The notes beneath the pieces were generated by a model, which was not told where the DNA came from, made no database searches, and saw only the letters and a list, made by a program, of their open reading frames with translations. Shown piece after piece: positions 1 through 64,000 of a DNA stretch of 64,000 nt. The position numbers were made by a program, and so were the translations under genes. This DNA comes from Oscillospiraceae bacterium (GTDB lineage Bacteria > Bacillota > Clostridia > Oscillospirales > Oscillospiraceae). Position 1 is the first letter of the stretch, and the number at the start of each line of letters is the position of its first letter. The stretch covers positions 124,001-188,000 of the forward strand of contig JAFYAQ010000022.1 in assembly GCA_017540645.1 (NCBI GenBank). Direction: 5' to 3'.

Positions 1-45
1 TTATCTGAAAAACTACGATTTTGATACACCAACAATTTAACGGGA

Positions 46-78
46 AACGGGCTCTGCGTTTTAAGCGCAGAGCCCGTT
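46..78 (-). terminator. Intrinsic terminator after aroE
   Basis: A 13-bp inverted repeat (arms 46-58 and 66-78, 7-nt loop) lies 29 bp beyond the aroE stop. On the leftward strand it is followed by a short T-rich stretch, so it probably ends the lysR-linked aro/tct transcript. Confidence 0.7.
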
Positions 79-106
79 CGGCTATTGCCTGAAATATCCG
101 GTTTTC

Positions 107-973
107 TCAGTCGGCAAAGAACCGCTTTTTGATTTCCTCCACCGGCATTGCCGCACCGGTCCAGATCTGGAAGGCGGCGGCGCCCTGGTAGAGGAGCATG
201 TACATGCCGTTGGCGGCAAAACAGCCGGCTTCCCGGGCGAGCCGCATCAGCTCCGTCTCCCGGGGCTCATAGATCACATCCATAACGGCGAGCCCTTTGT
301 GGAACCAGCTCTTGTCCGTGACGATGCTGCCGGGGGTCTTGACCATGCCCACCGGGGTGGTATTCAGAAGAATGTCCGCCCGGGCGATGCTCTGTTTTAA
401 GTCGTCCTGGTCCTCCAGATGGTGCAGCGTCACATCGCAGCCGGTCTCTTTGCGGATCTTCGCCACCATCTCGGTCATGGCTTCCCAGAGACGGGGGCGG
501 ATAAAGAGATCAATGCTCTTCGCTCCGTCGATGGCGGTCTGGATCAGAATACTGGTGCCGGCGCCGCCGCTGCCAAGCTGTACCACACGGGAACCGCTGG
601 GCTCCACGCCGTCGGCCCGGGCGCTCTCCACCCAGCCGCTGCCGTCGGTGGTGGTGCCGTAGAGCCTGCCGCCGTCGTTCCGGACCGTGTTGCAGGCCCC
701 GCAGATGCGGCTGGCGGTGCTGAGTTCGTCGCAGAGCTCGGCCATACGACTCTTGTCCGGCATGGTGACGTTCCAGCCCTTGATGCCCAGGGCCTTCATA
801 CCCGCCACAGCGGTGTCCAGAGTATCCAGGGGCACATCAAAGGCCACATACCGGGCATCCAGTCCCAGGATCTCAAAAGCAGCGTTGTGCATGGCAGGGC
901 TGACGCTGTGCTCCACCGGGGAGCCGATCAGGCAGTAGAGTCCGGTGTGGCCGGAGATGGGCTTTTGTTCCAT
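107..973 (-). CDS. aroE: Shikimate (or quinate/shikimate) dehydrogenase AroE family
   Basis: NAD(P)-dependent reduction of 3-dehydroshikimate to shikimate, or the reverse in catabolism; cytoplasmic, 288 residues, the usual length. The substrate site is seen as SVSPAMHNAAF near residues 24-34 and NVTMPDK near 68-74, whose Lys is the catalytic residue in this family. The Rossmann part shows GSGGAGTS near 134-141, and NTTPVGM and the C-terminal GAAAFQIWTG segment are typical. It is the last gene of a leftward set, 10 bp after aroD. The company of a carboxylate transporter and a LysR regulator, with no other aromatic pathway genes, suggests a catabolic or salvage role (YdiB-like) as well as, or instead of, biosynthesis. 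Cofactor and direction cannot be settled from sequence. Confidence 0.9.
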   Translation of the reverse strand: MEQKPISGHTGLYCLIGSPVEHSVSPAMHNAAFEILGLDARYVAFDVPLDTLDTAVAGMKALGIKGWNVTMPDKSRMAELCDELSTASRICGACNTVRNDGGRLYGTTTDGSGWVESARADGVEPSGSRVVQLGSGGAGTSILIQTAIDGAKSIDLFIRPRLWEAMTEMVAKIRKETGCDVTLHHLEDQDDLKQSIARADILLNTTPVGMVKTPGSIVTDKSWFHKGLAVMDVIYEPRETELMRLAREAGCFAANGMYMLLYQGAAAFQIWTGAAMPVEEIKKRFFAD

Positions 974-983
974 CCTCAGCGCC

Positions 984-1745
984 TCACATGCCGTCGTGCA
1001 GGATCGCCATGGCGGCCTGGAGCTTCTCCACAGGGATCTGGCCGGGGGCGGAAACCTGACCCACGGCGCCGAAGGTCATGGCGGAGCCGAAGGCCTCGCC
1101 GGCGATGCGGGTGATGACGCCCTTGCTGCCCATGCTCATGGTGATGATGGGACGGTCGGCGTAGACCTCGCTCATCTCCGCGGTGGCAGCCAGCAGCTCA
1201 ACCACATCCTGGCGGCTCTTGGGCATAACGGCGATCTTGGGGATGTCCGCGTCCATATTCTGCATCTTGCGCAGACGGTACAGGAGATCCGCTTTGTTGG
1301 GAGTGCCGAAGAAGTCGTGGTTGGAGCCCACAACCGCCTTGCCGGCAGCGTGGATATTGGCGATGTTTTCTCGTACCACGTCGTCGCCGGAGAAGATCTC
1401 CACATCAACGGCGTCCACATAGCCGCTCTCGGCCATGGCCTTGTTCAATGCGGTATAGGCGGCGTAGTCGATCTCCTTCTCGCCGCCCTCTTTTTTGGTG
1501 CGGAAGGTGAAGAGAATGGGGGTGTCGCCCAGAGCAGCGCGAAGCTGCCTGCCGGTCTCAACGGTGGCGGGGATATCAAAGACATCCTCGTAGAAGTCCA
1601 CGCGCCACTCCACCACATCCATGGTGTACTGCCGCAGCTCGGAACCTTTGGCAACGATGCCGGCCCGATCTTTGGCAACGATGGGGACGATCACTTTCGG
1701 CGCGCCAGCGCCCACTTCCACTTTTCCAAGAAATACAGTTTTCAC
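984..1745 (-). CDS. aroD: Type I 3-dehydroquinate dehydratase
   Basis: Interconverts 3-dehydroquinate and 3-dehydroshikimate through a Schiff base on a lysine (class I aldolase-type fold). Visible family features are EWRVDFYED (residues about 43-51), the FTFRTKKEGG segment, the HDF motif and PKIAVMPKS with the expected Schiff-base Lys, then ITMSMGSKGVITR and GQVSAPGQIPV at the end. I chose the GTG at 1745 because AAAGGA sits at the right distance; this gives 253 residues, the standard family length. An upstream ATG at 1775 in the same frame lacks a good ribosome site. It is cotranscribed with aroE (10-bp gap) and follows the TctA gene by 39 bp. Confidence 0.93.
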   Translation of the reverse strand: MKTVFLGKVEVGAGAPKVIVPIVAKDRAGIVAKGSELRQYTMDVVEWRVDFYEDVFDIPATVETGRQLRAALGDTPILFTFRTKKEGGEKEIDYAAYTALNKAMAESGYVDAVDVEIFSGDDVVRENIANIHAAGKAVVGSNHDFFGTPNKADLLYRLRKMQNMDADIPKIAVMPKSRQDVVELLAATAEMSEVYADRPIITMSMGSKGVITRIAGEAFGSAMTFGAVGQVSAPGQIPVEKLQAAMAILHDGM

Positions 1746-1784
1746 AGTCGTATGTCCTTTCAGAAATGAAATCAAAAAGTGTTA

Positions 1785-3311
1785 TTATTCCGCTTTGGCA
1801 GCGCGCTTGGCCAGGATGGCCGCATCCCGGCGAGCCCGCCAGTTCTTGTAGGCCTTGGTCTGCGTCACGGCCAGATAGATCACCAGCAGGAAGAGAACGA
1901 TGGAGATGGGGCTCTTGAAGATGCCCAGGATCATGCCATGGATGGAGCCCTCCAGCATGACGCCCCGGCGGTAGTTCTCCTCGAAGAGCTTGGTGAGGAT
2001 AACGCCCAGAACGATGGGGGCGATGGGATAATCAAAACGCTTGAGGAAGTAGCCGATGATGCCGAACCCGAACATCCAGTAAATGTCGTACAGGCTGTTG
2101 CGGATGGCGTAAGAGCCGATCACCGAGAGGATGATGATGGTTGGCATCAAAATGCCCTTGGGGATCTCTACGATTTTGGTGAAGACCTTGATGCCGGTCA
2201 GGCCGAAGAACAGCAGGAACAGGGAGGCCGCGAACAGACAGGCCACAATCAGCCAGAAGAGATCGGGGGTATTGGAGATCAGGTTGGGACCGGGCCGCAG
2301 ACCCTGAATGGTCAGAGCGGAGATCAGGATGGCGGTCACCGCGTCGCCGGGGATGCCCAGAGTCAGCATGGGGATGAAAGCGCCGCCGATGGCCGCGTTG
2401 TTGGCGCTTTCAGGGGCGATAACGCCTTCCACAGCGCCCTGGCCGAAGGGGACCTCCGGATTTTTCACGCTGCGCTTGGCCTGATCATAGGAGAGCAGAG
2501 CCGCGATATCGCCGCCGGCGCCGGGCAGAGCTCCCACCAGCACGCCGATCACGGAGGATTTCAGAGTCAGAGGGATGTGCTTTAAGCTCTCTTTCCAATC
2601 GGGGATGATCTTGTCCACCTTTTGCTTGACGGGCTTGGACTTCATGTCGGTGAGCTGGATCAGCGCCTCGGAAACGCCGAAGAGGCCGATCATGGCCACA
2701 ACGTAGTCAACGCCGGAGTTCAGGTAGACGATGTTGAAGGTAAAGCGCTTTACCGCAGTTTGGGTATCCACGCCCACGGTGCCCAGCCAGATGCCGATGG
2801 CGGCGGCGATGATGCCGAACATTACCGACCGGGAGGCCAGAGAGCCGACCATCATCAGGCCCATGATGGCCAGCATCAGGTAGTCCACAGAGTGGAAGTT
2901 CATGGCGAGCTTCGCCACCGCGGGGGCAAATACAGCCAGAGCGACGACACCGAGCAGCGTGCCGATCACGCTCTGGGTGGTGGCCATACCCATAGCTTCA
3001 CCGGCCCGGCCTTTTTTGGCCAGCTGGTAGCCGTCCAGAGAGGTGGCCACGGCGGCGGGAGCGCCGGGAATGTTCAGCAGAATGGCGGAGCGGGAGCCGC
3101 CGAACACAGCGCCCACATATACGCCGATCATGACGGCCAGGGCCGCGTGGGTACTCCAGCCGTAGGTGAAGGAGACCAGAAGGGAGACCGCCATAGTGCC
3201 GGAGAGGCCGGGGATGGCACCCACATACACACCGGCGCAGGTGCCTGCCGCCACAAGCGCTATCAGCAGCGGCTCACGAAAGATCACGCTCAGATAATAC
3301 AATACGCTCAT
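1785..3311 (-). CDS. Tripartite tricarboxylate transporter large permease, TctA family
   Basis: The large membrane subunit of a secondary, binding-protein-dependent carboxylate importer (TTT family). It has 508 residues, about a dozen hydrophobic segments and the conserved loops GAIPGLSGTMAVSLL (near 32-46) and GALPGAGGDIAALLSYD (near 261-277), the duplicated signature of TctA. ESANNAAIGGAFIPMLTLGIPGDAVTAIL is also characteristic. The start follows GAGGAGG by a good distance. It is preceded by TctB (13-bp gap) and TctC and followed by aroD, so one leftward transcript is likely. Family members carry citrate, tartrate, aromatic acids and many other organic acids; the substrate here is inferred from the aro genes to be a shikimate or quinate-like acid. 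Confidence 0.95.
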   Translation of the reverse strand: MSVLYYLSVIFREPLLIALVAAGTCAGVYVGAIPGLSGTMAVSLLVSFTYGWSTHAALAVMIGVYVGAVFGGSRSAILLNIPGAPAAVATSLDGYQLAKKGRAGEAMGMATTQSVIGTLLGVVALAVFAPAVAKLAMNFHSVDYLMLAIMGLMMVGSLASRSVMFGIIAAAIGIWLGTVGVDTQTAVKRFTFNIVYLNSGVDYVVAMIGLFGVSEALIQLTDMKSKPVKQKVDKIIPDWKESLKHIPLTLKSSVIGVLVGALPGAGGDIAALLSYDQAKRSVKNPEVPFGQGAVEGVIAPESANNAAIGGAFIPMLTLGIPGDAVTAILISALTIQGLRPGPNLISNTPDLFWLIVACLFAASLFLLFFGLTGIKVFTKIVEIPKGILMPTIIILSVIGSYAIRNSLYDIYWMFGFGIIGYFLKRFDYPIAPIVLGVILTKLFEENYRRGVMLEGSIHGMILGIFKSPISIVLFLLVIYLAVTQTKAYKNWRARRDAAILAKRAAKAE

Positions 3312-3324
3312 CTCTCAAGCCTCC

Positions 3325-3864
3325 TCAGGTCGGAAATACCACGCTGAACAGCATCCGGAACACCAGAATGATGAAGGCCATGACAATGGCGGTCCAGAGG
3401 ATGTTCTTTACGAAGTTGCCCCGCATCAGGTAGCACATGCTGCCGTACAGGAACAGGGGAGTGGCAATGTAAAAGCTGACGCCCAGGCTCAGAAGCAGGC
3501 AGTAGATCAGAATGCCGCCCAGGATCACCAGAGTGTCCATGGGGAAAGCAAACTGAAGGCCTTTTTTGATCTTCTCTGCCATGGTGGAAAGACCGCTAAG
3601 GGGGGAAAGCAGCTTGAAGTCCTGTAGCATGGTGATCAGCGCCAGGATGACCCAAACGCCGCTGGCCATCAGAGGCAGGGCGGCGGCGGAGGAAACCCGG
3701 GGCTGAGGCATCTTGAACCAGAGCTTCAGCGACAGATACAGCGCTACCAGTCCCAGAGCCAGAAGCACCACGGCGAAGACCCGTTCGCCGGGCTGGAGGA
3801 CGATTTTTTCCGGCTCCCGGTTTTCCGTCGTCTCCGGCGTCAGGTTTGTCTTTTCATTTTCCAT
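3325..3864 (-). CDS. Tripartite tricarboxylate transporter small membrane subunit, TctB family
   Basis: A protein of 179 residues with an unusually charged N-terminal 25-residue leader and four predicted membrane segments (about 28-45, 60-78, 107-125, 150-170). Size, topology and position between TctC and TctA genes identify the small TctB subunit, which has little conserved sequence. It starts after GAGGTGA and is separated from tctC by 80 bp holding a strong hairpin. Confidence 0.88.
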   Translation of the reverse strand: MENEKTNLTPETTENREPEKIVLQPGERVFAVVLLALGLVALYLSLKLWFKMPQPRVSSAAALPLMASGVWVILALITMLQDFKLLSPLSGLSTMAEKIKKGLQFAFPMDTLVILGGILIYCLLLSLGVSFYIATPLFLYGSMCYLMRGNFVKNILWTAIVMAFIILVFRMLFSVVFPT

Positions 3865-3903
3865 TGGAGTATATCACCTCACGTCTGATGATTTTTTAAA
3901 AAG

Positions 3904-3931
3904 AGAGCGGCGCGGTGGACCGCGCCGCTCT
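3904..3931 (-). other. Intercistronic hairpin between tctC and tctB
   Basis: A perfect 12-bp stem (3904-3915 with 3920-3931) and 4-nt loop sits 14 bp after the tctC stop, without a T tract. Such hairpins often protect the abundant binding-protein mRNA while letting some transcript continue into permease genes; that role is inferred. Confidence 0.6.
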
Positions 3932-3944
3932 AAGAGGATAAGGT

Positions 3945-4958
3945 TTACTCGATGGCGCCGGAAGAGCGGAGAGCGCCTACGGTGTTTTCACGCCAGGCCT
4001 GGATATAGGCAGCGGCCTCGTCGCCGGAAACACCCTTGAAGTTGATGTTGAAGTTGGCAAGGACTTCCTGGTAGCTGGGATCGGTGCCGACAGAGGTGAA
4101 GGCCTCGGACAGGGTGGCCTTGATGGACTCGTCAGTACCCTTCTTCACGAACACGCCGTAGAAGGGGCCCCAGGGCAGGTACTTGGCAAAGTCGGGGTAC
4201 TCAGCGATGACCAGGGGAACCTCGGGCATGGTGGGCACGGGCTCCAGAGCCAGCATGCACAGGTACTTGATGTCGCCGGCCTTGTAGTCCTCGATGCCGG
4301 ACTGGACCTTGCAGACGGTGAAGTCGCACTCGCCGCTCATAACAGCGGTCTTGGCAGAGGCGTCGGAGTCATAGGGGATCTGGTTGAAGGTGGCGCCGGT
4401 GATATCGGTGATGAAAGCGCCGACTTCCCAGGGCAGGCCGCCTTTGCCGGTGGTGGAGATCTTGATGGTGCCGGGCTTGGCAAGCGCAGCGTCAATGATC
4501 TCGGTGAAAGAGGCATAAGGGGAGTTCTTGCCAACGATGATGCCCACGACCTCGTCGCCGATCAGGTAGACGCAGTCAAAGTCGGCATAGGTCAGCTGGC
4601 TGATCTCCAGAACGTCGTACATGGAGGGGTTCTCGGCGCCCATCAGCAGGTTGTAGCCGTCGGTGGGCTGGTCGTACACATACTGGGTGGCCACGGAACC
4701 GGTAGCGCCGGTCATGTTCTGCATAACGATGGATTTGCCCAGCTTCTTCTCAGCCAGAGCAGCCAGGGGACGCATCAGAGAGTCGGTGCCGCCGCCGGCG
4801 CCCCACTGTACGATGCCGTTCACATTCTGGGTGGGATAAGCTGCGGGAGCCGCGTTGTTGGCTGCAGGAGCCGCGTTGTTGGCCGCGGGAGCGCTGCCGC
4901 AGGCGACCAGCGTGAGGATCATGCAAAGCGCGAGAACAAGTCCGAGAAGCTTTTTCAT
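3945..4958 (-). CDS. Tripartite tricarboxylate transporter substrate-binding lipoprotein, TctC/Bug family
   Basis: The extracytoplasmic solute receptor for the TctAB permease. The N-terminus is a lipoprotein signal (MKKLLGLVLALCMILTLVAC, Cys at residue 20) followed by an Ala/Asn/Pro linker with a duplicated APAANNA. Mature sequence shows Bug-family features: VQWGAGGGTDSLMRPLA (near 50-66), the MTGATGSVATQYVYDQPTDGY stretch (near 81-101) and GEVDF-like GECDFTV. It has 337 residues and a near-consensus promoter and AGGAGG site upstream. Bug receptors usually bind small carboxylates. With aroD/aroE downstream, a cyclic hydroxy acid such as shikimate or quinate is the working guess, not shown by the sequence. 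Confidence 0.93.
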   Translation of the reverse strand: MKKLLGLVLALCMILTLVACGSAPAANNAAPAANNAAPAAYPTQNVNGIVQWGAGGGTDSLMRPLAALAEKKLGKSIVMQNMTGATGSVATQYVYDQPTDGYNLLMGAENPSMYDVLEISQLTYADFDCVYLIGDEVVGIIVGKNSPYASFTEIIDAALAKPGTIKISTTGKGGLPWEVGAFITDITGATFNQIPYDSDASAKTAVMSGECDFTVCKVQSGIEDYKAGDIKYLCMLALEPVPTMPEVPLVIAEYPDFAKYLPWGPFYGVFVKKGTDESIKATLSEAFTSVGTDPSYQEVLANFNINFKGVSGDEAAAYIQAWRENTVGALRSSGAIE

Positions 4959-5030
4959 GGTTTTACCTCCTGTATTTTTTCCTTTACAATTTTGGGATCA
5001 GCAAGCTTGCTTTCTCCCTGTGTTGACTCA

Positions 5031-5059
5031 AGTATATTTACAGAAAGGAAAAAAGTCAA
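5031..5059 (-). promoter_or_regulatory. Sigma-A type promoter of the tctC operon
   Basis: Leftward -35 TTGACT (5054-5059) and -10 TATACT (5031-5036) with a 17-bp spacer, about 70 bp before the tctC start. Confidence 0.75.
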
Positions 5060-5103
5060 ATGGGAAGTTTTTATTTAACGATAGGCGCACATGCCATGTT
5101 GCT

Positions 5104-5124
5104 ATAGATTTTGTGCATAATAAA
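5104..5124 (+). promoter_or_regulatory. Candidate LysR binding site, copy 1
   Basis: A 21-bp motif containing TTTGTGCATAATAAA matches, in inverted orientation and at 19 of 21 positions, a motif just upstream of the lysR gene (6090-6110). It has the T-N11-A form expected of LysR-type sites and lies about 45 bp upstream of the tctC -35 box. Binding is inferred. Confidence 0.45.
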
Positions 5125-5125
5125 A

Positions 5126-5150
5126 CCCCGCCAGAACTTGTCCTGCGGGG
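5126..5150 (-). terminator. Terminator of the lysR gene
   Basis: The stem CCCCGC/GCGGGG (5126-5131 with 5145-5150) is followed leftward by TTTTATT, 14 bp after the lysR stop. It suggests lysR is transcribed separately from tctC. Confidence 0.65.
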
Positions 5151-5163
5151 CCGTGTTCGGTCG

Positions 5164-6072
5164 TTATTTCAGAGTCTGCCGGAATTCATCAAAGATGCCT
5201 TCTCTGCGGAGAATAAAGTCCCGGAGCGTGACCACCGCCGGAGAGATGTATTTCATATCCTTCCACTTGAGAAGCACCTCGTGGGGCTGGAGCTGGTTTT
5301 CAATGGGCAGGACAACAACGTTCTCTGCCAGCGTACTGAGCGGCGCGGGGATCAGAGCCACGCCCAGACCCGCCGCCACGGCGGAGTGAATGACCGTATC
5401 CTGAATGGTCTCGGTGACGATGTTCGGCTGCAGATCAAGGGACTCGATGATCCCGTCGATCTCATCCCGAATCGTGCAGCCGGGAATATAGGTGACAAAC
5501 CGTTCGCCCCGGATCTGCCGCAGATCTACACTTTTTTGCCTGGCCAGAGGGTGATGATCTGGTACGATCAGCACCAGCTCATGGACGCCCAGCTTGCGAG
5601 CGATCAGACCGTCCGTGTCCCCACAGGGCAGACCCAGACCCAGATCGGCGTCCCCTTTGATCAGAGCGGTCTGCATTTCCAGATTGGAGGGACTGAGAAA
5701 CTGAAAGGTAATATGGGAAGAAGGGTTCTCCTTGAAAAATTCCGTCACCAGATAGGAGATAAAGGGGGCCAGAGAGCTGACATAGTAAAGGGATACAGTC
5801 CCGCTGTCCGGGGAGATAAAGTCATCCAGCTTTTTCCGGCCCTCATCCAGGATGTCCAGAGACTGTTCTACATACTCCAGGAAGATCTCCCCGTAGCGGG
5901 TCAGGGTCACATGCCGGTTGTCCCGGATAAACAGGGGCACACCCAGCTCACCTTCCAGATCGTTGATGGCATGGCTGAGACTGGGCTGGGTGACGATCAG
6001 CTTGGCTGCCGCGCGGGTATAGCTCCGGATCTCTGCCAGTGTGCGGAAGTAATACAGCTGCTGCAGATTCAT
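5164..6072 (-). CDS. LysR family transcriptional regulator
   Basis: A DNA-binding regulator of 302 residues. The N-terminal winged helix-turn-helix is MNLQQLYYFRTLAEIRSYTRAAAKLIVTQPSLSHAI (start to about residue 36) with the usual linker helix. The C-terminal part is a periplasmic-binding-like effector domain (about 90-295). The start follows GGCGGAGAT. It lies immediately upstream of the tct-aro genes in the same orientation but has its own terminator, so it probably controls them in response to the transported acid or a dehydroshikimate-pathway intermediate. Similar 21-bp motifs flank the gene, consistent with autoregulation and control of tctC. Confidence 0.93.
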   Translation of the reverse strand: MNLQQLYYFRTLAEIRSYTRAAAKLIVTQPSLSHAINDLEGELGVPLFIRDNRHVTLTRYGEIFLEYVEQSLDILDEGRKKLDDFISPDSGTVSLYYVSSLAPFISYLVTEFFKENPSSHITFQFLSPSNLEMQTALIKGDADLGLGLPCGDTDGLIARKLGVHELVLIVPDHHPLARQKSVDLRQIRGERFVTYIPGCTIRDEIDGIIESLDLQPNIVTETIQDTVIHSAVAAGLGVALIPAPLSTLAENVVVLPIENQLQPHEVLLKWKDMKYISPAVVTLRDFILRREGIFDEFRQTLK

Positions 6073-6089
6073 ATCTCCGCCCCCATTCC

Positions 6090-6110
6090 TTTATTATGCA
6101 CATAGTCTAT
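6090..6110 (-). promoter_or_regulatory. Candidate LysR binding site, copy 2
   Basis: The 21-bp motif (reading leftward, contains ATGTGCATAATAAA) lies 18 bp upstream of the lysR start codon. It is the inverted partner of 5104-5124, with two mismatches. Position suggests autoregulation. Confidence 0.45.
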
Positions 6111-6149
6111 CATAAAAAGATGAGAAAAGCAAGAAATCGAGAAGAAGAA

Positions 6150-8390
6150 TCAGCGCCGATGACGGGTATGGGCGGCAGTCCTGTCCAGTTTCCGGTAACA
6201 GGCACTGCACAGCCGCCCCCGCTGGTGCAGGGGCAGCGCGGCGCCGCAGCGGGCACAGAAGCGGATGTTGTTGCGAAGGTTATGGAGCAGGATCTGGTTA
6301 ATGCACTCGGCGGCCAGTTCCCGGCTGTCATGGAGTGCTTCCCGATCCACGCCGCAGCCGAAGGCCTTGGCGAAGGAGAAGAAAAGATCCAGCTTCCGAC
6401 AGTACAGCTCCAGCTCTGGCAGAGTAGCGCTGCTCTGCGTCCCGGGCGGCTCCGGCTGGGAGATGGCCTGTCCGTTCAGCGTAAGCCGCAGGAAGGAATA
6501 GAACAGCTCCATCAGCGGCTCCTCGGTCTCGTCAAAGGGGATGTTGGCGCAGCGCAGCTCCTGCTCCTTGGTCAGGACAAAACCGGCGGAGCGCAGCTTG
6601 CCGATCAGGGTGATATAGCGGCTCACGTCCATTTTTACATAGGGAGCGGGGACGGGCATCCTGTTCCACTCGGTCAAAACCTCCAGCAGGTCAAAATCCG
6701 CCTGCAGCACCAGCTCGGAGAAACCGGCCACCGCCTCCTGCAGCGGCGGTACCACAGCTTCCATTCCGGCGCGGATCAGCTCCAGACCCTCGGTGGCTCC
6801 TACATAGCCCTTGTCGTACATGCCGTAGCGACCCGCCCGTCCGGCGATCTGCTGGATCTCCGCCGGCTTCAGGTCCCGGCGTTCCACCCCGTCAAATTTC
6901 ATGGTGTCCATGAAAATGATCCGGCGAATGGGCAGATTCAGCCCCATACCGATGGCGTCGGTGGATACCACATACTGCATGTCGCCCCGGAGAAAGCCCT
7001 CCACCTGCCTCCGGCGGGTGGAATAGGGAAGAGCACCGTAGATGATGGCGGGCTCCTTGCCGTGCTGGCGAAGGTCCTCCGCCACGGACAGGACCCCGGT
7101 CTTGGAAAAGGTGATCAGGGCATCCCCCGGCTTCACCCGGGTGAAATCCACCTCGTGATCCATACACACCAGGGGCGTTTTCCGCAGATGGCGCACTTCC
7201 TCCCAACTATCCCCGGTACTCTCTATGATACGGATCAGCAGTTCCCGGGCCTCCGGCGCGGCGCAGAGGTGTACCTCCGGGGCCAGTACGCCCAGGATCG
7301 CCCGGGTCCAGGCCCAGCCCCGCTCCCGATCCGCAATCATCTGGCACTCGTCGATCACCGCCACCTCGTAGCGGGCACCCAGATCCAGCTTTTCCGCCGT
7401 AGCAGCCACATGGGTATCTCCCTCCCGGCAGTCTTCCTCCTCGCCGGTGGTCAGAGAGCAGGCCACGCCCTCATCGAGAAGGGTCTCCTGGGCCTCCATG
7501 GCCAGCAGGCGCAGGGGAGCCAGGTACACCCCTGTCCGGGCTTTTCGGAGACGCTGGAAGCCGGCGTAGGTCTTGCCGGTGTTGGTGCCGCCGATGTGGA
7601 GGATAAAGCGCCTCTCCATGGCCCGGGCCTCCGGATATTCATCCTTGGGGTTCAAAGCCACCAGCAGCTTAAGACTGCTGCGGATCGCGTGGGGAATATA
7701 GAAAACCGAGTAGAGGTAGGACAGAGGGTGGCTCAGCAGCTCCGGGAGGGGAAAGGCCCCGGGAGAGAGCAGACCGGAGAGATTTGCCTCCGGCTGGGCG
7801 ACGGTGAAGGCCGCGATATCCCGCGCGGCGATGGCGTACAGTGTCTCCCCATAGCGCTCCTGCAGCCGGAGGGCCTGGGGCGAGGCGGTGTTCCGGCCCA
7901 GCCACACCATGGAGGTAATAAAACGCCGCAGCACCCCGGACAGGGGCGCCCCGCCGGCACTGTCCCGGAGATGCAGGAACTGGTCGATATAGCTGGTGCT
8001 TTGCCCCACCTTCAATCGAGCGGCCCAGCCCACATGGGGGACCTGGGAGAGGATGGCGGCATGGTATTTTTCCGCCAGAGCTCTTACGCTCTCTTCCGAC
8101 GGGGCGGGTGAGGCGGCCCAGGCGGCTGCCAACAGCTCTGCGGCGGCGCGCAGGGCCTCCTCAGCGGCGATATCCGCTCCCGGCCCGGGATTGGGCGCGG
8201 GAGCCTCCCGTCCGTTTTGAAAGTCCTCGCTGCGCTCGGCCTGACGCACCTCCTCGATGCGCCATGTTCGGACACGGCGTCCGCTGAAATACCGGTACTG
8301 GGGCTTACTCAGCAGCGCGGCGATCAGCGCCTCCGTCCAGCCCCGGCTTTTTAAGGTACCGGCGCTCCAGGTTTTATCTTTACTGCTCAC
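6150..8390 (-). CDS. SUV3-like DExH RNA helicase with C-terminal zinc ribbon
   Basis: A probable ATP-dependent RNA helicase. Motifs in order: Walker A GGTNTGKTYAG, LAPLRLLAMEA, a DECQ box (VIDECQMIADRERGWAWTRAI), VVSTDAIGMGLNLPI and QQIAGRAGRYG (motif VI). After the core comes an extension resembling the SUV3 C-terminal domain, then CARCGAALPLHQRGRLCSACYRKL, a four-Cys zinc ribbon at the extreme C-terminus. I chose the GTG at 8390 because AAGGAG precedes it at ideal distance, giving 746 residues; the frame stays open to an ATG at 8483 with no ribosome site. SUV3 is best known in mitochondrial RNA decay; bacterial copies are little studied. It is monocistronic and divergent from the DUF362 gene. 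Confidence 0.85.
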   Translation of the reverse strand: MSSKDKTWSAGTLKSRGWTEALIAALLSKPQYRYFSGRRVRTWRIEEVRQAERSEDFQNGREAPAPNPGPGADIAAEEALRAAAELLAAAWAASPAPSEESVRALAEKYHAAILSQVPHVGWAARLKVGQSTSYIDQFLHLRDSAGGAPLSGVLRRFITSMVWLGRNTASPQALRLQERYGETLYAIAARDIAAFTVAQPEANLSGLLSPGAFPLPELLSHPLSYLYSVFYIPHAIRSSLKLLVALNPKDEYPEARAMERRFILHIGGTNTGKTYAGFQRLRKARTGVYLAPLRLLAMEAQETLLDEGVACSLTTGEEEDCREGDTHVAATAEKLDLGARYEVAVIDECQMIADRERGWAWTRAILGVLAPEVHLCAAPEARELLIRIIESTGDSWEEVRHLRKTPLVCMDHEVDFTRVKPGDALITFSKTGVLSVAEDLRQHGKEPAIIYGALPYSTRRRQVEGFLRGDMQYVVSTDAIGMGLNLPIRRIIFMDTMKFDGVERRDLKPAEIQQIAGRAGRYGMYDKGYVGATEGLELIRAGMEAVVPPLQEAVAGFSELVLQADFDLLEVLTEWNRMPVPAPYVKMDVSRYITLIGKLRSAGFVLTKEQELRCANIPFDETEEPLMELFYSFLRLTLNGQAISQPEPPGTQSSATLPELELYCRKLDLFFSFAKAFGCGVDREALHDSRELAAECINQILLHNLRNNIRFCARCGAALPLHQRGRLCSACYRKLDRTAAHTRHRR

Positions 8391-8504
8391 GGCAGAATCT
8401 CCTTTTACCTTATTACACAGCGTATTGTACCCATCTGCCGGAAGGATTGCAAGCCCCGGTAAACTGTGATAGAATAACGGCACTTGTTTGAGGGGGTGTC
8501 TTCC

Positions 8505-9656
8505 GTGTCCCGATCATCCGTTCCTGCCATTGTCCCATGCGAGAGTTATGAACCCCGGCAGCTCCGGGAGGCCCTGACAGCGGCCCTGGACACCGTGGGC
8601 GGTTTGGACTGGGTGAAAAGCGGCATGCGTATCGGCATCAAGATCAATCTCTGTGCCGCCCGCCGGCCGGAGCAGGCCGCCACCACCCATCCGGCGGCAG
8701 CGGCGGAGCTTACCCGGCTGCTGACGGAGCGGGGAGCACAGGTCGTGCTGGGAGACAGCCCCGGAGAGCCCTTTACGCCTATGGTGCTGAACTATATCTA
8801 TGCCCTGGGGGGCTATCGTCTCTGCGAGGAGGCGGGGGGCGAGCTGAACCGGAATTTTGCCACCCATCCGGTCACCCTGCCGGAGGCCCGTACCCTCAAG
8901 AGCGTCAGCGTCTGCGACTGGGTCACAGACTGTGACGCGGTGATCAACTTCTGCAAGCTCAAATCCCACGGATTGATGAATATGACCGCCGGGGTAAAAA
9001 ATCTCTTCGGCATCATTCCCGGCACCATGAAGAGCGAGCTGCATTTTCGCTACCGGGACCCCTATGCCTTTTCCGATCTCATGGTGGATCTGAACGAATA
9101 CCTCCGACCGGTGCTGACGCTGGTGGATGCGGTTGACATAATGGAGGGGAACGGTCCCACCAAGGGAACGCCCCGGCATTTGGGAGCGCTGATCGCCGGA
9201 CGGGATGTATACGCCGTGGACCGGCTGTGCGCCCGGCTGCTGGGGGTGGGGGAGGAAGAGATCCCTTATCTGACCGCGGCCCGGGAGCGGGGACTGATGC
9301 CACCGGAAGACGCGCCCCTGAGCCTGGGGGAGTTTGAGTCGTTTTGTCTCCGGGACTTTCAGCGTTCCGGGGCCACCTCCAGTTGGTTTTTGATCACCGA
9401 TGAGGACAGCCTGCCTCAGCGCCTGACAAAAAAAGTCATGGCGGCGGCCCTGCGCTCCCGGCCTGCTCTCTTTGAGGGCTGCACCGGCTGCGGAGCCTGC
9501 GCCCGGCTGTGTCCGGCCAAAGCCATTACGATCAAAAATAAAAAGGCGGTCATCGACCGCAAAAAATGTGTGCGCTGTTTCTGCTGTCAGGAATTCTGCC
9601 CCAGCGGGGCCATGCGTGTCCGACGCTCCGTCATCGGGCGGATTCTCAGCAGGTAA
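8505..9656 (+). CDS. DUF362 protein with C-terminal bi-cluster ferredoxin domain
   Basis: 383 residues from GTG 8505, chosen because GAGGGGG lies 8 bases upstream; an in-frame TTG at 8484 is weaker. The N-terminal two thirds match the DUF362 type (GIKINLC, GDSPGEPF, KLKSHGLMNMTAGVKNLFGIIPG, DAVDIMEGNGPTKGTPRH). The C-terminus carries two 4Fe-4S motifs, CTGCGACARLCP and CVRCFCCQEFCP. The biochemical role of DUF362 proteins is poorly defined; they are common in anaerobes and presumed redox or maturation proteins. It is followed by an MFS gene 29 bp downstream, probably in one operon. Confidence 0.85.
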   Translation: MSRSSVPAIVPCESYEPRQLREALTAALDTVGGLDWVKSGMRIGIKINLCAARRPEQAATTHPAAAAELTRLLTERGAQVVLGDSPGEPFTPMVLNYIYALGGYRLCEEAGGELNRNFATHPVTLPEARTLKSVSVCDWVTDCDAVINFCKLKSHGLMNMTAGVKNLFGIIPGTMKSELHFRYRDPYAFSDLMVDLNEYLRPVLTLVDAVDIMEGNGPTKGTPRHLGALIAGRDVYAVDRLCARLLGVGEEEIPYLTAARERGLMPPEDAPLSLGEFESFCLRDFQRSGATSSWFLITDEDSLPQRLTKKVMAAALRSRPALFEGCTGCGACARLCPAKAITIKNKKAVIDRKKCVRCFCCQEFCPSGAMRVRRSVIGRILSR

Positions 9657-9685
9657 AAAAGCCGCCCGGGGCGGCAGGAGAGAAA

Positions 9686-10915
9686 ATGAATGTAATACGG
9701 CAATACCGTGGCCTGCGCCGTGAGAACTATGTGCTGTTCTTCGGCAATGTGGTCACCAATATGGGGTCTATGGTCTGGCCCATGATGACCATGATCCTGG
9801 ATAAAAAGCTGGGGCTCAACGCCGGGAACATTGCCCTGCTGCTGACCCTGGGCACGGCGATCTGCCTGCCGGCGGAGCTTCTGGGAGGAAAGCTTGCAGA
9901 CCGGGGCAACAAAAAGCATATCATCATCCTGGGAGATCTGGTGTCCATCACGGCCTACATCCTCTGCGGCCTGCTACCGCTGGGAACGCTGACCATCGGT
10001 CTCATCATGCTGGCCAGCGTTTTCCAGAGCATTGAGGGCCCGGCTTACCAGGCTCTGGTGGCGGACATCACCCCCACAAAGGACCGGGAGCGAGCTTTCT
10101 CCCTGCTTTATCTGGGGGCCAATCTGGGGCTGATGATCTCGCCCACCCTGGCGGGACTGCTGTTTCAGAACTACCTTTGGCTTTCCTTCCTCATCAGCGG
10201 CATCGCCATCGGCTGTTCCACGCTGCTCATCGCGCTTTATGTCCGTGATATCACCCCCGTGAAGGAAGAAGGGGCCGATGCCGTGTATCAGGCCGCTCGG
10301 GACGGGGAGAGCACCTTTTCCGTTCTTCGGCGCAACCCGGCCGTACTGCTGTTTGTGCTGATCGTCGGTCTGTACTTCGCCGCTTACGGCCAGTTCAGTT
10401 TCCTTATGCCCCTGGAGATGGGACGGATCCACGGCGAGCAGGGGGCAGTACTTTTCGGCACGGTCACCAGCACCAACTGCATCATCGTGGTACTCTTCAC
10501 ACCGCTGTTCACCGGCTGGTTCAAGCGCATCCGGGACACGGGGAAGCTGGTCATCGGCCGTGTGCTGCTGCTGGCGGGTTATCTGCTGTTTGTAGCGCTG
10601 CTGGGCCATATCGCCGCCTATTACGCCGCTATCCTTCTGTTCACCTGGGGAGAGATCATGGATACCCTGGCCGAGGGGCCCTATCTGGTGAACCGCATGC
10701 CGGCTTCCCACCGGGGGAGGATCAACAGCGTGACCCGGGTGCTGTCCGGCACCTTTTCCTCGATTTTCAACCTGGCGGTGGGCCGACTCTATGACCTGAC
10801 AGGCTCCAAAGGCGCCTGGACTCTGGTGCTGTCTGCCGCGGTACTGAGCCTGCTGCTGTCCCTCCGGCTGATACGTCGAGACCAAAACGATTATCCAAAG
10901 CTGTACAGTACATAA
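9686..10915 (+). CDS. Major facilitator superfamily transporter
   Basis: About twelve membrane segments in 409 residues. The start ATG 9686 follows AGGAGAGAAA; the frame is open upstream but overlaps the previous gene. MFS signs include GGKLADRGNKKHIIILGD (loop 2-3 motif A variant) near residues 60-78 and the charged central loop near 195-215. The late segment TLAEGPYLVNRMPASHRGRINSVTRVLSG resembles the drug/multidrug MFS group. Substrate unknown; export of a small molecule is the commonest role for this type. Confidence 0.85.
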   Translation: MNVIRQYRGLRRENYVLFFGNVVTNMGSMVWPMMTMILDKKLGLNAGNIALLLTLGTAICLPAELLGGKLADRGNKKHIIILGDLVSITAYILCGLLPLGTLTIGLIMLASVFQSIEGPAYQALVADITPTKDRERAFSLLYLGANLGLMISPTLAGLLFQNYLWLSFLISGIAIGCSTLLIALYVRDITPVKEEGADAVYQAARDGESTFSVLRRNPAVLLFVLIVGLYFAAYGQFSFLMPLEMGRIHGEQGAVLFGTVTSTNCIIVVLFTPLFTGWFKRIRDTGKLVIGRVLLLAGYLLFVALLGHIAAYYAAILLFTWGEIMDTLAEGPYLVNRMPASHRGRINSVTRVLSGTFSSIFNLAVGRLYDLTGSKGAWTLVLSAAVLSLLLSLRLIRRDQNDYPKLYST

Positions 10916-10917
10916 AG

Positions 10918-10943
10918 ATCGGGAGGCCCAAGGGCCTCCCGAT
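10918..10943. terminator. Bidirectional terminator between MFS gene and hypB
   Basis: A perfect 12-bp stem (10918-10929 with 10932-10943), two-base spacer, T-rich on the right, lies between two convergent genes. Confidence 0.75.
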
Positions 10944-10949
10944 TCCTTT

Positions 10950-11618
10950 TTACTTCTGCCAGTCACGCACTTCCCGCCGGAGCCAGTCGTACCAGCGGTC
11001 CATGCCTTCTCCGGTCTTGGCGGAGATGGGGATGATCTCCAGACCGGGGTTTCGCATATGGGCGTTGCGTGTGAGCTTTTCCAGATCAAAGTCAAAGTAG
11101 GGCGCCACGTCCATTTTGTTCACCAGCAGCACATGGGCCACCTGGAACATCAGAGGGTATTTCAGGGGCTTATCGTCCCCTTCCGGTACGGAGAGGATCA
11201 CCGCGTTTTTCACGCTGCCGGTGTCAAATTCCGCCGGACACACCAGATTGCCCACGTTTTCCAACACCACCAGATCCAGATCCTCGGTGCCGAACTCCCG
11301 AATGCCCTGGCGGGTCATATCCGCGTCCAGATGGCACATGCCCCCGGTGTGGAGCTGGATGGCCCGGGCACCTGCAGCCGTGATGGCGGCGGCGTCCACA
11401 TCCGAGTCGATGTCCGCCTCCATGATGCCCAGCTTCATTTCGTCCTTCAGAGCGGCGATGGTTCTTTTCAAAGTGCTTGTCTTGCCGCTGCCGGGGGAGG
11501 ACATGAGATTCAGAAGGAAGGTCTTTTGTTGCTTCAGCTCCGCGCGGAGTTTGTCGGCGTCGGCGTTGTTGTCGGCGAAAATGCTCTGCTTAACTTCAAT
11601 GATCTTGTAGGGGTCCAT
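10950..11618 (-). CDS. hypB: HypB family nickel-incorporation GTPase
   Basis: A GTPase that helps deliver nickel, classically to [NiFe] hydrogenase. Visible motifs: P-loop MSSPGSGKTST (near 39-49), DIDSDVD, HTGGMCHLDADM, ENVGNLVCPAEFDTG with the metal-binding Cys, and NKMDVAPYFDFD. It has 222 residues and lacks the His-rich N-terminal nickel store and CxxCGC motif of E. coli HypB. It is the last gene of a leftward operon with three flavoproteins, 20 bp after the 2Fe-2S reductase. No hydrogenase subunit lies in this window. A hypA gene sits 16 kb away beside another Fe-S flavoprotein. Confidence 0.93.
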   Translation of the reverse strand: MDPYKIIEVKQSIFADNNADADKLRAELKQQKTFLLNLMSSPGSGKTSTLKRTIAALKDEMKLGIMEADIDSDVDAAAITAAGARAIQLHTGGMCHLDADMTRQGIREFGTEDLDLVVLENVGNLVCPAEFDTGSVKNAVILSVPEGDDKPLKYPLMFQVAHVLLVNKMDVAPYFDFDLEKLTRNAHMRNPGLEIIPISAKTGEGMDRWYDWLRREVRDWQK

Positions 11619-11637
11619 CGGTTGCCTCCCAAAATGA

Positions 11638-12822
11638 TTACAGAATGGGCACCTTCAGCTTCACGTCGCTGAGGGGGTAGGCGGCGCAGGCGTGGACGTA
11701 GCCAAAGTCCTTGTCTGCGGCCCGTCGTCCGTCGCTGACGGGGCTGACATACACATGGCCGGAGAGCACCTTGCTGCGGCAGAAGCCGCACTCGCCGCTG
11801 CGGCAGCCGGTCTCAATGCGGATGCCCGCCCGCTCCAGAGCCACAGCCAGACTCTCGTCGGCCCGTACGGGGATCACGTCCTCGTGGATGCCACGTACAA
11901 CGGTGAGAGCGAAGGTCTTGCCCTTGGCCTCCTGGGGATAGCCCTCGTACTGGCTGATATCCTTCACCGGCCCGAACACTTCAAAGCGAACCCGCCGCGC
12001 CGGCAGATCCAGCTTGTCGAACTCCTTGTAGAGGTGCAGATACATGGGCTGGGGACCGCAGACAAAGTAGGTGGTATCCTCGTGAGAGTACTTTTTGATA
12101 AGCTCCGCGGTGATAAAGCCTCGCTCGCCCTGCCAGTCCGGATCCTCTCCGGAGATCACATGGACGAAGTGGACATGCTCGCCTTCCAGCGGAGCCAGCT
12201 CCTTCCAGAGGATGATGTCGTCATGGCGCTGGGCGCCGTAGATGATGGTAAGGTCGATATCCAGCCGTCCTGCGGCCACCTCGGCGGCCATGGAGGCGAA
12301 GGGCGTGATGCCCACGCCGCCGGCCAGCGCCACCACATGGTAGGCGTCCCGCAGCGGCTCGTAGAAGAAGTCACCGCAGCCGACGATGCCGCTGAGATGA
12401 TCACCCACCTTCAGCTCGTTCCACACATAATCACTGACGAACAGCTTCCCGTCTCCGGAGCGGACCGTGACCTCCACAAAGCTGTCCTCGCCCACGGTGC
12501 ACAGGGGGGCAGAGGAGATGGAGTACGGCCGGGAGACCAGACTGTCTCCGATCTGAAAGTCCAGCACGATGTACTGACCGGCCCGGAACAGGGGCAGACG
12601 CCGTCCGTCCGCGGCCTGGAGACGGACCGTCTTGCAGGTGGAGTTGGCGGGGCGGATGTCCGTCACCACCAGTTCGATCCTACCGGGATGCAGGGCGTAG
12701 GCCACCTCATGGATGGGGTCCACCTTCACCGGCACGGGGGAGGCGTTGTCAATGGCGGATATCCGGGCCTTGGTGATCCGGGAAGCGCCGCCCACATCCT
12801 TCAAAAAGCCTTTTACTTTCAT
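11638..12822 (-). CDS. FNR-type flavin reductase with C-terminal 2Fe-2S ferredoxin domain
   Basis: An electron-transfer module: FAD domain with RAGQYIVLDFQIG and RPYSISSAP, NAD(P) domain with ALAGGVGITPFASM and YFVCGPQPMY, then a plant-type ferredoxin with CRSGECGFC and a fourth Cys in YVHACAAYP near the end. Length is 394 residues including an unusual N-terminal 50-residue extension. The gene overlaps the preceding flavoprotein gene by ATGA, so translation is coupled. The likely job is to pass electrons from NAD(P)H to the partner flavoproteins of the operon, one of which resembles saturases/desaturases and the other a fatty acid isomerase; that partnership is inferred. Confidence 0.9.
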   Translation of the reverse strand: MKVKGFLKDVGGASRITKARISAIDNASPVPVKVDPIHEVAYALHPGRIELVVTDIRPANSTCKTVRLQAADGRRLPLFRAGQYIVLDFQIGDSLVSRPYSISSAPLCTVGEDSFVEVTVRSGDGKLFVSDYVWNELKVGDHLSGIVGCGDFFYEPLRDAYHVVALAGGVGITPFASMAAEVAAGRLDIDLTIIYGAQRHDDIILWKELAPLEGEHVHFVHVISGEDPDWQGERGFITAELIKKYSHEDTTYFVCGPQPMYLHLYKEFDKLDLPARRVRFEVFGPVKDISQYEGYPQEAKGKTFALTVVRGIHEDVIPVRADESLAVALERAGIRIETGCRSGECGFCRSKVLSGHVYVSPVSDGRRAADKDFGYVHACAAYPLSDVKLKVPIL

Positions 12823-14354
12823 TTCTTCGCCGCCTCCTTTGCCATGAGATCGTCCAGGATGTTCTTGGCGGCTTTCCGCCCGTTGGTCACCTGGGGACCC
12901 ATACCGTCGCCGGAGATACCGTGAGCTCCGGCAAATTCCAGACCTTGAATGAACTTATCCTTTTCTATGGTCTGGAGCCGCGCTACCACATGATCCTTCA
13001 TATTGTGGGAATAGCCGTAAATGCAGCCGTTCCAGGCTCCGGTGTAGCGGTTGACGGTCATAGGAGTCTCAATGACGATCTCCTGGATATGATCCCGGAG
13101 ATTCACGCCGTTTTTGGCGCTCATCATGTCGATCATCTCCCCGGCGATCCGCCGGCGGGTCTCGTCGTAGTTGTCCATGGTCACGTTGTACCAGCCCTCT
13201 GGCCGGGGGAGCACCGTGATGGAGTAGGAGCACATGCCCTTGGGAGTGCAGTCGGGGTTGGCCAGGTTCAGGCAGATACAGGTGACATACTCATAGGGAC
13301 CTAAGCCGTTGTAATTTTCAAAGATATGATCGGTGTCCATGGTAGAGCCGTAGAACACGCTGTAATCGTGGATGCCCAGTTCTTCGGAAGTGGCGTCCAG
13401 CAGAAGGTTGACGCTGAAGGCGGTCAGACCGATGGTCCGGCCGTTCACCATCTTGATAGCGCCCAGGGGCACCTCGCTCAGAGGCTCGATCATGGAGGTG
13501 TAGACCTTGTTGGGGTAGGCGGAAGAGATCACGTAGTCGGCGTGGATCTCGTCGCCCCGGGCGGTGCGCACGCCGGTGACCTTGCCGTCCTTCACCAGGA
13601 TTTTTTCCACCCGCTGCCGATACTCGATCTGTACGCCCAGCGCCTCTGCCCGCTCTGCCATTTTCAGACTCATCTCATGGCTGAATTTGTGGGGGACAAA
13701 AGAGCCGTAGCCAACATAGTCGCCCATCAGGAAGGCGTAAATGGTGAAGGGCAGATCCGAGAGCTTATTGCCCACATAGATCCAGTAGGGGGACAGCAGA
13801 TCCACGGCTTCCTTGGGCAGATCAAAGGTGTCGATGACCTCCTGGGCGCTGTAGCCGGCGGTCTTGACGAACTGCTCGTGCTTCAGGAGCATCTTGGGCT
13901 TGCTCATGGGGGTGACGGACAGGACGTTCACGCTTTCCATCACCGTGTGGCAGAGGTTCAGCAGCGCCAGCACCTTGTCATAGGTCCCGGGCACCGCCGC
14001 GTCCACCTCATGGGCAAAGCGCTCCATGCCCGGGTGCAGAGTGACCTCCAGACCGGGAAGAGAGGCGTGGTAGGCCTCGGGGACCGGCAGCCAGTCGATA
14101 TCCACGCCCATATCGTCAAAGAACTTTCCCACTTTCAGGCGGTGGCCTTTGGGACCGATGGACATCATCTCATGGAGAGTGGCTTCCATCTCCATGCCGC
14201 CCCGGACAAAGCTGGTGGCCACGCCGCCGGGAAGGTTGTGCTGCTCCAGCACCAGGATGTCCAGCCTTTTGTCGGCGAGCATCAGCGCCGAGGAGAGGCC
14301 CGCCAGGGCCCCTCCCATAACGATCACGTCATAATGGTCTTTATAAAACTTCAT
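12819..14354 (-). CDS. CrtI/RetSat-type FAD-dependent oxidoreductase
   Basis: 511 residues. The N-terminal dinucleotide site is YDVIVMGGALAGLSSALMLADKRLDILVLEQHNLPGG (near 8-44), and the C-terminal FAD segment is GLEFAGAHGISGDGMGPQVTNGRKAA. Overall layout is that of the phytoene desaturase/retinol saturase superfamily, which removes or adds hydrogens across polyene double bonds. It is located between a linoleate-isomerase-like gene and a ferredoxin reductase gene. Reduction of a conjugated fatty acid double bond is a reasonable hypothesis, but carotenoid or other isoprenoid substrates are not excluded; no carotenoid synthesis genes are nearby. Confidence 0.85.
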   Translation of the reverse strand: MKFYKDHYDVIVMGGALAGLSSALMLADKRLDILVLEQHNLPGGVATSFVRGGMEMEATLHEMMSIGPKGHRLKVGKFFDDMGVDIDWLPVPEAYHASLPGLEVTLHPGMERFAHEVDAAVPGTYDKVLALLNLCHTVMESVNVLSVTPMSKPKMLLKHEQFVKTAGYSAQEVIDTFDLPKEAVDLLSPYWIYVGNKLSDLPFTIYAFLMGDYVGYGSFVPHKFSHEMSLKMAERAEALGVQIEYRQRVEKILVKDGKVTGVRTARGDEIHADYVISSAYPNKVYTSMIEPLSEVPLGAIKMVNGRTIGLTAFSVNLLLDATSEELGIHDYSVFYGSTMDTDHIFENYNGLGPYEYVTCICLNLANPDCTPKGMCSYSITVLPRPEGWYNVTMDNYDETRRRIAGEMIDMMSAKNGVNLRDHIQEIVIETPMTVNRYTGAWNGCIYGYSHNMKDHVVARLQTIEKDKFIQGLEFAGAHGISGDGMGPQVTNGRKAAKNILDDLMAKEAAKK

Positions 14355-14372
14355 GGATAATTCTCCTTATCC

Positions 14373-15761
14373 TTAGAAGAATCTCTCTACCAGCTCCCGG
14401 GAGTACTCCGCCGTCTCATCCATGTCGCCGAAGGACATGATTTCACCGGCGTAGTAGGTGTCGTACTTGCCCTGCATGGCCTCCACCTTGTCGTACCAGC
14501 CGGCGGCGTAATCCTCGCAGAACACATGGGGGAAGTAGTAGACGCTCCACTCGTTCACCACATTGGAGGCAGGGTTGTGCATGGTCTTCAGATCGTCCAG
14601 CACCATCTCCTTGCACTTGTCATAGGGGATCTCATCGGTGTCCTTGTGCTTGCGCAGGGCGTAGGTGGTGATGACCTGATCCACGCTGTCCTTCCAGCGG
14701 CGATAGTAGACCATCAGATGGCCCAGCTTTTCCTTGGTCATGTTCTCAAACACATAGTAGGAGATCTTGGGGTGATCCTCGGGCTTGGTCTCGCAGGCCA
14801 GCACGTCGTAGCGCTCATAGTCGATCTTGGAGAAGAGAGCCAGCTCGTCTTCCCGGGCGTCAAAGTACTCCACCATGCCCTTCTGACCGTCGGCGCGCTT
14901 GTTGGGGATATACAGGGGGGCGGTGACGATGATCTTGTCGTACTCCTCCACCATGCCGTTTACGGTGACGTACACCTTGCCGTCCCGGCGCTCCACCTTT
15001 TCGATGTTGCTGTTCAGACGGGCCTGGTGCTTCAGATGGTCGTTGAGCTGCTCCCAGATATACTGGGTGCCCTCCTTCCAGGTCCACAGGTTCACCTTCA
15101 CAAAGTTCATGGTGGTCTGGAAGTCCAGGTACTTCAGCACGTAGCCGGCAGGGATCTCATCAAAGTAGCCGTAGCCGAAAGAGGTATAGGGCCCGATCCA
15201 CACGTCCTGCACCAGCTCACAGCCGTTCTTCCTGCAGAATTCATTGAACGGCAGGGCCAGGTCCTTCAGATTGGGGTTCTCGCCGCTGACGGGCTCACGG
15301 CCCGGCGTCACGGCAAAGCCTTCATAGCGGCCCTCGGCCACGCCCCGGTGCCCGTTCAGATCATAGCCCTTATACTTGGTCTCCAGCAGCTCGCCGAACT
15401 TCTTGATCTGTTTTTTCATTTTCAGCAGGCGGGGGATCTTCAGAATATTCTTTTTGGGCTCAAAGGGCTCAATGACCTCGCCCTTGGCATTCTTATAGTT
15501 CCGGTTCAGCTTGGGACCGTCGTGGGTGATGCCGCAGAACTCTTCCACGTCGTGGACCGCGTAGTAGGAAGGCACGCCCATGATGGCGCCCATCTCGTAG
15601 CGGCGGCCGTTATAGTGGGGAGACCAGCACTTGCCACCTACCCGATCCTGACGCTCCAGAATATCATAGTTCTCGTAGCCCTTCTTTTCCAGGTACATGG
15701 CTGCGGACAGACCGGCGGGACCGCCGCCGACGATGCAGATGCGAATGTTTTTGTCCATCAT
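14373..15761 (-). CDS. Polyenoic fatty acid (linoleate) isomerase-like flavoprotein
   Basis: 462 residues; FAD-dependent amine-oxidase-like fold. Segments match what I recall of the Cutibacterium acnes isomerase PAI, which makes trans-10,cis-12 conjugated linoleate: GGGPAGLSAAMYLEKKGY, RRYEMGAIMGVPSYYAV, the stretch GYGYFDEIPAGYVLKYLDF, LWTWKEGTQYIWEQLN, WSVYYFPHVFCEDYAAGWYD and FYAGEIMSFGDMDETAEYS-like YYAGEIMSFGDMDETAEYS. The likeness covers the whole length, with a longer insert near residues 95-150. Predicted role: shifting a double bond in a free polyunsaturated fatty acid. First gene of a four-gene leftward operon with a saturase-like flavoprotein, a reductase and HypB. No alignment was run. 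Confidence 0.85.
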   Translation of the reverse strand: MMDKNIRICIVGGGPAGLSAAMYLEKKGYENYDILERQDRVGGKCWSPHYNGRRYEMGAIMGVPSYYAVHDVEEFCGITHDGPKLNRNYKNAKGEVIEPFEPKKNILKIPRLLKMKKQIKKFGELLETKYKGYDLNGHRGVAEGRYEGFAVTPGREPVSGENPNLKDLALPFNEFCRKNGCELVQDVWIGPYTSFGYGYFDEIPAGYVLKYLDFQTTMNFVKVNLWTWKEGTQYIWEQLNDHLKHQARLNSNIEKVERRDGKVYVTVNGMVEEYDKIIVTAPLYIPNKRADGQKGMVEYFDAREDELALFSKIDYERYDVLACETKPEDHPKISYYVFENMTKEKLGHLMVYYRRWKDSVDQVITTYALRKHKDTDEIPYDKCKEMVLDDLKTMHNPASNVVNEWSVYYFPHVFCEDYAAGWYDKVEAMQGKYDTYYAGEIMSFGDMDETAEYSRELVERFF

Positions 15762-15917
15762 TTATTCCTCCCAATGTTGAAAATATACAGGATGGCCTGT
15801 CTTGTGACATATTATAGCACACTTATACTAAAATGCACGGTTTTTTTCTTTCCGTCTCTTTTTTTTTCGTACAAAGCGTGGTATAGTCTATAAAAGGAAA
15901 AATGGGGGAGAGAGAAA
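15762..15917. promoter_or_regulatory. Divergent promoter region between isomerase and acyl-ligase operons
   Basis: A 156-bp AT-rich gap. A leftward -10 TATAAT is at 15811-15816, with no clear -35 at standard spacing. Rightward TATAGT and TATAAA stretches precede the ligase gene near 15883-15897. A pyrimidine run (about 15840-15870) lies in between. Shared control of both operons is plausible; no operator was identified. Confidence 0.5.
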
Positions 15918-17273
15918 ATGCGGTTTTCCAGCTTTCAGGAAATGCTCCGGAATTACGCGGAAACGACGCCGGAGGCTCCGGCCTTGTGGGTGCCGGGGGA
16001 ACGTGGAGCGGAGAGTATCAGCTTTTCCGTGCTGGAGGACGCGGTGGAGCGACGGAGTACGGAGCTGAAAGCCGGCGGGAAGACCTGTCTTGCTGTGTTT
16101 GCGGACGGGAGCGGGCCTTGCGTTATTACAATATTTGCCGCTGTGCGTGCCGGGCTGCAGGTGGTATTGCTGGACGATTCCCTTCCGGACGATACCGCCG
16201 CAGCGCTTATACGCTATACGGACGCGGATGCCATCTGGTCCGCCGACGATGAGCGAGTTAGCGATCTTGCCCCCGCCCTCACCGATGGGGTCACCAACGG
16301 CGTCGGACGCATCCTCTTCTTTACCTCCGGCACCACGGAACGGTCCAAAGCGGTTGTACTGACGGAGAGGAGTCTCTGCGCCAGCGCGTGGAACGGCGCG
16401 AAGAAGCTGCCCCTACAGCCTTCGGATCGGCTGCTGTGCCTTCTGCCGCTGGGTCATGTGTTCGGCTTTGTCTGCGGAATGCTGTGGGGCCTTTCCTGCG
16501 GGGCATCGGTGGCCCTGGGCCGCGGGCCGAGGCATTATATGGACGACGGGGCCTACTACTGCCCCACGGCGGTATCCCTGGTGCCTGCGCTGCTCGGCTT
16601 CTTTGTGACTCACTGGCTCTTCAACCAAGAGCTGCGCCTTCTGCTGATCGGTGCGGGAAGCTGTCCGCAGGATCTGATCCAGGCGGCCAAGGTCGCCGGG
16701 CTGCGGGTAGCCTTCGGCTATGGACTTACGGAGACCAGCTCCGGCGTAGCCATCTCCACCGGGGGAGACCCCTACGCCATGGAGATCTGTCCGGATGACG
16801 CTGTCAATATTGCCCCCGACGGAGAGATCTTGATCCATGCGCCCACCTGTATGATGGAGGGCTACTACAAGCGGGAGGCGGACACCGCCGCCGTTCTGCG
16901 GGACGGCTGGCTCCATACCGGAGACCTTGGCCGTCTGGATACAGAGGGTCGACTCTATATCACCGGGCGGAAAAAGGATATCCTGGTGCTGCCCGGCGGG
17001 ACCAAACTGTTCCTGCCGGAGTACGAAGGGGAACTGGCCGCGGCACTGGGCAATTCGGAGCTGGCAGTGGGCCTTTGCCGGGGTGTGCCGGCCCTGATCC
17101 TGAAGGACGAGCCCGACCGGGAGGGCGAGATCCGCGCGGCGATCCGACCGCTGATGGACGCCAGACCCAGGGGAGAGCAAATCGGGCAAATCGTTTTTGT
17201 AGACACGCCGCTGCCCCGCACCGCCACCGGAAAGCTCCGGCGCTGGGAGCTGGACAGACTGCTGAATTCTTAA
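15918..17273 (+). CDS. AMP-forming acyl-CoA/acyl-ACP synthetase family ligase
   Basis: Activates a carboxylic acid as acyl-adenylate. ANL motifs: FFTSGTTERSKAVVLT (A3, near 136-151), FGYGLTETSSG (A5), LHTGDLGRLDTEGRLYITGRKKDILVLP region (A7/A8) and the catalytic Lys in TATGKLRRWEL at the end. At 451 residues it is short for long-chain acyl-CoA ligases, mainly in the N-terminal half. The next gene, 16 bp on, is an acyl carrier protein, then a thioesterase, so loading onto ACP rather than CoA is likely. Fatty acid versus aromatic substrate cannot be read directly; the adjoining isomerase favours a fatty acid. Confidence 0.88.
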   Translation: MRFSSFQEMLRNYAETTPEAPALWVPGERGAESISFSVLEDAVERRSTELKAGGKTCLAVFADGSGPCVITIFAAVRAGLQVVLLDDSLPDDTAAALIRYTDADAIWSADDERVSDLAPALTDGVTNGVGRILFFTSGTTERSKAVVLTERSLCASAWNGAKKLPLQPSDRLLCLLPLGHVFGFVCGMLWGLSCGASVALGRGPRHYMDDGAYYCPTAVSLVPALLGFFVTHWLFNQELRLLLIGAGSCPQDLIQAAKVAGLRVAFGYGLTETSSGVAISTGGDPYAMEICPDDAVNIAPDGEILIHAPTCMMEGYYKREADTAAVLRDGWLHTGDLGRLDTEGRLYITGRKKDILVLPGGTKLFLPEYEGELAAALGNSELAVGLCRGVPALILKDEPDREGEIRAAIRPLMDARPRGEQIGQIVFVDTPLPRTATGKLRRWELDRLLNS

Positions 17274-17289
17274 ACAGGGGGACGATGCA

Positions 17290-17541
17290 ATGAATCGGGA
17301 AGAGATTCTGAAAAAAACCAAGCGGGTCATTTATGACTGCATGCCGGAACTGGTCGGCACGGAGCTTAGCGAGGATTCCGTAGTGAACACGGATATGGGC
17401 ATGGACTCCATGAACTTCATCCTGGTGGTGTGCAAGCTGGAGGCCCTGTTTGACGTAAAGATCCCGGAGAGGCAGTGGAACAAACTGTCCACCCTGGGCG
17501 AAGTGGTCGATGCGTTCGAAAAGCGCATCAACAAGAAATGA
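17290..17541 (+). CDS. Dedicated acyl carrier protein
   Basis: 83 residues with the phosphopantetheine attachment site DMGMDSMNF, Ser at residue 40. Helix II follows as FILVVCKLEALFDVKIP. It is acidic in the middle but has a basic N-terminus, and differs from a housekeeping AcpP by the MDSM variant of the usual DSL. It sits between the ligase and thioesterase genes, with an ATGA overlap into the latter, so it is a pathway-specific carrier rather than general fatty acid synthesis. Confidence 0.9.
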   Translation: MNREEILKKTKRVIYDCMPELVGTELSEDSVVNTDMGMDSMNFILVVCKLEALFDVKIPERQWNKLSTLGEVVDAFEKRINKK

Positions 17542-18257
17542 GAGAAGGCGTCTGGTCCCGGGAGCTGCGGCTGTTGAACCGGGATGTGGACCTTTACCGG
17601 CGGCTGCATCTGTCCAGGCTTTTTGAGTTTTTTCAGGAGGCGTCCATCGCCCATACCCAGGCCCTGGGCATGGGTCGGGAGAAAACCCTGGACCGGGGCC
17701 TGCTTTGGGTGGTGACCCGCCAGCAGGCCTTGATCCGCCGTATGCCGGAATATGACGAGCAGCTGCGGCTGCTGACCTGGCCGGGGGTGACCATGCACCT
17801 GTTTTTCCCTCGCCAGTACCGTCTGGAGACTCCGGAGGGGAAGACTCTTGTGCGCGGCAGCGCTCTGTGGATGCTGGTGGACCGGGAAACCCGCCGTTTT
17901 GTCTTCCCGGAAAATCACGGCATTGTCATCCCCGGCCTTTGCACGGATGAGGATCTGCCGCTGCCCCCTGCGCCGGCTGCTTTGCCCACAGAGGAGGAGC
18001 GCTCCTTCACTGTACCCTACAGCTATGTGGACATGAACGGCCATATGAACAACACCCGGTATTTTGACCTGGCAGAGGATTGCCTCGGGGTCGCGGCGGA
18101 GGGACGGGAGCTTATAGAGGCGGCGGTGGAGTACAAAAACGAGGCCCGCCTGGGAGAAGAGCTGAGCCTTCGCTGGGGCCGGGAGAAGGAACGGTATTAT
18201 CTCACCGGCACAGGGAACCGGCCGGTTTTCAACCTGTCGCTGACGTACCGGGCTTGA
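17538..18257 (+). CDS. Acyl-ACP thioesterase, double hotdog
   Basis: 239 residues from the ATG overlapping the ACP stop. Two hotdog repeats are visible: the first around DLYRRLHLSRLFEFFQEASIAHTQ (near 15-38) and the second around SYVDMNGHMNNTRYFDLAED (near 155-174), whose N-x-H motif matches the catalytic residues of the FatA/FatB-type family (Asn, His; DxN form). It would release free fatty acid from ACP. Together with the ligase this makes a load-modify-release cassette: acid to acyl-ACP, modification on the carrier, hydrolysis. The modifying enzymes may be the divergently encoded flavoproteins (inference). Confidence 0.88.
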   Translation: MREGVWSRELRLLNRDVDLYRRLHLSRLFEFFQEASIAHTQALGMGREKTLDRGLLWVVTRQQALIRRMPEYDEQLRLLTWPGVTMHLFFPRQYRLETPEGKTLVRGSALWMLVDRETRRFVFPENHGIVIPGLCTDEDLPLPPAPAALPTEEERSFTVPYSYVDMNGHMNNTRYFDLAEDCLGVAAEGRELIEAAVEYKNEARLGEELSLRWGREKERYYLTGTGNRPVFNLSLTYRA

Positions 18258-18276
18258 CCGGGTAGGAGACACGACC

Positions 18277-19788
18277 ATGAGAAAGAGAGGAGCCCTGGCG
18301 GCTCTGCTGGCGGCGCTTTTGCTGCTGCTCCTTGCACCAATGGCCCTGGCGGACGACAGCACTACGCTCACCGCCGTCCGGAACGAGTATATCCGGGTGC
18401 TGATCGACATGCCCAACGGCTCCACCATGCGTTCTCATCGGGTGGAGAGCGGGGAGATGGCCCCCGGCTTGAGCCTGCGGGCGGAGGGGGAGGGCCTTGG
18501 ATTGTTCGGGACCCCCAACACCTTGGGCAACTGGTCCGTCACGGTCCGCTGCACGACGGACGACGGCGAACTTCTGCTGACCATCCATCAGTATATCATC
18601 GCTTCCTCTGCGCCTCCCGCTGTGGGGATCGCGCCGACAGCCGCTCCGGCGGAGGCGGCAGGATCCATGGCGGAGCCGGAGCAGGAAATGACGGCCGAGC
18701 CTCAGCCGACGCCCCCCCCTGCGGCTACGCCGGTCCCCACGCTGGCTCCCACTCCGGAGCCCACCCTGGCGCCTACCCCGGAGGGACGGCCCGTGATCCG
18801 CAAGGAGCCCTCCGGCGAGACAGTGACACGGGGCGGCACGGCCATCTTTGTGGCCCGGGCAGACGGCGCGGCTGAGATCGTGTGGTATCTGCTGGATAAC
18901 AGCGGAGAGGCCGAGATGCCGGCTCAGCAGGCCACGGAGTTCTTTTCCGGACTGCGGATCTATGGCCAGGGCACCGAGACCCTGACCGTCAGCGGCATCC
19001 CCTCCGGTCTGAACGGCTGGCGGGCAGAGTGCCGCTTTATCGGCCCCACAGGCACGGTAGCCGTCTCTGACGACGCCGTTATCACGGTCCGGGAGAAAGG
19101 CATCTCCTCGCCCGGTCTGATATTCGATCCCCAAAAAGTGGAACTTTACACCGGAGAGAGCGTAACTCTCTCGGTCAGCGCTCTGCCCCCAGAGGGCGCT
19201 ACGGTTCGATATCAGTGGTATTCTACGGATAAATACGATCTGGCCAGCGTCAAGGCCATCGAAGGGGCCACGGACACCAGCTTTACGCCCCCCTTCATAC
19301 CGGGCACTTTGTACTATTGCGTGGGTGTGCGCAGCGTCCGTACGTCCAACGGAGAGGAAAGCTCCACAGCGTATTCCGATCTGGCGGAGATCCGCTGCAT
19401 CGAAGGAGAACGGACCCACGAGCACGTGTTTTCCAGCTACTGGCTGGCGGACGGCGTGAGTCACTGGCACGGCTGCGACTGCGGACAGCGCCAGGACGAG
19501 GGTGAGCATGAGATCGATTGGACCGTGATCCGCAGAGCCACGTCCCGACGGGACGGGGAGCGAAGAGGCGTATGCCGGGTCTGCGGCTATGAGGCTCGGG
19601 AGACCATCGCTGCAGGCGCGGCGGAGCGTACAGACACCGCACGGATCGTACTGGCGGTGCTGGCCGGACTGGTGATTTTGCTGATTCTGATGGGGATCAT
19701 CCTTCTCAGCCGCCGGAGTCGGCGCAGAAGACGTTCCCGTCGGCCTCGCAGCCGAACATACCACAGCACTCACACGCCCCGGCGATAG
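18277..19788 (+). CDS. Secreted, membrane-anchored Ig-like protein with Pro/Thr-rich stalk
   Basis: 503 residues: signal peptide (1 to about 25, ending MALADD), an N-terminal domain of unknown family, a Pro/Thr-rich linker with PTLAPTPE repeats (about 140-170), an Ig-like or Big-type region (RKEPSGETVTRGGTAIFVAR onward), a second with SVTLSVSALPPEGATVRYQWYS, a Cys/His-rich segment (THEHVFSSYWLADGVSHWHGCDCG, CRVCGYEA) and a C-terminal membrane helix plus Arg-rich tail. The topology is extracellular with an inside tail. The HxH-CxC and CxxC pattern could bind metal. Function unknown. It follows the thioesterase by 19 bp but may have its own role with the next two genes. Confidence 0.75.
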   Translation: MRKRGALAALLAALLLLLLAPMALADDSTTLTAVRNEYIRVLIDMPNGSTMRSHRVESGEMAPGLSLRAEGEGLGLFGTPNTLGNWSVTVRCTTDDGELLLTIHQYIIASSAPPAVGIAPTAAPAEAAGSMAEPEQEMTAEPQPTPPPAATPVPTLAPTPEPTLAPTPEGRPVIRKEPSGETVTRGGTAIFVARADGAAEIVWYLLDNSGEAEMPAQQATEFFSGLRIYGQGTETLTVSGIPSGLNGWRAECRFIGPTGTVAVSDDAVITVREKGISSPGLIFDPQKVELYTGESVTLSVSALPPEGATVRYQWYSTDKYDLASVKAIEGATDTSFTPPFIPGTLYYCVGVRSVRTSNGEESSTAYSDLAEIRCIEGERTHEHVFSSYWLADGVSHWHGCDCGQRQDEGEHEIDWTVIRRATSRRDGERRGVCRVCGYEARETIAAGAAERTDTARIVLAVLAGLVILLILMGIILLSRRSRRRRRSRRPRSRTYHSTHTPRR

Positions 19789-19836
19789 AAGGATTTCCAT
19801 TACAAAAATATCTTAGATACGGGAAGGAGCGGCAAT

Positions 19837-21120
19837 ATGGGACTGATCAAAGCGGCTCTGGGCTCTGCGGCCGGTGTGCTGGGGGACCAGTGGAAGGATT
19901 ATTTCTATACAGATGCTCTGCCGGAGAACGTTCTGGCGGTGAAAGGCCGGAAAAAGGGGAGAGGCGGCAGCGATAACATCATTTCCAACGGCTCCGTCAT
20001 TGCGGTGGCCAGCGGCCAGTGCATGATGATCGTGGAGCAGGGCAAGGTGGTGGATCTTTGCGCGGTACCCGGTGAGTACGTATACGATATCTCCACAGAA
20101 CCCAGCATTTTCGCCGGAGGAGATCTGGCGGACAATCTGATGAAGGTTTTCCAGAACATCGGAAAGCGCTTCACCTTCGGAGGTATGCCGCCCAAGGACC
20201 AGCGGGTCTACTATTTCAATACCAAGGAGATCATGGGCAATAAGTACGGGACCCCGGCCCCGGTGCCCTTCCGTGTCGTAGACCGGAATATCGGGCTGGA
20301 TATGGATATCGCCATCCGCTGCTTTGGGGAGTACAGCTACCGCATGACCAATCCGCTGCTGTTCTATACCAATATCTGCGGCAATGTGGAAGCCCCCTAT
20401 CTGCGCTCTCAGCTGGACGGTCAGCTGAAGAGCGAGCTGCTCACGGCTCTGCAGCCTGCCTTTGCCAAGGTCTCCGAGCGTGGCGTACGCTATTCCGCCC
20501 TGCCCGGTCACACCATGGAGGTGACCCAGGCTCTGAACGAGGTCCTCTCTCCCAAATGGCGGGATCAGCGGGGCATCGAACTGGTGGCTGTGGGCATGAA
20601 CAGCGTCCGGGCCAGTGAGGAGGACGAGAAGACCATCAAGGAGCTGCAGCGCACAGCAGCTCTCCGGGACCCCAATATGCGGGACGCCTACATGACCAAC
20701 GCCAAGGCCGCCGCGGTCCAGTCCGCCGCCGCCAACCAGAGTGCCGGACCGGCCATGGCTTTCATGGGCATGAACATGGCGGATGCCATGGCCCAGCCGG
20801 TCCATAGCCAGAGCGCGGCTACTGTGCCCGCTGCGGCGGCGAACAGCTGGACCTGTCCCGGCTGCGGGGCCCTCGCTACCGGGAAGTTCTGCCCGGAGTG
20901 CGGCACGCCCCGGCCCGCTGCCGGCGGCTTCTGGACCTGCCAGAGCTGCGGCACCAGGAACAAGGGCAAGTTCTGCACCGAATGCGGGGCAAAGAAGCCC
21001 GCCGGAGTACCCCAGTATAAATGTGACAAATGCGGCTGGGAGCCGGCGGACCCTGCCCATCCTCCCAAGTTCTGCCCCGAGTGCGGAGATCCCTTTGACA
21101 ATGGGGACATAGTGTCCTGA
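19837..21120 (+). CDS. SPFH-domain protein with three C-terminal zinc ribbons
   Basis: 427 residues. The N-terminal 290 residues match the SPFH/virion core protein type (YdjI-like; MGLIKAALGSAAGVLGDQWKDYF and PENVLAVKGRKK at the start). A Met/Ala-rich linker follows (about 295-330), then three zinc ribbons: CPGCGALATGKFCPECG, CQSCGTRNKGKFCTECG and CDKCGWEP with CPECG. No signal peptide. Such proteins are often encoded with stress or membrane-remodelling genes. Neighbours here are two Pro/Thr-rich surface proteins, so a membrane-associated scaffolding role is possible but unproven. RBS GGGAAGGAG-like sequence precedes the ATG. Confidence 0.82.
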   Translation: MGLIKAALGSAAGVLGDQWKDYFYTDALPENVLAVKGRKKGRGGSDNIISNGSVIAVASGQCMMIVEQGKVVDLCAVPGEYVYDISTEPSIFAGGDLADNLMKVFQNIGKRFTFGGMPPKDQRVYYFNTKEIMGNKYGTPAPVPFRVVDRNIGLDMDIAIRCFGEYSYRMTNPLLFYTNICGNVEAPYLRSQLDGQLKSELLTALQPAFAKVSERGVRYSALPGHTMEVTQALNEVLSPKWRDQRGIELVAVGMNSVRASEEDEKTIKELQRTAALRDPNMRDAYMTNAKAAAVQSAAANQSAGPAMAFMGMNMADAMAQPVHSQSAATVPAAAANSWTCPGCGALATGKFCPECGTPRPAAGGFWTCQSCGTRNKGKFCTECGAKKPAGVPQYKCDKCGWEPADPAHPPKFCPECGDPFDNGDIVS

Positions 21121-21135
21121 AAGGACGGTCATCCT

Positions 21136-21870
21136 TTGAGAAAAATATCCTTGATCCTGCTGCTTGCAGCGGCGCTGCTGCTGCCCGGCTGTGTGTTCGG
21201 GCCGGAGCGGAGTGAGCCGATCCCGACGATGAGCGCCACAACGGAGCCGGATATCACACCTACCCCGGAAATCGCGCCCACCCCTACGCCTACCCCTACA
21301 CCCACGCCTACCCCGGAGCCGACGGCCGTACCTACGCCCACCCCCACTCCGGAGCCCCAGCCCACACAGGAGCCGGAGCCCATGAGCTATGAGGACGTGG
21401 ATGCCCTGCTGCGATCAAACGGCGCCGTGTGCGGCGTGGCATACCTGGGGGAAAGCCCGGAACATCTGCTCATCGGCGCACCGGCTCTTCTGGCGCAGGG
21501 AGGCTATAACTGGCTCTATTCCTTCCTGGGAAACACCGGCAGTACTCTGCAGGTGGAGTGGAAGGGCAGCCAGATGTATGCTGTCATTCCCCGGAGCGAT
21601 GCTTCTGTCACCTTTTATGAGTTCTACATGAACAAGGACTATAGCTTTACCGACGGCCTGGGACAATACATTGATGCCGGCGGACGGGGCCAGTGCGCAC
21701 TCCTTCGCTGCGGCGACAGTGTCACCATGCCCAATCTGATCCTGCTGATCGACTCTGACCAGGGCCAGTCGCGGTACATCCCCCGAATCACCCTGGGGGA
21801 CGGGCAGCTTCTGACGGACGACAGCCGGATCATGGATCTGACGATCTATAATTTTCAATTGTATTCCTGA
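21136..21870 (+). CDS. Pro/Thr-rich lipoprotein of unknown function
   Basis: 244 residues starting at TTG 21136, with AAAGGA ten bases upstream. A lipoprotein signal ends at LLPGC (Cys near residue 17). A TPTPTP/EPTP stalk covers about 38-78, followed by a globular 165-residue domain without recognised motifs. It lies 15 bp after the SPFH gene, so it is probably cotranscribed. The stalk composition matches that of the 18277 gene and of the 35985 lipoprotein, a common surface-protein style in this genome. Confidence 0.75.
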   Translation: MRKISLILLLAAALLLPGCVFGPERSEPIPTMSATTEPDITPTPEIAPTPTPTPTPTPTPEPTAVPTPTPTPEPQPTQEPEPMSYEDVDALLRSNGAVCGVAYLGESPEHLLIGAPALLAQGGYNWLYSFLGNTGSTLQVEWKGSQMYAVIPRSDASVTFYEFYMNKDYSFTDGLGQYIDAGGRGQCALLRCGDSVTMPNLILLIDSDQGQSRYIPRITLGDGQLLTDDSRIMDLTIYNFQLYS

Positions 21871-21892
21871 GAAAACCCATAGAAACAGATAA

Positions 21893-21950
21893 CTATGCTC
21901 CCCTTATGAAAAAACAGAGAAAAACTCTGTTTAACACAAGGGGAGCATAG
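21893..21950. other. Nested double hairpin between operons
   Basis: A perfect 13-bp outer repeat (21893-21905 with 21938-21950, CTATGCTCCCCTT and complement) encloses an inner 8-bp hairpin (21912-21919 with 21925-21932). No T tract follows. It lies between the convergent lipoprotein and MATE genes and may act as a terminator or be the remnant of a small repeat. Confidence 0.6.
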
Positions 21951-21999
21951 CTGTGTTCAGGAGTAAAAAGCGAGACGGTGCGCATAGCAAAAGCCAAAA

Positions 22000-23391
22000 T
22001 CAACTGGCTGTATTATGATTGGCAGGAATGGGATTCCATTTATTGCTTTTGAAGTACAGGACATAGAGAGCAAACAGCAGGATATTGTGCCCGATCATAC
22101 AGCCCCAGGCGGCAGCCAGACCATAATGCAAAAGCTGAATACATACAAAGGTTCCCAGAATACGAACGCCCCACATGCCGGAGATGTTGAAGAGGAAGGG
22201 GACAACGGTTTTGCCCGCCCCCTGGAGCATGCCCTCAATGACGATGCTGACGCCATAGAAGGGTTCTGAGCAGGCCACCATCCGCAGCACCAGACTGCCC
22301 AGGGCGATCACCGCTGCATCGCGGCTGAACAGACGGACCATCTGGGGAGCAAAAGCGAAAAGCAGCGCGCCGGAAACGGTCATCAGCGAGATCTCGATCA
22401 AAATTATGATTCGGCCCAAATCTCGCAGCCGTGTTTTGTCCCGTGCTCCCACGGCGTTGCCCGACAGAGTGGCCGCCGCGGCCATCATGCCATATCCGGG
22501 TATATAAAAGGCGGATTCCACCGTGTTGGCAATGGTATGGGCGGCCGTGGAAAGCTCTCCCAGAGAATTGATCATGGCGGCAAAAGCCACATAGCCAAGA
22601 GAAGAGCCGAAACGCTGGAGCATATTGGGAAAGGCGATGCGAAGGCAGGGACGGAGGACCCGGATGTCCGGCAGGATGGAGACGCCCCTGGGAGAAATAT
22701 CCTTGTGCCGCCAAAGCGCGAAGGTGATGGCGACGCCGCCGAATAAGATGGAGACAGCACTGGCCGCAGCGGCACCCAGCACGCCCCAGCCGCCCCCCCA
22801 GACAGTCAAGGAGCGACCGAACAACAGAATGGTCCGCTTCTCATAGATCAACAGGAAGTTTAAGAATACGTTGATCAAATTCACGCCGATCCCGACCCGC
22901 ATAGGCGTTTTTGTGTCCCCGACAGCCCGCAGCACCGTGCCGAAGATGATGGTAGCCGCGCGCGGCAGCATAGGGAGGTAGAGAATGAAAAAGTATTGGC
23001 TGGCAAGCTTTCGGATCGACGGATCCACCTGCATCCAAATGGGGACCAAACCGCTGAAAGACAGAGCCAGTATGGTAAACAACAGGCCCGTCAGCAGCAC
23101 AGCCAGCACGCTCTGGCCGGAAGCGCGGCGCGCTTTTTCTTTTTCTCCGGCGCCGTATGCCTGGGAGATGTAGGCAAGGAAGCCGACTCCAAAGGCGGAT
23201 ACCGTAGAGCCGAGCAGCCAGTTCACCGTAGTAGTGGCTCCCACCGCAGCGGTTGCGGAGGTGCCGAGAGTCCCGACCATAGCGGTGTCTATATACTGCA
23301 CCGCCGTCCCCATCAGCTGTTCCAGCATGGTCGGCAGGGCCAGACTGAAAACCGTCGGAACCAGGGACCATGAAAAAAACCGTTTGTTCAT
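22000..23391 (-). CDS. MATE family efflux transporter
   Basis: 463 residues and twelve predicted membrane segments in two similar halves. Typical MATE residues are MLEQLMGTAVQYIDTAMVGTLG near 22-43 and, in the second half, NTVESAFYIPGYGMMAAAATLSGNAVGARD. These are cation- or proton-coupled drug/metabolite exporters. The start overlaps the stop of the HD gene by ATGA, so the two are coupled. Substrate unknown. Confidence 0.92.
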   Translation of the reverse strand: MNKRFFSWSLVPTVFSLALPTMLEQLMGTAVQYIDTAMVGTLGTSATAAVGATTTVNWLLGSTVSAFGVGFLAYISQAYGAGEKEKARRASGQSVLAVLLTGLLFTILALSFSGLVPIWMQVDPSIRKLASQYFFILYLPMLPRAATIIFGTVLRAVGDTKTPMRVGIGVNLINVFLNFLLIYEKRTILLFGRSLTVWGGGWGVLGAAAASAVSILFGGVAITFALWRHKDISPRGVSILPDIRVLRPCLRIAFPNMLQRFGSSLGYVAFAAMINSLGELSTAAHTIANTVESAFYIPGYGMMAAAATLSGNAVGARDKTRLRDLGRIIILIEISLMTVSGALLFAFAPQMVRLFSRDAAVIALGSLVLRMVACSEPFYGVSIVIEGMLQGAGKTVVPFLFNISGMWGVRILGTFVCIQLLHYGLAAAWGCMIGHNILLFALYVLYFKSNKWNPIPANHNTAS

Positions 23392-24419
23392 ATCTCTTTT
23401 GCGGATGACTCACATTCTTCCACGGGGACGGCATATCCGCACAGCCATTCTCCCAGATCATCCGCCCTGTATTCATCCAGCGCCGACCGATACAGGGGAT
23501 TGCAATGACTGACGCGCCCTTCCCCGGCAATCAGAGGATCCATGTACCGGCGTTTTACCTGGATCTGACGCCAGGGTCCGTTGTCCAGGGGCTGTTCGGC
23601 GCTCCTTACCGAGGAGAGCATGCGATAATGATTCCATGCCCATGCCGTGCGAGTGTCGGAGCGCAGCTTTTGAATCACGGCCGTCTCCGATGTATACAGC
23701 TCCGATCGCTTCAACACGCCGAGGGACAAGGCCTCCCGCAGCAGTTCGGACAGCATTTCCATGGCGTAGCGGTCTTCTTTGGACTCGTAGAGCCTGGAAA
23801 GGCAAAGGGCCCGCATGGAAAAATCCAACGCGGTCTCCCCGGTCTGAAAAGCCAGCTCCGGCAGACCGTCCTCGTTTTCTGCGATACACAGGTCCCGGTA
23901 AAAGGCCGCCGTCTCCGATCGGGAGGCATAGCCGAAATTCACCATATTGCTCAAAGTGTATTCCAGCCGATCCGCTGCCAGCCTTGGGGCGTCATTGTCT
24001 GCGATGGGATAGCGGTGGTAATCGCCGGTATCCTCCGGTACGATTTGATATCTCTTCAGTGTCGCCATCAGCTCCGGAGAATTCATGATGACGGAGAGAG
24101 TGCCGTCCTCTGTGGATTCCTGGCTCAGATAGTCGCCGCGGAGAAAATCCACCACATGGGCAAAAACGGGCGTTGCTATATCGTGGAACAGCCCCGCCGC
24201 GGCCTGTGTGCGGTCATGGGTGAAGTGCCACACGATCAGCCCCACCCCAACGCTGTGGTCATAGCGGGAATGGGGACCCAGATGACGATAGATCGGAAAC
24301 CCGGTGTATTCACAGCCGCAGTTCATTCCGATATCCTCCAGACGCTGCATGGCGGGGGCATCTGCCAGCTCCTGCAGGAAGGAAGGGCATGATTCATGGT
24401 ACAGTTCCCAAAGCCGCAT
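23388..24419 (-). CDS. HD-domain metal-dependent phosphohydrolase
   Basis: 343 residues from ATG 24419, chosen because TGGAG precedes it; the frame is open to 24467. Metal-binding HD motif residues are visible: SRYDHSVGVG (H near 62), GLFHDIATPVFAH (HD near 84) and a later Asp. The layout resembles SAMHD1/dGTPase-like or YfbR-like HD proteins but substrate is unclear. It is first in a two-gene operon with a MATE exporter. Confidence 0.82.
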   Translation of the reverse strand: MRLWELYHESCPSFLQELADAPAMQRLEDIGMNCGCEYTGFPIYRHLGPHSRYDHSVGVGLIVWHFTHDRTQAAAGLFHDIATPVFAHVVDFLRGDYLSQESTEDGTLSVIMNSPELMATLKRYQIVPEDTGDYHRYPIADNDAPRLAADRLEYTLSNMVNFGYASRSETAAFYRDLCIAENEDGLPELAFQTGETALDFSMRALCLSRLYESKEDRYAMEMLSELLREALSLGVLKRSELYTSETAVIQKLRSDTRTAWAWNHYRMLSSVRSAEQPLDNGPWRQIQVKRRYMDPLIAGEGRVSHCNPLYRSALDEYRADDLGEWLCGYAVPVEECESSAKEI

Positions 24420-24510
24420 TTTCTGACTCCAATAATTTGTTTTTTTATAGTATACTGTCTTCATCATCAGAAAGCAATTGGCGGGAACCTGCTCATATAT
24501 TACAATTTTG

Positions 24511-24539
24511 TTGACACGGGAAGGGATGTTTTGTATAAT
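24511..24539 (+). promoter_or_regulatory. Consensus sigma-A promoter of the Fe-S flavoprotein gene
   Basis: TTGACA (24511-24516) and TATAAT (24534-24539) with a 17-bp spacer, both perfect. The leader to the start codon is about 105 bp, AT-rich, with no recognised riboswitch. Confidence 0.85.
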
Positions 24540-24649
24540 TTATTGACAAAATACCCAGACGAGCAAGATAGATTAACATATTTGAACAAAGCAGAAACGT
24601 ATTTGAAAAAGAAAAGAGCTTAGACCTATCGGAAATGGAGGAAAGCGAT

Positions 24650-27433
24650 ATGGCGTCATTGACCCGCGACGAGAAAATCTTCAAGCTGGGCAAGATCATC
24701 ACCGACCGCAAGGAGGTCATGCTGGGCCTTGAAAAGGTATCCACAGAGTCTCCGGAGTACTGGGGCATCGACTGCGGTATGCAGTATGTGCAGAGGCGCT
24801 ACGGCAGGGAGGTAGAGACCGACTGCCTGGATCTGGCCCTGCTGATGGGCAAGCGCAAGCCCAAAACCTTTGCCCAGCTCCAGAAGCTATGCGGCTATGA
24901 TGACGCCCGGCTGGAGAAGACGCTGGAGGCCCTGTGCCAGGCGAGCCTGGTGGAATACCACAACGAGAATCTGGACGGGAAAAACCCCAACCACGAAAAG
25001 CGCTGGGTGCTGGATATGTTCGTGCCCGGCAGCGCGGAGATCATGGTCATGCGGCCGGAGATCTCTCCCGTGACGCCCAAGGTGGCCGACTTCTTTGAGC
25101 GTATGACCTATCTGCCTCTGGCGGGCATTACCCAGATGGTGCCTCCCGGCGGCGGCGGGATCGGTATGCATGTGATTCCGGTGGAACAGGCCATTCCCGC
25201 CGAGTGTGAATCCCTGGATATCGAGCATCTGAGCCACTGGCTGAAAAAATACGAGGGGCAGATCGGCGTGGGCATCTGCTCCTGCCGGAAGCAGCAGCGC
25301 ATCCGGGGCGAAGGTTCCGGCGATATCGAGCAGTACTGGTGCATCGGCGTGGGCGATTTTGCCGACTACTGCCGGGAGACCGGCATGGGCCACGATATCT
25401 CCTATGAGGAAGCCATGGAGATCTTCCGCAAGGCCGAAGAAAAGGGCTATGTCCACCAGATCACCAATATCGACGGTGAGAACAAGATTTTCGGTATCTG
25501 CAACTGCGCCGTCGGTGTTTGCAACGCCCTTCGCACCTCCCAGCTTTTCAACACACCGAACATGTCCCGTTCCGCCTACACCTCCGAGGTGGACCCCGAA
25601 AAATGCGTGGCCTGCGGCAAGTGCGTGGAGGTCTGTCCCGCCGGCGCGGTCCGTCTGGGTCAGAAGCTCTGCACCAAAAACGGCGAGATCGAATATCCCA
25701 AGGCGGAGCTGCCCGACAGCAACACCTGGGGCGAGGACAAGTGGAACTGGAACTATAAAAACGAGAACGGAATCATCCAGACCTGGCCCACCGGCACGGC
25801 TCCCTGCAAGGCCGCCTGCCCCCTGCATATCGCCATTCAGGGCTATATCAAGATGGCCAGCGAGGGCAAGTACCGGGAGGCTTTGGAGCTGATCAAGCGG
25901 GACAACCCCTTCCCGGCAGTCTGCGGCGCCATCTGCCGCAAGTACTGCGAGGACGAATGCACCCGGGGCACGGTGGACGAGGCTCTGGCCATCGACGATA
26001 TCAAACAGTTCATCGCCGCCCAGGATCTGAACGCCGAGCACCGCTATGTGCCGCCTATGCGTTCCTGTACCCGAGAGCCCTTTGACCAGAAAATCGGCAT
26101 CATCGGCTCCGGCCCCGCCGGCCTGAGCTGCGCCTACTTCCTGGCCATCGAGGGATACTCTCCCGTGGTGTTTGAAAAGGACGCGATTCCCGGCGGCATG
26201 ATGACCACCGGCATCCCCAGCTTCCGGCTGGAGAAGGACGTAGTCAACGCGGAGATCGATATCCTCAAGGAGATGGGCGTGCAGTTCCGCTGCGGCGTGG
26301 AAGTCGGCAAGGACGTCACCATCCAGCAGCTGCGGGATGAGGGCTTCAAGGGCTTCTTTGTGGCCATCGGCCTCCAGTACGGCGGCAAGCTGAATGTGCC
26401 CGGCGATGACGCCGAGGGCGTCATGCCCGGCGTAGACTACGTAAAGCAGGTGAATATGGGTGCCGCGGCTCCTCTCAGCGGAAACGTGGTGGTCATCGGC
26501 GGCGGCAATATCGGCGCGGACGTGGCCCGAACCTCCATCCGCCAGGGGGCCGAGAGCGTGAAGCTCTACTGCCTGGAGTCCTGGGACGAGATGCCCATGG
26601 GCGCGGAGGATCAGGAACTGTGCCGGGCCGACGGCGTGGAGATCCACGACGGCTGGGGCCAGACGGAGATCATCACCGCAGACGGAAAGTGCGCCGGCAT
26701 CAAGTTCCGCAAATGTGTCAGCGTGAAGAACGCCGAGGGCCGCTTCGATCCCAAGTTTGACGACAATGAGACCACCTCCGAAAGCTGCACGGCCGTCCTC
26801 TACTGCATCGGCCAGAAAGCCCTGTGGAAAGATCTGCTGGCCGGAACCAAGGTGGAATTCAACCGCAACGGTACCATCAAGGCCGATCCCGTGACCCTGC
26901 AGACCGCGGAGCCCGACATCTTCGCCGGCGGCGATGCCTATGCCGGCCAGAAGTTCGTGGTGGACGCTCTGGCCATGGGCCGGGAGGGCGCTGTGTCCCT
27001 GCACCGATTTGTCAACGAAGGCCAATCCCTCACCATCCACCGCAACACCCGTCACTTTGCGGCGCTCAACAAGGACGACGTGGTCCTGCCCGTGGACGCC
27101 TACAAGAAACCCGGCAGGGCTGTCAAGGGCGTGGACGCCGCAAAGATCCGCACCATGCGCGATGAGCGCCTGATCTTCACCGAGGAACAGATCAAGTCTG
27201 AGGCCTCCCGCTGCCTGGGCTGCGGCCGGAGCGTAGTGGACACCAACAAGTGCCTGGGCTGCGGTATGTGTACCGTCCAGTGCAAATTTGACGCCATCCA
27301 TCTCAAGCGCACCATGGGCGACGCTTACTCCAAGATGATCCCTGCGGAGGATAAATTCAAGGCCATGGGCGCCTATGTTGCCAAACGTGGTGTGAAGATC
27401 CTAAGGAAGTCTGTTTCCAAAGCCGGAAAATGA
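24650..27433 (+). CDS. Multidomain 4Fe-4S/FAD NAD(P)H oxidoreductase, GltD/NfnB-like
   Basis: 927 residues from ATG 24650, preferred over ATG 24635 because GGAGGAA lies just upstream. Order of parts: an N-terminal domain with many cysteines (GICSCRKQQRIRG, FGICNCAVGVCNA); a ferredoxin motif CVACGKCVEVCPAG (near 318); the GltD-type N-terminal cluster domain (CKAACPLHIAIQGYIKMA, VCGAICRKYCEDEC); an FAD site KIGIIGSGPAGLSCAYFLA (near 482-500); an NAD(P) site VVVIGGGNIGADVART; and a C-terminal ferredoxin motif CLGCGMCTVQCKFD. The family moves electrons between NAD(P)H and ferredoxin or a partner enzyme. It is followed 19 bp later by hypA. Partner unknown. Confidence 0.85.
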   Translation: MASLTRDEKIFKLGKIITDRKEVMLGLEKVSTESPEYWGIDCGMQYVQRRYGREVETDCLDLALLMGKRKPKTFAQLQKLCGYDDARLEKTLEALCQASLVEYHNENLDGKNPNHEKRWVLDMFVPGSAEIMVMRPEISPVTPKVADFFERMTYLPLAGITQMVPPGGGGIGMHVIPVEQAIPAECESLDIEHLSHWLKKYEGQIGVGICSCRKQQRIRGEGSGDIEQYWCIGVGDFADYCRETGMGHDISYEEAMEIFRKAEEKGYVHQITNIDGENKIFGICNCAVGVCNALRTSQLFNTPNMSRSAYTSEVDPEKCVACGKCVEVCPAGAVRLGQKLCTKNGEIEYPKAELPDSNTWGEDKWNWNYKNENGIIQTWPTGTAPCKAACPLHIAIQGYIKMASEGKYREALELIKRDNPFPAVCGAICRKYCEDECTRGTVDEALAIDDIKQFIAAQDLNAEHRYVPPMRSCTREPFDQKIGIIGSGPAGLSCAYFLAIEGYSPVVFEKDAIPGGMMTTGIPSFRLEKDVVNAEIDILKEMGVQFRCGVEVGKDVTIQQLRDEGFKGFFVAIGLQYGGKLNVPGDDAEGVMPGVDYVKQVNMGAAAPLSGNVVVIGGGNIGADVARTSIRQGAESVKLYCLESWDEMPMGAEDQELCRADGVEIHDGWGQTEIITADGKCAGIKFRKCVSVKNAEGRFDPKFDDNETTSESCTAVLYCIGQKALWKDLLAGTKVEFNRNGTIKADPVTLQTAEPDIFAGGDAYAGQKFVVDALAMGREGAVSLHRFVNEGQSLTIHRNTRHFAALNKDDVVLPVDAYKKPGRAVKGVDAAKIRTMRDERLIFTEEQIKSEASRCLGCGRSVVDTNKCLGCGMCTVQCKFDAIHLKRTMGDAYSKMIPAEDKFKAMGAYVAKRGVKILRKSVSKAGK

Positions 27434-27452
27434 GAGAGGCAGAGAGAGTTAT

Positions 27453-27797
27453 ATGCATGAACTCGGCCTGGTAAACTATGTGGTCAAGCAGGTGACGAAG
27501 ATCGCAGAGGAAAATCAGGTGGAAAAGGTCTGCTCCGTGACCTTGGAATTTGGTGAGGTTTCCGGCATCGTCCCATCGTACCTCTACAGCTATTGGGACT
27601 GGTACACAAAGAAATTTCCCCTGTTCGATGGGGCGAAGCTGGTGTGTGAGACGATCCCCGCCATTACCTGGTGCGATAACTGTAAAAAGACCTATCCAAC
27701 CGTTCAATACGGCAAAACCTGCCCGTACTGCGGCAGCGGAAACACATGGCTGCAGCAGGGAAACGAAATGAATATCAAACAGATCGAGGTGGAGTGA
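27453..27797 (+). CDS. hypA: HypA family nickel metallochaperone
   Basis: 114 residues beginning MHELGLVNYVV, with the nickel-binding His at position 2. The zinc site is CDNCKKTYPTVQYGKTCPYCG (two CxxC pairs). HypA works with HypB to insert nickel into [NiFe] hydrogenase or urease. Here it follows an Fe-S flavoprotein and precedes a small unknown gene; hypB lies 16 kb away. The other hyp genes are not in the window. Confidence 0.93.
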   Translation: MHELGLVNYVVKQVTKIAEENQVEKVCSVTLEFGEVSGIVPSYLYSYWDWYTKKFPLFDGAKLVCETIPAITWCDNCKKTYPTVQYGKTCPYCGSGNTWLQQGNEMNIKQIEVE

Positions 27798-27844
27798 GCC
27801 CCGAAACGTGCGGGGCCCATCCGTTGACAACGAAGGAGGAAACG

Positions 27845-28033
27845 ATGGACAATCAGGAAATGAGAGAGCTGAAGGAGCGCCTTGGCATCATCGATTTCAA
27901 GATCAACTATAAGACCGGCGTCCACTACGGCGTGATCGAGGATTTCTTCTCCGGGAAGACCGATGAGCTGGATCCCAAAGACCGGGCCAAAATCGTCGCC
28001 CTGCTGGAGCAGGAAGCCAAAGCGAAAAAGTAA
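27845..28033 (+). CDS. Small conserved-looking protein of unknown function
   Basis: 62 residues, mostly charged and helical, no signal peptide or cysteines. The ATG follows GAAGGAGGAAACG, a very strong ribosome site, and a perfect terminator follows the stop, so expression is likely. It is the last gene of the flavoprotein-hypA operon. I do not recognise the family. Confidence 0.65.
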   Translation: MDNQEMRELKERLGIIDFKINYKTGVHYGVIEDFFSGKTDELDPKDRAKIVALLEQEAKAKK

Positions 28034-28044
28034 GACGACAGCAT

Positions 28045-28080
28045 AAAAAATCAGCGTGGCTGCAGCCACGCTGATTTTTT
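28045..28080. terminator. Bidirectional terminator
   Basis: A perfect 36-bp palindrome: A6, stem of 12 bp with TCAGCGTGGC, T6. It lies between the convergent 62-aa gene and the HAD gene and would serve both. Confidence 0.9.
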
Positions 28081-28082
28081 CA

Positions 28083-28733
28083 TTAAGAAACCAATAGCTT
28101 TTGGAGACCGGCTACACTGTCAGCGAACACCGTCGCGCCTTCCGCCTCCAGCTCCGGGCAATCGCCGTAGCCGTAGAGCACGCCGATGAAATCCACACCG
28201 GCCAACCGGGCACCCACGGCGTCCTGATTGCGGTCGCCCACCATGACAACCTGGGATTTGTCCGTCACCTGGAGCGCGGACAGTGCCCGAAGAATGGTCT
28301 CCCTCTTGTCCAGAGGCTCTTTATCCAAAGAGATGCCCGAGACAAAATCTATCCACGGATCCAGCCCGAAATGAGAGAGGATGCGCTGAGAAAAAACGGT
28401 TGGTTTGCCTGTGGCGACCGCAAGCTTTGCGCCGTTTTCCTTCAACGTTCGCAGCAGTTCCGGAATGCCGGGATAAACCGTGTTCTCAAAAAGACCTGTC
28501 GTGGAAAAGCGCTCGCGGTAATAGCCCATCAGAGTCCGGGCCTCCTCCTGGTCTACGCCTGTATAGTGCCGAAAGGACCACAGCAGGGGAGGGCCGATCC
28601 AGGGATAATAGCTCTCCATCGGTCCAACAGGCTTTCCGCCCTTTTCCAAGGCGTATTGAATGGAACGGCAGATGCCTTCCGCGGGGTCCGTCAGCGTTCC
28701 GTCCAGATCAAAGAGGACAACGTGGTAGCGCAT
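28083..28733 (-). CDS. HAD family hydrolase, phosphoglycolate phosphatase-like
   Basis: 216 residues with the HAD motifs: I DLDGTLTD (near 8-15), II VATGKPTVFSQ, III with Lys near 145 and IV VMVGDRNQDAVGA. It matches the Gph/PgmB-like subfamily with a helical cap (about 15-85). Its ATG shares one base with the stop of the upstream permease gene, so it is the last cistron of the nucleoside ABC operon. A nucleotidase or sugar-phosphate phosphatase role in nucleoside salvage is inferred. Confidence 0.88.
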   Translation of the reverse strand: MRYHVVLFDLDGTLTDPAEGICRSIQYALEKGGKPVGPMESYYPWIGPPLLWSFRHYTGVDQEEARTLMGYYRERFSTTGLFENTVYPGIPELLRTLKENGAKLAVATGKPTVFSQRILSHFGLDPWIDFVSGISLDKEPLDKRETILRALSALQVTDKSQVVMVGDRNQDAVGARLAGVDFIGVLYGYGDCPELEAEGATVFADSVAGLQKLLVS

Positions 28734-29719
28734 TACCGCTCCTCCCGGAAATAGGGAAGTCCCAGTGCCGCAGGGGGCTGATTTTCCCGCTTGTTGCGCA
28801 TGCTGGTGATGATGAGCACGATAATGGTTACAACATAGGGTGCCATTTTGTAGATTTCTTTAATCGCCAGATTGGGCCCAGTGGGAATGTAGATGTTCAG
28901 AATGTACAGCCCGCCAAAGAGGATGGAGGCGAAGATGGACACATTGGGCCGCCAGATCGTAAAGATAACCAGTGCCACAGCCAGCCAGCCGCGGTCACCG
29001 AAAGCGCCGTTCGTCCAAACGCCGGAAGCATAGTCCATGACGTAATACAGTCCGCCTAGGCCCGAAATCATCGAACCCAGGCAAGTGGCCGTGTATTTAT
29101 AGCGGACCACATTGATACCGGCGGTATCCGCGGTGCTGGGGTTTTCCCCCACGGCCCGCAGATGAAGGCCTGTACGGGTACGCTTGAGCACATAGGAGGC
29201 AATCAGCGCAAGGGCAATGGCGGCATAGGCCAGGAAGCTGTAATTGAGGAAGATCCGGCCAAACCAGCCGAGGTTACCCGCGAAGGGGAGCTTGCGGCTG
29301 AAAACCAGGCTTGTTTTCGTCAATACAACAGAGGGGATGTCCGCTTTGACCAACTTGATCAGAGAACCGCCGAAGAAGTTGCCGAAACCTACGCCGAAGG
29401 TCGTCATGGCCAGGCCCGTCACATTCTGGTTTGCCCGCAACGTTACCGTAAGAAAGCAGTAAAGCAAACCCATGAGCAGACTGCCCAGGAGACAGGAGAG
29501 CAAAGGAATCAACACCGTAAGAACCGGGACCATTACAACGCCGGAGTTTTCGTACAGGAAAGCGCCGATTACGCCGCAAATGCCGCCAACATACATGATG
29601 CCTGCCGTACCAAGGTTCAGGTTGCCGGATTTTTCCGTAATAGTCTCGCCCGTGCAGCCCAGCATAAGCGGAATGCCCTGCATGACTGCTCTCGGAATAA
29701 AAGACACGATGTCAAACAC
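28733..29719 (-). CDS. ABC transporter permease, nucleoside (NupQ/YufQ) type
   Basis: 328 residues with about nine membrane segments. The start segment MLGCTGETITEKSGNLNLGTAGIMYVGG and RTRTGLHLRAVGENPSTADTAGINV are typical of the second BMP-linked permease (branched-chain/ribose-like superfamily). Encoded 1 bp after the other permease and followed by the HAD gene. It forms the membrane channel with the 29721 gene product. Confidence 0.9.
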   Translation of the reverse strand: MFDIVSFIPRAVMQGIPLMLGCTGETITEKSGNLNLGTAGIMYVGGICGVIGAFLYENSGVVMVPVLTVLIPLLSCLLGSLLMGLLYCFLTVTLRANQNVTGLAMTTFGVGFGNFFGGSLIKLVKADIPSVVLTKTSLVFSRKLPFAGNLGWFGRIFLNYSFLAYAAIALALIASYVLKRTRTGLHLRAVGENPSTADTAGINVVRYKYTATCLGSMISGLGGLYYVMDYASGVWTNGAFGDRGWLAVALVIFTIWRPNVSIFASILFGGLYILNIYIPTGPNLAIKEIYKMAPYVVTIIVLIITSMRNKRENQPPAALGLPYFREER

Positions 29720-29720
29720 G

Positions 29721-30794
29721 TTACTTCACCTCCCGCTCTTTTTTGTGGAAGCTGATTTTGTAGTTGATAAAGAACTCGCTGCCGATGATAAAGAAAATCA
29801 AAATGGCGGTCAGCATCTCGCCAAAGCTTTGATTCAGGCCGAGTCCGGTGGCCAGTTCCTTTGCGCCGGCTCCAAGAAAGATCAGCAGCGCGGAAAAAAG
29901 TACCATGATGATGGGATTGAATTTAGCAAGCCAGGATACCATGACGGCCGTAAAGCCCTGGCCGCCGGCGATCTCGGATGAGACATTGTGGTTGATTCCG
30001 CCTACCAGAAGAAAGCCCGTCAAACCGCAGATCAGGCCGGACAGCAGCATTGTTCGGATAATGACCCGTTCCACTTTGATACCCACATAGCGTGCCGTAC
30101 GTTCCGACTCGCCCACAACGGTCAGCTCAAAGCCATGTTTGGTAGAATTGAGATAGAAGAACATAAACAGCGTCAAAACGACCGCCAGGATAATAACCAG
30201 CAAATAGCGGTTACCGACCTGCGGGAGCCATCCGAACTGTGTTTTCTGATTGATGATGCCCATCTGGCCGGAGCCCTTGGGGTTTTCCCACTTGACACAG
30301 AAAAAGCTGACGATCTGCATGGCCACGTAGTTCATCATCAGGGTAAACAGGGTTTCGTTGGTGTTGAAGCGCGCTTTAAAAAAGGCGGGGATACCGGCCC
30401 ATACGGCGCCGGCAACCATAGCGGAGAAGAGCATGCAGATAATGGCGGTGGCATTGGATACCTTGCCGGCCAGGAGATACATACAGGCCGTTGTCGCCAT
30501 CGCGCCGGCAAGCACCTGCCCCTCTGCGCCCAGATTCCAGCAGCGCATGCGGAAAGCCGGGGTCACAGCCAGAGAGATCATCAGGAGTACCGCTGTATTC
30601 TGCAGAAAAATCCACGTTTTTCGATTGGAACCGAAAGAGCCTTTAAAGATGGTGGCAAATACCTCCGTGGGATTTTGCCCTGTGACGATTACGGTGATCA
30701 AAGAACACAGCAAAATGCCGAGCAGAAGACCGACCGCCCGAATAATAAGGGCTTTTCCGCGGCTGAGTGAGCCGCGCTTTGAAATCTGAATCAT
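29721..30794 (-). CDS. ABC transporter permease, nucleoside (NupP/YufP) type
   Basis: 357 residues, about ten membrane segments. KGSFGSNRKTWIFLQNTAVLLMISLAV, GAEGQVLAGAMATTACMYL, TKHGFELTVVGESERTARYVGI and GGINHNVSSEIAGGQGFTAVMVSWLAKFNP mark the family. The ATG overlaps the ATPase stop by 4 bp. Operon order (BMP lipoprotein, ATPase, two permeases) equals that of B. subtilis nupNOPQ. Confidence 0.92.
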   Translation of the reverse strand: MIQISKRGSLSRGKALIIRAVGLLLGILLCSLITVIVTGQNPTEVFATIFKGSFGSNRKTWIFLQNTAVLLMISLAVTPAFRMRCWNLGAEGQVLAGAMATTACMYLLAGKVSNATAIICMLFSAMVAGAVWAGIPAFFKARFNTNETLFTLMMNYVAMQIVSFFCVKWENPKGSGQMGIINQKTQFGWLPQVGNRYLLVIILAVVLTLFMFFYLNSTKHGFELTVVGESERTARYVGIKVERVIIRTMLLSGLICGLTGFLLVGGINHNVSSEIAGGQGFTAVMVSWLAKFNPIIMVLFSALLIFLGAGAKELATGLGLNQSFGEMLTAILIFFIIGSEFFINYKISFHKKEREVK

Positions 30795-32317
30795 TCTCCC
30801 ACACCTCCCAGCTTTGTCATCATCAGGCCCACATCTCTCTTCTTGGCGCCGCGGCCGGGGATAATTCCGCTGACCTTACCTCCGCAGAGAACAAGAATTC
30901 GATCGGCAAGCTCCAGCAGTACATCCAGATCTTCGCCGACGTAAATCACCGCAACGCCGGCAGCTTTCTGCTCGTTGATCAGATCGTAGATGGTATAAGA
31001 GGAATTGATGTCCAAACCGCGGACCGCATAGGCAGTCAGCAGCACTTTGGGTGCTTCCGCGATTTCCCGTCCAACCAGAACCTTCTGCACGTTGCCGCCG
31101 GACAGACGGCGCACCGGGGTTTCAACGCTCGGTGTCTGTACATCCAGATCATGAACGACATTTTCTGCCAGCTTGTGGGGGGAATGGCGGTCGGTAAAGA
31201 GGGATTTGCCCCGACGGAAGGAACGAAGCATCATGTTGTCGGCCAGATCCATATTGGCGACAAGTCCCATACCGAGACGATCTTCCGGTACAAAGGAGAG
31301 CGCAACGCCCATAGACTGAATACTCAAGGGATCTTTTCCCAGGAGTTCCTCCCGCTCTCCGTTGTCATTCACATAGGAGATGCTGCCCGCTTCCACGGGC
31401 TGCAGTCCGGCGATGGCCTCCAGCAGCTCTTTCTGCCCGCATCCGGAGATGCCGGCAATACCGAGGATCTCACCGCTGTTAGCAGTGAAAGACACGTCCT
31501 CCAGCTTCAAGAATCCATCCATGCTGCGAACGGTAAGGCCCTTTACTTCGATCCGGGGCTTGGGATTCACAGGCTCCGGGCGTTTGATATTCAAGACGAC
31601 AGGGTGACCAACCATCATGTTGGTCATTTCCTGCGCGTTTGTATTCTTGGTCAGCATATCGCCCACGAATTGACCGTGGCGCAGAACGGCGACTCTGTCG
31701 GAGAGAGCTTCGACCTCATGCATTTTATGCGTGATGATGACGATAGCCTTTCCGTCGTTTCTCATGTTTCTCAAAACGGCAAAAAGCTTGTCCGTTTCCT
31801 GCGGTGTCAGCACAGCTGTGGGCTCATCCAGAATCAGGATGTCCGCGCCGCGGTAGAGTACCTTTACGATCTCCACGGTTTGCTTCTGAGACACGGACAT
31901 ATCATAGATCTTCTGATTGGGATCAACATCAAATTGATAGGTGTCGCATATTTCCCGGATCTTTGCTGTTGCGGCCTTCAAATCAAGCTTTCCGGGAAGC
32001 CCGAGCACGATGTTCTCCGCTGCGGTCAGAACGTCAACCAGCTTGAAGTGCTGATGGATCATGCCGATGCCGAGAGCGAAGGCGTCCTTGGGCGAGCGGA
32101 TAACGACGTGCTTCCCATCAATGGCGATCGTGCCCTCGTCGGGGAAATAAACACCTGAAAGCATATTCATGAGTGTGGTCTTGCCGGAGCCGTTTTCACC
32201 GAGCAGAGCCAGGATTTCCCCACGGTAGATATTCAGCCAGCAATTGTCGTTGGCAACGACGGGACCGAAGCGCTTTGTGATATCCCGCATTGCTACGGCG
32301 GGAATTCTTTCTTCCAT
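30791..32317 (-). CDS. ABC transporter double ATPase, nucleoside (NupO/YufO) type
   Basis: 508 residues from ATG 32317 (AAGGAGA upstream); the open frame extends further but is not coding. The first cassette has Walker A LLGENGSGKTTLM and Walker B ILILDEPTAVLTPQE. The second is degenerate, with GISGCGQKELLEAIAGL and LSGGNVQKVLVGREIAE, and its Walker B region reads KVLLTAYAVRGLD, lacking the usual Pro-Thr and acidic residue, as is common for the second half in the RbsA-like group. It energises import by the two permeases. Confidence 0.92.
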   Translation of the reverse strand: MEERIPAVAMRDITKRFGPVVANDNCWLNIYRGEILALLGENGSGKTTLMNMLSGVYFPDEGTIAIDGKHVVIRSPKDAFALGIGMIHQHFKLVDVLTAAENIVLGLPGKLDLKAATAKIREICDTYQFDVDPNQKIYDMSVSQKQTVEIVKVLYRGADILILDEPTAVLTPQETDKLFAVLRNMRNDGKAIVIITHKMHEVEALSDRVAVLRHGQFVGDMLTKNTNAQEMTNMMVGHPVVLNIKRPEPVNPKPRIEVKGLTVRSMDGFLKLEDVSFTANSGEILGIAGISGCGQKELLEAIAGLQPVEAGSISYVNDNGEREELLGKDPLSIQSMGVALSFVPEDRLGMGLVANMDLADNMMLRSFRRGKSLFTDRHSPHKLAENVVHDLDVQTPSVETPVRRLSGGNVQKVLVGREIAEAPKVLLTAYAVRGLDINSSYTIYDLINEQKAAGVAVIYVGEDLDVLLELADRILVLCGGKVSGIIPGRGAKKRDVGLMMTKLGGVGE

Positions 32318-32354
32318 CGTGCTTCTCCTTATCTTTAGTCTACAGATTATAGGT

Positions 32355-32388
32355 AAAGAAAGCCCCGCTTTTTTGCAGGGCTTTCTTT
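32355..32388 (-). terminator. Attenuating hairpin between BMP and ATPase genes
   Basis: Imperfect inverted repeat AAAGAAAGCCCCGC / GCAGGGCTTTCTTT with a T-rich loop region, 24 bp after the BMP stop. It likely lowers expression of the downstream membrane genes relative to the receptor. Confidence 0.6.
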
Positions 32389-32411
32389 CCTTAAAAATAC
32401 CAGGTTTCTTC

Positions 32412-33662
32412 TTACAGAACGTTGATGCCGTCGATGATGATATCGAAATAGGGGGCGCTGCGGGTCTCGGACTCGTGGAAATAGCCGTCCCAGATGCACT
32501 CGTTGCCTTCATAGAAAGCAGCCTGGTCATAGCTTTCCAGATGCTCGCCGTTCACAGTCCAGTTCTCCGTGGCGAAGGGATGAATGGTGCCGTCCAGAAG
32601 ACCGGACTCAACCTCGGCCAGCTTCTCGGCAGTGCCGGGAGCAGCGACGTTCTCATTGAGCTCGGTGAGCTTGACGGAGCCGGTCTCCAGAGTGCCGATG
32701 TAGTCGGTGTCGTAGCCCTCGCCGTTCAGAACAGCCTGGATGGCATAGGTGAAGTAGGGCTCCCAGTCAATGCGGGAAGAGATGATGTAGGTGTCGGGGC
32801 AGGCAGCCATGGTGGAGCCGTTGTAGGAGACGTTGGGGACGCCGGCGGCCTGGCAGGCGTTGGGGGCGCCCATGGAGTCGGCGTGCTGGCTGATCAGGAC
32901 GCAACCGCCGGAGATCAGCTTCTCAGCCGCTTCCTTCTCCAGGGTCTCATCCAGCCAGGTTCCGGTGTAGGTGACGTCCATGGTCACATTCTCGCAGCCC
33001 TCAACGGAGCGGAGGCCAAGGAACCAGGAGGTATAGCCGGAGATGACTTCCGCGTAAGGCATAGCGGCGACATAACCGACCTTGCAATCAGCGGCGCACT
33101 TGCCTTCCTCGATCATGGAAGCCAGCTTCATGCCGGCGGCAACACCGGCGATATAACGGCCGTTGTGGATCTGGGCGAAAGCATTGTGGAAGTTGTCAAG
33201 GCCGGCGCTCTGCGCGTTGTCGGCAGTGCAGGAAGTGAAGTGGACCTCGGGAATCTCCTGGGCGGCCTGGAGCAGGTAAGAGCCGTGGCCGTAGCTGTCG
33301 GAGAAGACGACCTTGCAGCCGTCGTCAGCCAGCTCGCAAGCGGCGTCGTAACCCTCGGTGTTGGTGTCATCGATGTTCTTCTTGATGCTGTACTCTACGC
33401 CGAGAGCTTCGCAGGCGGCGACAAAGCCGTTGATGAAGTTGGCGTCATAGCCGGAGTTCTCGTCGTGCAGGCAGATCAGGCCGGCAACGGGGCCGGACTG
33501 GGCGGCGGGAGCCTCCGCAGCCTCGGGAGCAGCCTCAGCAGCCTGCTCGGGAGCAGCAGCGGGAGCCTGGGTAGCGGCAGGGGCCTGCGTGGTGCTGGTG
33601 CCGCAAGCGACAAGAGCCAGACACAGAGCCACAGCCAGCAGGAGAGCGGTGAGTTTCTTCAT
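32412..33662 (-). CDS. BMP family nucleoside-binding lipoprotein
   Basis: 416 residues from ATG 33662 (GGAGGA upstream). Lipoprotein signal MKKLTALLLAVALCLALVAC, Cys at 20, then an Ala/Pro/Glu-rich linker to about residue 60. The mature part has the Bmp/Med pattern (HDENSGYDANFINGFVAACEALG, FSDSYGHGSYLLQAAQE, NGRYIAGVAAGM, VGYVAAMPYAEVISGYTSWFLGL). These receptors bind purine nucleosides or nucleobases. It is the first gene after a guanine riboswitch, which supports a purine ligand. Confidence 0.93.
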   Translation of the reverse strand: MKKLTALLLAVALCLALVACGTSTTQAPAATQAPAAAPEQAAEAAPEAAEAPAAQSGPVAGLICLHDENSGYDANFINGFVAACEALGVEYSIKKNIDDTNTEGYDAACELADDGCKVVFSDSYGHGSYLLQAAQEIPEVHFTSCTADNAQSAGLDNFHNAFAQIHNGRYIAGVAAGMKLASMIEEGKCAADCKVGYVAAMPYAEVISGYTSWFLGLRSVEGCENVTMDVTYTGTWLDETLEKEAAEKLISGGCVLISQHADSMGAPNACQAAGVPNVSYNGSTMAACPDTYIISSRIDWEPYFTYAIQAVLNGEGYDTDYIGTLETGSVKLTELNENVAAPGTAEKLAEVESGLLDGTIHPFATENWTVNGEHLESYDQAAFYEGNECIWDGYFHESETRSAPYFDIIIDGINVL

Positions 33663-33729
33663 GTTTTTTCCTCCATAAAGTTTTTGTTGGGAACACATTC
33701 ATTTATCTTAGGCCTCACGGCAAAAGACC

Positions 33730-33761
33730 AAAAGCAAAAGCGGAGACACATTCGCCTCCGC
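33730..33761 (-). terminator. Riboswitch expression-platform terminator
   Basis: On the leftward strand GCGGAG/CTCCGC (33756-33761 with 33740-33745) is followed by TTTTGCTTTT. It lies between the aptamer and the BMP start, as expected for guanine-induced termination. Confidence 0.75.
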
Positions 33762-33803
33762 AACGAAAAGATCAGACACGGCATATATGACCGCGAGATC
33801 CCA

Positions 33804-33870
33804 TCGATAGTCCGGCTATTTACGGCAGCCGGGTAGAGACTTCAAAACCATATTATTTGATTTATATCGA
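33804..33870 (-). promoter_or_regulatory. Guanine-class purine riboswitch aptamer
   Basis: Reading leftward: P1 arms TCGATA (33865-33870) and TATCGA (33804-33809), L2 core ATATGG, J2/3 GTCTCTACC, P3 CCGGCT/AGCCGG with L3 CCGTAAAT, and J3/1 ACT. The C in ACT matches position 74 that pairs with guanine; adenine aptamers have T there. J1/2 has one extra A compared with B. subtilis xpt. A terminator follows. It controls the BMP operon from the gap after xpt. Confidence 0.9.
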
Positions 33871-33897
33871 CCTATGTTTAATTTTAGAGAAGAAAGC

Positions 33898-34470
33898 TCA
33901 GCAGAACTCGATCCCGTTTTCCACGCTCATGGATTTGATACGGGCAAGGGATTCGATCCGCAAGCCCTGGCTGCGGAGCTTGTCTCCGCCGGGCTGGAAA
34001 GCTTTTTCAATGCAGATGCCCGCGCCTACCACGGTGGCTCCGGCCTGGGCAGCCAGATCCACCAGCCCTGTCAGCGCCTCACCGTTTGCCAGAAAATCGT
34101 CGATCAGCAGCAGGCGATCTTCCGGCCCCAGGAAGTTTTGGTAAACGATGATATTGTAATCCTGATCATGGGTAAAAGAGTGGACCTTGGAGGAATACAC
34201 ATTGCCGACGATATTCCGGGTCTTGCTCTTTTTGGCGAAAACAAGAGGACATCCAAAAACCTGCGCGGTGATACTTGCCACACCAATTCCGGATGCCTCA
34301 ATGGTAAGAATTTTATTCACGCCGCAGCCATGATACAGACGCTCAAACTCCCGGGCAAGCTCCTCGAAGAGCTGAATATCCATCTGGTGGTTAAGAAAGC
34401 TGTCAACCTTGAGAACATCTCCGTCTTTTACGATACCGTCCCGGCGAATCCGTTCTTCCAGAAGCTGCAT
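33898..34470 (-). CDS. xpt: Xanthine phosphoribosyltransferase
   Basis: Converts xanthine plus PRPP to XMP in purine salvage. 190 residues from ATG 34470 (GGAGGAG upstream), the normal length. Diagnostic parts are FLNHQMDIQLFEELAREF, LTIEASGIGVA, the PRPP loop LLLIDDFLANGEALTGLV and ICIEKAFQPGG. It lies directly upstream of the riboswitch-controlled nucleoside importer in the same direction. In many Firmicutes xpt itself is behind a guanine riboswitch; here none was seen upstream of xpt, and the aptamer follows it instead. Confidence 0.95.
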   Translation of the reverse strand: MQLLEERIRRDGIVKDGDVLKVDSFLNHQMDIQLFEELAREFERLYHGCGVNKILTIEASGIGVASITAQVFGCPLVFAKKSKTRNIVGNVYSSKVHSFTHDQDYNIIVYQNFLGPEDRLLLIDDFLANGEALTGLVDLAAQAGATVVGAGICIEKAFQPGGDKLRSQGLRIESLARIKSMSVENGIEFC

Positions 34471-34504
34471 GGGCTGTCTCCTCCACGGCTTTTGATGCCA
34501 ACAT

Positions 34505-34531
34505 ATTATACGATTTTTCGCGGTTTCGCAA
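34505..34531 (-). promoter_or_regulatory. Probable xpt promoter
   Basis: Leftward TATAAT (34505-34510) with TTGCGA (34526-34531), spacer 15 bp, or CTTGCG with 16. It lies 35 bp before the xpt start, too short a leader for an aptamer. Confidence 0.6.
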
Positions 34532-34590
34532 GTCATAGATGTTGAGAGCTTTGCTTTATTCCTGCCCAATATTTTGTGCAACCTGTTAAA

Positions 34591-34624
34591 AACATGTCAG
34601 ACAGCCAAGGCTGCCTGACATGTT
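34591..34624 (-). terminator. Terminator of the F420 ligase-like gene
   Basis: A 16-bp stem with one wobble pair (34591-34606 with 34609-34624) followed leftward by TTTTTAAC, 32 bp after the stop of the 34657 gene. Confidence 0.8.
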
Positions 34625-34656
34625 GAATAAAATTATTGATATACAAAGGATTTTTC

Positions 34657-35850
34657 TTACGCGTCCTGAGAGTAGTTATCAAAGTATCCCTGAATAAATA
34701 CCACGGGGGTTCCCTTGTCGCCGCTGCCGCTGGTCAAATCGCACAAAGAGCCGATCAGATCTGTCAGCTGCCGGGGAGTGGTTCCCTGGCTGGCCATGCA
34801 GCCCTTCAGATCGCTTTCTTTATGGCGGATGGACTCCTGCACGGCGGCGGTCAGTTCCTCGCCGTTGAGAGCGGCGTAGTCATTATCCGCCAGATACTTG
34901 ATTTTCAGTTCGTTGGGAGTTCCCAGAAGGCCCTTGGTGCAGGCAGGGGAGACCACGGGATCCGCCAGCTCCCAGATCTTGCCGACCGGGTCTTTAAAGG
35001 CACCGTCGCCATAGATCATGCACTCGATCTTTTTGCCGGTGGCTTTTTCCATCGCATCGGCCAGCGCGTCCACAAATTCCTGCCCGTTCCGGGGAAACAG
35101 CTTGATCTTCTCTTCGGTGGATTTGTTGGAGCCCAGCAGGCCGTACTTTTCATTGTAACCGCTGCCGTTCACGGACGCGGTCAGAAGATCGTCCAGACCC
35201 AGCGCTTTTTCCGCGCCGGCGGCCAGGAGACGGCGCTTGGTGCGGAACCGGGTGTGGATGTCGCAGCACAGCACGTTTTTCGTCTTTTCAAGGATCGCCT
35301 CCGCCTGATTGGCAAAGAGGATCTCCGCCTCACAGCCGCAGTCCTGGATCAGCGTCTTGTAGTAATCCACATAGTCCACACCGGTGAAGGGGTGGAGTTC
35401 AAAACCAAAGGCAGCGCGGTACTGTTCCTCGGTCAGCACATCGGAATAGGGATTGATTCCGCTGCCCTCCAGCTTGTCCTCATCAAAAAGATGGTTGCCG
35501 ACTTCATCGGACGGATAGCTGAGCATCAGGGTGATCTTTTTTACGCCCATGGCAATGCCGCGCAGTACGATGGCAAAGCGGTTGCGGGAGGTGATGGGGA
35601 AGATCACACCCAGGTGATCGCAGCCAAATTTGTTTTTCACATCTGCGGCGATATCCGCCACATTGGCGTAGTTCCCGGCGGCCCGTGCCACCACGGATTC
35701 TGTGACGCCGATCACATCTTTTTCGTGAAACGCAAAGCCCTCCGCTTCCGACGCGGCAAGGATGCTGTCCCGTACAATGGAAACAAGATCATCGCCCTCA
35801 CGGATGATCGGGGTGCGGATGCCACGCGCAACGGCTCCAACTGTTCTCAT
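34657..35850 (-). CDS. Coenzyme F420-0:L-glutamate ligase-like protein
   Basis: 397 residues from ATG 35850 (GGGAGG, seven T, ATG); an in-frame TTG at 35865 overlaps the ribosome site. GAVARGIRTPIIREGDDL near the start and the region with VVARAAGNYANVADIAADV and DHLGVIFPITSRNRFAIVLRGIA resemble the CofE-like family (substrate loop and metal site). True CofE is about 250 residues; this clostridial version is longer. No F420 biosynthesis genes are near, and F420 is not usual in this group, so a different glutamylation or ligase reaction is likely. Monocistronic, terminator downstream. Confidence 0.7.
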   Translation of the reverse strand: MRTVGAVARGIRTPIIREGDDLVSIVRDSILAASEAEGFAFHEKDVIGVTESVVARAAGNYANVADIAADVKNKFGCDHLGVIFPITSRNRFAIVLRGIAMGVKKITLMLSYPSDEVGNHLFDEDKLEGSGINPYSDVLTEEQYRAAFGFELHPFTGVDYVDYYKTLIQDCGCEAEILFANQAEAILEKTKNVLCCDIHTRFRTKRRLLAAGAEKALGLDDLLTASVNGSGYNEKYGLLGSNKSTEEKIKLFPRNGQEFVDALADAMEKATGKKIECMIYGDGAFKDPVGKIWELADPVVSPACTKGLLGTPNELKIKYLADNDYAALNGEELTAAVQESIRHKESDLKGCMASQGTTPRQLTDLIGSLCDLTSGSGDKGTPVVFIQGYFDNYSQDA

Positions 35851-35984
35851 AAAAAAACCTCCCAAGGCTTGGATTTCCGGAAATATTATGCTACAATAGT
35901 TTAGCGCTGTAAAGAAAAATCTTTTCTTTCTTCTAAATTTCTACATTTACAGCGGAAAAAACAGAACCAACCGGGAGATATCAT

Positions 35985-37832
35985 ATGAAAAAAGTGCAAT
36001 ATTCTCTGCTTGCGGTGTTGTTTTTGTCACTGCTGATTCTCGCCGGGTGTGGGGAAACAGCTGCTCCCGTGACCCCGGGAGCGACCGCTACGCCGGCCCC
36101 CACCGCGGAACCGACCCCCGAGCCGACTCCCGTCCCCACGCCCATTCCCTATGAGCTGGCGGCGGCCAACAGCGAGCCGAGCTATTCCTTTGCCTCGGAC
36201 TACGGACAGGTGAGCGACGCGCTCAATGCCCTTCAGCAAGTCCCCGAGGACCTGTGGATGAATCGATTTGTCTCTGCCGGAGCGGACATGGTTTCGTTGC
36301 CGGAGCTTTCCAGTTTTCAAAACTCTACCGGAGACGGAGATATCATCGCCGCCGGGGATTCCCGTCTTTATATTTTGAATAATAAAGACCTTCTTATCCT
36401 CTCCCTGGACGGAGAGACAAACTCTGTCCTTTCCCGCACAAAGGTAGGTATCGACTGGACCGGCGGGGAGAGCGAAAACGGCACGAATGTCTCCGGATAT
36501 GAAAAAAGCCCTCTGGCGGTCTACCCCCTGGGGGATATTATCGCCGTGGTCTCTGACTGGTACGGCTACCACGGCAACGCGGAGGAGCTTTTCTATACGG
36601 AGTACACCTCTGTAGACTTCTTCCGCGTTTCCGACCCGACGTCTATGGTGTTCCTATCCAGCTTTGGCCAGGATGGACTTTATAAAGGCTCCCGCCTGGG
36701 CGATAACGGCGTACTGACTCTTGTCACCGACTTCACCCCGGCCCATACGAACACCCAGCAGCCGGATGGGCTGGTTCCGGCGGTTTATTCCGGAGGCTCC
36801 AGCATCCCCTTGTCAGCGGAAAAAGTGCTGTTGACGGAAGCGTTGGGTGAACGTCCCCAGAACTTTGCGGTGCTGGGCGGCTATTCCCTCACCGCTCCCG
36901 GCCAGACGGACGTGATCGCCGTTCCCGGTCTGGCTTATGAGGATATTTCTCTGCTGGAAGATGGACCGCGCTTTATCCGCCGCCGGTGGGCGGAGAGCTC
37001 TTCCCGGATCTATGAAGAAGGGGAAGAAGAGATCCATGAATATGCGGTGACCGCCTGTACGGACATTTATCATCTGGGCGATGCTGCCGGCGCCCTCTCT
37101 GTGGAGAGCGTAAATACGATCAACGGCCTTCTTTCCAACGCGGCTGCCTTTGACAGGCAAAACAGCAATCTCATCTATGCCGCCTCCCTATGCCAGGGCC
37201 TGTATACTCTGGACCCGAACGGAGAGATCAAGTGGCGGGAAACCATGACGGGAACGCGCATTGCCAGTCTGGATACCGAAGCGGGAGAGGGCAAGGCCCT
37301 GGAGCTCCCTGCCACCCGGGCGAAGGTTCAGTGGGTGGGCCTTCTGAAAGACTGTGCGGTCTTTACCGCAGAGGATGGGCAATCCTACCTCTGCCTGCAT
37401 GACGGTGATGATGTGCAACCGCTGGAAGAACCTCTGCGAGGGGGAACGATCCTGCCCTGGGGCGACGAGGGGTATATGGCATTTTATCGCACCGACGGAA
37501 GCGCGATGACCTTGAGCGTCCGGGACGAGCAGCTGCAGGAGGTAGCCTCGCGCAGCTTCGGCAGCGACCACAGCAATACGCTGGAAAGTCGGCGGAGCTA
37601 TTACACAGACGCACAGGCGAATATCCTCGGTTTTGCCGCCGACGACAGTTATTGCTTCTATGGCTTTTCAGAAGAGGAGGGCCTGTACTTCCGGACAGAT
37701 GTCTTCCTGAAGGATTGGGCGTGGAACGCACGACTGCTGCGGGTCGGAGACTATCTGATCGTGGCGGATACGGTGGAGACCTATGTTTATGATGCGTCTA
37801 CGCTGCAGCTTTTGTCTTCTTTGGAGTTGTAA
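35985..37832 (+). CDS. Beta-propeller domain lipoprotein
   Basis: 615 residues. Lipoprotein signal ending LLILAGC (Cys near 22), Thr/Pro linker (TPEPTPVPTPIP) and a large domain of the secreted beta-propeller type found in bacilli and clostridia (ADMVSLPELSSFQNS, AAGDSRLYILNNKDLLILSLDGE, YDASTLQLLSSLEL). The repeats are irregular. Extracellular, membrane-anchored; ligand unknown. GGGAGATATCAT precedes the ATG. It ends 92 bp before spoIIAA, with a terminator between. Confidence 0.75.
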   Translation: MKKVQYSLLAVLFLSLLILAGCGETAAPVTPGATATPAPTAEPTPEPTPVPTPIPYELAAANSEPSYSFASDYGQVSDALNALQQVPEDLWMNRFVSAGADMVSLPELSSFQNSTGDGDIIAAGDSRLYILNNKDLLILSLDGETNSVLSRTKVGIDWTGGESENGTNVSGYEKSPLAVYPLGDIIAVVSDWYGYHGNAEELFYTEYTSVDFFRVSDPTSMVFLSSFGQDGLYKGSRLGDNGVLTLVTDFTPAHTNTQQPDGLVPAVYSGGSSIPLSAEKVLLTEALGERPQNFAVLGGYSLTAPGQTDVIAVPGLAYEDISLLEDGPRFIRRRWAESSSRIYEEGEEEIHEYAVTACTDIYHLGDAAGALSVESVNTINGLLSNAAAFDRQNSNLIYAASLCQGLYTLDPNGEIKWRETMTGTRIASLDTEAGEGKALELPATRAKVQWVGLLKDCAVFTAEDGQSYLCLHDGDDVQPLEEPLRGGTILPWGDEGYMAFYRTDGSAMTLSVRDEQLQEVASRSFGSDHSNTLESRRSYYTDAQANILGFAADDSYCFYGFSEEEGLYFRTDVFLKDWAWNARLLRVGDYLIVADTVETYVYDASTLQLLSSLEL

Positions 37833-37873
37833 TCGCCCGGCTTCGTCCACATTTTCCATTCAATAATCGTAAA

Positions 37874-37907
37874 ATAGCATTGTGGTTGCCCACAATGCTA
37901 TTTTTTT
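37874..37907 (+). terminator. Intrinsic terminator directly before spoIIAA
   Basis: A 12-bp perfect stem (37874-37885 with 37890-37901) and T7 run end at 37907; the spoIIAA ribosome site AGGAGA begins at the next base. Confidence 0.85.
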
Positions 37908-37924
37908 AGGAGACTGATGCCTGT

Positions 37925-38254
37925 ATGGAGCTAAAAACAGAGTGTTCTTCCGGCTATCTCTTCATCCGAATGAAGGGTGAGCTGGACCACCATGCGGCCA
38001 AAATGACCCTCCAGGGAATCGAATCGGCCATAGACCGCTTCCTTCCCCGACACTGCGCGCTGGAGATGTCCGGTCTTTCCTTTATGGATAGTTCCGGCAT
38101 CGCCGTGATCCTGCGAGCAAAAAGGCGGGTCGGAACGGGGGGCGGAGATCTGATCCTTCTGGATCCTTCACCGCAGGTATGGCGCGTGCTGACCGCCTCC
38201 GGTGTGGATCGACTGGTACCGGTGAAAATTCGAGAGGGGAGAATCGCCAAATGA
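37925..38254 (+). CDS. spoIIAA: Anti-sigma-F factor antagonist
   Basis: 109 residues, STAS domain. The phosphorylated Ser lies in LSFMDSSGIAVILRAKRRV (near 54-72). When dephosphorylated it displaces sigma F from SpoIIAB in the forespore. First of three overlapping genes in the classical order. AGGAGA precedes the ATG by 11 bases. Confidence 0.95.
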   Translation: MELKTECSSGYLFIRMKGELDHHAAKMTLQGIESAIDRFLPRHCALEMSGLSFMDSSGIAVILRAKRRVGTGGGDLILLDPSPQVWRVLTASGVDRLVPVKIREGRIAK

Positions 38255-38691
38255 AATATGAGAACTACATAAAGCTGGAGTTTCCCAGCAACAGCTGCAA
38301 TGAAGCCATGGCTCGCTCTGCTGCGGGAGTATTTGCCGCCCAAATGGATCCGACCATGGAAGAGTTGGGTGATATAAAGACCGCTGTCAGTGAAGCGGTA
38401 ACCAACTGCATCGTCCATGCCTATCCAGATTGCATCGGGAAGATCCTGATGCGCTGTCGTATCCTGGAGGGAAACAAGCTGGAAATCGTGATCCGGGACT
38501 GGGGAAAAGGCATCGAGGATATCGAACAGGCCCGGGCCCCGCTTTTTAGCACCGGCAGTCAGGAGCGCAGCGGGATGGGTTTTACGATCATGGAGAGCTT
38601 CATGGACAAGATGACCATCCGCTCCCGCCCCGGAGAGGGAACGACGGTCGTTCTCTCGCGCACGCTGCCCCGCCGCGGAAGAAGCCGATGA
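38251..38691 (+). CDS. spoIIAB: Anti-sigma-F factor / SpoIIAA serine kinase
   Basis: 146 residues from the ATG that overlaps the spoIIAA stop. GHKL-type ATPase: N box EAVTNCIVHAYP (near 49-60), G1 IRDWGKGIED, G2 ERSGMGFTIMESFMD. It binds sigma F and phosphorylates SpoIIAA. Both ends overlap its neighbours by ATGA, implying coupled translation and stoichiometric output. Confidence 0.95.
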   Translation: MKYENYIKLEFPSNSCNEAMARSAAGVFAAQMDPTMEELGDIKTAVSEAVTNCIVHAYPDCIGKILMRCRILEGNKLEIVIRDWGKGIEDIEQARAPLFSTGSQERSGMGFTIMESFMDKMTIRSRPGEGTTVVLSRTLPRRGRSR

Positions 38692-39383
38692 TCCCGCTGC
38701 TGCAGCAGGCCAAGCAGGGGGATCGCCGCGCGGCGGAAAAAATGCTGGAGGAGAACGCCGGACTCATATGGAGCGTGGCCAGGAGATATTTTGGCCGCGG
38801 TGTTGACCCGGAAGATCTGTATCAGCTGGGCTGTCTCGGCTTTATCAAGGCTATGGAGGGATTTGACGACAGCTACGGGACTCAATTCTCCACATATGCC
38901 GTTCCAAAGATCGCCGGGGAGATCCGACGTTTTCTCCGGGATGATGGACCGATAAAAATCAGCCGAGGGCTGAAAGAGCGCGCCATTTTGGTCTACTCCG
39001 CCAAAACGGATCTGGAGCAGCAGTTGGGACGGGAGGCGACCGTCAGCGAGCTCTCCGGTGTCACAGGTATGAGCGCGGAAGATATAGCGGAGGCAGAAAT
39101 CGCGGCGGCTCCGGCGGAGAGTCTCCAAAAGGAGAGCGGCGATGACGGCCTTACCCTGGAGCATATTCTGGGAGACAGAGGACAGGAGGAACGACTGCTG
39201 GAAAGTCTGTCCCTTCGATCCGCCATCGACTGCCTCCCGGAACAAGAGCGTCAGGTGATCTTTCTTCGCTTTTTTCATGGCCTTACGCAAACCGACTGTG
39301 CCCGTATCCTGCATGTGTCACAGGTGCAGATCTCCCGCCTGGAGCGGAAAGCTTTGGAGGAACTGCGGCGTATCATGTCCTGA
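38688..39383 (+). CDS. sigF: RNA polymerase sporulation sigma factor F
   Basis: 231 residues. Region 2 is DPEDLYQLGCLGFIKAMEGFDDSYGTQFSTYAVPKIAGEIRRFLRD, region 3 REATVSELSGVTG and region 4 LPEQERQVIFLRFFHGLTQTDCARILHVSQVQISRLERKAL. Order after spoIIAA and spoIIAB makes it sigma F, the first forespore-specific factor. It ends 11 bp inside the 3' end of the convergent spoIVFB-like gene. Confidence 0.95.
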   Translation: MIPLLQQAKQGDRRAAEKMLEENAGLIWSVARRYFGRGVDPEDLYQLGCLGFIKAMEGFDDSYGTQFSTYAVPKIAGEIRRFLRDDGPIKISRGLKERAILVYSAKTDLEQQLGREATVSELSGVTGMSAEDIAEAEIAAAPAESLQKESGDDGLTLEHILGDRGQEERLLESLSLRSAIDCLPEQERQVIFLRFFHGLTQTDCARILHVSQVQISRLERKALEELRRIMS

Positions 39384-39903
39384 CAGCGTGTACCGAAAGA
39401 AGGACCGCCGGGATAATAAGCCCCCAGTGTCCGGATCGAATAGCGATATATACCAGCGCAGCTGCCGTAACAAGACCGGAGCTGCGCAGCAGCCGCGTGG
39501 AACGGGTAAGGCAGTACAGGATCCGCCCGCCGTCCAGGGGGAGAGCGGGGAGAAGGTTGAAGGAATTCAGCGCCAGAGAAATCAGCTGACTTTTCTCTCC
39601 CCATGGGTTATTGAGCCTTTCCGCTGCGGCGCCCCATAGGAAACCAAAGACCGGCCCGGCGGCCAATACGGAAATCTCCGATATCCGATCAGAAAAAGCC
39701 GTAGTCTCCATACATATTCCCGAAAGATCTACTCGAAGGGAAGTTACCCGGCCACCCAGAAAACAAATGGCGATCCAGTGCCCCAGCTCGTGACAGAGGA
39801 TCGCCGGTAATATCGCTGCGTACCACCCGGAATCATCCAGATAGTATCCGATCGCCAGCACCACCGCCGCAGCTGGAGTTATGTCCAGGCGGCAGCTTTT
39901 CAA
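39373..39903 (-). CDS. spoIVFB: SpoIVFB-like site-2 (M50) protease
   Basis: 176 residues, several membrane segments. Zinc motif HELGH (near 39-43) in LPAILCHELGHWIAI and the distal metal ligand motif NSFNLLPALPLDGGRIL. B. subtilis SpoIVFB, which cleaves pro-sigma K in the mother cell, has about 290 residues with a C-terminal CBS domain; this one lacks that part. The preceding gene is a SpoIVFA-like LytM protein with ATGA overlap, which supports the assignment. Confidence 0.85.
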   Translation of the reverse strand: MKSCRLDITPAAAVVLAIGYYLDDSGWYAAILPAILCHELGHWIAICFLGGRVTSLRVDLSGICMETTAFSDRISEISVLAAGPVFGFLWGAAAERLNNPWGEKSQLISLALNSFNLLPALPLDGGRILYCLTRSTRLLRSSGLVTAAALVYIAIRSGHWGLIIPAVLLSVHAVRT

Positions 39904-40646
39904 AGAGCTGCCATATAGAACTCCGGGTTCAGGTACTGGCCGTCCTTGGTCAGTTCAAAGTGCAGGTGAGGCCCGGTCACCATACCGGATACACCCACCA
40001 GCCCGATCTTTTCTCCGGCAGAAACCTTTTGCCCCTGACGGACATAGACCGTCCCACAGTGGGCGTACATACTTTCAAACCCGTCCGGATGCTGTACGCG
40101 GATATAGTTTCCGTGTTCTTCATCCGTGCCGATTTCCGTAACGGTACCCTCTGCAAAGCAAAGGATATCATCTCCCGAAAGGGCAGCAAGATCCGTTCCA
40201 TAGTGGAACTTGGTCAGATTTTCCAGCGGGTGCACCCGGTAGCCGAAGGAGGATGATACCCGCGCTTTTACCGGAGCGACAAAGGGAAAGTATGGCTGTG
40301 GTACGTTATACGACACATTTGCCGGTATCCCCAGTTCTTCGTAGGGCGCCTGTGTCTCCAAGAAGGTTTCCACTGCCTGCTCCACCGCCTCCGGCAGCTC
40401 CTGCGCTGGCGCAGCAGGCATCTCCTGCCCTAGGTATTCCGCCGCGTTGACCGTGATTGTCACCGCTTCCGACGCCGTGACAGGCTCCGCGTCTTCGTTC
40501 AGGATGTTTTTTTCCGTCGATGTCACCGGAACCGTGACGGTTCGAACCGCCCGGATGGTATCCTTTGTCTTGGCAGGAAAGGCCAGCTTTATGGCTACCG
40601 CCGCCAGTAACAATCCTGCTGCCAGGTAAACGCTTGATCGTTTCAT
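39900..40646 (-). CDS. spoIVFA: SpoIVFA/SpoIIQ-like membrane protein with M23 (LytM) domain
   Basis: 248 residues from ATG 40646 (GGGAG upstream). One N-terminal membrane helix (about 5-22), a linker, then an M23 domain: FHYGTDLAAL, AEGTVTEIG, GNYIRVQHPDGFESMYAHC and GPHLHFELTKDGQ. Metal ligands H and HxH are visible, unlike the degenerate B. subtilis SpoIVFA. Cotranscribed with the spoIVFB-like protease, so it probably holds or inhibits that protease at the forespore membrane; the LytM domain could also dock SpoIIIAH as SpoIIQ does. Confidence 0.8.
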   Translation of the reverse strand: MKRSSVYLAAGLLLAAVAIKLAFPAKTKDTIRAVRTVTVPVTSTEKNILNEDAEPVTASEAVTITVNAAEYLGQEMPAAPAQELPEAVEQAVETFLETQAPYEELGIPANVSYNVPQPYFPFVAPVKARVSSSFGYRVHPLENLTKFHYGTDLAALSGDDILCFAEGTVTEIGTDEEHGNYIRVQHPDGFESMYAHCGTVYVRQGQKVSAGEKIGLVGVSGMVTGPHLHFELTKDGQYLNPEFYMAAL

Positions 40647-40725
40647 TGTGATCACACTCCCGGCAACAGCATATTCCCGGCGTTTATCGGGTAGACCAAG
40701 CCATGGAAAAAACATATCCCCGGTC

Positions 40726-40754
40726 TTGACTTTTGACTGATCCTCTGTTATGAT
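40726..40754 (+). promoter_or_regulatory. tRNA-Gly promoter
   Basis: TTGACT (40726-40731), 17-bp spacer, TATGAT (40749-40754), 14 bp before the tRNA 5' end. Confidence 0.75.
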
Positions 40755-40768
40755 ATTTCAACGTTGAT

Positions 40769-40842
40769 GCGGATATAGTTCATCGGTAGAACGACGGCTT
40801 CCCAAGCCGTAGAGGTGGGTTCGATTCCCATTATCCGCTCCA
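40769..40842 (+). tRNA. tRNA-Gly (anticodon CCC)
   Basis: A 74-nt cloverleaf: acceptor GCGGATA/TATCCGC, anticodon stem ACGGC/GCCGT with loop TTCCCAA, T arm GTGGG-TTCGATT-CCCAT and encoded CCA. It decodes GGG. Its 3' part is the integration site of the 10-kb element that follows. Confidence 0.95.
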
Positions 40843-40844
40843 AA
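40813..40844 (+). repeat. Attachment site attL (32-bp direct repeat in tRNA-Gly)
   Basis: The 32 bp from the tRNA T arm to just past CCA recur exactly at 50794-50825. The tRNA stays intact at this end. Confidence 0.92.
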
Positions 40845-40849
40845 GTATA

Positions 40850-40883
40850 GAAAACCTGCAGTCCGTTGAGATTGCAGGTTTTC
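40850..40883 (+). terminator. tRNA terminator carried by the element
   Basis: Stem GAAAACCTGCA/TGCAGGTTTTC (40850-40860 with 40873-40883) then TTTG. It resembles the hairpin right of attR (50831-50864), so the element seems to bring a replacement terminator for the tRNA. Confidence 0.65.
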
Positions 40884-40968
40884 TTTGATTTACAACGGTT
40901 TTCGGCGTTTTTCTCGATTGATTAGATATGAAAGATTTTTCAGTCGTAAGCAATATTTTGCAGAAAAT

Positions 40969-41003
40969 TGCTAACTAAAATGCTAACTAAAACGCTAACT
41001 AAA
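40969..41003 (+). repeat. Left arm-type integrase sites (three 11-bp repeats)
   Basis: TGCTAACTAAA at 40969-40979 and 40981-40991 and CGCTAACTAAA at 40993-41003, exact 12-bp period. The same motif with the same period occurs twice beside attR. These are probable arm-binding sites of the tyrosine integrase. The rest of 40884-41131 holds a terminator and no gene. Confidence 0.65.
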
Positions 41004-41024
41004 TCCAGCTATAGACCATAAAAA

Positions 41025-41058
41025 GGACCTGGGCGCTTTATTATTAGCTCCCAGGTCC
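41025..41058. terminator. Terminator after the small ribbon-helix-helix-like gene
   Basis: Stem GGACCTGGG / CCCAGGTCC (41025-41033 with 41050-41058), A-rich on the left and T-rich on the right, so active in either direction. Confidence 0.65.
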
Positions 41059-41131
41059 CAAATTTTTTCTTCGTTGCCCCTCTCGAAGCTTCACTCCTCC
41101 GCCTGTGTCGGTGAATTTGAGGGTATACAGA

Positions 41132-41326
41132 TCACCGGTTTTCATCGTCCCGCTCCATAGTCTCATCAATAGCCCGGTTTATAAAGGCGTTCACGCTCTC
41201 GCCTCTGCTCTCAGCATGGGCCTTGACAGCATCTTTTTTTCCTTTTGGCATGGTAAGCTCTTGACGGTCATAGTTCGCTTTTACATACTTGTGTACGGCT
41301 TTCTGCTGGGCTTTCGATACGGGCAT
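41132..41326 (-). CDS. Small Arc/ribbon-helix-helix-like protein
   Basis: 64 residues from ATG 41326 (GAGGT upstream), very basic. QELTMPKGKKDAVKAHAESRGESVNAFINRAIDETMER has the strand-helix-helix pattern of RHH DNA-binding proteins (beta strand near 24-28, then SVNAFINRAI helix). Such proteins usually repress their own promoters. It lies 65 bp from a pair of TATTCCCG motifs, which could be its operators (inference). Confidence 0.65.
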   Translation of the reverse strand: MPVSKAQQKAVHKYVKANYDRQELTMPKGKKDAVKAHAESRGESVNAFINRAIDETMERDDENR

Positions 41327-41390
41327 AGCTTTCACCTCAGTAAATGATTATACACCACCAGCAGGATCACGAACAAGAAACAAGAAAGAA

Positions 41391-41452
41391 TATTCCCGTA
41401 AATAGATTGTAACCCTCTGTAAATTGATATATTCCCGTAAATAGATTATACT
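41391..41452 (+). promoter_or_regulatory. Promoter with TATTCCCG operator repeats
   Basis: A 14-bp motif TATTCCCGTAAATA occurs at 41391-41404 and 41430-41443. The second copy fills the spacer between -35 TTGATA (41424-41429) and -10 TATACT (41447-41452), 17 bp. It drives the 41495 gene. The same design occurs at 45567-45595. Confidence 0.65.
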
Positions 41453-41494
41453 CTCCTTGACAACAGGGCAGCGCCCCAAATAAAGGAGGACATT

Positions 41495-41692
41495 ATGTTA
41501 CAGGATGATCTTATGCTAATTCTTCAAGACCTTAAAGGCGTCACGGGCCTTATTGCCGTCCTGGGAGACCAGTTCAGCGCGGACAGCAAATGCGGCACAC
41601 TCCCAGATGCTGACAACTATGCCGCACACGTCTCTGTGTGTAAGATGCTCGAAGACATTATGAAGCGCATCGAAGAAATATCTGTTGCCTGA
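41495..41692 (+). CDS. Small element protein of unknown function
   Basis: 65 residues, helical, acidic, no signal. The ATG follows AAAGGAGGACATT, and a terminator follows, so it is a well-formed single-gene unit on the strand opposite to its neighbours, with its own regulated promoter. Family not recognised; accessory (cargo) or regulatory gene are both possible. Confidence 0.6.
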   Translation: MLQDDLMLILQDLKGVTGLIAVLGDQFSADSKCGTLPDADNYAAHVSVCKMLEDIMKRIEEISVA

Positions 41693-41706
41693 CTAAAGCG
41701 CCAAAC

Positions 41707-41747
41707 AAAAGCCCCTCTGGAGCTGTTAAAGCTCTGAGGGGCTTTTT
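41707..41747. terminator. Bidirectional terminator
   Basis: AAAAGCCCCTC (41707-41717) pairs with GAGGGGCTTTT (41736-41746), with an internal AGCT/AGCT pairing. It serves two convergent small genes. Confidence 0.8.
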
Positions 41748-41963
41748 CTATGCTGCGTCTCCGCCTTTCCCGATATGCAAAGCCATTTCGACAAGCCCGC
41801 TCTGCGTCAATCCCTGGCCTTGGTCCAACACATAGTATGCCAACTCCAGCAATCCACCAGGAACGCGGTCAGCCGTCTCCATCACAACGGGTATGATCTC
41901 CGACCATATACCATGCTCCTCCAGATACCGCGCCATTGTTTCTTTGAATTGTTTTTCATTCAT
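41748..41963 (-). CDS. Small element protein of unknown function
   Basis: 71 residues from ATG 41963 (GGGGG upstream); helical, starting MNEKQFKETMARYLEEHGIW. No recognised motif. The stop abuts the terminator at 41707-41747. Confidence 0.5.
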   Translation of the reverse strand: MNEKQFKETMARYLEEHGIWSEIIPVVMETADRVPGGLLELAYYVLDQGQGLTQSGLVEMALHIGKGGDAA

Positions 41964-42097
41964 CTGTAAGCGCCCCCTTTCGCCCACAGAATAAGAAAAC
42001 CGGAGTCCGTTTTTCCGGACTATTAGCCTATCAAGCTAAAAACAATTCTTGATTGTTTATCACAATTACGGGATCAATGTTCCGGGAGAACGCATTT

Positions 42098-42131
42098 AAA
42101 GCCCCTCAGATTGATTTCTGGGGGGCTTTTG
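42098..42131. terminator. Terminator between small element genes
   Basis: AAAGCCCCTCAGA pairs with TTTCTGGGGGGCTTT with one bulge, T-rich on both sides. The remaining 41964-42231 gap is AT-rich and I see no gene in it. Confidence 0.6.
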
Positions 42132-42231
42132 ATTCAACTATGCTCGGTTATAGGTTTTTATAAAATTAGCCTTATAAGCTAATCTGCGTTGTTTAAGAAA
42201 GACTGAGGGCATGATTCTCCCGTCTTTCTAT

Positions 42232-42822
42232 TTAAGAATGGTTTTCCCGTCGCTGTCGCTGTTCTTTAACGGCTCGCTCCATATCAGCTTTGAGCCATGC
42301 CGTGTGTTCAAGTTCGTGCTGCTCACTTTCAGGCCGGTCTCTGGCCTCCGCTTCAAGCTGGGCCTCGTCAAAGACCCTGCCCTCCGCCTCGGCCCGGCGC
42401 TGTTCAGCTTTGAGCCATGCCGAATGCTCACGTTCGTGCTGTTCCTCGACAACACGGTTTGCGGCAGCTCTTGCCTCCGCCATCGGGTCAAAAGCTGCCT
42501 TTTTCTCTGGCGGCAAATGATCCGCAAGGCTTTTGATTGTAGCAAGATAGGTTTTCTGTAGAACAACATATCCCTGTAGCGCGGCAGATTGTTTCATGCC
42601 AAATTGGTTCGCGCCGTTCTGGTAATGGTCAACAGGACCGTCTCTTGCGATCGTTTCTTGCAGATCGGCAAGCGCTACTCGCATGAAAGCCGCGCTCTCG
42701 ATCAACGGAAGGATAATACTTTTTTTATTTTCGGGGCATTCTTCAAAAAAAACGATTATTCTTTCAAATTCCGTTTTTATCCGATTATTTCTTTCTAATT
42801 CTGTCAAGTTATCGGCCTCCAT
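42232..42822 (-). CDS. Phage-type protein, possible small terminase subunit
   Basis: 196 residues. The N-terminal half is helical; the segment FGMKQSAALQGYVVLQKTYLATIKSLADHLPPEKKAAF resembles the C-terminal helical part of P27-like small terminases as I recall them, but no clear helix-turn-helix is visible. The C-terminal half is charged and repetitive: HEREHSAWLKAEQRRAEAEGR is echoed by HELEHTAWLKADMERAVKEQR about 43 residues later. If terS-like, it would fit a satellite hijacking helper packaging. Otherwise a structural or coiled-coil protein of unknown role. Confidence 0.45.
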   Translation of the reverse strand: MEADNLTELERNNRIKTEFERIIVFFEECPENKKSIILPLIESAAFMRVALADLQETIARDGPVDHYQNGANQFGMKQSAALQGYVVLQKTYLATIKSLADHLPPEKKAAFDPMAEARAAANRVVEEQHEREHSAWLKAEQRRAEAEGRVFDEAQLEAEARDRPESEQHELEHTAWLKADMERAVKEQRQRRENHS

Positions 42823-42960
42823 TTTATTCGACTACACCCCCTTAAAATCATTCGCAATCAATAAAATGAAACTCCCTCACAACGGTGTCCCTATATCCCC
42901 CATACCAAAGAGCAAGGGGGGAGGTATTTTTTCAAAAATTTTTTACCGGAAAACAAATTG

Positions 42961-43350
42961 TTAATCATTCTGTCGCCGGCTCCGTGGGAACAGTGACCGC
43001 CACCGGGAAGGACCATCATCGTCCGGGTCTTGTCCATTGATCATTGCGGTGATCGTTCGGGACAACTTGGAAGCATTGAGGACTTCGTGCTGTCGGCGGT
43101 CCTCCATGCGGTCAAGATACCGGATTTCCGCCTCCGCCTCCGCTTTTAAGTCGTCGTCGGCGTCAAGCCAGCCCTGTTCCTTTGCATAAGACAAAGCGAA
43201 AGACAGTCGCGAGAAATAACGATCCTCGCCACCGTGACGCAGACAGATACAAGTCTCGCGACTTGGAGAATAAAACAGGATCACCGGCACAAGATCAACC
43301 GGCTGTTTCCAGATTTCAAAAAATGTTTCAGGCGTTTCCCTGGTGATCAT
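42961..43350 (-). CDS. Element protein of unknown function
   Basis: 129 residues, soluble, acidic middle and basic C-terminus (RWRSLFPRSRRQND). The start follows GGAGAGGCTGA. No motif recognised. It is the fourth gene of a leftward run after the sigma factor. Confidence 0.55.
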   Translation of the reverse strand: MITRETPETFFEIWKQPVDLVPVILFYSPSRETCICLRHGGEDRYFSRLSFALSYAKEQGWLDADDDLKAEAEAEIRYLDRMEDRRQHEVLNASKLSRTITAMINGQDPDDDGPSRWRSLFPRSRRQND

Positions 43351-43435
43351 TCAGCCTCTCCTTCTTTTTGTCCAGCAGCAGCTTTAACAGAATCATCTTC
43401 CGGATCGTGGACATTCCTGGAATCGTGTCAAACAT
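43328..43435 (-). CDS. Possible 35-residue coupled peptide
   Basis: ATG 43435 follows GGAGAGAT inside the end of the sigma-factor gene (8-bp overlap) and the stop lies 23 bp inside the next gene. The peptide starts MFDTIPGMSTIRKMILLK and ends in a basic stretch. The gene-to-gene overlaps favour a real small cistron, but length alone gives little support. Confidence 0.35.
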   Translation of the reverse strand: MFDTIPGMSTIRKMILLKLLLDKKKERLNDHQGNA

Positions 43436-44207
43436 ATCTCTCCGCCCTTTTCCAAATCTTTTCCAGATCTTCCCGCCGCATAGCAAGAGCTTCCACGGCG
43501 GAGGTGTGTCTACGGTGAAACTGATCTGGATTGACCTGCAAATAATAGTTTGTATTGTCCTCGATAAACCGCCGCAACTGTGCTCCCTCTGGTGTGGATA
43601 GCGCAGCGACGCGTAGCTGTGTCAAATAGCCGTTTCTGCTGCTGGCAAGGTTTTTGACGGTCATCCCATACCGCTCTGCAATTTTCGCCGACGTTTCCCC
43701 GTCAAGGAACGTTGCCCGTATCACGTCGGCGGCCTTTGGTGACAACCTGGACAACAGTTTTTCAAGCTGTTCTCGTAGCTGTTCCCGGTAAATCTTTTCA
43801 ATCACATAATCGGAAAAATCCACCTGGTCACGGATAAAATCTCCCTGGGCAGCACCTTCCGGATCATCTGGATTAATCGGTGCATCAAGGCTTTGGGCGG
43901 TATGTATGGGATCACGGGCAACCCGCTCCCATCCGACGCCGCACGCATTGTTAAACGCCCGTTTAAGATGGAGTTTGAGACAGGCAAGGAAAGACCCCGC
44001 CTCCGGGTCAAACGCTTTGACGGCAGCCACCAGCCCCAGGAAACCGGCTTGAATGAGGTCGTCGATCTCCACGGCGGCAACATCCTGGACGTACATCATA
44101 CGACGTGCGGCCAGGTATGCGACAAAGCCTCGCACGTTCTCCCAGAGTTCCGCAAACAGCTCTGTACGCCCGGCCTGTATCTCCAAAACAAGCTCTTCGT
44201 TAGTCAT
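43428..44207 (-). CDS. Element-encoded sigma-70 family RNA polymerase sigma factor
   Basis: 259 residues. Region 2: LFAELWENVRGFVAYLAARRMM and EIDDLIQAGFLGLVAAVKAFDPEAGSFLACLKLHLKRAF (near 47-85). Region 4: LEKLLSRLSPKAADVIRATFLDGETSAKIAERYGMTVKNLASSRNGYLTQLR (near 147-200). A C-terminal extension of about 55 residues has no known motif. Region 3 is replaced by a linker. Similar small sigma-like proteins occur in clostridial phage and plasmid elements. It may direct polymerase to late element promoters. Confidence 0.75.
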   Translation of the reverse strand: MTNEELVLEIQAGRTELFAELWENVRGFVAYLAARRMMYVQDVAAVEIDDLIQAGFLGLVAAVKAFDPEAGSFLACLKLHLKRAFNNACGVGWERVARDPIHTAQSLDAPINPDDPEGAAQGDFIRDQVDFSDYVIEKIYREQLREQLEKLLSRLSPKAADVIRATFLDGETSAKIAERYGMTVKNLASSRNGYLTQLRVAALSTPEGAQLRRFIEDNTNYYLQVNPDQFHRRHTSAVEALAMRREDLEKIWKRAERYV

Positions 44208-44519
44208 AATAATCCTTTCAAGAAAACGACCGGGACGTGTGAGCGCCCCGGTCTCCCTTGCGCGGTGAACAGTTCCGGACCCGTCCGCCGCTGCCGTCTG
44301 TCAGATACTCCACCATCAAGACAACTGCTGCAAGGTGTAAATGGAGGGAGAAAACGTCTTTTCAGACGAGCCGGGCGGAGGTGTCCCGGCCCGTCCTATC
44401 CGTTGAACCGGGGAAAGAAACAAAAGCGGCTCAACGTCCCAGCAATCACACAATGGAGGGCGGACCGGCGGTCACTCCGCCGCCGGTCCTGGTAACGGGG
44501 AAAGGAAGAAAAACCCCGG
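44208..44519 (-). other. 312-bp non-coding region with serial GC-rich stem-loops
   Basis: No plausible gene. Leftward it holds at least three strong hairpins: GGACCGGCGG/CCGCCGGTCC, GACGGGCCGGG/CCCGGCTCGTC (one G-U) and GACCGGG/CCCGGTC just before the sigma-gene ribosome site, plus AACCGGGG/CCCCGTT next to the upstream stop. Two stretches repeat loosely (a pyrimidine run ending TTTCCCCG, a hairpin, then CCCTCCATT). It could be a structured leader, an RNA gene or a packaging/transfer site. Confidence 0.55.
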
Positions 44520-45164
44520 TTACTTCGAACGTTTGCGTCTTACGACGGTCAGCAGTCGCTGCACGGCCGGGTCTGTCGCGAGATTTAACCGCGTGCTGCC
44601 GGTATTCACGATCACGAAAGCCAGGTCCGGGTCCTGATTGCCTACCAGCGGACATTTAAGCGTGAAGACGTCGGGACCATTTTCCGAAGGGATAGTCAGC
44701 ATCGGGAATGCGGAATCAAGCTCAGCGCTGAGAGGATCAGCGGCATTGATACCGATAAACACGCCCAAGCGCTCCCGTGTAGCGCACGCCTGTGCCTGGA
44801 GGTCCACGGCGTCAGTGTATGCTTTGATAAACGCAGCCCGCGCTTTGTCCAGCTCGGCCAGCTTTGAGCTGAGGCTCTTCTCATAGTCCTTACGGTACCC
44901 GCTCCAGGCAGCGGCACAGTCTTCCCGGGAAATGGGATTGCTGGCCTTGCTGAGCTGGGCGGCTCTCACATGGGCAACAGCCTCTTGCTCGTCAGCCTCG
45001 GCCTTATACCGACGATAAGCCGCCACGTCACCAGCGACGGCGGCAGCGTCGGCTTTTGCTTTCAGATCGTCGGCCAGGCGCGCAGCTTCTTTCTGCTCCC
45101 GCTCCAGCCGGGTCCTCAACGACTCAGCGTCGGTGATCTTCTTTTCAAGATCGGAAAGTTTCAT
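44520..45164 (-). CDS. Coiled-coil element protein of unknown function
   Basis: 214 residues from ATG 45164 (GGAG upstream). The N-terminal 60 residues form an Ala/Lys/Glu-rich coiled coil (LEKKITDAESLRTRLEREQKEA). The C-terminal part is compact and ends in basic VVRRKRSK. It lies 33 bp after the 85-aa gene. Family not recognised; scaffold- or capsid-size-redirecting roles known from satellites are only a guess. Confidence 0.55.
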   Translation of the reverse strand: MKLSDLEKKITDAESLRTRLEREQKEAARLADDLKAKADAAAVAGDVAAYRRYKAEADEQEAVAHVRAAQLSKASNPISREDCAAAWSGYRKDYEKSLSSKLAELDKARAAFIKAYTDAVDLQAQACATRERLGVFIGINAADPLSAELDSAFPMLTIPSENGPDVFTLKCPLVGNQDPDLAFVIVNTGSTRLNLATDPAVQRLLTVVRRKRSK

Positions 45165-45197
45165 TGTTGTTTCTCCTTTTTTTACGGGCAAAGCCCA

Positions 45198-45455
45198 TTA
45201 TTTGTCTGCTTTGGTAAACTTCTGCATGATTTCATTCGCCTGGATTTCGTCCCGAATCCGGGAACGTTCCGCGATGGTGGTAGCTGCTTTGAGCTGCAGC
45301 TCCAGTCGCCGCCTCTGTTCGGCAAGATGCTCCTCCCATTCACCGATTGTGTAATAGGTGCTCTTGCGTCGAATAACAGTGCCGTTGTGTTTCAGCTCAT
45401 AGTCCCTGGTTTGTGCCTTGGAACGTATACGCGCCCGGCGTGCATCGTCTGTCAT
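45198..45455 (-). CDS. Small basic element protein of unknown function
   Basis: 85 residues from ATG 45455, rich in Arg, starting MTDDARRARIRSKAQTRDY, with a helical C-terminus. Ribosome site AAAGGA is somewhat distant (12 bases). Preceded by a leader with an intrinsic terminator and an operator-bearing promoter (45567-45595). Confidence 0.55.
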   Translation of the reverse strand: MTDDARRARIRSKAQTRDYELKHNGTVIRRKSTYYTIGEWEEHLAEQRRRLELQLKAATTIAERSRIRDEIQANEIMQKFTKADK

Positions 45456-45480
45456 GGTAGGTATCAATCCTTTCAGCAGA

Positions 45481-45523
45481 ATAAAAAACGGCAAGGAAAA
45501 ACCAAATCGTTTTCCCTCGCCGT
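45481..45523 (-). terminator. Intrinsic terminator in the leader of the 45198 gene
   Basis: Leftward ACGGCGAGGGAAAAC pairs with GTTTTTCCTTGCCGT (two G-U pairs) and is followed by TTTTTTAT. It lies between the promoter at 45567-45595 and the gene it should serve, so it may act as an attenuator, or end the upstream run. Confidence 0.7.
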
Positions 45524-45566
45524 CATCGGCTAACCCATAAGGGCGGTACTCTTCACATCTGCTTTA

Positions 45567-45595
45567 ATTATACCATATTCCCGGGAATAGGTCAA
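45567..45595 (-). promoter_or_regulatory. Promoter with palindromic operator in its spacer
   Basis: Leftward TTGACC (45590-45595), 17-bp spacer, TATAAT (45567-45572). The spacer holds the perfect palindrome TATTCCCGGGAATA (45576-45589). Same architecture as the 41424-41452 promoter. Confidence 0.75.
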
Positions 45596-45747
45596 CTTCC
45601 CTGTGAAGTTAAATGCATGTGGAACTTGCCATCATTTCCCGGCTTCGGAGGGTGCATTCTAATAGCCGGGAATAAACGCTTTGCCAGTTGAGCAATCTGC
45701 ATAATCTTCTCGAATTCCGCCTCGGAAAACGAAATATTAGCTTTCAT
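45592..45747 (-). CDS. 51-residue element protein
   Basis: ATG 45747 follows AAAGGGGAAAAC; it overlaps the end of the nuclease gene by 11 bp. The peptide starts MKANISFSEAEFEKIMQIAQ and ends HMHLTSQGS. A helix-forming N-terminus and a His-rich C-terminus are visible; function unknown. Its stop overlaps the -35 box of the next promoter. Confidence 0.55.
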   Translation of the reverse strand: MKANISFSEAEFEKIMQIAQLAKRLFPAIRMHPPKPGNDGKFHMHLTSQGS

Positions 45748-46066
45748 GTTTTCCCCTTTCGTAAATCTCCAGCCAATCCGCCAGCCGCATTGTCACCAGC
45801 CACGGCTGCCGGTTGCGGCGGTGGAACACGCACGGCGCTCCATCGTGGAAGCATTCAGCGTCCCGGATTGCCTGGCCCATAGCCTCGGGGACGTTCAGCC
45901 TTTCGACCCGCTTGACCTCAATGTGAATACCAGGCAGCCCGGAGAGGTCTGGACGTTCCCCAAAAGACAAGGTCCCGCCTCGGGTGATCTGATACCCACG
46001 TTCCCGGAGAAGGTCTGCAAGTTCCCGCTCTCCGTCAGCACCTTTGCGCTGTGAGGCTTTACCCAT
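45737..46066 (-). CDS. PDDEXK nuclease, Holliday junction resolvase-like
   Basis: 109 residues from ATG 46066 (GGAGG upstream). Motifs: KASQRKGADGERELADLLRERGY (Glu near 14), PDLSGLPGIHIEVKRVE (D-x-ExK near 41-53) and a Gln/Glu helix (AMGQAIRDA). This is the layout of phage RusA-unrelated Hjc/VRR-like nucleases. It probably resolves recombination or replication intermediates of the element. It overlaps the ArpU-like gene by 8 bp. Confidence 0.75.
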   Translation of the reverse strand: MGKASQRKGADGERELADLLRERGYQITRGGTLSFGERPDLSGLPGIHIEVKRVERLNVPEAMGQAIRDAECFHDGAPCVFHRRNRQPWLVTMRLADWLEIYERGKHES

Positions 46067-46433
46067 CGGCAAGCGCCTCCAGGGCGGCTTTATGCAGCCG
46101 CTGGATCTGTCGCACGGAATAATTCAGCCCGGCGGCAATCTCCCGGAATGTATGCCCGCAAAGATACCGCTCATAAAGAATGGTCCTTTGAATCCCATCC
46201 GGTACACTGTCGACTGCGGCAAGCATTTCCCGCTGTGCCTCTATAAGCACAGAAACGCGGAGGTCAATCTGCCCGGCCAGGTCTTTGAGCTTTTCGTCAT
46301 AGCGGTGAGGATCGGCCCCGATCTCCGTAGCGATTGCGGAGACGCGTGCCTCGGTCTCCCGGAAAACAGCCAAAAGCGTTTCGATCTCCCGGTCAATGCC
46401 CTGTGCCTTTGTCAGTCTATTTTGCGTTGTCAC
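46059..46433 (-). CDS. ArpU/DUF1492-like phage transcription regulator
   Basis: 124 residues from GTG 46433, which has GGAGG eight bases upstream; ATG 46448 in frame is an alternative. The C-terminal helix-turn-helix resembles sigma region 4 (DGIQRTILYERYLCGHTFREIAAGLNYSVRQIQRLHKAAL). The N-terminal part is a coiled coil. In phages such proteins activate late genes. It lies directly beside the iteron cluster. Confidence 0.7.
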   Translation of the reverse strand: MTTQNRLTKAQGIDREIETLLAVFRETEARVSAIATEIGADPHRYDEKLKDLAGQIDLRVSVLIEAQREMLAAVDSVPDGIQRTILYERYLCGHTFREIAAGLNYSVRQIQRLHKAALEALADG

Positions 46434-46451
46434 GTCATCCGCCTCCATGTA

Positions 46452-46633
46452 TTTATTCCCCCAATGCCCTCAAAAAGACAAATGTGGGGGAGTAAAGGGG
46501 AAAAGCCTGTATTTTCAAGGTTTTCATTTATTCCCCCACCTGGGGGAGTAAACACTCTCTTTGCTCTTTACTCCGCCACCTGGGGGAGTAAATGAACACA
46601 TTGATTTTTAAGGATTTTTTCTTTACTCCCCCA
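46452..46633. repeat. Iteron-like palindromes, candidate replication origin
   Basis: Seven copies of a 12-bp half-site: TTTATTCCCCCA at 46452 and 46527, TTTACTCCGCCA at 46567, TTTACTCCCCCA at 46622, and the inverse TGGGGGAGTAAA at 46485, 46541 and 46581. Two pairs form 26-bp palindromes with a CC centre, exactly 40 bp apart. An AT-rich tract lies at about 46591-46625. The cluster sits just downstream of the RepA-like ATPase gene. Confidence 0.75.
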
Positions 46634-46655
46634 AGTTATTATGCTCTTTCGGGAC

Positions 46656-47717
46656 TTATGGAAAATAGCATAGTTCGATATAATAAGTTTTATCGACGCC
46701 ATAGCCTTTCCCAAAAGTCCGGATTGATCCCGCCTTTGCCAAGTCGGCTTTTGCACGCTCCAAGGTCTTTTCGGTAAAACCAATCGACTCAGCGAGAGAA
46801 TATAGGTCTTTAACCGGCATTTTGCCTCCCCGATTTTCAAGCGTGCTGATTATCCAACCTTTGGCATCTTCACGCTTCGGCATTGTCTTTCCCTCTTCGG
46901 ATTGGAAATCCCTGTCACGTTTCCAGGTCTTTCCCTCTGAGTGTATGAGGCCGGCGTTGTCGATCTTGAAAAGGATCGTTTCCTGGAGCGGGCCGTAATT
47001 GGATTTTTCATGGCTCAAATATCGGACGCCTTCCTCCGCGGTCCAGCCCATCATAAGAACAGACCGGGAAATGTCCCAAAGATCGGAGCTATCGGCAATA
47101 CGGTCACGGCCATAGGCTTTAGCGCGCTTATTCGTGTGACAAATGATTAAGAATGTAGTTCCGTACTTCTCACCCAAGGCGACAAGCGGCGCCATGCAAT
47201 CACGCATGGCCGCCCTGTCGCCCATGACGCAGCCCTGAGGGACAAAGCCCTGGATCGGATCGAAAATGCACAGATCGGGCGCGATCTCTGATACCACGGA
47301 TTCAAGTTCTTGTGTCCCGAACTTGACTTTCCGGAGAAAACCAGACGAATCATTTGTAAAGTCCGGAGTGATAACTCTTGATTCGTCTGCACCGGCAGCA
47401 GCCAGACGCTTTTTCAGAACAACTTTCACGGAATCCTCCGAAGAGAGGAACAGCACCCGCCCGGGTTTCCGTGTGGCGTCCTCTGGGTCAAGAAAGCATC
47501 GTTTACCGGCGCTGATAGCCGCCGCAAGCGCGACCCATGCAGATGTTTTTCCCAAACCGCCGTCGCTTGCAAGTGTCGTGATCTGGCCCTTCGGAATCAA
47601 ACCGGGAACAAGCCATTCGGCCTCTTGCGCTTCGTATGTGTCCAGCGTCCGGAACAGACTTGACAGCTTTAGGCCGTTCTCGATCTCCCCGGCATATTGC
47701 TCAAAATCACCCTGCAT
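46656..47717 (-). CDS. RepA-like AAA/RecA-fold replicative ATPase
   Basis: 353 residues. Walker A LASDGGLGKTSAWVALA (near 49-65), Walker B-like PDLCIFDPIQGFVPQ, and FLIICHTNKRAK match the hexameric RSF1010 RepA/phage replication helicase family. The C-terminal 80 residues form a winged-helix-like DNA-binding part (KEDAKGWIISTLENRGGKMPVKDLYSLAESIGF-type). The start follows GGAGG and overlaps the primase-domain gene by 49 bp. Probable helicase/initiator of the element acting at the adjacent iterons. Confidence 0.82.
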   Translation of the reverse strand: MQGDFEQYAGEIENGLKLSSLFRTLDTYEAQEAEWLVPGLIPKGQITTLASDGGLGKTSAWVALAAAISAGKRCFLDPEDATRKPGRVLFLSSEDSVKVVLKKRLAAAGADESRVITPDFTNDSSGFLRKVKFGTQELESVVSEIAPDLCIFDPIQGFVPQGCVMGDRAAMRDCMAPLVALGEKYGTTFLIICHTNKRAKAYGRDRIADSSDLWDISRSVLMMGWTAEEGVRYLSHEKSNYGPLQETILFKIDNAGLIHSEGKTWKRDRDFQSEEGKTMPKREDAKGWIISTLENRGGKMPVKDLYSLAESIGFTEKTLERAKADLAKAGSIRTFGKGYGVDKTYYIELCYFP

Positions 47718-48253
47718 AGCCGCTCGACCTCCTTCCTGTCCCGGAATACCGCCATCTGCTCAGATAACGGCGCGTTGGCAAGAATGTCGGCCAAATTCCC
47801 GAACGCTTCACGGTATCGGATTGCCAGAGCCTCGGCGTCGGTCAGATTCTCATAGTCGGCCAGATTCGCCACACGGATCACGGTATCAATCTGGTTGAGC
47901 ATCTGCTCCCGCCACGCGTCGAACATTTGCCTTACATCCCGGACGTGGCGACGCTGATCCTGCTCCTCTCGGCTCGGTGGTTCGTCGGTCAGATGAAGGT
48001 CAAAATCATCGTTCAGTTTTTTTGCGGCGTCCAGGGGCGCGAGATTGAACAGCATGGCCGCGAAGTCGATCGCGCTGCCATGAGCACCGCAGCCGTAGCA
48101 ATGGAATGTCTTGTCGTACAACTTCAAACTCGGTGTCCGTTCGCTGTGGAACGGGCAACAGATAAACCCGGCGCGGTTCGGTGTGTATCCATACGCCTTT
48201 GCCGCGTCGGAGATCTTCACGGCGCCTTTAACTGAATCAAACAAATCTCCCAT
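47669..48253 (-). CDS. CHC2 zinc-finger primase-domain protein
   Basis: 194 residues from ATG 48253 (GGAGGTG upstream). The DnaG-type zinc finger is CCPFHSERTPSLKLYDKTFHCYGCG (near 28-52) followed by SAIDFAAMLFNLAPLDAAKKL. No TOPRIM catalytic core follows, so it is a short primase-like protein, perhaps acting with host primase or the RepA-like ATPase. Typical of small phage and plasmid replication modules. Confidence 0.82.
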   Translation of the reverse strand: MGDLFDSVKGAVKISDAAKAYGYTPNRAGFICCPFHSERTPSLKLYDKTFHCYGCGAHGSAIDFAAMLFNLAPLDAAKKLNDDFDLHLTDEPPSREEQDQRRHVRDVRQMFDAWREQMLNQIDTVIRVANLADYENLTDAEALAIRYREAFGNLADILANAPLSEQMAVFRDRKEVERLCRVILSNMPGRSRTA

Positions 48254-48257
48254 TGCG

Positions 48258-48470
48258 TCACCTCCGAATTGCGTTCCGGATTTCATCCATTGGAACGTGA
48301 CCCTTCAATGATACCTGCTCCAGCTCAGCCAGAGAAAACGTGCTTGGATGATTCATGCGGGTTTTCGCTGTGTTGTATGAACACCCAAGAATCCGGGCAA
48401 GATTCGATGTTGTGACGTCATATCCCAGGAGAAGACGCCGGACATTTACAAAGGGAATATCTTTCGTCAT
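48258..48470 (-). CDS. Small helix-turn-helix protein
   Basis: 70 residues from ATG 48470, which overlaps the previous stop (ATGA). VTTSNLARILGCSYNTAKTRMNHP is a clear helix-turn-helix (near 20-44). A Cro-like or accessory regulator early in the leftward operon, just before the primase-domain gene. Confidence 0.65.
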   Translation of the reverse strand: MTKDIPFVNVRRLLLGYDVTTSNLARILGCSYNTAKTRMNHPSTFSLAELEQVSLKGHVPMDEIRNAIRR

Positions 48471-48733
48471 AGCCAAAGAGCCTCCGTAAGTGCCTTGATA
48501 AAAAAGTCATACATACACGGGGCGCGTTGCTGACTTTGTAACGTGCAAAACTCCCTCTTTGCTGTTCCGTACAAATTGTGTCTCTCAAATATTGTACGGT
48601 GCCGTGATGCTTGAATCCCTCCCGCATTGATGATACAATGGAGACGCGGGATCAGTTGCTCTGCCGCAATCGTTTCCGCTTGCCTCCCGTTCGGTGTACC
48701 AGACCGGCGGGGGGCGTTTTCTGTATCCTGCAC
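48467..48733 (-). CDS. Small element protein of unknown function
   Basis: 88 residues starting at GTG 48733, overlapping the stop of the preceding small gene and ending in ATGA overlap with the next. The coupling at both ends supports a real gene; the sequence (IPRLHCIINAGGIQASRHRT) is not recognised. Confidence 0.45.
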   Translation of the reverse strand: MQDTENAPRRSGTPNGRQAETIAAEQLIPRLHCIINAGGIQASRHRTIFERHNLYGTAKREFCTLQSQQRAPCMYDFFIKALTEALWL

Positions 48734-48906
48734 TATTTTCCCTCGCTTTCAGATTTTGTTTGAGCTTTTTCCGAAGAAGTGGCTTTTTGGGCTTTCCGCT
48801 CCCAATATCGGCGGTTATACTCTCTGACTTTCTCCGGATGCTGTTTTCTCCACTCTTTAAGATACTTTCGGCGAAGCTCCTCGGCAGATACACTCTGCTT
48901 GTCCAA
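48733..48906 (-). CDS. 57-residue charged phage-type protein
   Basis: TTG start at 48906 with a perfect AAAGGAGGT eight bases upstream. The peptide starts MDKQSVSAEELRRKYLKEWR and contains the RKQHPEKVREYNRRYWERKA pattern common in tiny phage proteins. First gene of the leftward early operon. It is too short for most ORF callers and uses TTG. Confidence 0.65.
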   Translation of the reverse strand: MDKQSVSAEELRRKYLKEWRKQHPEKVREYNRRYWERKAQKATSSEKAQTKSESEGK

Positions 48907-48940
48907 TCGGAATACCTCCTTTCGTTTCGTTTCTGAGGTG

Positions 48941-48986
48941 ATTGTATCATTTTCCTGTTGACAATTGCAAGTGAAACTGTTAGAAT
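48941..48986. promoter_or_regulatory. Divergent early/lysogeny promoters
   Basis: Rightward TTGACA (48958-48963), 17-bp spacer, TAGAAT (48981-48986) for the repressor. Leftward TTGCAA (48965-48970), 18-bp spacer, TACAAT (48941-48946) for the early operon. The two overlap, as in a genetic switch. AAGTGA (48969-48974) and TCACTT (49003-49008) are possible repressor half-sites. Confidence 0.65.
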
Positions 48987-49025
48987 AAGGAAAAAAGAAG
49001 TATCACTTCATTTGGGGGTATTTGC

Positions 49026-49712
49026 ATGGCGAATCCGAAGTATGACTATTATTCTGCTGAAAAGAAACGCGGAGATGCTTTCGCAATAAACCTGCGAAGA
49101 CTTGCTCCTAATTCAGAAGCAGAGAAAGCACTCGCTGCCGCTCTTGGTTGCACTCAAAATGCCATCAAGCAGTTTAAGTCGGGGCAATCATTTCCACAGC
49201 CTCGTAACTTGGTAAACATTGCCCGGTACTATAATTGCTCACTTGATTATCTCGTTGGACTTTCCACTGTTCAGACTCCCGACGCGACGGTGCAAACAAT
49301 CAGTGAATATACCGGGCTTAGTGAAGCCTCAATCGTAGCGCTTCATAGGATGGCGGAAGAAATCTCTCCTGAAATGAGGAGGCCACTGACATTCATAAAC
49401 CGCTGCTTTGATGATCCTGATGCGGCATCTGGGAAACAATTGTTCGGAATACTCTCATTATTGGAGCAGTATGTAACATCATCGGGAGTTCGCAGAAGGG
49501 TTTACAATGATTTTGAAATGAAAGAGTATGATACTCCAGAGGCATATAAACGAGCGGATGAAATGCAGGCGCTCTATTCCCGCACTGTAATGATTGAATC
49601 AAGCGACGATTTGAGCGAGCTGTTATCAGTCGGAGAGCTTTACCGCGAAGCAAAAATGTCAGAAATCAGAAAAGGGCTTGAATCATTAAGGGAAAGGGAG
49701 GAGAGGAAATGA
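49026..49712 (+). CDS. cI/Stl-like XRE family repressor
   Basis: 228 residues. N-terminal helix-turn-helix: EKALAAALGCTQNAIKQFKSGQSFPQPRNLVNIARYYNCSLDYLVGLS (about 38-85). The C-terminal half has no LexA-type protease motif (no Ser-Lys pair seen), so induction by self-cleavage is unlikely. That is in line with PICI-type repressors released by a helper protein. It shares ATGA with the integrase gene. GGGGGT precedes the start. Confidence 0.8.
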   Translation: MANPKYDYYSAEKKRGDAFAINLRRLAPNSEAEKALAAALGCTQNAIKQFKSGQSFPQPRNLVNIARYYNCSLDYLVGLSTVQTPDATVQTISEYTGLSEASIVALHRMAEEISPEMRRPLTFINRCFDDPDAASGKQLFGILSLLEQYVTSSGVRRRVYNDFEMKEYDTPEAYKRADEMQALYSRTVMIESSDDLSELLSVGELYREAKMSEIRKGLESLREREERK

Positions 49713-50740
49713 AAGTCCCAGAGCCTCGGAAACTGAAGAGCGGAACATGGTTCATCCAGCTTCGTCTGAACGGCGTAAGCGTCCCCGTAACAGGTGCAAC
49801 TAAAACGGAATGTCACGACGCAGCGGCTCTTATAAAAGCGGAATACAGGGCCGGTAAACGTGAAATCAAGGAGAGGGGAGGGCAGCCCACTCTCCGCCAG
49901 GCCATTGACGCATATATCGAAAGACGCGAGAACACTCTGTCACCGTCCACGATAACCGGATATCGGAGAATCCAGGCGGGCCGTTTCAAGTGCATCATGG
50001 ATAAACCCATTGATCAGATTAACGACTGGCAAGCTGTCTGCGATAGTGAATCAAAGATTTGTTCTCCAAAGACCTTAAAGAACGCATTTCATTTTTGCTG
50101 CTCTGTATTAAAAGAAAATGGCAGCGCCACCCCAAAGGTAACACTGCCGACAATGATCCCGCATGAACGGGAATGGCTGGAGCCAGATCAGATCAAAGCC
50201 CTGGTCTCCAGCGTGAAGGGGACAAATGAAGAGTTGACCGTCCTTTTCGGTCTCCACGGTCTCAGAAGATCGGAGATTCTGGGAATGGAATGGAAAAACA
50301 TAGACCTTAAGAATAGGCGCTTCAGGGTCTCCGGCGCTGTTGTTAAAGATGTGACCGGTCATTATGTAATGAAGCCTGCGAACAAAAACGCTACTTCAAC
50401 CAGGACTCTTCCATTTATGGTCCCGGCGCTATACGATGCCCTGTCTGCGATACCGGAAGAGGACAGAACAGGCACGGTGATTAAAATAAATGGAAACTCC
50501 ATTTTGTACCAAGTAAACAAGGCTTGTCGGATGGCAAACGTTCCGGAGGTCGGAACACATGGTCTCAGACATAGCTTTGCAAGCCTTGCGTATCACTTGG
50601 GACTATCTGAAATGGAGACGATGCAGCTCGGAGGCTGGGCAGATAATCAGACAATGCGAAAGATTTATACTCACCTCGCAAGCGCAGATAGGCTCAAAGC
50701 CGAAAACAAGATTGCAGCTTTTTTCAAAAATGCTAACTAA
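49709..50740 (+). CDS. int: Tyrosine site-specific integrase
   Basis: 343 residues. N-terminal arm-binding region (about 1-60), SAM-like core-binding domain (about 65-160), catalytic domain with Arg in LHGLRRSEILGMEW, H-x-x-R in THGLRHSFASLAYHLGLS, and the nucleophile Tyr in MRKIYTHLAS. Its 3' end runs through two arm-type repeats and stops 53 bp before attR. Catalyses recombination between tRNA-Gly and the element. Confidence 0.95.
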   Translation: MKVPEPRKLKSGTWFIQLRLNGVSVPVTGATKTECHDAAALIKAEYRAGKREIKERGGQPTLRQAIDAYIERRENTLSPSTITGYRRIQAGRFKCIMDKPIDQINDWQAVCDSESKICSPKTLKNAFHFCCSVLKENGSATPKVTLPTMIPHEREWLEPDQIKALVSSVKGTNEELTVLFGLHGLRRSEILGMEWKNIDLKNRRFRVSGAVVKDVTGHYVMKPANKNATSTRTLPFMVPALYDALSAIPEEDRTGTVIKINGNSILYQVNKACRMANVPEVGTHGLRHSFASLAYHLGLSEMETMQLGGWADNQTMRKIYTHLASADRLKAENKIAAFFKNAN

Positions 50741-50753
50741 AATGCTAACTAAA
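50731..50753 (+). repeat. Right arm-type integrase sites
   Basis: TGCTAACTAAA at 50731-50741 and 50743-50753, 12-bp period, overlapping the integrase stop codon; same motif as at the left end. Confidence 0.65.
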
Positions 50754-50793
50754 TCGTAAAAACATTGAGTTTACAGTTATTTCAGATGTAATT

Positions 50794-50825
50794 AGGTGGG
50801 TTCGATTCCCATTATCCGCTCCAAA
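50794..50825 (+). repeat. Attachment site attR (32-bp direct repeat)
   Basis: Exact copy of 40813-40844; a tRNA 3' fragment only, without the 5' half. Confidence 0.92.
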
Positions 50826-50830
50826 ACGCA

Positions 50831-50864
50831 GAAAACCCGCAATACATTGGTATTGCGGGTTTTC
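50831..50864 (+). terminator. Original tRNA-Gly terminator, now right of attR
   Basis: A perfect 14-bp stem (50831-50844 with 50851-50864) followed by TTTGC. Confidence 0.75.
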
Positions 50865-50912
50865 TTTGCTATTCAATACTTTTTTCGACATTTTGGTTTT
50901 CAAAAAAAGCTC

Positions 50913-51653
50913 TTATGGATCTGATGACAGGAAGTCCATGTATTGCCGACATCCGTGGAGCCTGTCGCTGTTTGCAATGACGCTGAGGAAGACCGTATCC
51001 GGGAAACCGGCGCGTTCGAACGGAGGAAGACAGGAAACATCCAGCGCGTTTTGTTCGGTCTTTGATTCGGTCTCATGTGTCTCCGCCTCACCGAGCAGAT
51101 ATTCAATTCCGTTATCGGAGAGAATGATCTCATTTGCCACAAGGAAGGGGAGAAGTCTCTCATAAAGGCCGGGCATGTCCGAAAACAGGGAAGGGGACAG
51201 ATCCAGCAGATATCCGCTCCGGGAGAGCAGGTCATAGGCCTCCCGGTTCATCAGGACAAGATCCAGTTTTTGTGCGCTGACGGCGCCCATCAGTTTCATA
51301 CGGGAAGCGTAGGCGTACTCATGGTTGACCACGGCTGCGTTATCCGACAAATACAGGTCTCGATAGAGATAGACTTCCTGCTTTTTCATATCCGCGTCGA
51401 GGTAGTGCAGAAAGCCCTCTGTCAGGGCCGTCTCCATGTCCTCTCCCACAGCCACATTGGCGAGGGCCAAGTACAGCACAGGCTCCTTTTTGCTGAGCTG
51501 TCTCCGCAGCGTCGAGCCGAGAATGAGCACGGCAATGAGCCCCAGCAGAATGGGCCATTTATAATAGAAATAGATATGCTCCAGCTTTTTTTGCAGGCTC
51601 ATGGCTTGAAAAGCCGCCCGTCGGGCGGCTTTTTCTTCTTTTGTGAGTTTCAC
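50913..51653 (-). CDS. Single-pass membrane protein of unknown function
   Basis: 246 residues from GTG 51653, which overlaps the DUF624 stop (GTGA). A basic N-terminus (KLTKEEKAARRAAFQAMSLQKK), one membrane helix (about 32-48, PILLGLIAVLILGS) and an extracytoplasmic 190-residue domain without known motif. Last gene of a LacI-DUF624 operon. Such proteins often sit with LplABC sugar loci; the role is unknown. Confidence 0.7.
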   Translation of the reverse strand: MKLTKEEKAARRAAFQAMSLQKKLEHIYFYYKWPILLGLIAVLILGSTLRRQLSKKEPVLYLALANVAVGEDMETALTEGFLHYLDADMKKQEVYLYRDLYLSDNAAVVNHEYAYASRMKLMGAVSAQKLDLVLMNREAYDLLSRSGYLLDLSPSLFSDMPGLYERLLPFLVANEIILSDNGIEYLLGEAETHETESKTEQNALDVSCLPPFERAGFPDTVFLSVIANSDRLHGCRQYMDFLSSDP

Positions 51654-52297
51654 GGCGTATCCTCTCTTTCCTCCGGCGTTCCGGAGCAGGCAATGAGGAT
51701 GCTGTTCAAAAGCCATGCACTGATCAGAGCGCAAAGCCCTTCGCCCAGGACGATCAGCGGTGTAAACCAGGCGACCACCACAAAGAACATGGCAAAGTGG
51801 ACGGCAAAAACCAAAATGGTTGCGAAGAGGTAATGGGTGCCGATCAAAAAGGAATTTTTCAGCATGGCGGCATTGGTGTTGGATACGCTGGCCAGCAGGG
51901 GGAAGACGTATTCCAGCACGATGGTATACAGCACCCCCAGAGCGATGACCAGGGCCAGGATCAGCGTCCAGACCACAGCCAAAGCGCCCTCCGCGTTTTG
52001 ACGAAGATGATACAGGATATAGCCGTCCGCCCCCAGAAAGACTCCCACTCCCAGCAGGATCAGCCAGAGCACCGTGGCCTGCTTGAAATTCTGTCGGAAG
52101 GAGCGGAAAAAGCTCTCGCCTACATAGCTGTCCTGGTCCCGGACCAGCTTTAAGCAGCTGTAGTACAGCGCCGTAGTGGAGGCCCCGATAGTAAAGATCG
52201 GAAGCGAGCAGATCGCCCATAGCAGATTCAAATAACAGGCGTAGCAAAGCTTCAGCAGCAGCTGGCTGAACCGGCTCTCGTAGGAGAATATTTTCAT
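51650..52297 (-). CDS. DUF624 (YesL-like) membrane protein
   Basis: 215 residues with about five membrane segments. KLCYACYLNLLWAICSLPIFTIGASTTALYY near 17-47 is the DUF624 signature. Commonly encoded with LplABC-type sugar importers; function unknown. One base separates it from the LacI gene stop codon, so they are coupled. Confidence 0.88.
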   Translation of the reverse strand: MKIFSYESRFSQLLLKLCYACYLNLLWAICSLPIFTIGASTTALYYSCLKLVRDQDSYVGESFFRSFRQNFKQATVLWLILLGVGVFLGADGYILYHLRQNAEGALAVVWTLILALVIALGVLYTIVLEYVFPLLASVSNTNAAMLKNSFLIGTHYLFATILVFAVHFAMFFVVVAWFTPLIVLGEGLCALISAWLLNSILIACSGTPEEREDTP

Positions 52298-52298
52298 A

Positions 52299-53345
52299 TC
52301 AGCGATTCGTCGACTCCCTTTCGATCAGATCGGTCTGTGTATAAACGATGCGGAAATCCAGCGACGGCTCCTTGATGCGGCTCATCAGCAGATGTACTGC
52401 CTCGTAGGCCATGATCTGGGTGTGGATATGAATGGTGGTCAGGGGCGGGTGACATGTGCGGGACTCGGCGCTGTCGTCAAAGCCGCAGAGCATTACGTCC
52501 TTTGGCACCGACTTCCCCAGGGCGCTCAGAGCCTGCATGGCGTCAAAGGCTGCGAAGTCATTGGCGCAGAGGAACACATCCGGAAGCTCTCCCAGTTCCC
52601 GAAGGGTTTCCGTCAGATGTGCAGGCTTGGTATCGCGGATGATAAAGCGCTCATCTACCGGTACGCCCGACGAATGCATGGTGGCGCGAAAGATGAAATA
52701 GCGTTCAAAGAAGGACTTGCAGTGGTTGTAATCACCAAGAAAGCCGATCCGCTTATATCCCCGGTCCAGCAGGCTGTGAATAAAGCGGGAGGTCTCGCTG
52801 ATGTTGTCCATACAGAGTTGATCAGAGTGAATGCGAGTTCCGTATTGTTTGACAGGTCCGTCCACAAATAACACCGGAAGTCCCAAAGAACAGACCATGT
52901 CTGCGTAGACCGGGTCGAAGACCTCAATGCAGACGATGGCGCTGGTCCGTTCGGGAAGGAAGGTGATAGGCAGGCTTCCCGTCTTCAGATCCTTTCGTGT
53001 GACACGATGGGTGTTGAGCGTATAGCCCAGCTGGGAGATCTCCTGCTGGAACTTGTCCAGCATCAGGGAAGCAAAATGAGACTGCCCAAGAAACATGGTG
53101 GTGAACAAGGCAATCTCCCCCTGAAACCCGGGAGCAGTCTGCGTCTCCTGCGGCAGCTGCCGGGAGAGAGAGGTGAAGGCGCTGACATAGGAAAACTGCT
53201 TGTAGCCCATCTCCACGGCCTTTTGAAGGATCTTCTCCCTGGTGGCGTCCGCAAGACCATCGGAATTATTGATGGCCTTGGAGACTGTGTTGCGGGAGAT
53301 GCCCAATGCATCCGCTATATCCTGTATGGTAACTTTTTTCTTCAT
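52299..53345 (-). CDS. LacI family sugar-responsive repressor
   Basis: 348 residues from ATG 53345. Helix-turn-helix: VTIQDIADALGISRNTVSKAINNSDGLADATREKIL (near 4-39). The periplasmic-binding-like effector domain follows (about 65-340), with FVDGPV, GFLGD and LCANDFAAFDAMQAL. It is divergent from the ABC/GH32 operon. The shared 306-bp gap carries repeated GGTGCAAA motifs that could be its operators. Confidence 0.92.
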   Translation of the reverse strand: MKKKVTIQDIADALGISRNTVSKAINNSDGLADATREKILQKAVEMGYKQFSYVSAFTSLSRQLPQETQTAPGFQGEIALFTTMFLGQSHFASLMLDKFQQEISQLGYTLNTHRVTRKDLKTGSLPITFLPERTSAIVCIEVFDPVYADMVCSLGLPVLFVDGPVKQYGTRIHSDQLCMDNISETSRFIHSLLDRGYKRIGFLGDYNHCKSFFERYFIFRATMHSSGVPVDERFIIRDTKPAHLTETLRELGELPDVFLCANDFAAFDAMQALSALGKSVPKDVMLCGFDDSAESRTCHPPLTTIHIHTQIMAYEAVHLLMSRIKEPSLDFRIVYTQTDLIERESTNR

Positions 53346-53428
53346 TCGAGGACACACCTGTCTTTTTTCTTTTTAAAAAGTATACCATAGGAAAAAAACA
53401 GATGTCAAACGATATCATACAGCACAAT

Positions 53429-53601
53429 GGTGCAAATGTAAAGTATCAAGTTGCTTACAAGACGATTGCAAAAGATGAGCGACTATATTTTTATACGCAG
53501 TTTCCCCAAAAAAAGGTGCAAAAACAAAAATAATATTGACAATAATCCAAAAGCGATGCTAAACTGAACGTGCAAAAATCCGCCATAAGGTGCAAATGCA
53601 C
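53429..53601 (+). promoter_or_regulatory. Promoter and candidate LacI operators of the sugar operon
   Basis: Promoter TTGACA (53536-53541), 18-bp spacer, TAAACT (53560-53565). Direct motifs GGTGCAAATG (53429), GGTGCAAAAA (53515), CGTGCAAAAA (53569) and the palindrome GTGCAAATGCAC (53590-53601). The last lies just after the start point, apt for repression. The rest of the 306-bp gap is AT-rich with no gene. Confidence 0.6.
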
Positions 53602-53651
53602 ATTTCTTAAGCAGCTGCATTTTCACCAGACGGGAGAAGAGGAGGAATTTT

Positions 53652-54593
53652 ATGAGTAAGGCTCCGGCAAACACCTCTGCCGCAAATACCGGCGGCAAGG
53701 GGCACAGCACACTGGTCTATCTCCGCCAGCACTGGCAGCTGTATGTTCTTTTTATGCTGCCTGCGTTTCTGCTGACGGTGATTTTCCGGTACATTCCCAT
53801 GGGCGGTATCCTTATCGCCTTCACGGAGTACAACCCGATCCGCGGCATCCTGGCCAGCGAATGGGTGGGCTTCGAGCATTTCCAGCGATTCCTTTCATCC
53901 CCGGACTTCATGCGCTATCTGATGAACACCCTCAAGCTGAGCGTGTATGGCCTGCTTTGGGGCTTCCCGGCTCCCATTCTGCTGGCCTTCCTGCTCAACC
54001 GCATTCTCTCCAAGAGCATTAAGCAGAAGATCCAGCTGGTGCTGTATATGCCCAACTTCATCTCTGTCATCGTGCTTTGCGGTATCGTGCGTATCCTGCT
54101 TTCTCCCACCGGCATGATAAACTCCTTACTGGGACTCAACACCAACTTGATGACCAAGCCCGGTGCTTTCCGCACCATCTACATCGCCTCGGGTATCTGG
54201 CAGGGCGCCGGCTGGGCCTCCATCATCTACACCGCGGCTCTGTCCAACGCCAGTAAGGACCTGAAGGAAGCGGCGGTCATCGACGGGGCCAACATCATCC
54301 AACAGATCAAGGCTGTGGAGTGGCCCGCCATCAAGGATACGGTGCTCATCCAGTTCATCATGTCCGTGGGCAACATCATGTCCGTCGGCTTTGAGAAGGC
54401 ATACGCCCTCCAGACCGACATGAACATTGCCTCTTCGGAAATCATCTCCACCTACGTGTATAAGAAGGGCCTTCTGGACGGCGACTACGGCTTTTCTACC
54501 GCCGTGGGTCTGTTCAACACGGTCATCAACGTGATCCTGCTCATCTCCATGAACGCCATCGTCAAGAAGATGAACGAGGGCAAGGGTATTTGA
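53652..54593 (+). CDS. LplB-type sugar ABC transporter permease
   Basis: 313 residues, six membrane segments after a hydrophilic N-terminus. The EAA loop is LKEAAVIDGANIIQQIKAVEWPAI (near 200-223). FRYIPMGGILIAFTEYNP is the LplB/YteP hallmark. First gene of the operon, start after GAGGAGGAATTTT. It pairs with the 54610 product. No ATPase gene is nearby, so a shared MsmX-like ATPase elsewhere is assumed. Confidence 0.93.
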   Translation: MSKAPANTSAANTGGKGHSTLVYLRQHWQLYVLFMLPAFLLTVIFRYIPMGGILIAFTEYNPIRGILASEWVGFEHFQRFLSSPDFMRYLMNTLKLSVYGLLWGFPAPILLAFLLNRILSKSIKQKIQLVLYMPNFISVIVLCGIVRILLSPTGMINSLLGLNTNLMTKPGAFRTIYIASGIWQGAGWASIIYTAALSNASKDLKEAAVIDGANIIQQIKAVEWPAIKDTVLIQFIMSVGNIMSVGFEKAYALQTDMNIASSEIISTYVYKKGLLDGDYGFSTAVGLFNTVINVILLISMNAIVKKMNEGKGI

Positions 54594-54609
54594 GGAAGGA
54601 GGAAACGGA

Positions 54610-55518
54610 ATGAATACTGTTAAGAAAAAAAGCGAGTTCGCAAAGCAGCCCACCGGAGACAAAATACTCCTTACCGTCTGCTATGTGATTCTTGGCCTCT
54701 TCCTGGTGGCCATCATCCTCCCGGTCATCTACATCATCCTGGCCTCCTTCATCGACCCCATCACCCTGCAGAACAGCGGCCTGACCTTTGACTTCAGCAA
54801 ATGGACGCTGACGGCTTATGAGCGTGTTCTGGGCAACAAGCAGATCTGGGTCGGCTTCAAAAACGCGCTGATTTACTCGATCCTGTTCACCATTATTTCT
54901 GTGTCGGTGACCCTGCTGGCGGCCTATCCCATGTCCCGCACGGACTTCAAGGGTCAGGGCTTCTTCAACACCATCTTTGTCATCACCATGTTCTTCGGCG
55001 GCGGCCTGATCCCCACCTACCTGCTGATTTCCAACCTGGGCATGCTGGACACCATCTGGGCTCTCCTGATCCCCGGCGCCTTCAGCGTGTGGAACATGAT
55101 CATCGCCCGAACCTACTACATGGGTATCCCCCGGGATATGCAGGAGGCCGCCGAGATCGACGGCGCTACCGAGATGGTCTATTTCTTCAAGATCCTGCTG
55201 CCCGTGTGCACCCCCATCATCGCCACCATCTCCATGTGGCAGTTTGTGGGCATGTGGAACAGCTATTTTGACGCCATGATCTACCTCAACAGCGCCTCCA
55301 AGCAGCCCCTGCAGCTGGTGCTGCGCGCCATTCTGATCCAGAGCCAGCCGGAGCCGGGCATGGTCTCCGATATGCAGTCCACCGCCGCCCGGGCCCAGTT
55401 GGCCGAGCTGCTGAAATACGCCACGATCATCATTTCCTCCCTGCCTTTGATGATCATGTACCCCTTCTTCCAGAAGTACTTTGACAACGGCATCATGGCC
55501 GGCGCCGTCAAAGGCTAA
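54610..55518 (+). CDS. LplC/YtcP-type sugar ABC transporter permease
   Basis: 302 residues, six membrane segments. EAA loop MQEAAEIDGATEMVYFFKILLPVCTPIIATI (near 178-208); FGGGLIPTYLLISNLGMLDTIWALLIPGAFSVWN is typical of the carbohydrate type. It starts 16 bp after the LplB gene, with AGGAGGAAACGGA. Confidence 0.93.
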   Translation: MNTVKKKSEFAKQPTGDKILLTVCYVILGLFLVAIILPVIYIILASFIDPITLQNSGLTFDFSKWTLTAYERVLGNKQIWVGFKNALIYSILFTIISVSVTLLAAYPMSRTDFKGQGFFNTIFVITMFFGGGLIPTYLLISNLGMLDTIWALLIPGAFSVWNMIIARTYYMGIPRDMQEAAEIDGATEMVYFFKILLPVCTPIIATISMWQFVGMWNSYFDAMIYLNSASKQPLQLVLRAILIQSQPEPGMVSDMQSTAARAQLAELLKYATIIISSLPLMIMYPFFQKYFDNGIMAGAVKG

Positions 55519-55573
55519 ACCGCGCTCAACAGGAAAACCTGTTTCAGCTACAAAATGAAAAGGAGAAAACAAC

Positions 55574-57298
55574 ATGAGCAAAATGCGTAAATCCCTGGCT
55601 CTTATCATGGCGTTGGTCATGGTGACCATGCTGCTGGCCGGCTGCGGCAGCTCCGGCACTGCCGGGGGCTCCGGCGGCGCAGCATCCGCTCCCGTGGAAG
55701 TGCCCGAGGGAGGCTATACCTTCCCTCTGGCTGAGAAAGCCGAGATCTCCGGCCTGACCAGATTTGCGGCCAACACCGAGCCCGATCCGAACAACCGTAC
55801 CATTTATAAGCGTCTCGAAGAGAAGACCAACGTCCATGTCAACTGGAAGACCATCCAGGGCGATCAGTGGGGCGATAAAATCGCGCTCGAGATGGCCAAC
55901 ATCAAGACCCTGCCCGAGTTCATCAACCCGGCCGGCATCGGCGACACTGATATCCTGAAGTATGCCAAGCAGGGCGTCATCATTCCCCTCGAGGGCTACA
56001 TTACCCCGGAGCTCATGCCGAACCTGTGCAAGGTCTTCGAGCAGTTCCCCGAATACCGCGATATGAGCACCGATGAAAACGGCCACATCTGGACCCTGCC
56101 CTGGATTGAGCAGCTGGGCAGCGGCTACACCGCCATTCAGACCATCGGCAATATGCCCTTTATCAATGTCGCATGGCTTGACTTCCTCGGCTTGGATATG
56201 CCCAAGACCACCGATGAGTTCAAGCAGGTCCTGATCGCCTTCCGCGATCATGCTGCCGAGCTCAAGGAGCACTTTAACATCGCCGGCGACATCGTCCCCA
56301 TGTCCTGCATCATCAGCGGCGGCAATGAGGACTGCACCATCCTCTGCAATGGCTTCGGCGAAGGCTACGGCGATCCCGACTCCGGCCGCCACATCGTTAT
56401 TGACGATAACAAGCAGGTCATCTGCGCCGCCACCACCGAGGGCTGGCGCAAGGGTGTGGAATGGCTCCACGAGCTCTATGCGGAAAACCTGATCGACCCC
56501 GACGCCTTCACTCAGGAGTGGAGCACCTATGTCGCGAAGGGCAAGTCCGGCCGCTACGGCGTCTGCTTCTCCTGGGACGTTGCCAATATCGCGGACGTCA
56601 GCATGGCCGACATCCAGGCCGGTACCGCCGATTGGGCGCCCCTGCCCATGCTGAAGGCTGACGTGCTCAACCTCACGCCCAACAACGGCTCCTTCACCTC
56701 CGGCTTTGACCGCGGCCGCGGCGCTGTTCTGACCGCCAACGCCAAGAACCCCGCCCTGATCTGCGCCTGGCTCGACCAGATGTACGATCCGATCCAGTCC
56801 CCGCAGAACAACTGGGGCACCTACGGTGAGGATGATGAGTTCGATATCTTCGTCATGGGCACCAACGCCAACGGCGAGCCGATGCTTCAGCACGCTCCCC
56901 TCGGCACCGCTTCCCCCGTGGAGGTGCGTGAGGCAGAGATGGTCGACGGCTGCCTGGCTGTTCTCGACAACTACTACGGAGTGTATGTCACCTGCCCGGA
57001 TGATGCTCTGTACCGCCTGAACTGGATCAAGGACATTTACACCCCCGATATGCACACCAAGTACGTTTTCCCCAACGTGTTCATGAGCGCCGATGACACC
57101 AAGACCCTGTCCAACCTGAACGCGGACATCAACAAGTGCATCAACACTGCCCGCGCCAACGGCATCATGAACGGCTTCACCGATGCCGACTGGAATCAGC
57201 TCCAGGCCGATCTTCAGGCCTATAAGCTCAGCGAGTACCTCGCGATCTTCCAGAAGTACGTGGATGCTGCTTCCGACTCTATGCTGACTGCCAAGTAA
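55574..57298 (+). CDS. LplA-type extracellular solute-binding lipoprotein
   Basis: 574 residues. Lipoprotein signal ending MLLAGC (Cys near 22), Gly/Ser linker, then a large type 2 solute-binding domain (LEEKTNVHVNWKTIQGDQWGDKIALEMA, LPWIEQLGSGYTAIQTIG and WSTYVAKGKSGRYGVCFSWD). Codon use is strongly biased toward C-ending codons, as for a highly expressed protein. It is the receptor of the importer. Ligand presumably a fructose-containing oligosaccharide because GH32 genes follow. Confidence 0.93.
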   Translation: MSKMRKSLALIMALVMVTMLLAGCGSSGTAGGSGGAASAPVEVPEGGYTFPLAEKAEISGLTRFAANTEPDPNNRTIYKRLEEKTNVHVNWKTIQGDQWGDKIALEMANIKTLPEFINPAGIGDTDILKYAKQGVIIPLEGYITPELMPNLCKVFEQFPEYRDMSTDENGHIWTLPWIEQLGSGYTAIQTIGNMPFINVAWLDFLGLDMPKTTDEFKQVLIAFRDHAAELKEHFNIAGDIVPMSCIISGGNEDCTILCNGFGEGYGDPDSGRHIVIDDNKQVICAATTEGWRKGVEWLHELYAENLIDPDAFTQEWSTYVAKGKSGRYGVCFSWDVANIADVSMADIQAGTADWAPLPMLKADVLNLTPNNGSFTSGFDRGRGAVLTANAKNPALICAWLDQMYDPIQSPQNNWGTYGEDDEFDIFVMGTNANGEPMLQHAPLGTASPVEVREAEMVDGCLAVLDNYYGVYVTCPDDALYRLNWIKDIYTPDMHTKYVFPNVFMSADDTKTLSNLNADINKCINTARANGIMNGFTDADWNQLQADLQAYKLSEYLAIFQKYVDAASDSMLTAK

Positions 57299-57321
57299 TG
57301 TGAGTTTTATCCTTTCCTTCA

Positions 57322-57434
57322 CTCCCCGCCCCTCTGTCGGAGAGGGGCGGGGAGACCCCCGGCAATCCGTCCCATCCGCTGCTGGCAGCGGATGGGCGGA
57401 GAGAAGGGCTTTCCCGCGCGGAAAGCCCTTCTCT
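57322..57434 (+). other. Three consecutive strong hairpins after the receptor gene
   Basis: Stems of 14 bp (57322-57335 with 57341-57354), 12 bp (57371-57382 with 57385-57396) and 15 bp (57400-57414 with 57420-57434). None has a clear T tract. They fill the 164-bp gap before the GH32 gene and probably stabilise the receptor mRNA 3' end and limit readthrough. Confidence 0.7.
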
Positions 57435-57462
57435 CTGCCAAATACAGACAGGAGCACATAAC

Positions 57463-58944
57463 ATGATTAGCAAATCGCTGCAAAAGGCTCGGGATTTTGA
57501 AAAGAAATACCTGCCCTATACCCTCTCCGAACAACCCAGTTTCCATGTGACCGGCGGCATCGGGTGGATCAACGACCCCAACGGCTTTGCTCCCTATAAA
57601 GGGGAGTACCATCTCTTTTTCCAATACTACCCCTACGATACCAAATGGGGCCCCATGCACTGGGGACATGTGAAGACCCGGGATTTCATCCGCTGGGAGC
57701 GGCTGCCCGCCGCCCTGGCCCCGGACGCGGAGTATGACCGGGACGGCTGTTTTTCCGGCGGCGCCATTGAACTGGAGGACGGGCGGCATCTGCTGATGTA
57801 TACCGGCGTGCGCAACCAGCGCCGCCGCAACGGCAAGCTGGACTATTACCAGACCCAGTGTATTGCCATCGGGGACGGGGTGGATTACGAAAAGCTGGCG
57901 GATAACCCGGTGATCGACGCCTCCTCTCTCCCGGAGGGCGGCAGCGTCCACGACTTCCGGGACCCCAAGCTCTGGCGGGAGAACGGAAAGTATTACGCCG
58001 TCATCGGCAACCGCCCGGCGGACGGAAGCGGCTCCATCCTCCTGTTCGAGAGCGAGGACGCCCGGCACTGGAGCTATGTGAGCGTGCTGGCCGCCTCCCA
58101 CAACCAGTACGGGCGCATGTGGGAGTGCCCGGATTTCTTCCCCCTGGACGGGCAGCATGTGCTCCTGACCAGCCCCCAGGAGATGAGCGCCATCGGCCTG
58201 GAGTTTCATCCGGGCAACGCCAACGTCTGCCTCATCGGCCAGTATGACCGGAAGGCCCACCATCTGAACCGGGAACACGTGCAGGCCATCGACTACGGCC
58301 TGGACTTCTACGCCCCCCAGACCCTGCTCACTGACGACGGGCGCCGGGTGATGATCGCCTGGATGCAGAACTGGGAGACTTCCGCCTGCAGGCTGCAGGA
58401 GCTGCGCTTTATGGGCCAGATGACCCTGCCCCGGGAGCTGAGCATCCGGGACGGACGCCTGTGTCAAAAACCGATACGGGAGCTGGAGGCCTGCCGCGGC
58501 GTCAGGATCGAATACCGCAATGTACTCATCAACGGCGAGGCCAACCTGCGGGGCATCAGCGGCCGGTGTTTGGATATGACCGTCACGGTTCGCTCCGGCA
58601 AAGAGAAGAGCATGTACAAGTGGTTTCGCCTGTATGTGGCCAAGGACGGCGAGCACTTCACCATGATCCGCTACCGCCCGGATACCGGCACCATCAAGGT
58701 GGACCGGACCCACAGCGGCTTCCCCCACGATATCGTGAACGTTCGGGAATTCCCCGCCGGCGACAAAAACGGAGTTTTGAAGCTCCGGGTCATCATGGAC
58801 CGCTACAGCCTGGAGCTCTTTGTAAACGACGGAGAGCAGGCGGCGTCCTTTGTCCTCTATACTCCTCCGGAAGCTGCCTCTATCAGCTTCTCCTCCGACG
58901 GCAGCGTTCTGGTGGATGTGGAAAAATACGAACTGCAGGTTTAA
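57463..58944 (+). CDS. GH32 beta-fructosidase (sucrose/fructan hydrolase)
   Basis: 493 residues, no signal peptide, so cytoplasmic. GH32 motifs: WINDPNG (nucleophile Asp near 38), FRDPK (near 165) and WECPDFF (acid/base Glu near 220), plus the C-terminal beta-sandwich (MDRYSLELFVNDGEQAASFVLY). It would cleave imported sucrose, kestose or fructo-oligosaccharide. The start follows CAGGAGCACATAAC. Fourth gene of the sugar operon. Confidence 0.94.
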   Translation: MISKSLQKARDFEKKYLPYTLSEQPSFHVTGGIGWINDPNGFAPYKGEYHLFFQYYPYDTKWGPMHWGHVKTRDFIRWERLPAALAPDAEYDRDGCFSGGAIELEDGRHLLMYTGVRNQRRRNGKLDYYQTQCIAIGDGVDYEKLADNPVIDASSLPEGGSVHDFRDPKLWRENGKYYAVIGNRPADGSGSILLFESEDARHWSYVSVLAASHNQYGRMWECPDFFPLDGQHVLLTSPQEMSAIGLEFHPGNANVCLIGQYDRKAHHLNREHVQAIDYGLDFYAPQTLLTDDGRRVMIAWMQNWETSACRLQELRFMGQMTLPRELSIRDGRLCQKPIRELEACRGVRIEYRNVLINGEANLRGISGRCLDMTVTVRSGKEKSMYKWFRLYVAKDGEHFTMIRYRPDTGTIKVDRTHSGFPHDIVNVREFPAGDKNGVLKLRVIMDRYSLELFVNDGEQAASFVLYTPPEAASISFSSDGSVLVDVEKYELQV

Positions 58945-59012
58945 ACCATCAAGAAGTGAGCCCCTTCATCAGCGTCAGACAGAAGGGAAGCAAGAGCAAA
59001 AGGAGGACGAGC

Positions 59013-60599
59013 AAAAAAAGAAAGGAACTCGAGCTCCTCGGCGACAACGGGGTCGGTGAGTTTTTCCTGTGCAAATCCCAGGATCTGAATGATCGTTATG
59101 ACAGCACTTTCTTGAATACAGAGGGATCACACAGAGTGGTCTTCACAGCGGAAAGTGAGAATGTTTATATCGGCATGCAGATCGGGAATGTCGGCAAAGG
59201 CAACTCTGTCAGCGCCCGCATTGGCAATATCAAGGTAAACGTTCCGACGCCAAAGGAACCCACCGTCAGCTATACGGTGGATGGCAACACGATCACCGTC
59301 ACCGATCTGGGGAAGAGCAACGATGTTTGGACTTCCGCCGTGCTCTATGACGCGGGCATCGAGCTGGAGCCGGGCAAAAAGTACGAGATTTCCTTCAAGC
59401 TCTCCGGAGACAACGGCGTAGGTGAATTCTTCCTCTGCAAATCGGAAAACCTCAACGATCGTTATGATGAAACCTTCTCCAATGCAGCCGGTGAAAAAAC
59501 GGTGGTCTTTACCGCCGAGGGTACGAAAGCCTATGTCGGTATGCAGGTGGGCAACCTGGGTAAGGGCAACAGCGTAACGCTGACCATCAATGAAGTTAAG
59601 GAATATGATGAATCGGCTCAGACGGATCCCAAGGTCCTGATTGCGGAAAACTGCGAATATGAGGTAAACAGCTCCGGCGCGAAGACGGAGATCGCGGTCA
59701 CCGACACCAGCGAAAACAATGATGTCTGGAATTCCAAGCTCCTCTATTATTTAGGGGAGATCCTGGAAAAGAATAGGTTTTTTGCTGCTTTCTTTAATCT
59801 TTCCGGAGAAAACGGCGTGGGCGAGTTCTTCTTCTGCAAATCCGATAACATCAACGACCGTTATGATGAAACCTGGACCAGCACAGCCGGAGAAAGAACG
59901 GTGATCTTCCAGGCGGCGGACAGCAAGCTCTACGCGGGCATGCAGTTTGGCAATGTAGGGGAAGGAAATGAAGTAACAGCCGATATTAACGATGTCTACC
60001 TCATTCCGGGCAAGGAGACCCTGAGAGAGGGCTGCACGGACGCACTCGGACATAACTCGGTCACGCTGACCGACACCGGGGATAATGACGATGTCTGGAA
60101 CTCCAAGGCTGTCTATGATACCGGCATTATCCTGGAGCCGGGCAAGACCTACACCGCCACCTTTACCCTAAGCGGAGACAACGGCGTCGGGGAGTTCTTC
60201 TTCCTGAAGGATAACAATATCGATAATCGCTATTCCTTCGACAATCAGGCCGGAACGCACACCATCACGTTTACGGCGGAGAACACCGAGCTGTTCTTCG
60301 GCATCCAGTGCGGCAATATCGGCAGCGGCAACAGCGTGACGGTAAGCGATATCACAGTTACGCCCAATGAACCGACGATGTCGACTTCTTCTCTCGCCGG
60401 ACCGGCTGCGCTGACTGCTTTTGCCGAAGAATCGGCGGCCGAAGCCGAAAATGAGCCTGCAGAAAATGCGGCTTCCGGCGAGGAAGCGGCAGCCGTAACC
60501 GCCGAGGAGACGAGCAACGCTCCGGAAACCGTCGAGCTGGTGGAAGAGCCTGTGGCTCCCGCCCCGGAAGCTAACGCGGAAGTAACCGAGGCAGAATAA
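59013..60599 (+). pseudogene. 5'-truncated tandem-repeat surface protein
   Basis: An open frame of about 529 codons with no usable start codon. A good ribosome site (AAAAGGAGG, 58998-59006) is followed by AAA AAA AGA AAG, which looks like a signal-peptide start that has lost its ATG. Then the sequence drops into the middle of a repeat. Four repeats of about 122-133 residues carry GDNGVGEFFLCKS and NDRYDE-like motifs (GDN/GEN codons at 59040, 59406, 59805, 60174). An Ala/Glu-rich tail without anchor ends the frame. Likely a beta-sandwich carbohydrate-binding protein damaged by deletion. It sits between two GH32 genes. Confidence 0.6.
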
Positions 60600-60631
60600 G
60601 AAGTATTCTTCTGAGATTCTCATCACGCACA

Positions 60632-60674
60632 CTCTCCCGTGAAAAGCAGACATCCTCTGCTTTTCATGGGAGAG
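60632..60674 (+). terminator. Long hairpin after the repeat protein
   Basis: A 19-bp stem with one wobble (60632-60650 with 60656-60674), 5-nt loop, no long T tract. Probably terminator or mRNA 3' stabiliser before the second GH32 gene. Confidence 0.6.
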
Positions 60675-60748
60675 CCATCATTAAGAAAACAGGGAACTGT
60701 TCCCCGCACCTCCTTTGGAACAGCATTGAAATCTGTTTTTCGATTTGA

Positions 60749-62359
60749 ATGAAAGGGAGTCCTCTTATGCGAACAAAGATAAGGATCATTATCAGCGTCC
60801 TGCTTCTGACGCTGCTGCTCAGCGCCTGCGGCGCGGCGGCGAGCCTTCCCAGCGAATCCACGGCCTCCACGGAGAACCTTCCCAATGAGGCTGCTTCTCC
60901 GGCGGCTGGGGTACCCGACGAGCCCTATGAGGCGGTAGACTACACCCTGTATCCCGCGCCGGACGGCGGCTATGTGGGCGACGTCATGCCCTATGTGACA
61001 GAGGACGGGACGCTGGAGCTGTATTATCTCTTCGATACGGATCGTAACGGCCAGGGCTATCACCCCATTTACAAATACTCCACCACGGACCTCTGCGGCT
61101 ACAAGGATCATGGCATGGTACTCAACTATGGCCAGATGTCTGATCCAGATCCCGCGCTGGGGACCGGCTCCGTTTTGCAGGATCCGGATGGGCTTTATCA
61201 CTTTTTCTACACCGGCCACACGAGTATCGGCAACAGCGGCAAGGGCACAGAGTGTGTGATGCACGCCACCAGCACCGACCGGGAAGTGTGGGTCAAGGAT
61301 CCGGACATCCTCTTCAATGCTCCGGAGGGATACTCTGGGGTTGATTTCCGTGATCCCGAGGTATTTTGGGTCGAGAGAGACCAGTGCTATTGGCTGTTGA
61401 TGTCGGCAACCGCAGAGAGCATGAGCGGCGTGGTGGTCAAGTACACCTCTATGGATCTGAAAAACTGGGAGTTTCAGGGCCCGTTTTTCACGCCTTACAA
61501 GCACTACATGTGCGAGTGCCCCGATCTGTTCTGCATCGGAGATACCTGGTATCTTACCTACAGCTGGGACTGCGTCACCTATTACGCCATGAGCGATTCC
61601 ATGGACGGCCCCTTCGTAGCTCCGCAGGACAACATCCTTGACGGCAAAGGCCTGATGGATGGCAACGGGTTCATCTTCTACGCGGCCAAAACCGCGGAGA
61701 TCGACGGTCATGTATATCTTTGCGGCTGGCTGGGACGTGCCGGTATGAGCTCTGATTCCGGCTTTTATCAGTGGGCGGGCAACATCATGAATCACGAGCT
61801 TGTCCAGAACGAGGACAAGACCCTGGGCGTGAAGGCACCGGAGACTCTTGACAGCTACTTTACCATTGACAAGCTGGTATTTGCCGAGCCGATGACCGAG
61901 GGCGTGGAGATCAATGACAACAATATCTCCCTCTCCCCGGATGCGGATTCCTACGCCCTGGCCGATATGGGAACCCGTCCCGCCACCATGACCCTGGAAT
62001 GCGATGTGACCTTTGATGCGGGCGGCTGTGTTGGCTTCGCTTTCGGCGGGAGCGCGAGCGATGAAACCTATACCGCTCTGTGTCTCGACGGCGGACGGAA
62101 TCTGCTGCACTATGAAGGCTATGAGATCGAGGACATTCGTGATTTTGATCCCATGGCGGTCACAAAATTTGACTTCTCCCGCGCTGACAGCCACCATGTG
62201 AAACTGGTCTGCGAGAACGAGATCGTCGTTTTGTACATCGACGACATGAAGGCCCTCAGCTCCCGGATCACCCACTCCATCGACGGGGCCCACATCGGTG
62301 TGTTTGCCGACGGCTGCAGCGCGGAGTTCAGCAATATTTCGGTGAAGATTCCGGGATAA
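60749..62359 (+). CDS. Exported GH32-like lipoprotein
   Basis: 536 residues. Lipoprotein signal ending LLLSAC (Cys near 22), Ser/Glu/Pro linker, then a five-bladed GH32-type domain with GGYVGDVMPY (candidate nucleophile Asp), FRDPEVF (near 199) and MCECPDLF (Glu near 255). A C-terminal beta-sandwich (TLECDVTFDAGGCVGFAFGGSASDE) resembles GH32 accessory domains. WINDPNG is replaced, so this belongs to a divergent subgroup. Predicted cell-surface fructan or levan hydrolase feeding the importer; a binding-only role cannot be excluded. Confidence 0.85.
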   Translation: MKGSPLMRTKIRIIISVLLLTLLLSACGAAASLPSESTASTENLPNEAASPAAGVPDEPYEAVDYTLYPAPDGGYVGDVMPYVTEDGTLELYYLFDTDRNGQGYHPIYKYSTTDLCGYKDHGMVLNYGQMSDPDPALGTGSVLQDPDGLYHFFYTGHTSIGNSGKGTECVMHATSTDREVWVKDPDILFNAPEGYSGVDFRDPEVFWVERDQCYWLLMSATAESMSGVVVKYTSMDLKNWEFQGPFFTPYKHYMCECPDLFCIGDTWYLTYSWDCVTYYAMSDSMDGPFVAPQDNILDGKGLMDGNGFIFYAAKTAEIDGHVYLCGWLGRAGMSSDSGFYQWAGNIMNHELVQNEDKTLGVKAPETLDSYFTIDKLVFAEPMTEGVEINDNNISLSPDADSYALADMGTRPATMTLECDVTFDAGGCVGFAFGGSASDETYTALCLDGGRNLLHYEGYEIEDIRDFDPMAVTKFDFSRADSHHVKLVCENEIVVLYIDDMKALSSRITHSIDGAHIGVFADGCSAEFSNISVKIPG

Positions 62360-62472
62360 ACGTACAGGAAAGCTGTCATTTCCCTGATATCGCTCGATTG
62401 TGAACAGGATCCTAACGGGAAAAAGATAAGAATTTTTGGTTATGTGATGTTTTGATTTTCCAAATGAAGTTT

Positions 62473-62501
62473 GGGGCTGCCTCTGTTTTCAGGGCAGCCC
62501 C
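62473..62501. terminator. Bidirectional terminator
   Basis: GGGGCTGCC / GGCAGCCCC stem (62473-62481 with 62493-62501) with T-rich flanks between the convergent GH32-like and feoB genes. Confidence 0.75.
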
Positions 62502-62505
62502 TTTC

Positions 62506-64000
62506 TTATCTGAACACGGTAATGATGCCATGCAGGATCAGGCAGCCTGCGATCCCGCAGAGCGTCGGCAAAACGGCCGCGAGGCAGGTCCACGATCTGC
62601 TGCCCGTCTCTTTACGGATGGTAAGCAAAGTGGTAGTGCATGGCCAGTGCAGCATAGTGAACAGGATTGTGGACGCCGCGGTGACCCATGTCCATCCATG
62701 CTCCAGCAGGATCACCCGGATCTGCTCCGACGGCAGATCACCGGACAGGGAAGAGGCGGACAGATAGATCATCATGGCAATGGGGATCACCGTCTCATTG
62801 GCGGGGGAACCAAGTATAAAGGCCAGAAGTATTACCCCGTCCATTCCCATCAACCGTCCCAATGGCTCCAGATATGCGGCAATATAGGATAGCAGAGATA
62901 ATCCTCCCACGTGGACTGCTGCCATCAGCCAAAGCAGCAGACCGGCCGGCGCCGCCACGGCGGCGGCCCGCCCCAACACAAAAATCGCTCGGTCCAGAAG
63001 CGAACGAACCAGGATCTGGCCTAACTGAGGGCGGCGGTAGGGGGGCAGCTCCAGGACAAAATCTGCTTTTTCTTTTGTATGCATAGCTGAAGACAGAAGC
63101 TTAGTTACAAGCAGTGTGAGCTCCACAGACAACAGGACACAAGCGCATAAGATCAGGGCCGCAATCCCTTTGCGCGGAGAGAGAAAAGATACGATCAGCA
63201 GGATCATCATGGGGAAGCGGCCGCTGCAGGGGGTAAAGCTGTTGGTAAGAATGGAAAGCAGCCTTTCCTTTGGCGATGAGATGATGCGGCAGCTGGTGAC
63301 GCCAACCGCGTTGCAGCCCAGACCCATTCCCATGGTCAGAGCCTGCTTTCCGCAGGAGCCGCAGCGATGAAAACAATGATCCAGATTGAATGCGATCCGC
63401 GGCAAATAGCCCACATCCTCCAGTATGGTAAAGAACGGGAAAAAGATCAGCATGGGCGGCAGCATGACCGCAACCACCCAGGCCAGCATACGATAGGCAC
63501 CGAAGATCAGAGCGTCATGGAGTATGCCGGGACAGCCAAGACACAGCAGCAGAGAAGACAGCACATCCCCCAGCCGGAACAAACCGCGGGACAACATCTG
63601 AGAAAGGTAATCCGCGCCCCGGATCGTCAGGGCGAATATGCCCGTAAGCAAGAGCAGCATGACAAGGAAACCAAAACGCCGGCCGGTCAGAATCCGATCC
63701 AGCTTTCGCTCGCGTAGAAAAGCGTTGTCGCTTGAATGGGTGACCACCTTTCCTGCAAGCTCCTTAGCCTTGCGCAGCCAGTATAGAGAGATGGTTTCTT
63801 CCAGTTTTTTGCCGTCTGTTATTCCGTTCTCTGCCAGCAGCTTCGTACAAACGGACAGCCGTTCCCACGCCTTCTCATCCGCGGACAGATCCTCGCCACA
63901 CCAGCGGTACAGCTGAGACAGCAGATGTTCATCTCGGCTCCCGATGAGCGTCACAGCCATCCACATAGCTCGCCGACTTGAAATGGGAAACCGCTCTTCC
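62506..64000 (-). CDS. feoB: FeoB-type ferrous iron transporter (5' end outside window)
   Basis: The frame runs open past the right edge, so the N-terminal GTPase domain is presumably outside; residues before the first Met at 63966 continue in frame. The visible part has a GTPase-linked helical region, then membrane segments with Gate motifs: MLPPMLIFFPFFTILEDVGYLPRIAF, MGLGCNAVGVTSCRIISSPKERLLSILTNSFTPCSGRFP and GSPANETVIPIAMMIYL. The Cys in GLGCNAVGV and PCSGR are the conserved FeoB residues. Imports Fe(II), fitting an anaerobe. Confidence 0.9.
   Translation of the reverse strand, partial: EERFPISSRRAMWMAVTLIGSRDEHLLSQLYRWCGEDLSADEKAWERLSVCTKLLAENGITDGKKLEETISLYWLRKAKELAGKVVTHSSDNAFLRERKLDRILTGRRFGFLVMLLLLTGIFALTIRGADYLSQMLSRGLFRLGDVLSSLLLCLGCPGILHDALIFGAYRMLAWVVAVMLPPMLIFFPFFTILEDVGYLPRIAFNLDHCFHRCGSCGKQALTMGMGLGCNAVGVTSCRIISSPKERLLSILTNSFTPCSGRFPMMILLIVSFLSPRKGIAALILCACVLLSVELTLLVTKLLSSAMHTKEKADFVLELPPYRRPQLGQILVRSLLDRAIFVLGRAAAVAAPAGLLLWLMAAVHVGGLSLLSYIAAYLEPLGRLMGMDGVILLAFILGSPANETVIPIAMMIYLSASSLSGDLPSEQIRVILLEHGWTWVTAASTILFTMLHWPCTTTLLTIRKETGSRSWTCLAAVLPTLCGIAGCLILHGIITVFR

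Follow-up and report, generated by a model that had tools for sequence, protein, structure and literature searches.

Six genes arranged in two divergent operons, coding for a PAI-like fatty acid double-bond isomerase, a CrtI-like flavoenzyme, a NAD(P)H-dependent reductase (FNR), an acyl-adenylate ligase, an acyl carrier protein (ACP) and an acyl-ACP thioesterase, form one conserved cassette within a close clade of PAI carriers. Dozens of uncultured bacteria carry the cassette, and many of these come from ruminant guts. It was analysed in a stretch of 64,000 nucleotides (the window) from an Oscillospiraceae bacterium, whose genome comprises 2.34 Mb in 32 contigs with a completeness estimate of 100%; the closest named match of the CrtI-like protein (98%) is also labelled Oscillospiraceae. 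We lean towards a reading in which both operons act together as one cassette that would isomerise and then hydrogenate dietary polyunsaturated fatty acids (PUFA).

Organization of the locus

All seven open reading frames were found where the first-pass annotation had placed them, and their order, strands, overlaps and families agreed with the ORF list and with Pfam and NCBIfam family searches (Table 1). The minus-strand unit runs from PAI through CrtI and FNR to HypB and ends at a hairpin, and the plus-strand unit of ligase, ACP and thioesterase starts from the divergent region. A 4-nt overlap joins the FNR and CrtI reading frames, and the thioesterase probably starts at the ATG overlapping the ACP stop (ATGA) rather than at an upstream GTG, as judged from the sequence. 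A promoter-like pattern directed at PAI (TGCA(A/T)T, 11-16 nt, TATAAT-like) was detected in 26 of 57 divergent intergenic regions, compared to 0.1 expected from mononucleotide shuffles. The -35 portion of this pattern departs from the usual form and might serve as a regulator site.

Table 1. Features of the cassette locus (positions refer to the window).
Feature	Position	Strand	Evidence or remark
PAI-like FAD fatty acid double-bond isomerase, 462 aa	14373..15761	-	full-length match to PAI 2B9W
CrtI/CRTISO/RetSat-superfamily FAD enzyme, 511 aa; predicted conjugated-diene reductase	12819..14354	-	
NAD(P)H-dependent FAD/2Fe-2S reductase (FNR), 394 aa; predicted electron donor for the CrtI-like enzyme	11638..12822	-	PF00970, PF00175, PF00111
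HypB-like GTPase, accessory	10950..11618	-	TIGR00073 252 bits, cut-off 121
Acyl-adenylate ligase, 451 aa; predicted to charge the ACP with a fatty acid	15918..17273	+	PF00501
Dedicated ACP, 83 aa, serine of DSM as attachment site	17290..17541	+	PF00550
Acyl-ACP thioesterase, FatA/B type, 239 aa from probable ATG 17538	17538..18257	+	PF01643 and PF20791
Divergent promoter region, 156 bp, separating both operons	15762..15917	.	sequence
Promoter-like TGCATT-N15-TATAAT, directed at PAI	15811..15837	-	pattern common to other cassettes
Terminator-like hairpin, 12 pairs and T tail, between HypB and MFS gene	10917..10944	.	just past HypB

Conservation of the six-gene core

A scan of species genomes led to 296 PAI relatives, of which the best 80 (85-90% identity) were kept; as these are the most similar of the 296, conservation is shown for relatives in this identity range. 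Presence was counted by tblastn in loci with at least 4 kb of flank on the relevant side. Ligase and thioesterase were each detected in 65/66 loci with sufficient upstream flank and the ACP in 60/66, CrtI and FNR in 63/63 each with sufficient downstream flank, and all six genes in 49 of the 55 loci with enough flank on both sides. Of the six loci in which no ACP was matched, five have an ACP ORF, albeit diverged, in the gap, and one locus (L028) is without the ligase-ACP-thioesterase triad. Strands are also as expected for the core genes in almost every locus with sufficient flank. The conserved neighbourhood that the first-pass annotation asked for in relatives was observed for the six-gene core. 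Conservation of the outer flanks of the window was rejected, as the MFS, DUF362, SPFH and Ig-like genes each occur in 1/80 loci. Behind the thioesterase, a gene for an Ig-like membrane protein and an SPFH/zinc-ribbon gene (18277-21120) are kept in a single locus of the 80 (L017), also labelled Oscillospiraceae.

More distant PAIs, two from G286 (61-66%) and one from G333 (52%), have no CrtI-FNR beside them. One of the G286 copies keeps ligase, ACP and thioesterase alongside, the other and the G333 copy were found without any core gene nearby, and G286 carries CrtI-FNR on a separate contig.

The PAI-like isomerase

The proposed kinship of the 14373 product to PAI from Cutibacterium acnes (2B9W) was confirmed by a full-length match in sequence and fold, with about half of the residues identical and a model that superimposes with an rmsd of 1.5 A over 421 residues. 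Insertions were observed at 140-165 (26 residues where 2B9W has 4) and in the 284-298 region (10 extra residues). Arg88, Phe168 and Phe193, which we take to be the substrate and tunnel residues of PAI, correspond by sequence to R87, F195 and F220 of the window protein, the model being weak in this part (pLDDT 57-67 for residues 191-200 and 211-230). Across the PAI alignment the arginine is kept in 39/40 rows and both phenylalanines in 40/40 each, the single row without arginine being L124 (66% identical). The 14373 product is a homologue of PAI with predicted isomerase activity on linoleate. PAI acts on free fatty acids, so an ACP would not be needed for the first step, and any order of steps is a guess.

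Among six genomes, PAI was more conserved than rpoB in 15/15 genome pairs (85.5-89.6% vs 65.2-84.6%). Recent transfer as the reason for this high identity was rejected for these genomes, since the four-fold degenerate sites of PAI have diverged to about the same degree as the rpoB ones (a difference of at most 11 points in 15/15 pairs), which requires strong constraint instead of recent exchange. These sites are often near the expectation from base composition, e.g. 25 observed and 26 expected.

The CrtI-like enzyme and its FNR partner

The CrtI-like protein has the superfamily fold, but with 93.8 bits for TIGR02730 (carotenoid isomerase), its best NCBIfam match, and 90.2 bits for TIGR02734 (crtI_fam) it falls under both curated carotenoid cut-offs (586.9 and 238.1, respectively). 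Among solved structures, a carotene desaturase comes closest (4REP, 17% identity), and no RetSat was among the matches listed. The earlier label 'RetSat-like' is not separable from CRTISO- or CrtI-like, and the protein is assigned to the CrtI/CRTISO/RetSat superfamily. Affinity to carotenoid enzymes, which the first-pass annotation had regarded as an argument against its own reading, is reflected in the nearest structure but not in the scores, and in the order sample no genome without PAI carries the close subfamily. In this sample of 394 genomes, CrtI relatives at E 1e-60 or better were detected in 20 genomes. Relatives of at least 50% identity were restricted to 7 genomes, all among the 8 PAI carriers, with G333 as the carrier without a close CrtI; the remaining 13 genomes, as well as second copies in G000 and G286, gave 31-35% identity.

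All 72 full-length cassette FNRs show the motif CX4CX2C..C, the distances of CrtI and FNR covary with r 0.94, and an FNR adjoins 14/14 CrtI relatives outside the cassette. PAI covaries only moderately with its cassette partners (r 0.37-0.44). Outside the window, the same genome encodes another CrtI-FNR pair (C4:104135-106860, equal to L133:5135-7860) next to an aldehyde dehydrogenase, with 32% and 44% identity to the cassette CrtI and FNR. Pairs of this distant type were also seen in 13 further genomes from the order sample.

CrtI and FNR might also represent a second isomerase resembling plant CRTISO with an FNR-reduced FAD, which would change the double-bond geometry after PAI and lead to release of a specific conjugated acid. 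CRTISO requires reduced FAD, and an FNR partner would suit such a reduced-flavin enzyme equally well; TIGR02730 as best match, just above crtI_fam, points in the same direction. As both scores are far below their cut-offs, the structural comparison ranks the carotene desaturase first, and a full NAD(P)H reductase as an ever-present partner would be costly for a redox-neutral enzyme, we consider a second isomerase unlikely and prefer to regard the CrtI-like protein as a putative reductase.

Ligase, ACP and thioesterase

The ligase consists of an adenylation domain with catalytic motifs and has a cognate ACP adjoining it. Its TGD aspartate and C-terminal TGK lysine are kept in 66/66 aligned full-length copies, window included; the strict pattern W-x-x-TGD matched 3/65 ligases, whereas the aspartate itself is seen in every aligned copy. 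CoA ligases are its best matches among solved structures, and transfer of the fatty acid to the ACP is predicted. An ORF with a DS motif was found between thioesterase and ligase in 70/70 loci with a loosened pattern and in 59/70 with a stricter one. The window thioesterase, with 2own, 4gak and 2ess as solved relatives, belongs to the FatA/FatB type, as reflected by PF01643, PF20791 and the motif N-x-H-x-N-N, which among its relatives was found in 60 of 70 loci and not found in 10. In two loci (L074 and L076), the thioesterase is followed by a further ligase copy, next to which lies a MATE transporter.

Loading and release alone would be futile, so that something is expected to act on the acyl-ACP. 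This also bears on the idea of two merely adjacent pathways, in which PAI, CrtI and FNR would work on free acids and ligase, ACP and thioesterase would serve a separate uptake or recycling of fatty acids, with only the divergent promoter region and perhaps an inducer in common. The use of free acids by PAI would agree with it, as would the G286 PAI accompanied by the ligase triad with CrtI-FNR on another contig. Nevertheless, loading followed by release is sensible only if the acyl-ACP gets acted on, and both halves co-occur in almost every locus of the close clade, which makes separate pathways improbable.

Proposed pathway

Under the reading we favour, a single isomerising and hydrogenating cassette, PAI would first move a double bond of free linoleate (9c,12c) to yield 10t,12c-CLA in a redox-neutral FAD reaction. 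The ligase would then activate the conjugated acid and load the dedicated ACP, a step placed after isomerisation because the kept PAI arginine favours a free acid as substrate. Subsequently, the CrtI-like flavoenzyme, reduced by NAD(P)H via the 2Fe-2S FNR, would saturate one bond of the conjugated diene, possibly on the ACP, and the thioesterase would release a trans-10 monoene. The cell might benefit from the removal of toxic PUFA and from an electron sink. The earlier claim that both operons form one pathway is partly supported, as a likely reading for the conserved six-gene core and not for HypB. What the data show are the gene set and its conservation, the predicted PAI fold with the kept residues and the pairing of CrtI with FNR, whereas substrate, product, order of steps and direction of the CrtI reaction are inferred. 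More tentatively, the cassette could represent the so far missing genes behind trans-10 biohydrogenation in the rumen by uncultured clostridia, combining isomerisation by PAI, loading of a private ACP, reduction there by a new NAD(P)H-dependent diene reductase of the CrtI family and release of the trans-10 monoene, and it could have spread through ruminant-gut Bacillota, reaching MAGs labelled Coriobacteriaceae and Sphaerochaetaceae.

Distribution and habitat

The distribution of PAI is patchy. At E 1e-40 or better it was detected in 8/394 genomes of the order and 24/400 genomes of the family, including 3/9 same-genus genomes listed, and among 398 genomes of the phylum only in the window's own genome. 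Among the titles of 80 records, a ruminant host or organ is given in 29, RUG labels, which we take to be ruminant-gut labels, appear in 35, and the other 16 give no habitat, in a hand count uncorrected for the make-up of the collection. An unsaturated acid or lipid other than dietary C18 PUFA as substrate of a re-used PAI fold, as might be suspected from the identity of only about half and the two insertions, is quite improbable given the kept tunnel residues, the close superposition of the model with PAI and labels that fit a PUFA-rich habitat.

In a MAG labelled Coriobacteriaceae (L064), PAI showed 86% identity and rpoB 55%; rpoB of L061 and L086 gave 55-56% over about 425 residues. The kinship of CrtI departs from that of rpoB as well (G237-G366, 80% vs 68%; G071-G379, 87% vs 71%). 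Both mismatches make some transfer likely, and for some carriers the sequences suggest a likely older transfer. In L064 and L061, the cassette locus matches the rpoB locus in GC content, which speaks against misbinned contigs without excluding them.

Relation to known systems

The 14373 product shares full-length homology, predicted fold and the compared residues with C. acnes PAI, which has been studied as a single enzyme on free acids, whereas a six-gene cassette and a PAI with two insertions are found here. A route via the MCRA oleate hydratase was ruled out for the window's own genome, as PF06100 was absent from it (0/1). Multi-enzyme conversion of linoleate encoded in one operon has been described for CLA-HY, CLA-DH and CLA-DC from Lactobacillus plantarum; that route runs via hydration to a 10-hydroxy acid, and the passages describing it name no ligase or ACP (PMC13365329). 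Loading of an acid onto a dedicated ACP with subsequent modification is also seen for the JamA-type fatty acyl-AMP ligase, its ACP and modifying enzyme, and jamaicamide assembly shows that acids do get modified on a private ACP in nature, but there a desaturase and further assembly follow instead of a predicted reductase and a thioesterase (PMC11837247). Candidate ladderane clusters from anammox bacteria contain CrtI-superfamily proteins adjoining ACPs, proposed to desaturate or reduce acyl-ACPs, with the function unproven there too; as far as that account goes, cyclase-type radical SAM and Fab genes are named instead of PAI, FNR or thioesterase (PMC4790861). Within the CrtI/CRTISO/RetSat superfamily, the cassette protein differs by its 17% identity to 4REP, scores below the family cut-offs and an FNR beside it in every locus with enough flank.

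PAI genes from the rumen have been reported in seven MAGs by BLAST at 40% or more, one of which tracks t10,c12-CLA in milk (Zhang et al., 2023; PMC10019597). The group differences in that report concern BBI and LAI genes, not PAI, LAI-type genes are assigned to Butyrivibrio, and its main text, from which the words reductase, ACP and operon are absent, describes no cassette. The claim that no system of such composition had been described holds for the cassette, of which no description appeared among the papers listed from the open-licence PMC literature (a paper elsewhere may exist), but not for PAI-type genes of rumen MAGs.

The amounts of PUFA, CLA and trans fat that end up in milk and meat are decided by ruminal biohydrogenation. 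From its trans-10 branch, t10,c12-CLA strongly inhibits mammary lipogenesis, the leading hypothesis for milk fat depression, and the producers behind the trans-10 shift are described as unsettled (PMC9853040). A paper from 2018 stated that there was little knowledge of biohydrogenation enzymes (PMC6037716), and a Butyrivibrio genome paper reported that no linoleate isomerase gene was found (PMC6249431). If our reading is true, the cassette step would shape milk and meat fat, and the CrtI superfamily would gain a reductase paired with an NAD(P)H partner of its own. Being conserved and readily recognised, the cassette provides candidate genes, a metagenome marker and six proteins to express.

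Optional neighbours of the cassette

HypA, HypB and an Fe-S flavoprotein of about 940 aa are optional neighbours of the cassette. HypB, initially taken as a member of the operon, is assigned to its family by TIGR00073 and was rejected as a core gene, as it is variable and occurs near 19/80 loci, the flavoprotein being commoner. In 13 of these loci HypB is present as two tandem copies. HypA was detected near 24/80 loci, and loci with HypB or HypA near the flavoprotein include L018, L022, L037, L042, L061 and L091. The window HypB keeps C95, H96 and C127, presumably its metal site. The [NiFe]-hydrogenase large subunit (PF00374) was detected in 0/23 carrier genomes (the own genome and 22 others, 16 without a completeness estimate), a set that includes 16 of the 19 HypB-bearing loci.

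The protein of about 940 aa, with GltD-like and 4Fe-4S domains, was found in 46/80 loci within the fetched stretch, in 34 of them directly after FNR. With about two close copies in the 2.34-Mb genome, a copy within 10 kb by chance is estimated for roughly 2% of loci. A 932-aa Fe-S/GltD-like flavoprotein encoded at 24635-27433 (+) of the window is 55% identical to the post-FNR protein of many cassettes, and a closer copy (77%) is located on another contig (C8:5937-8747).
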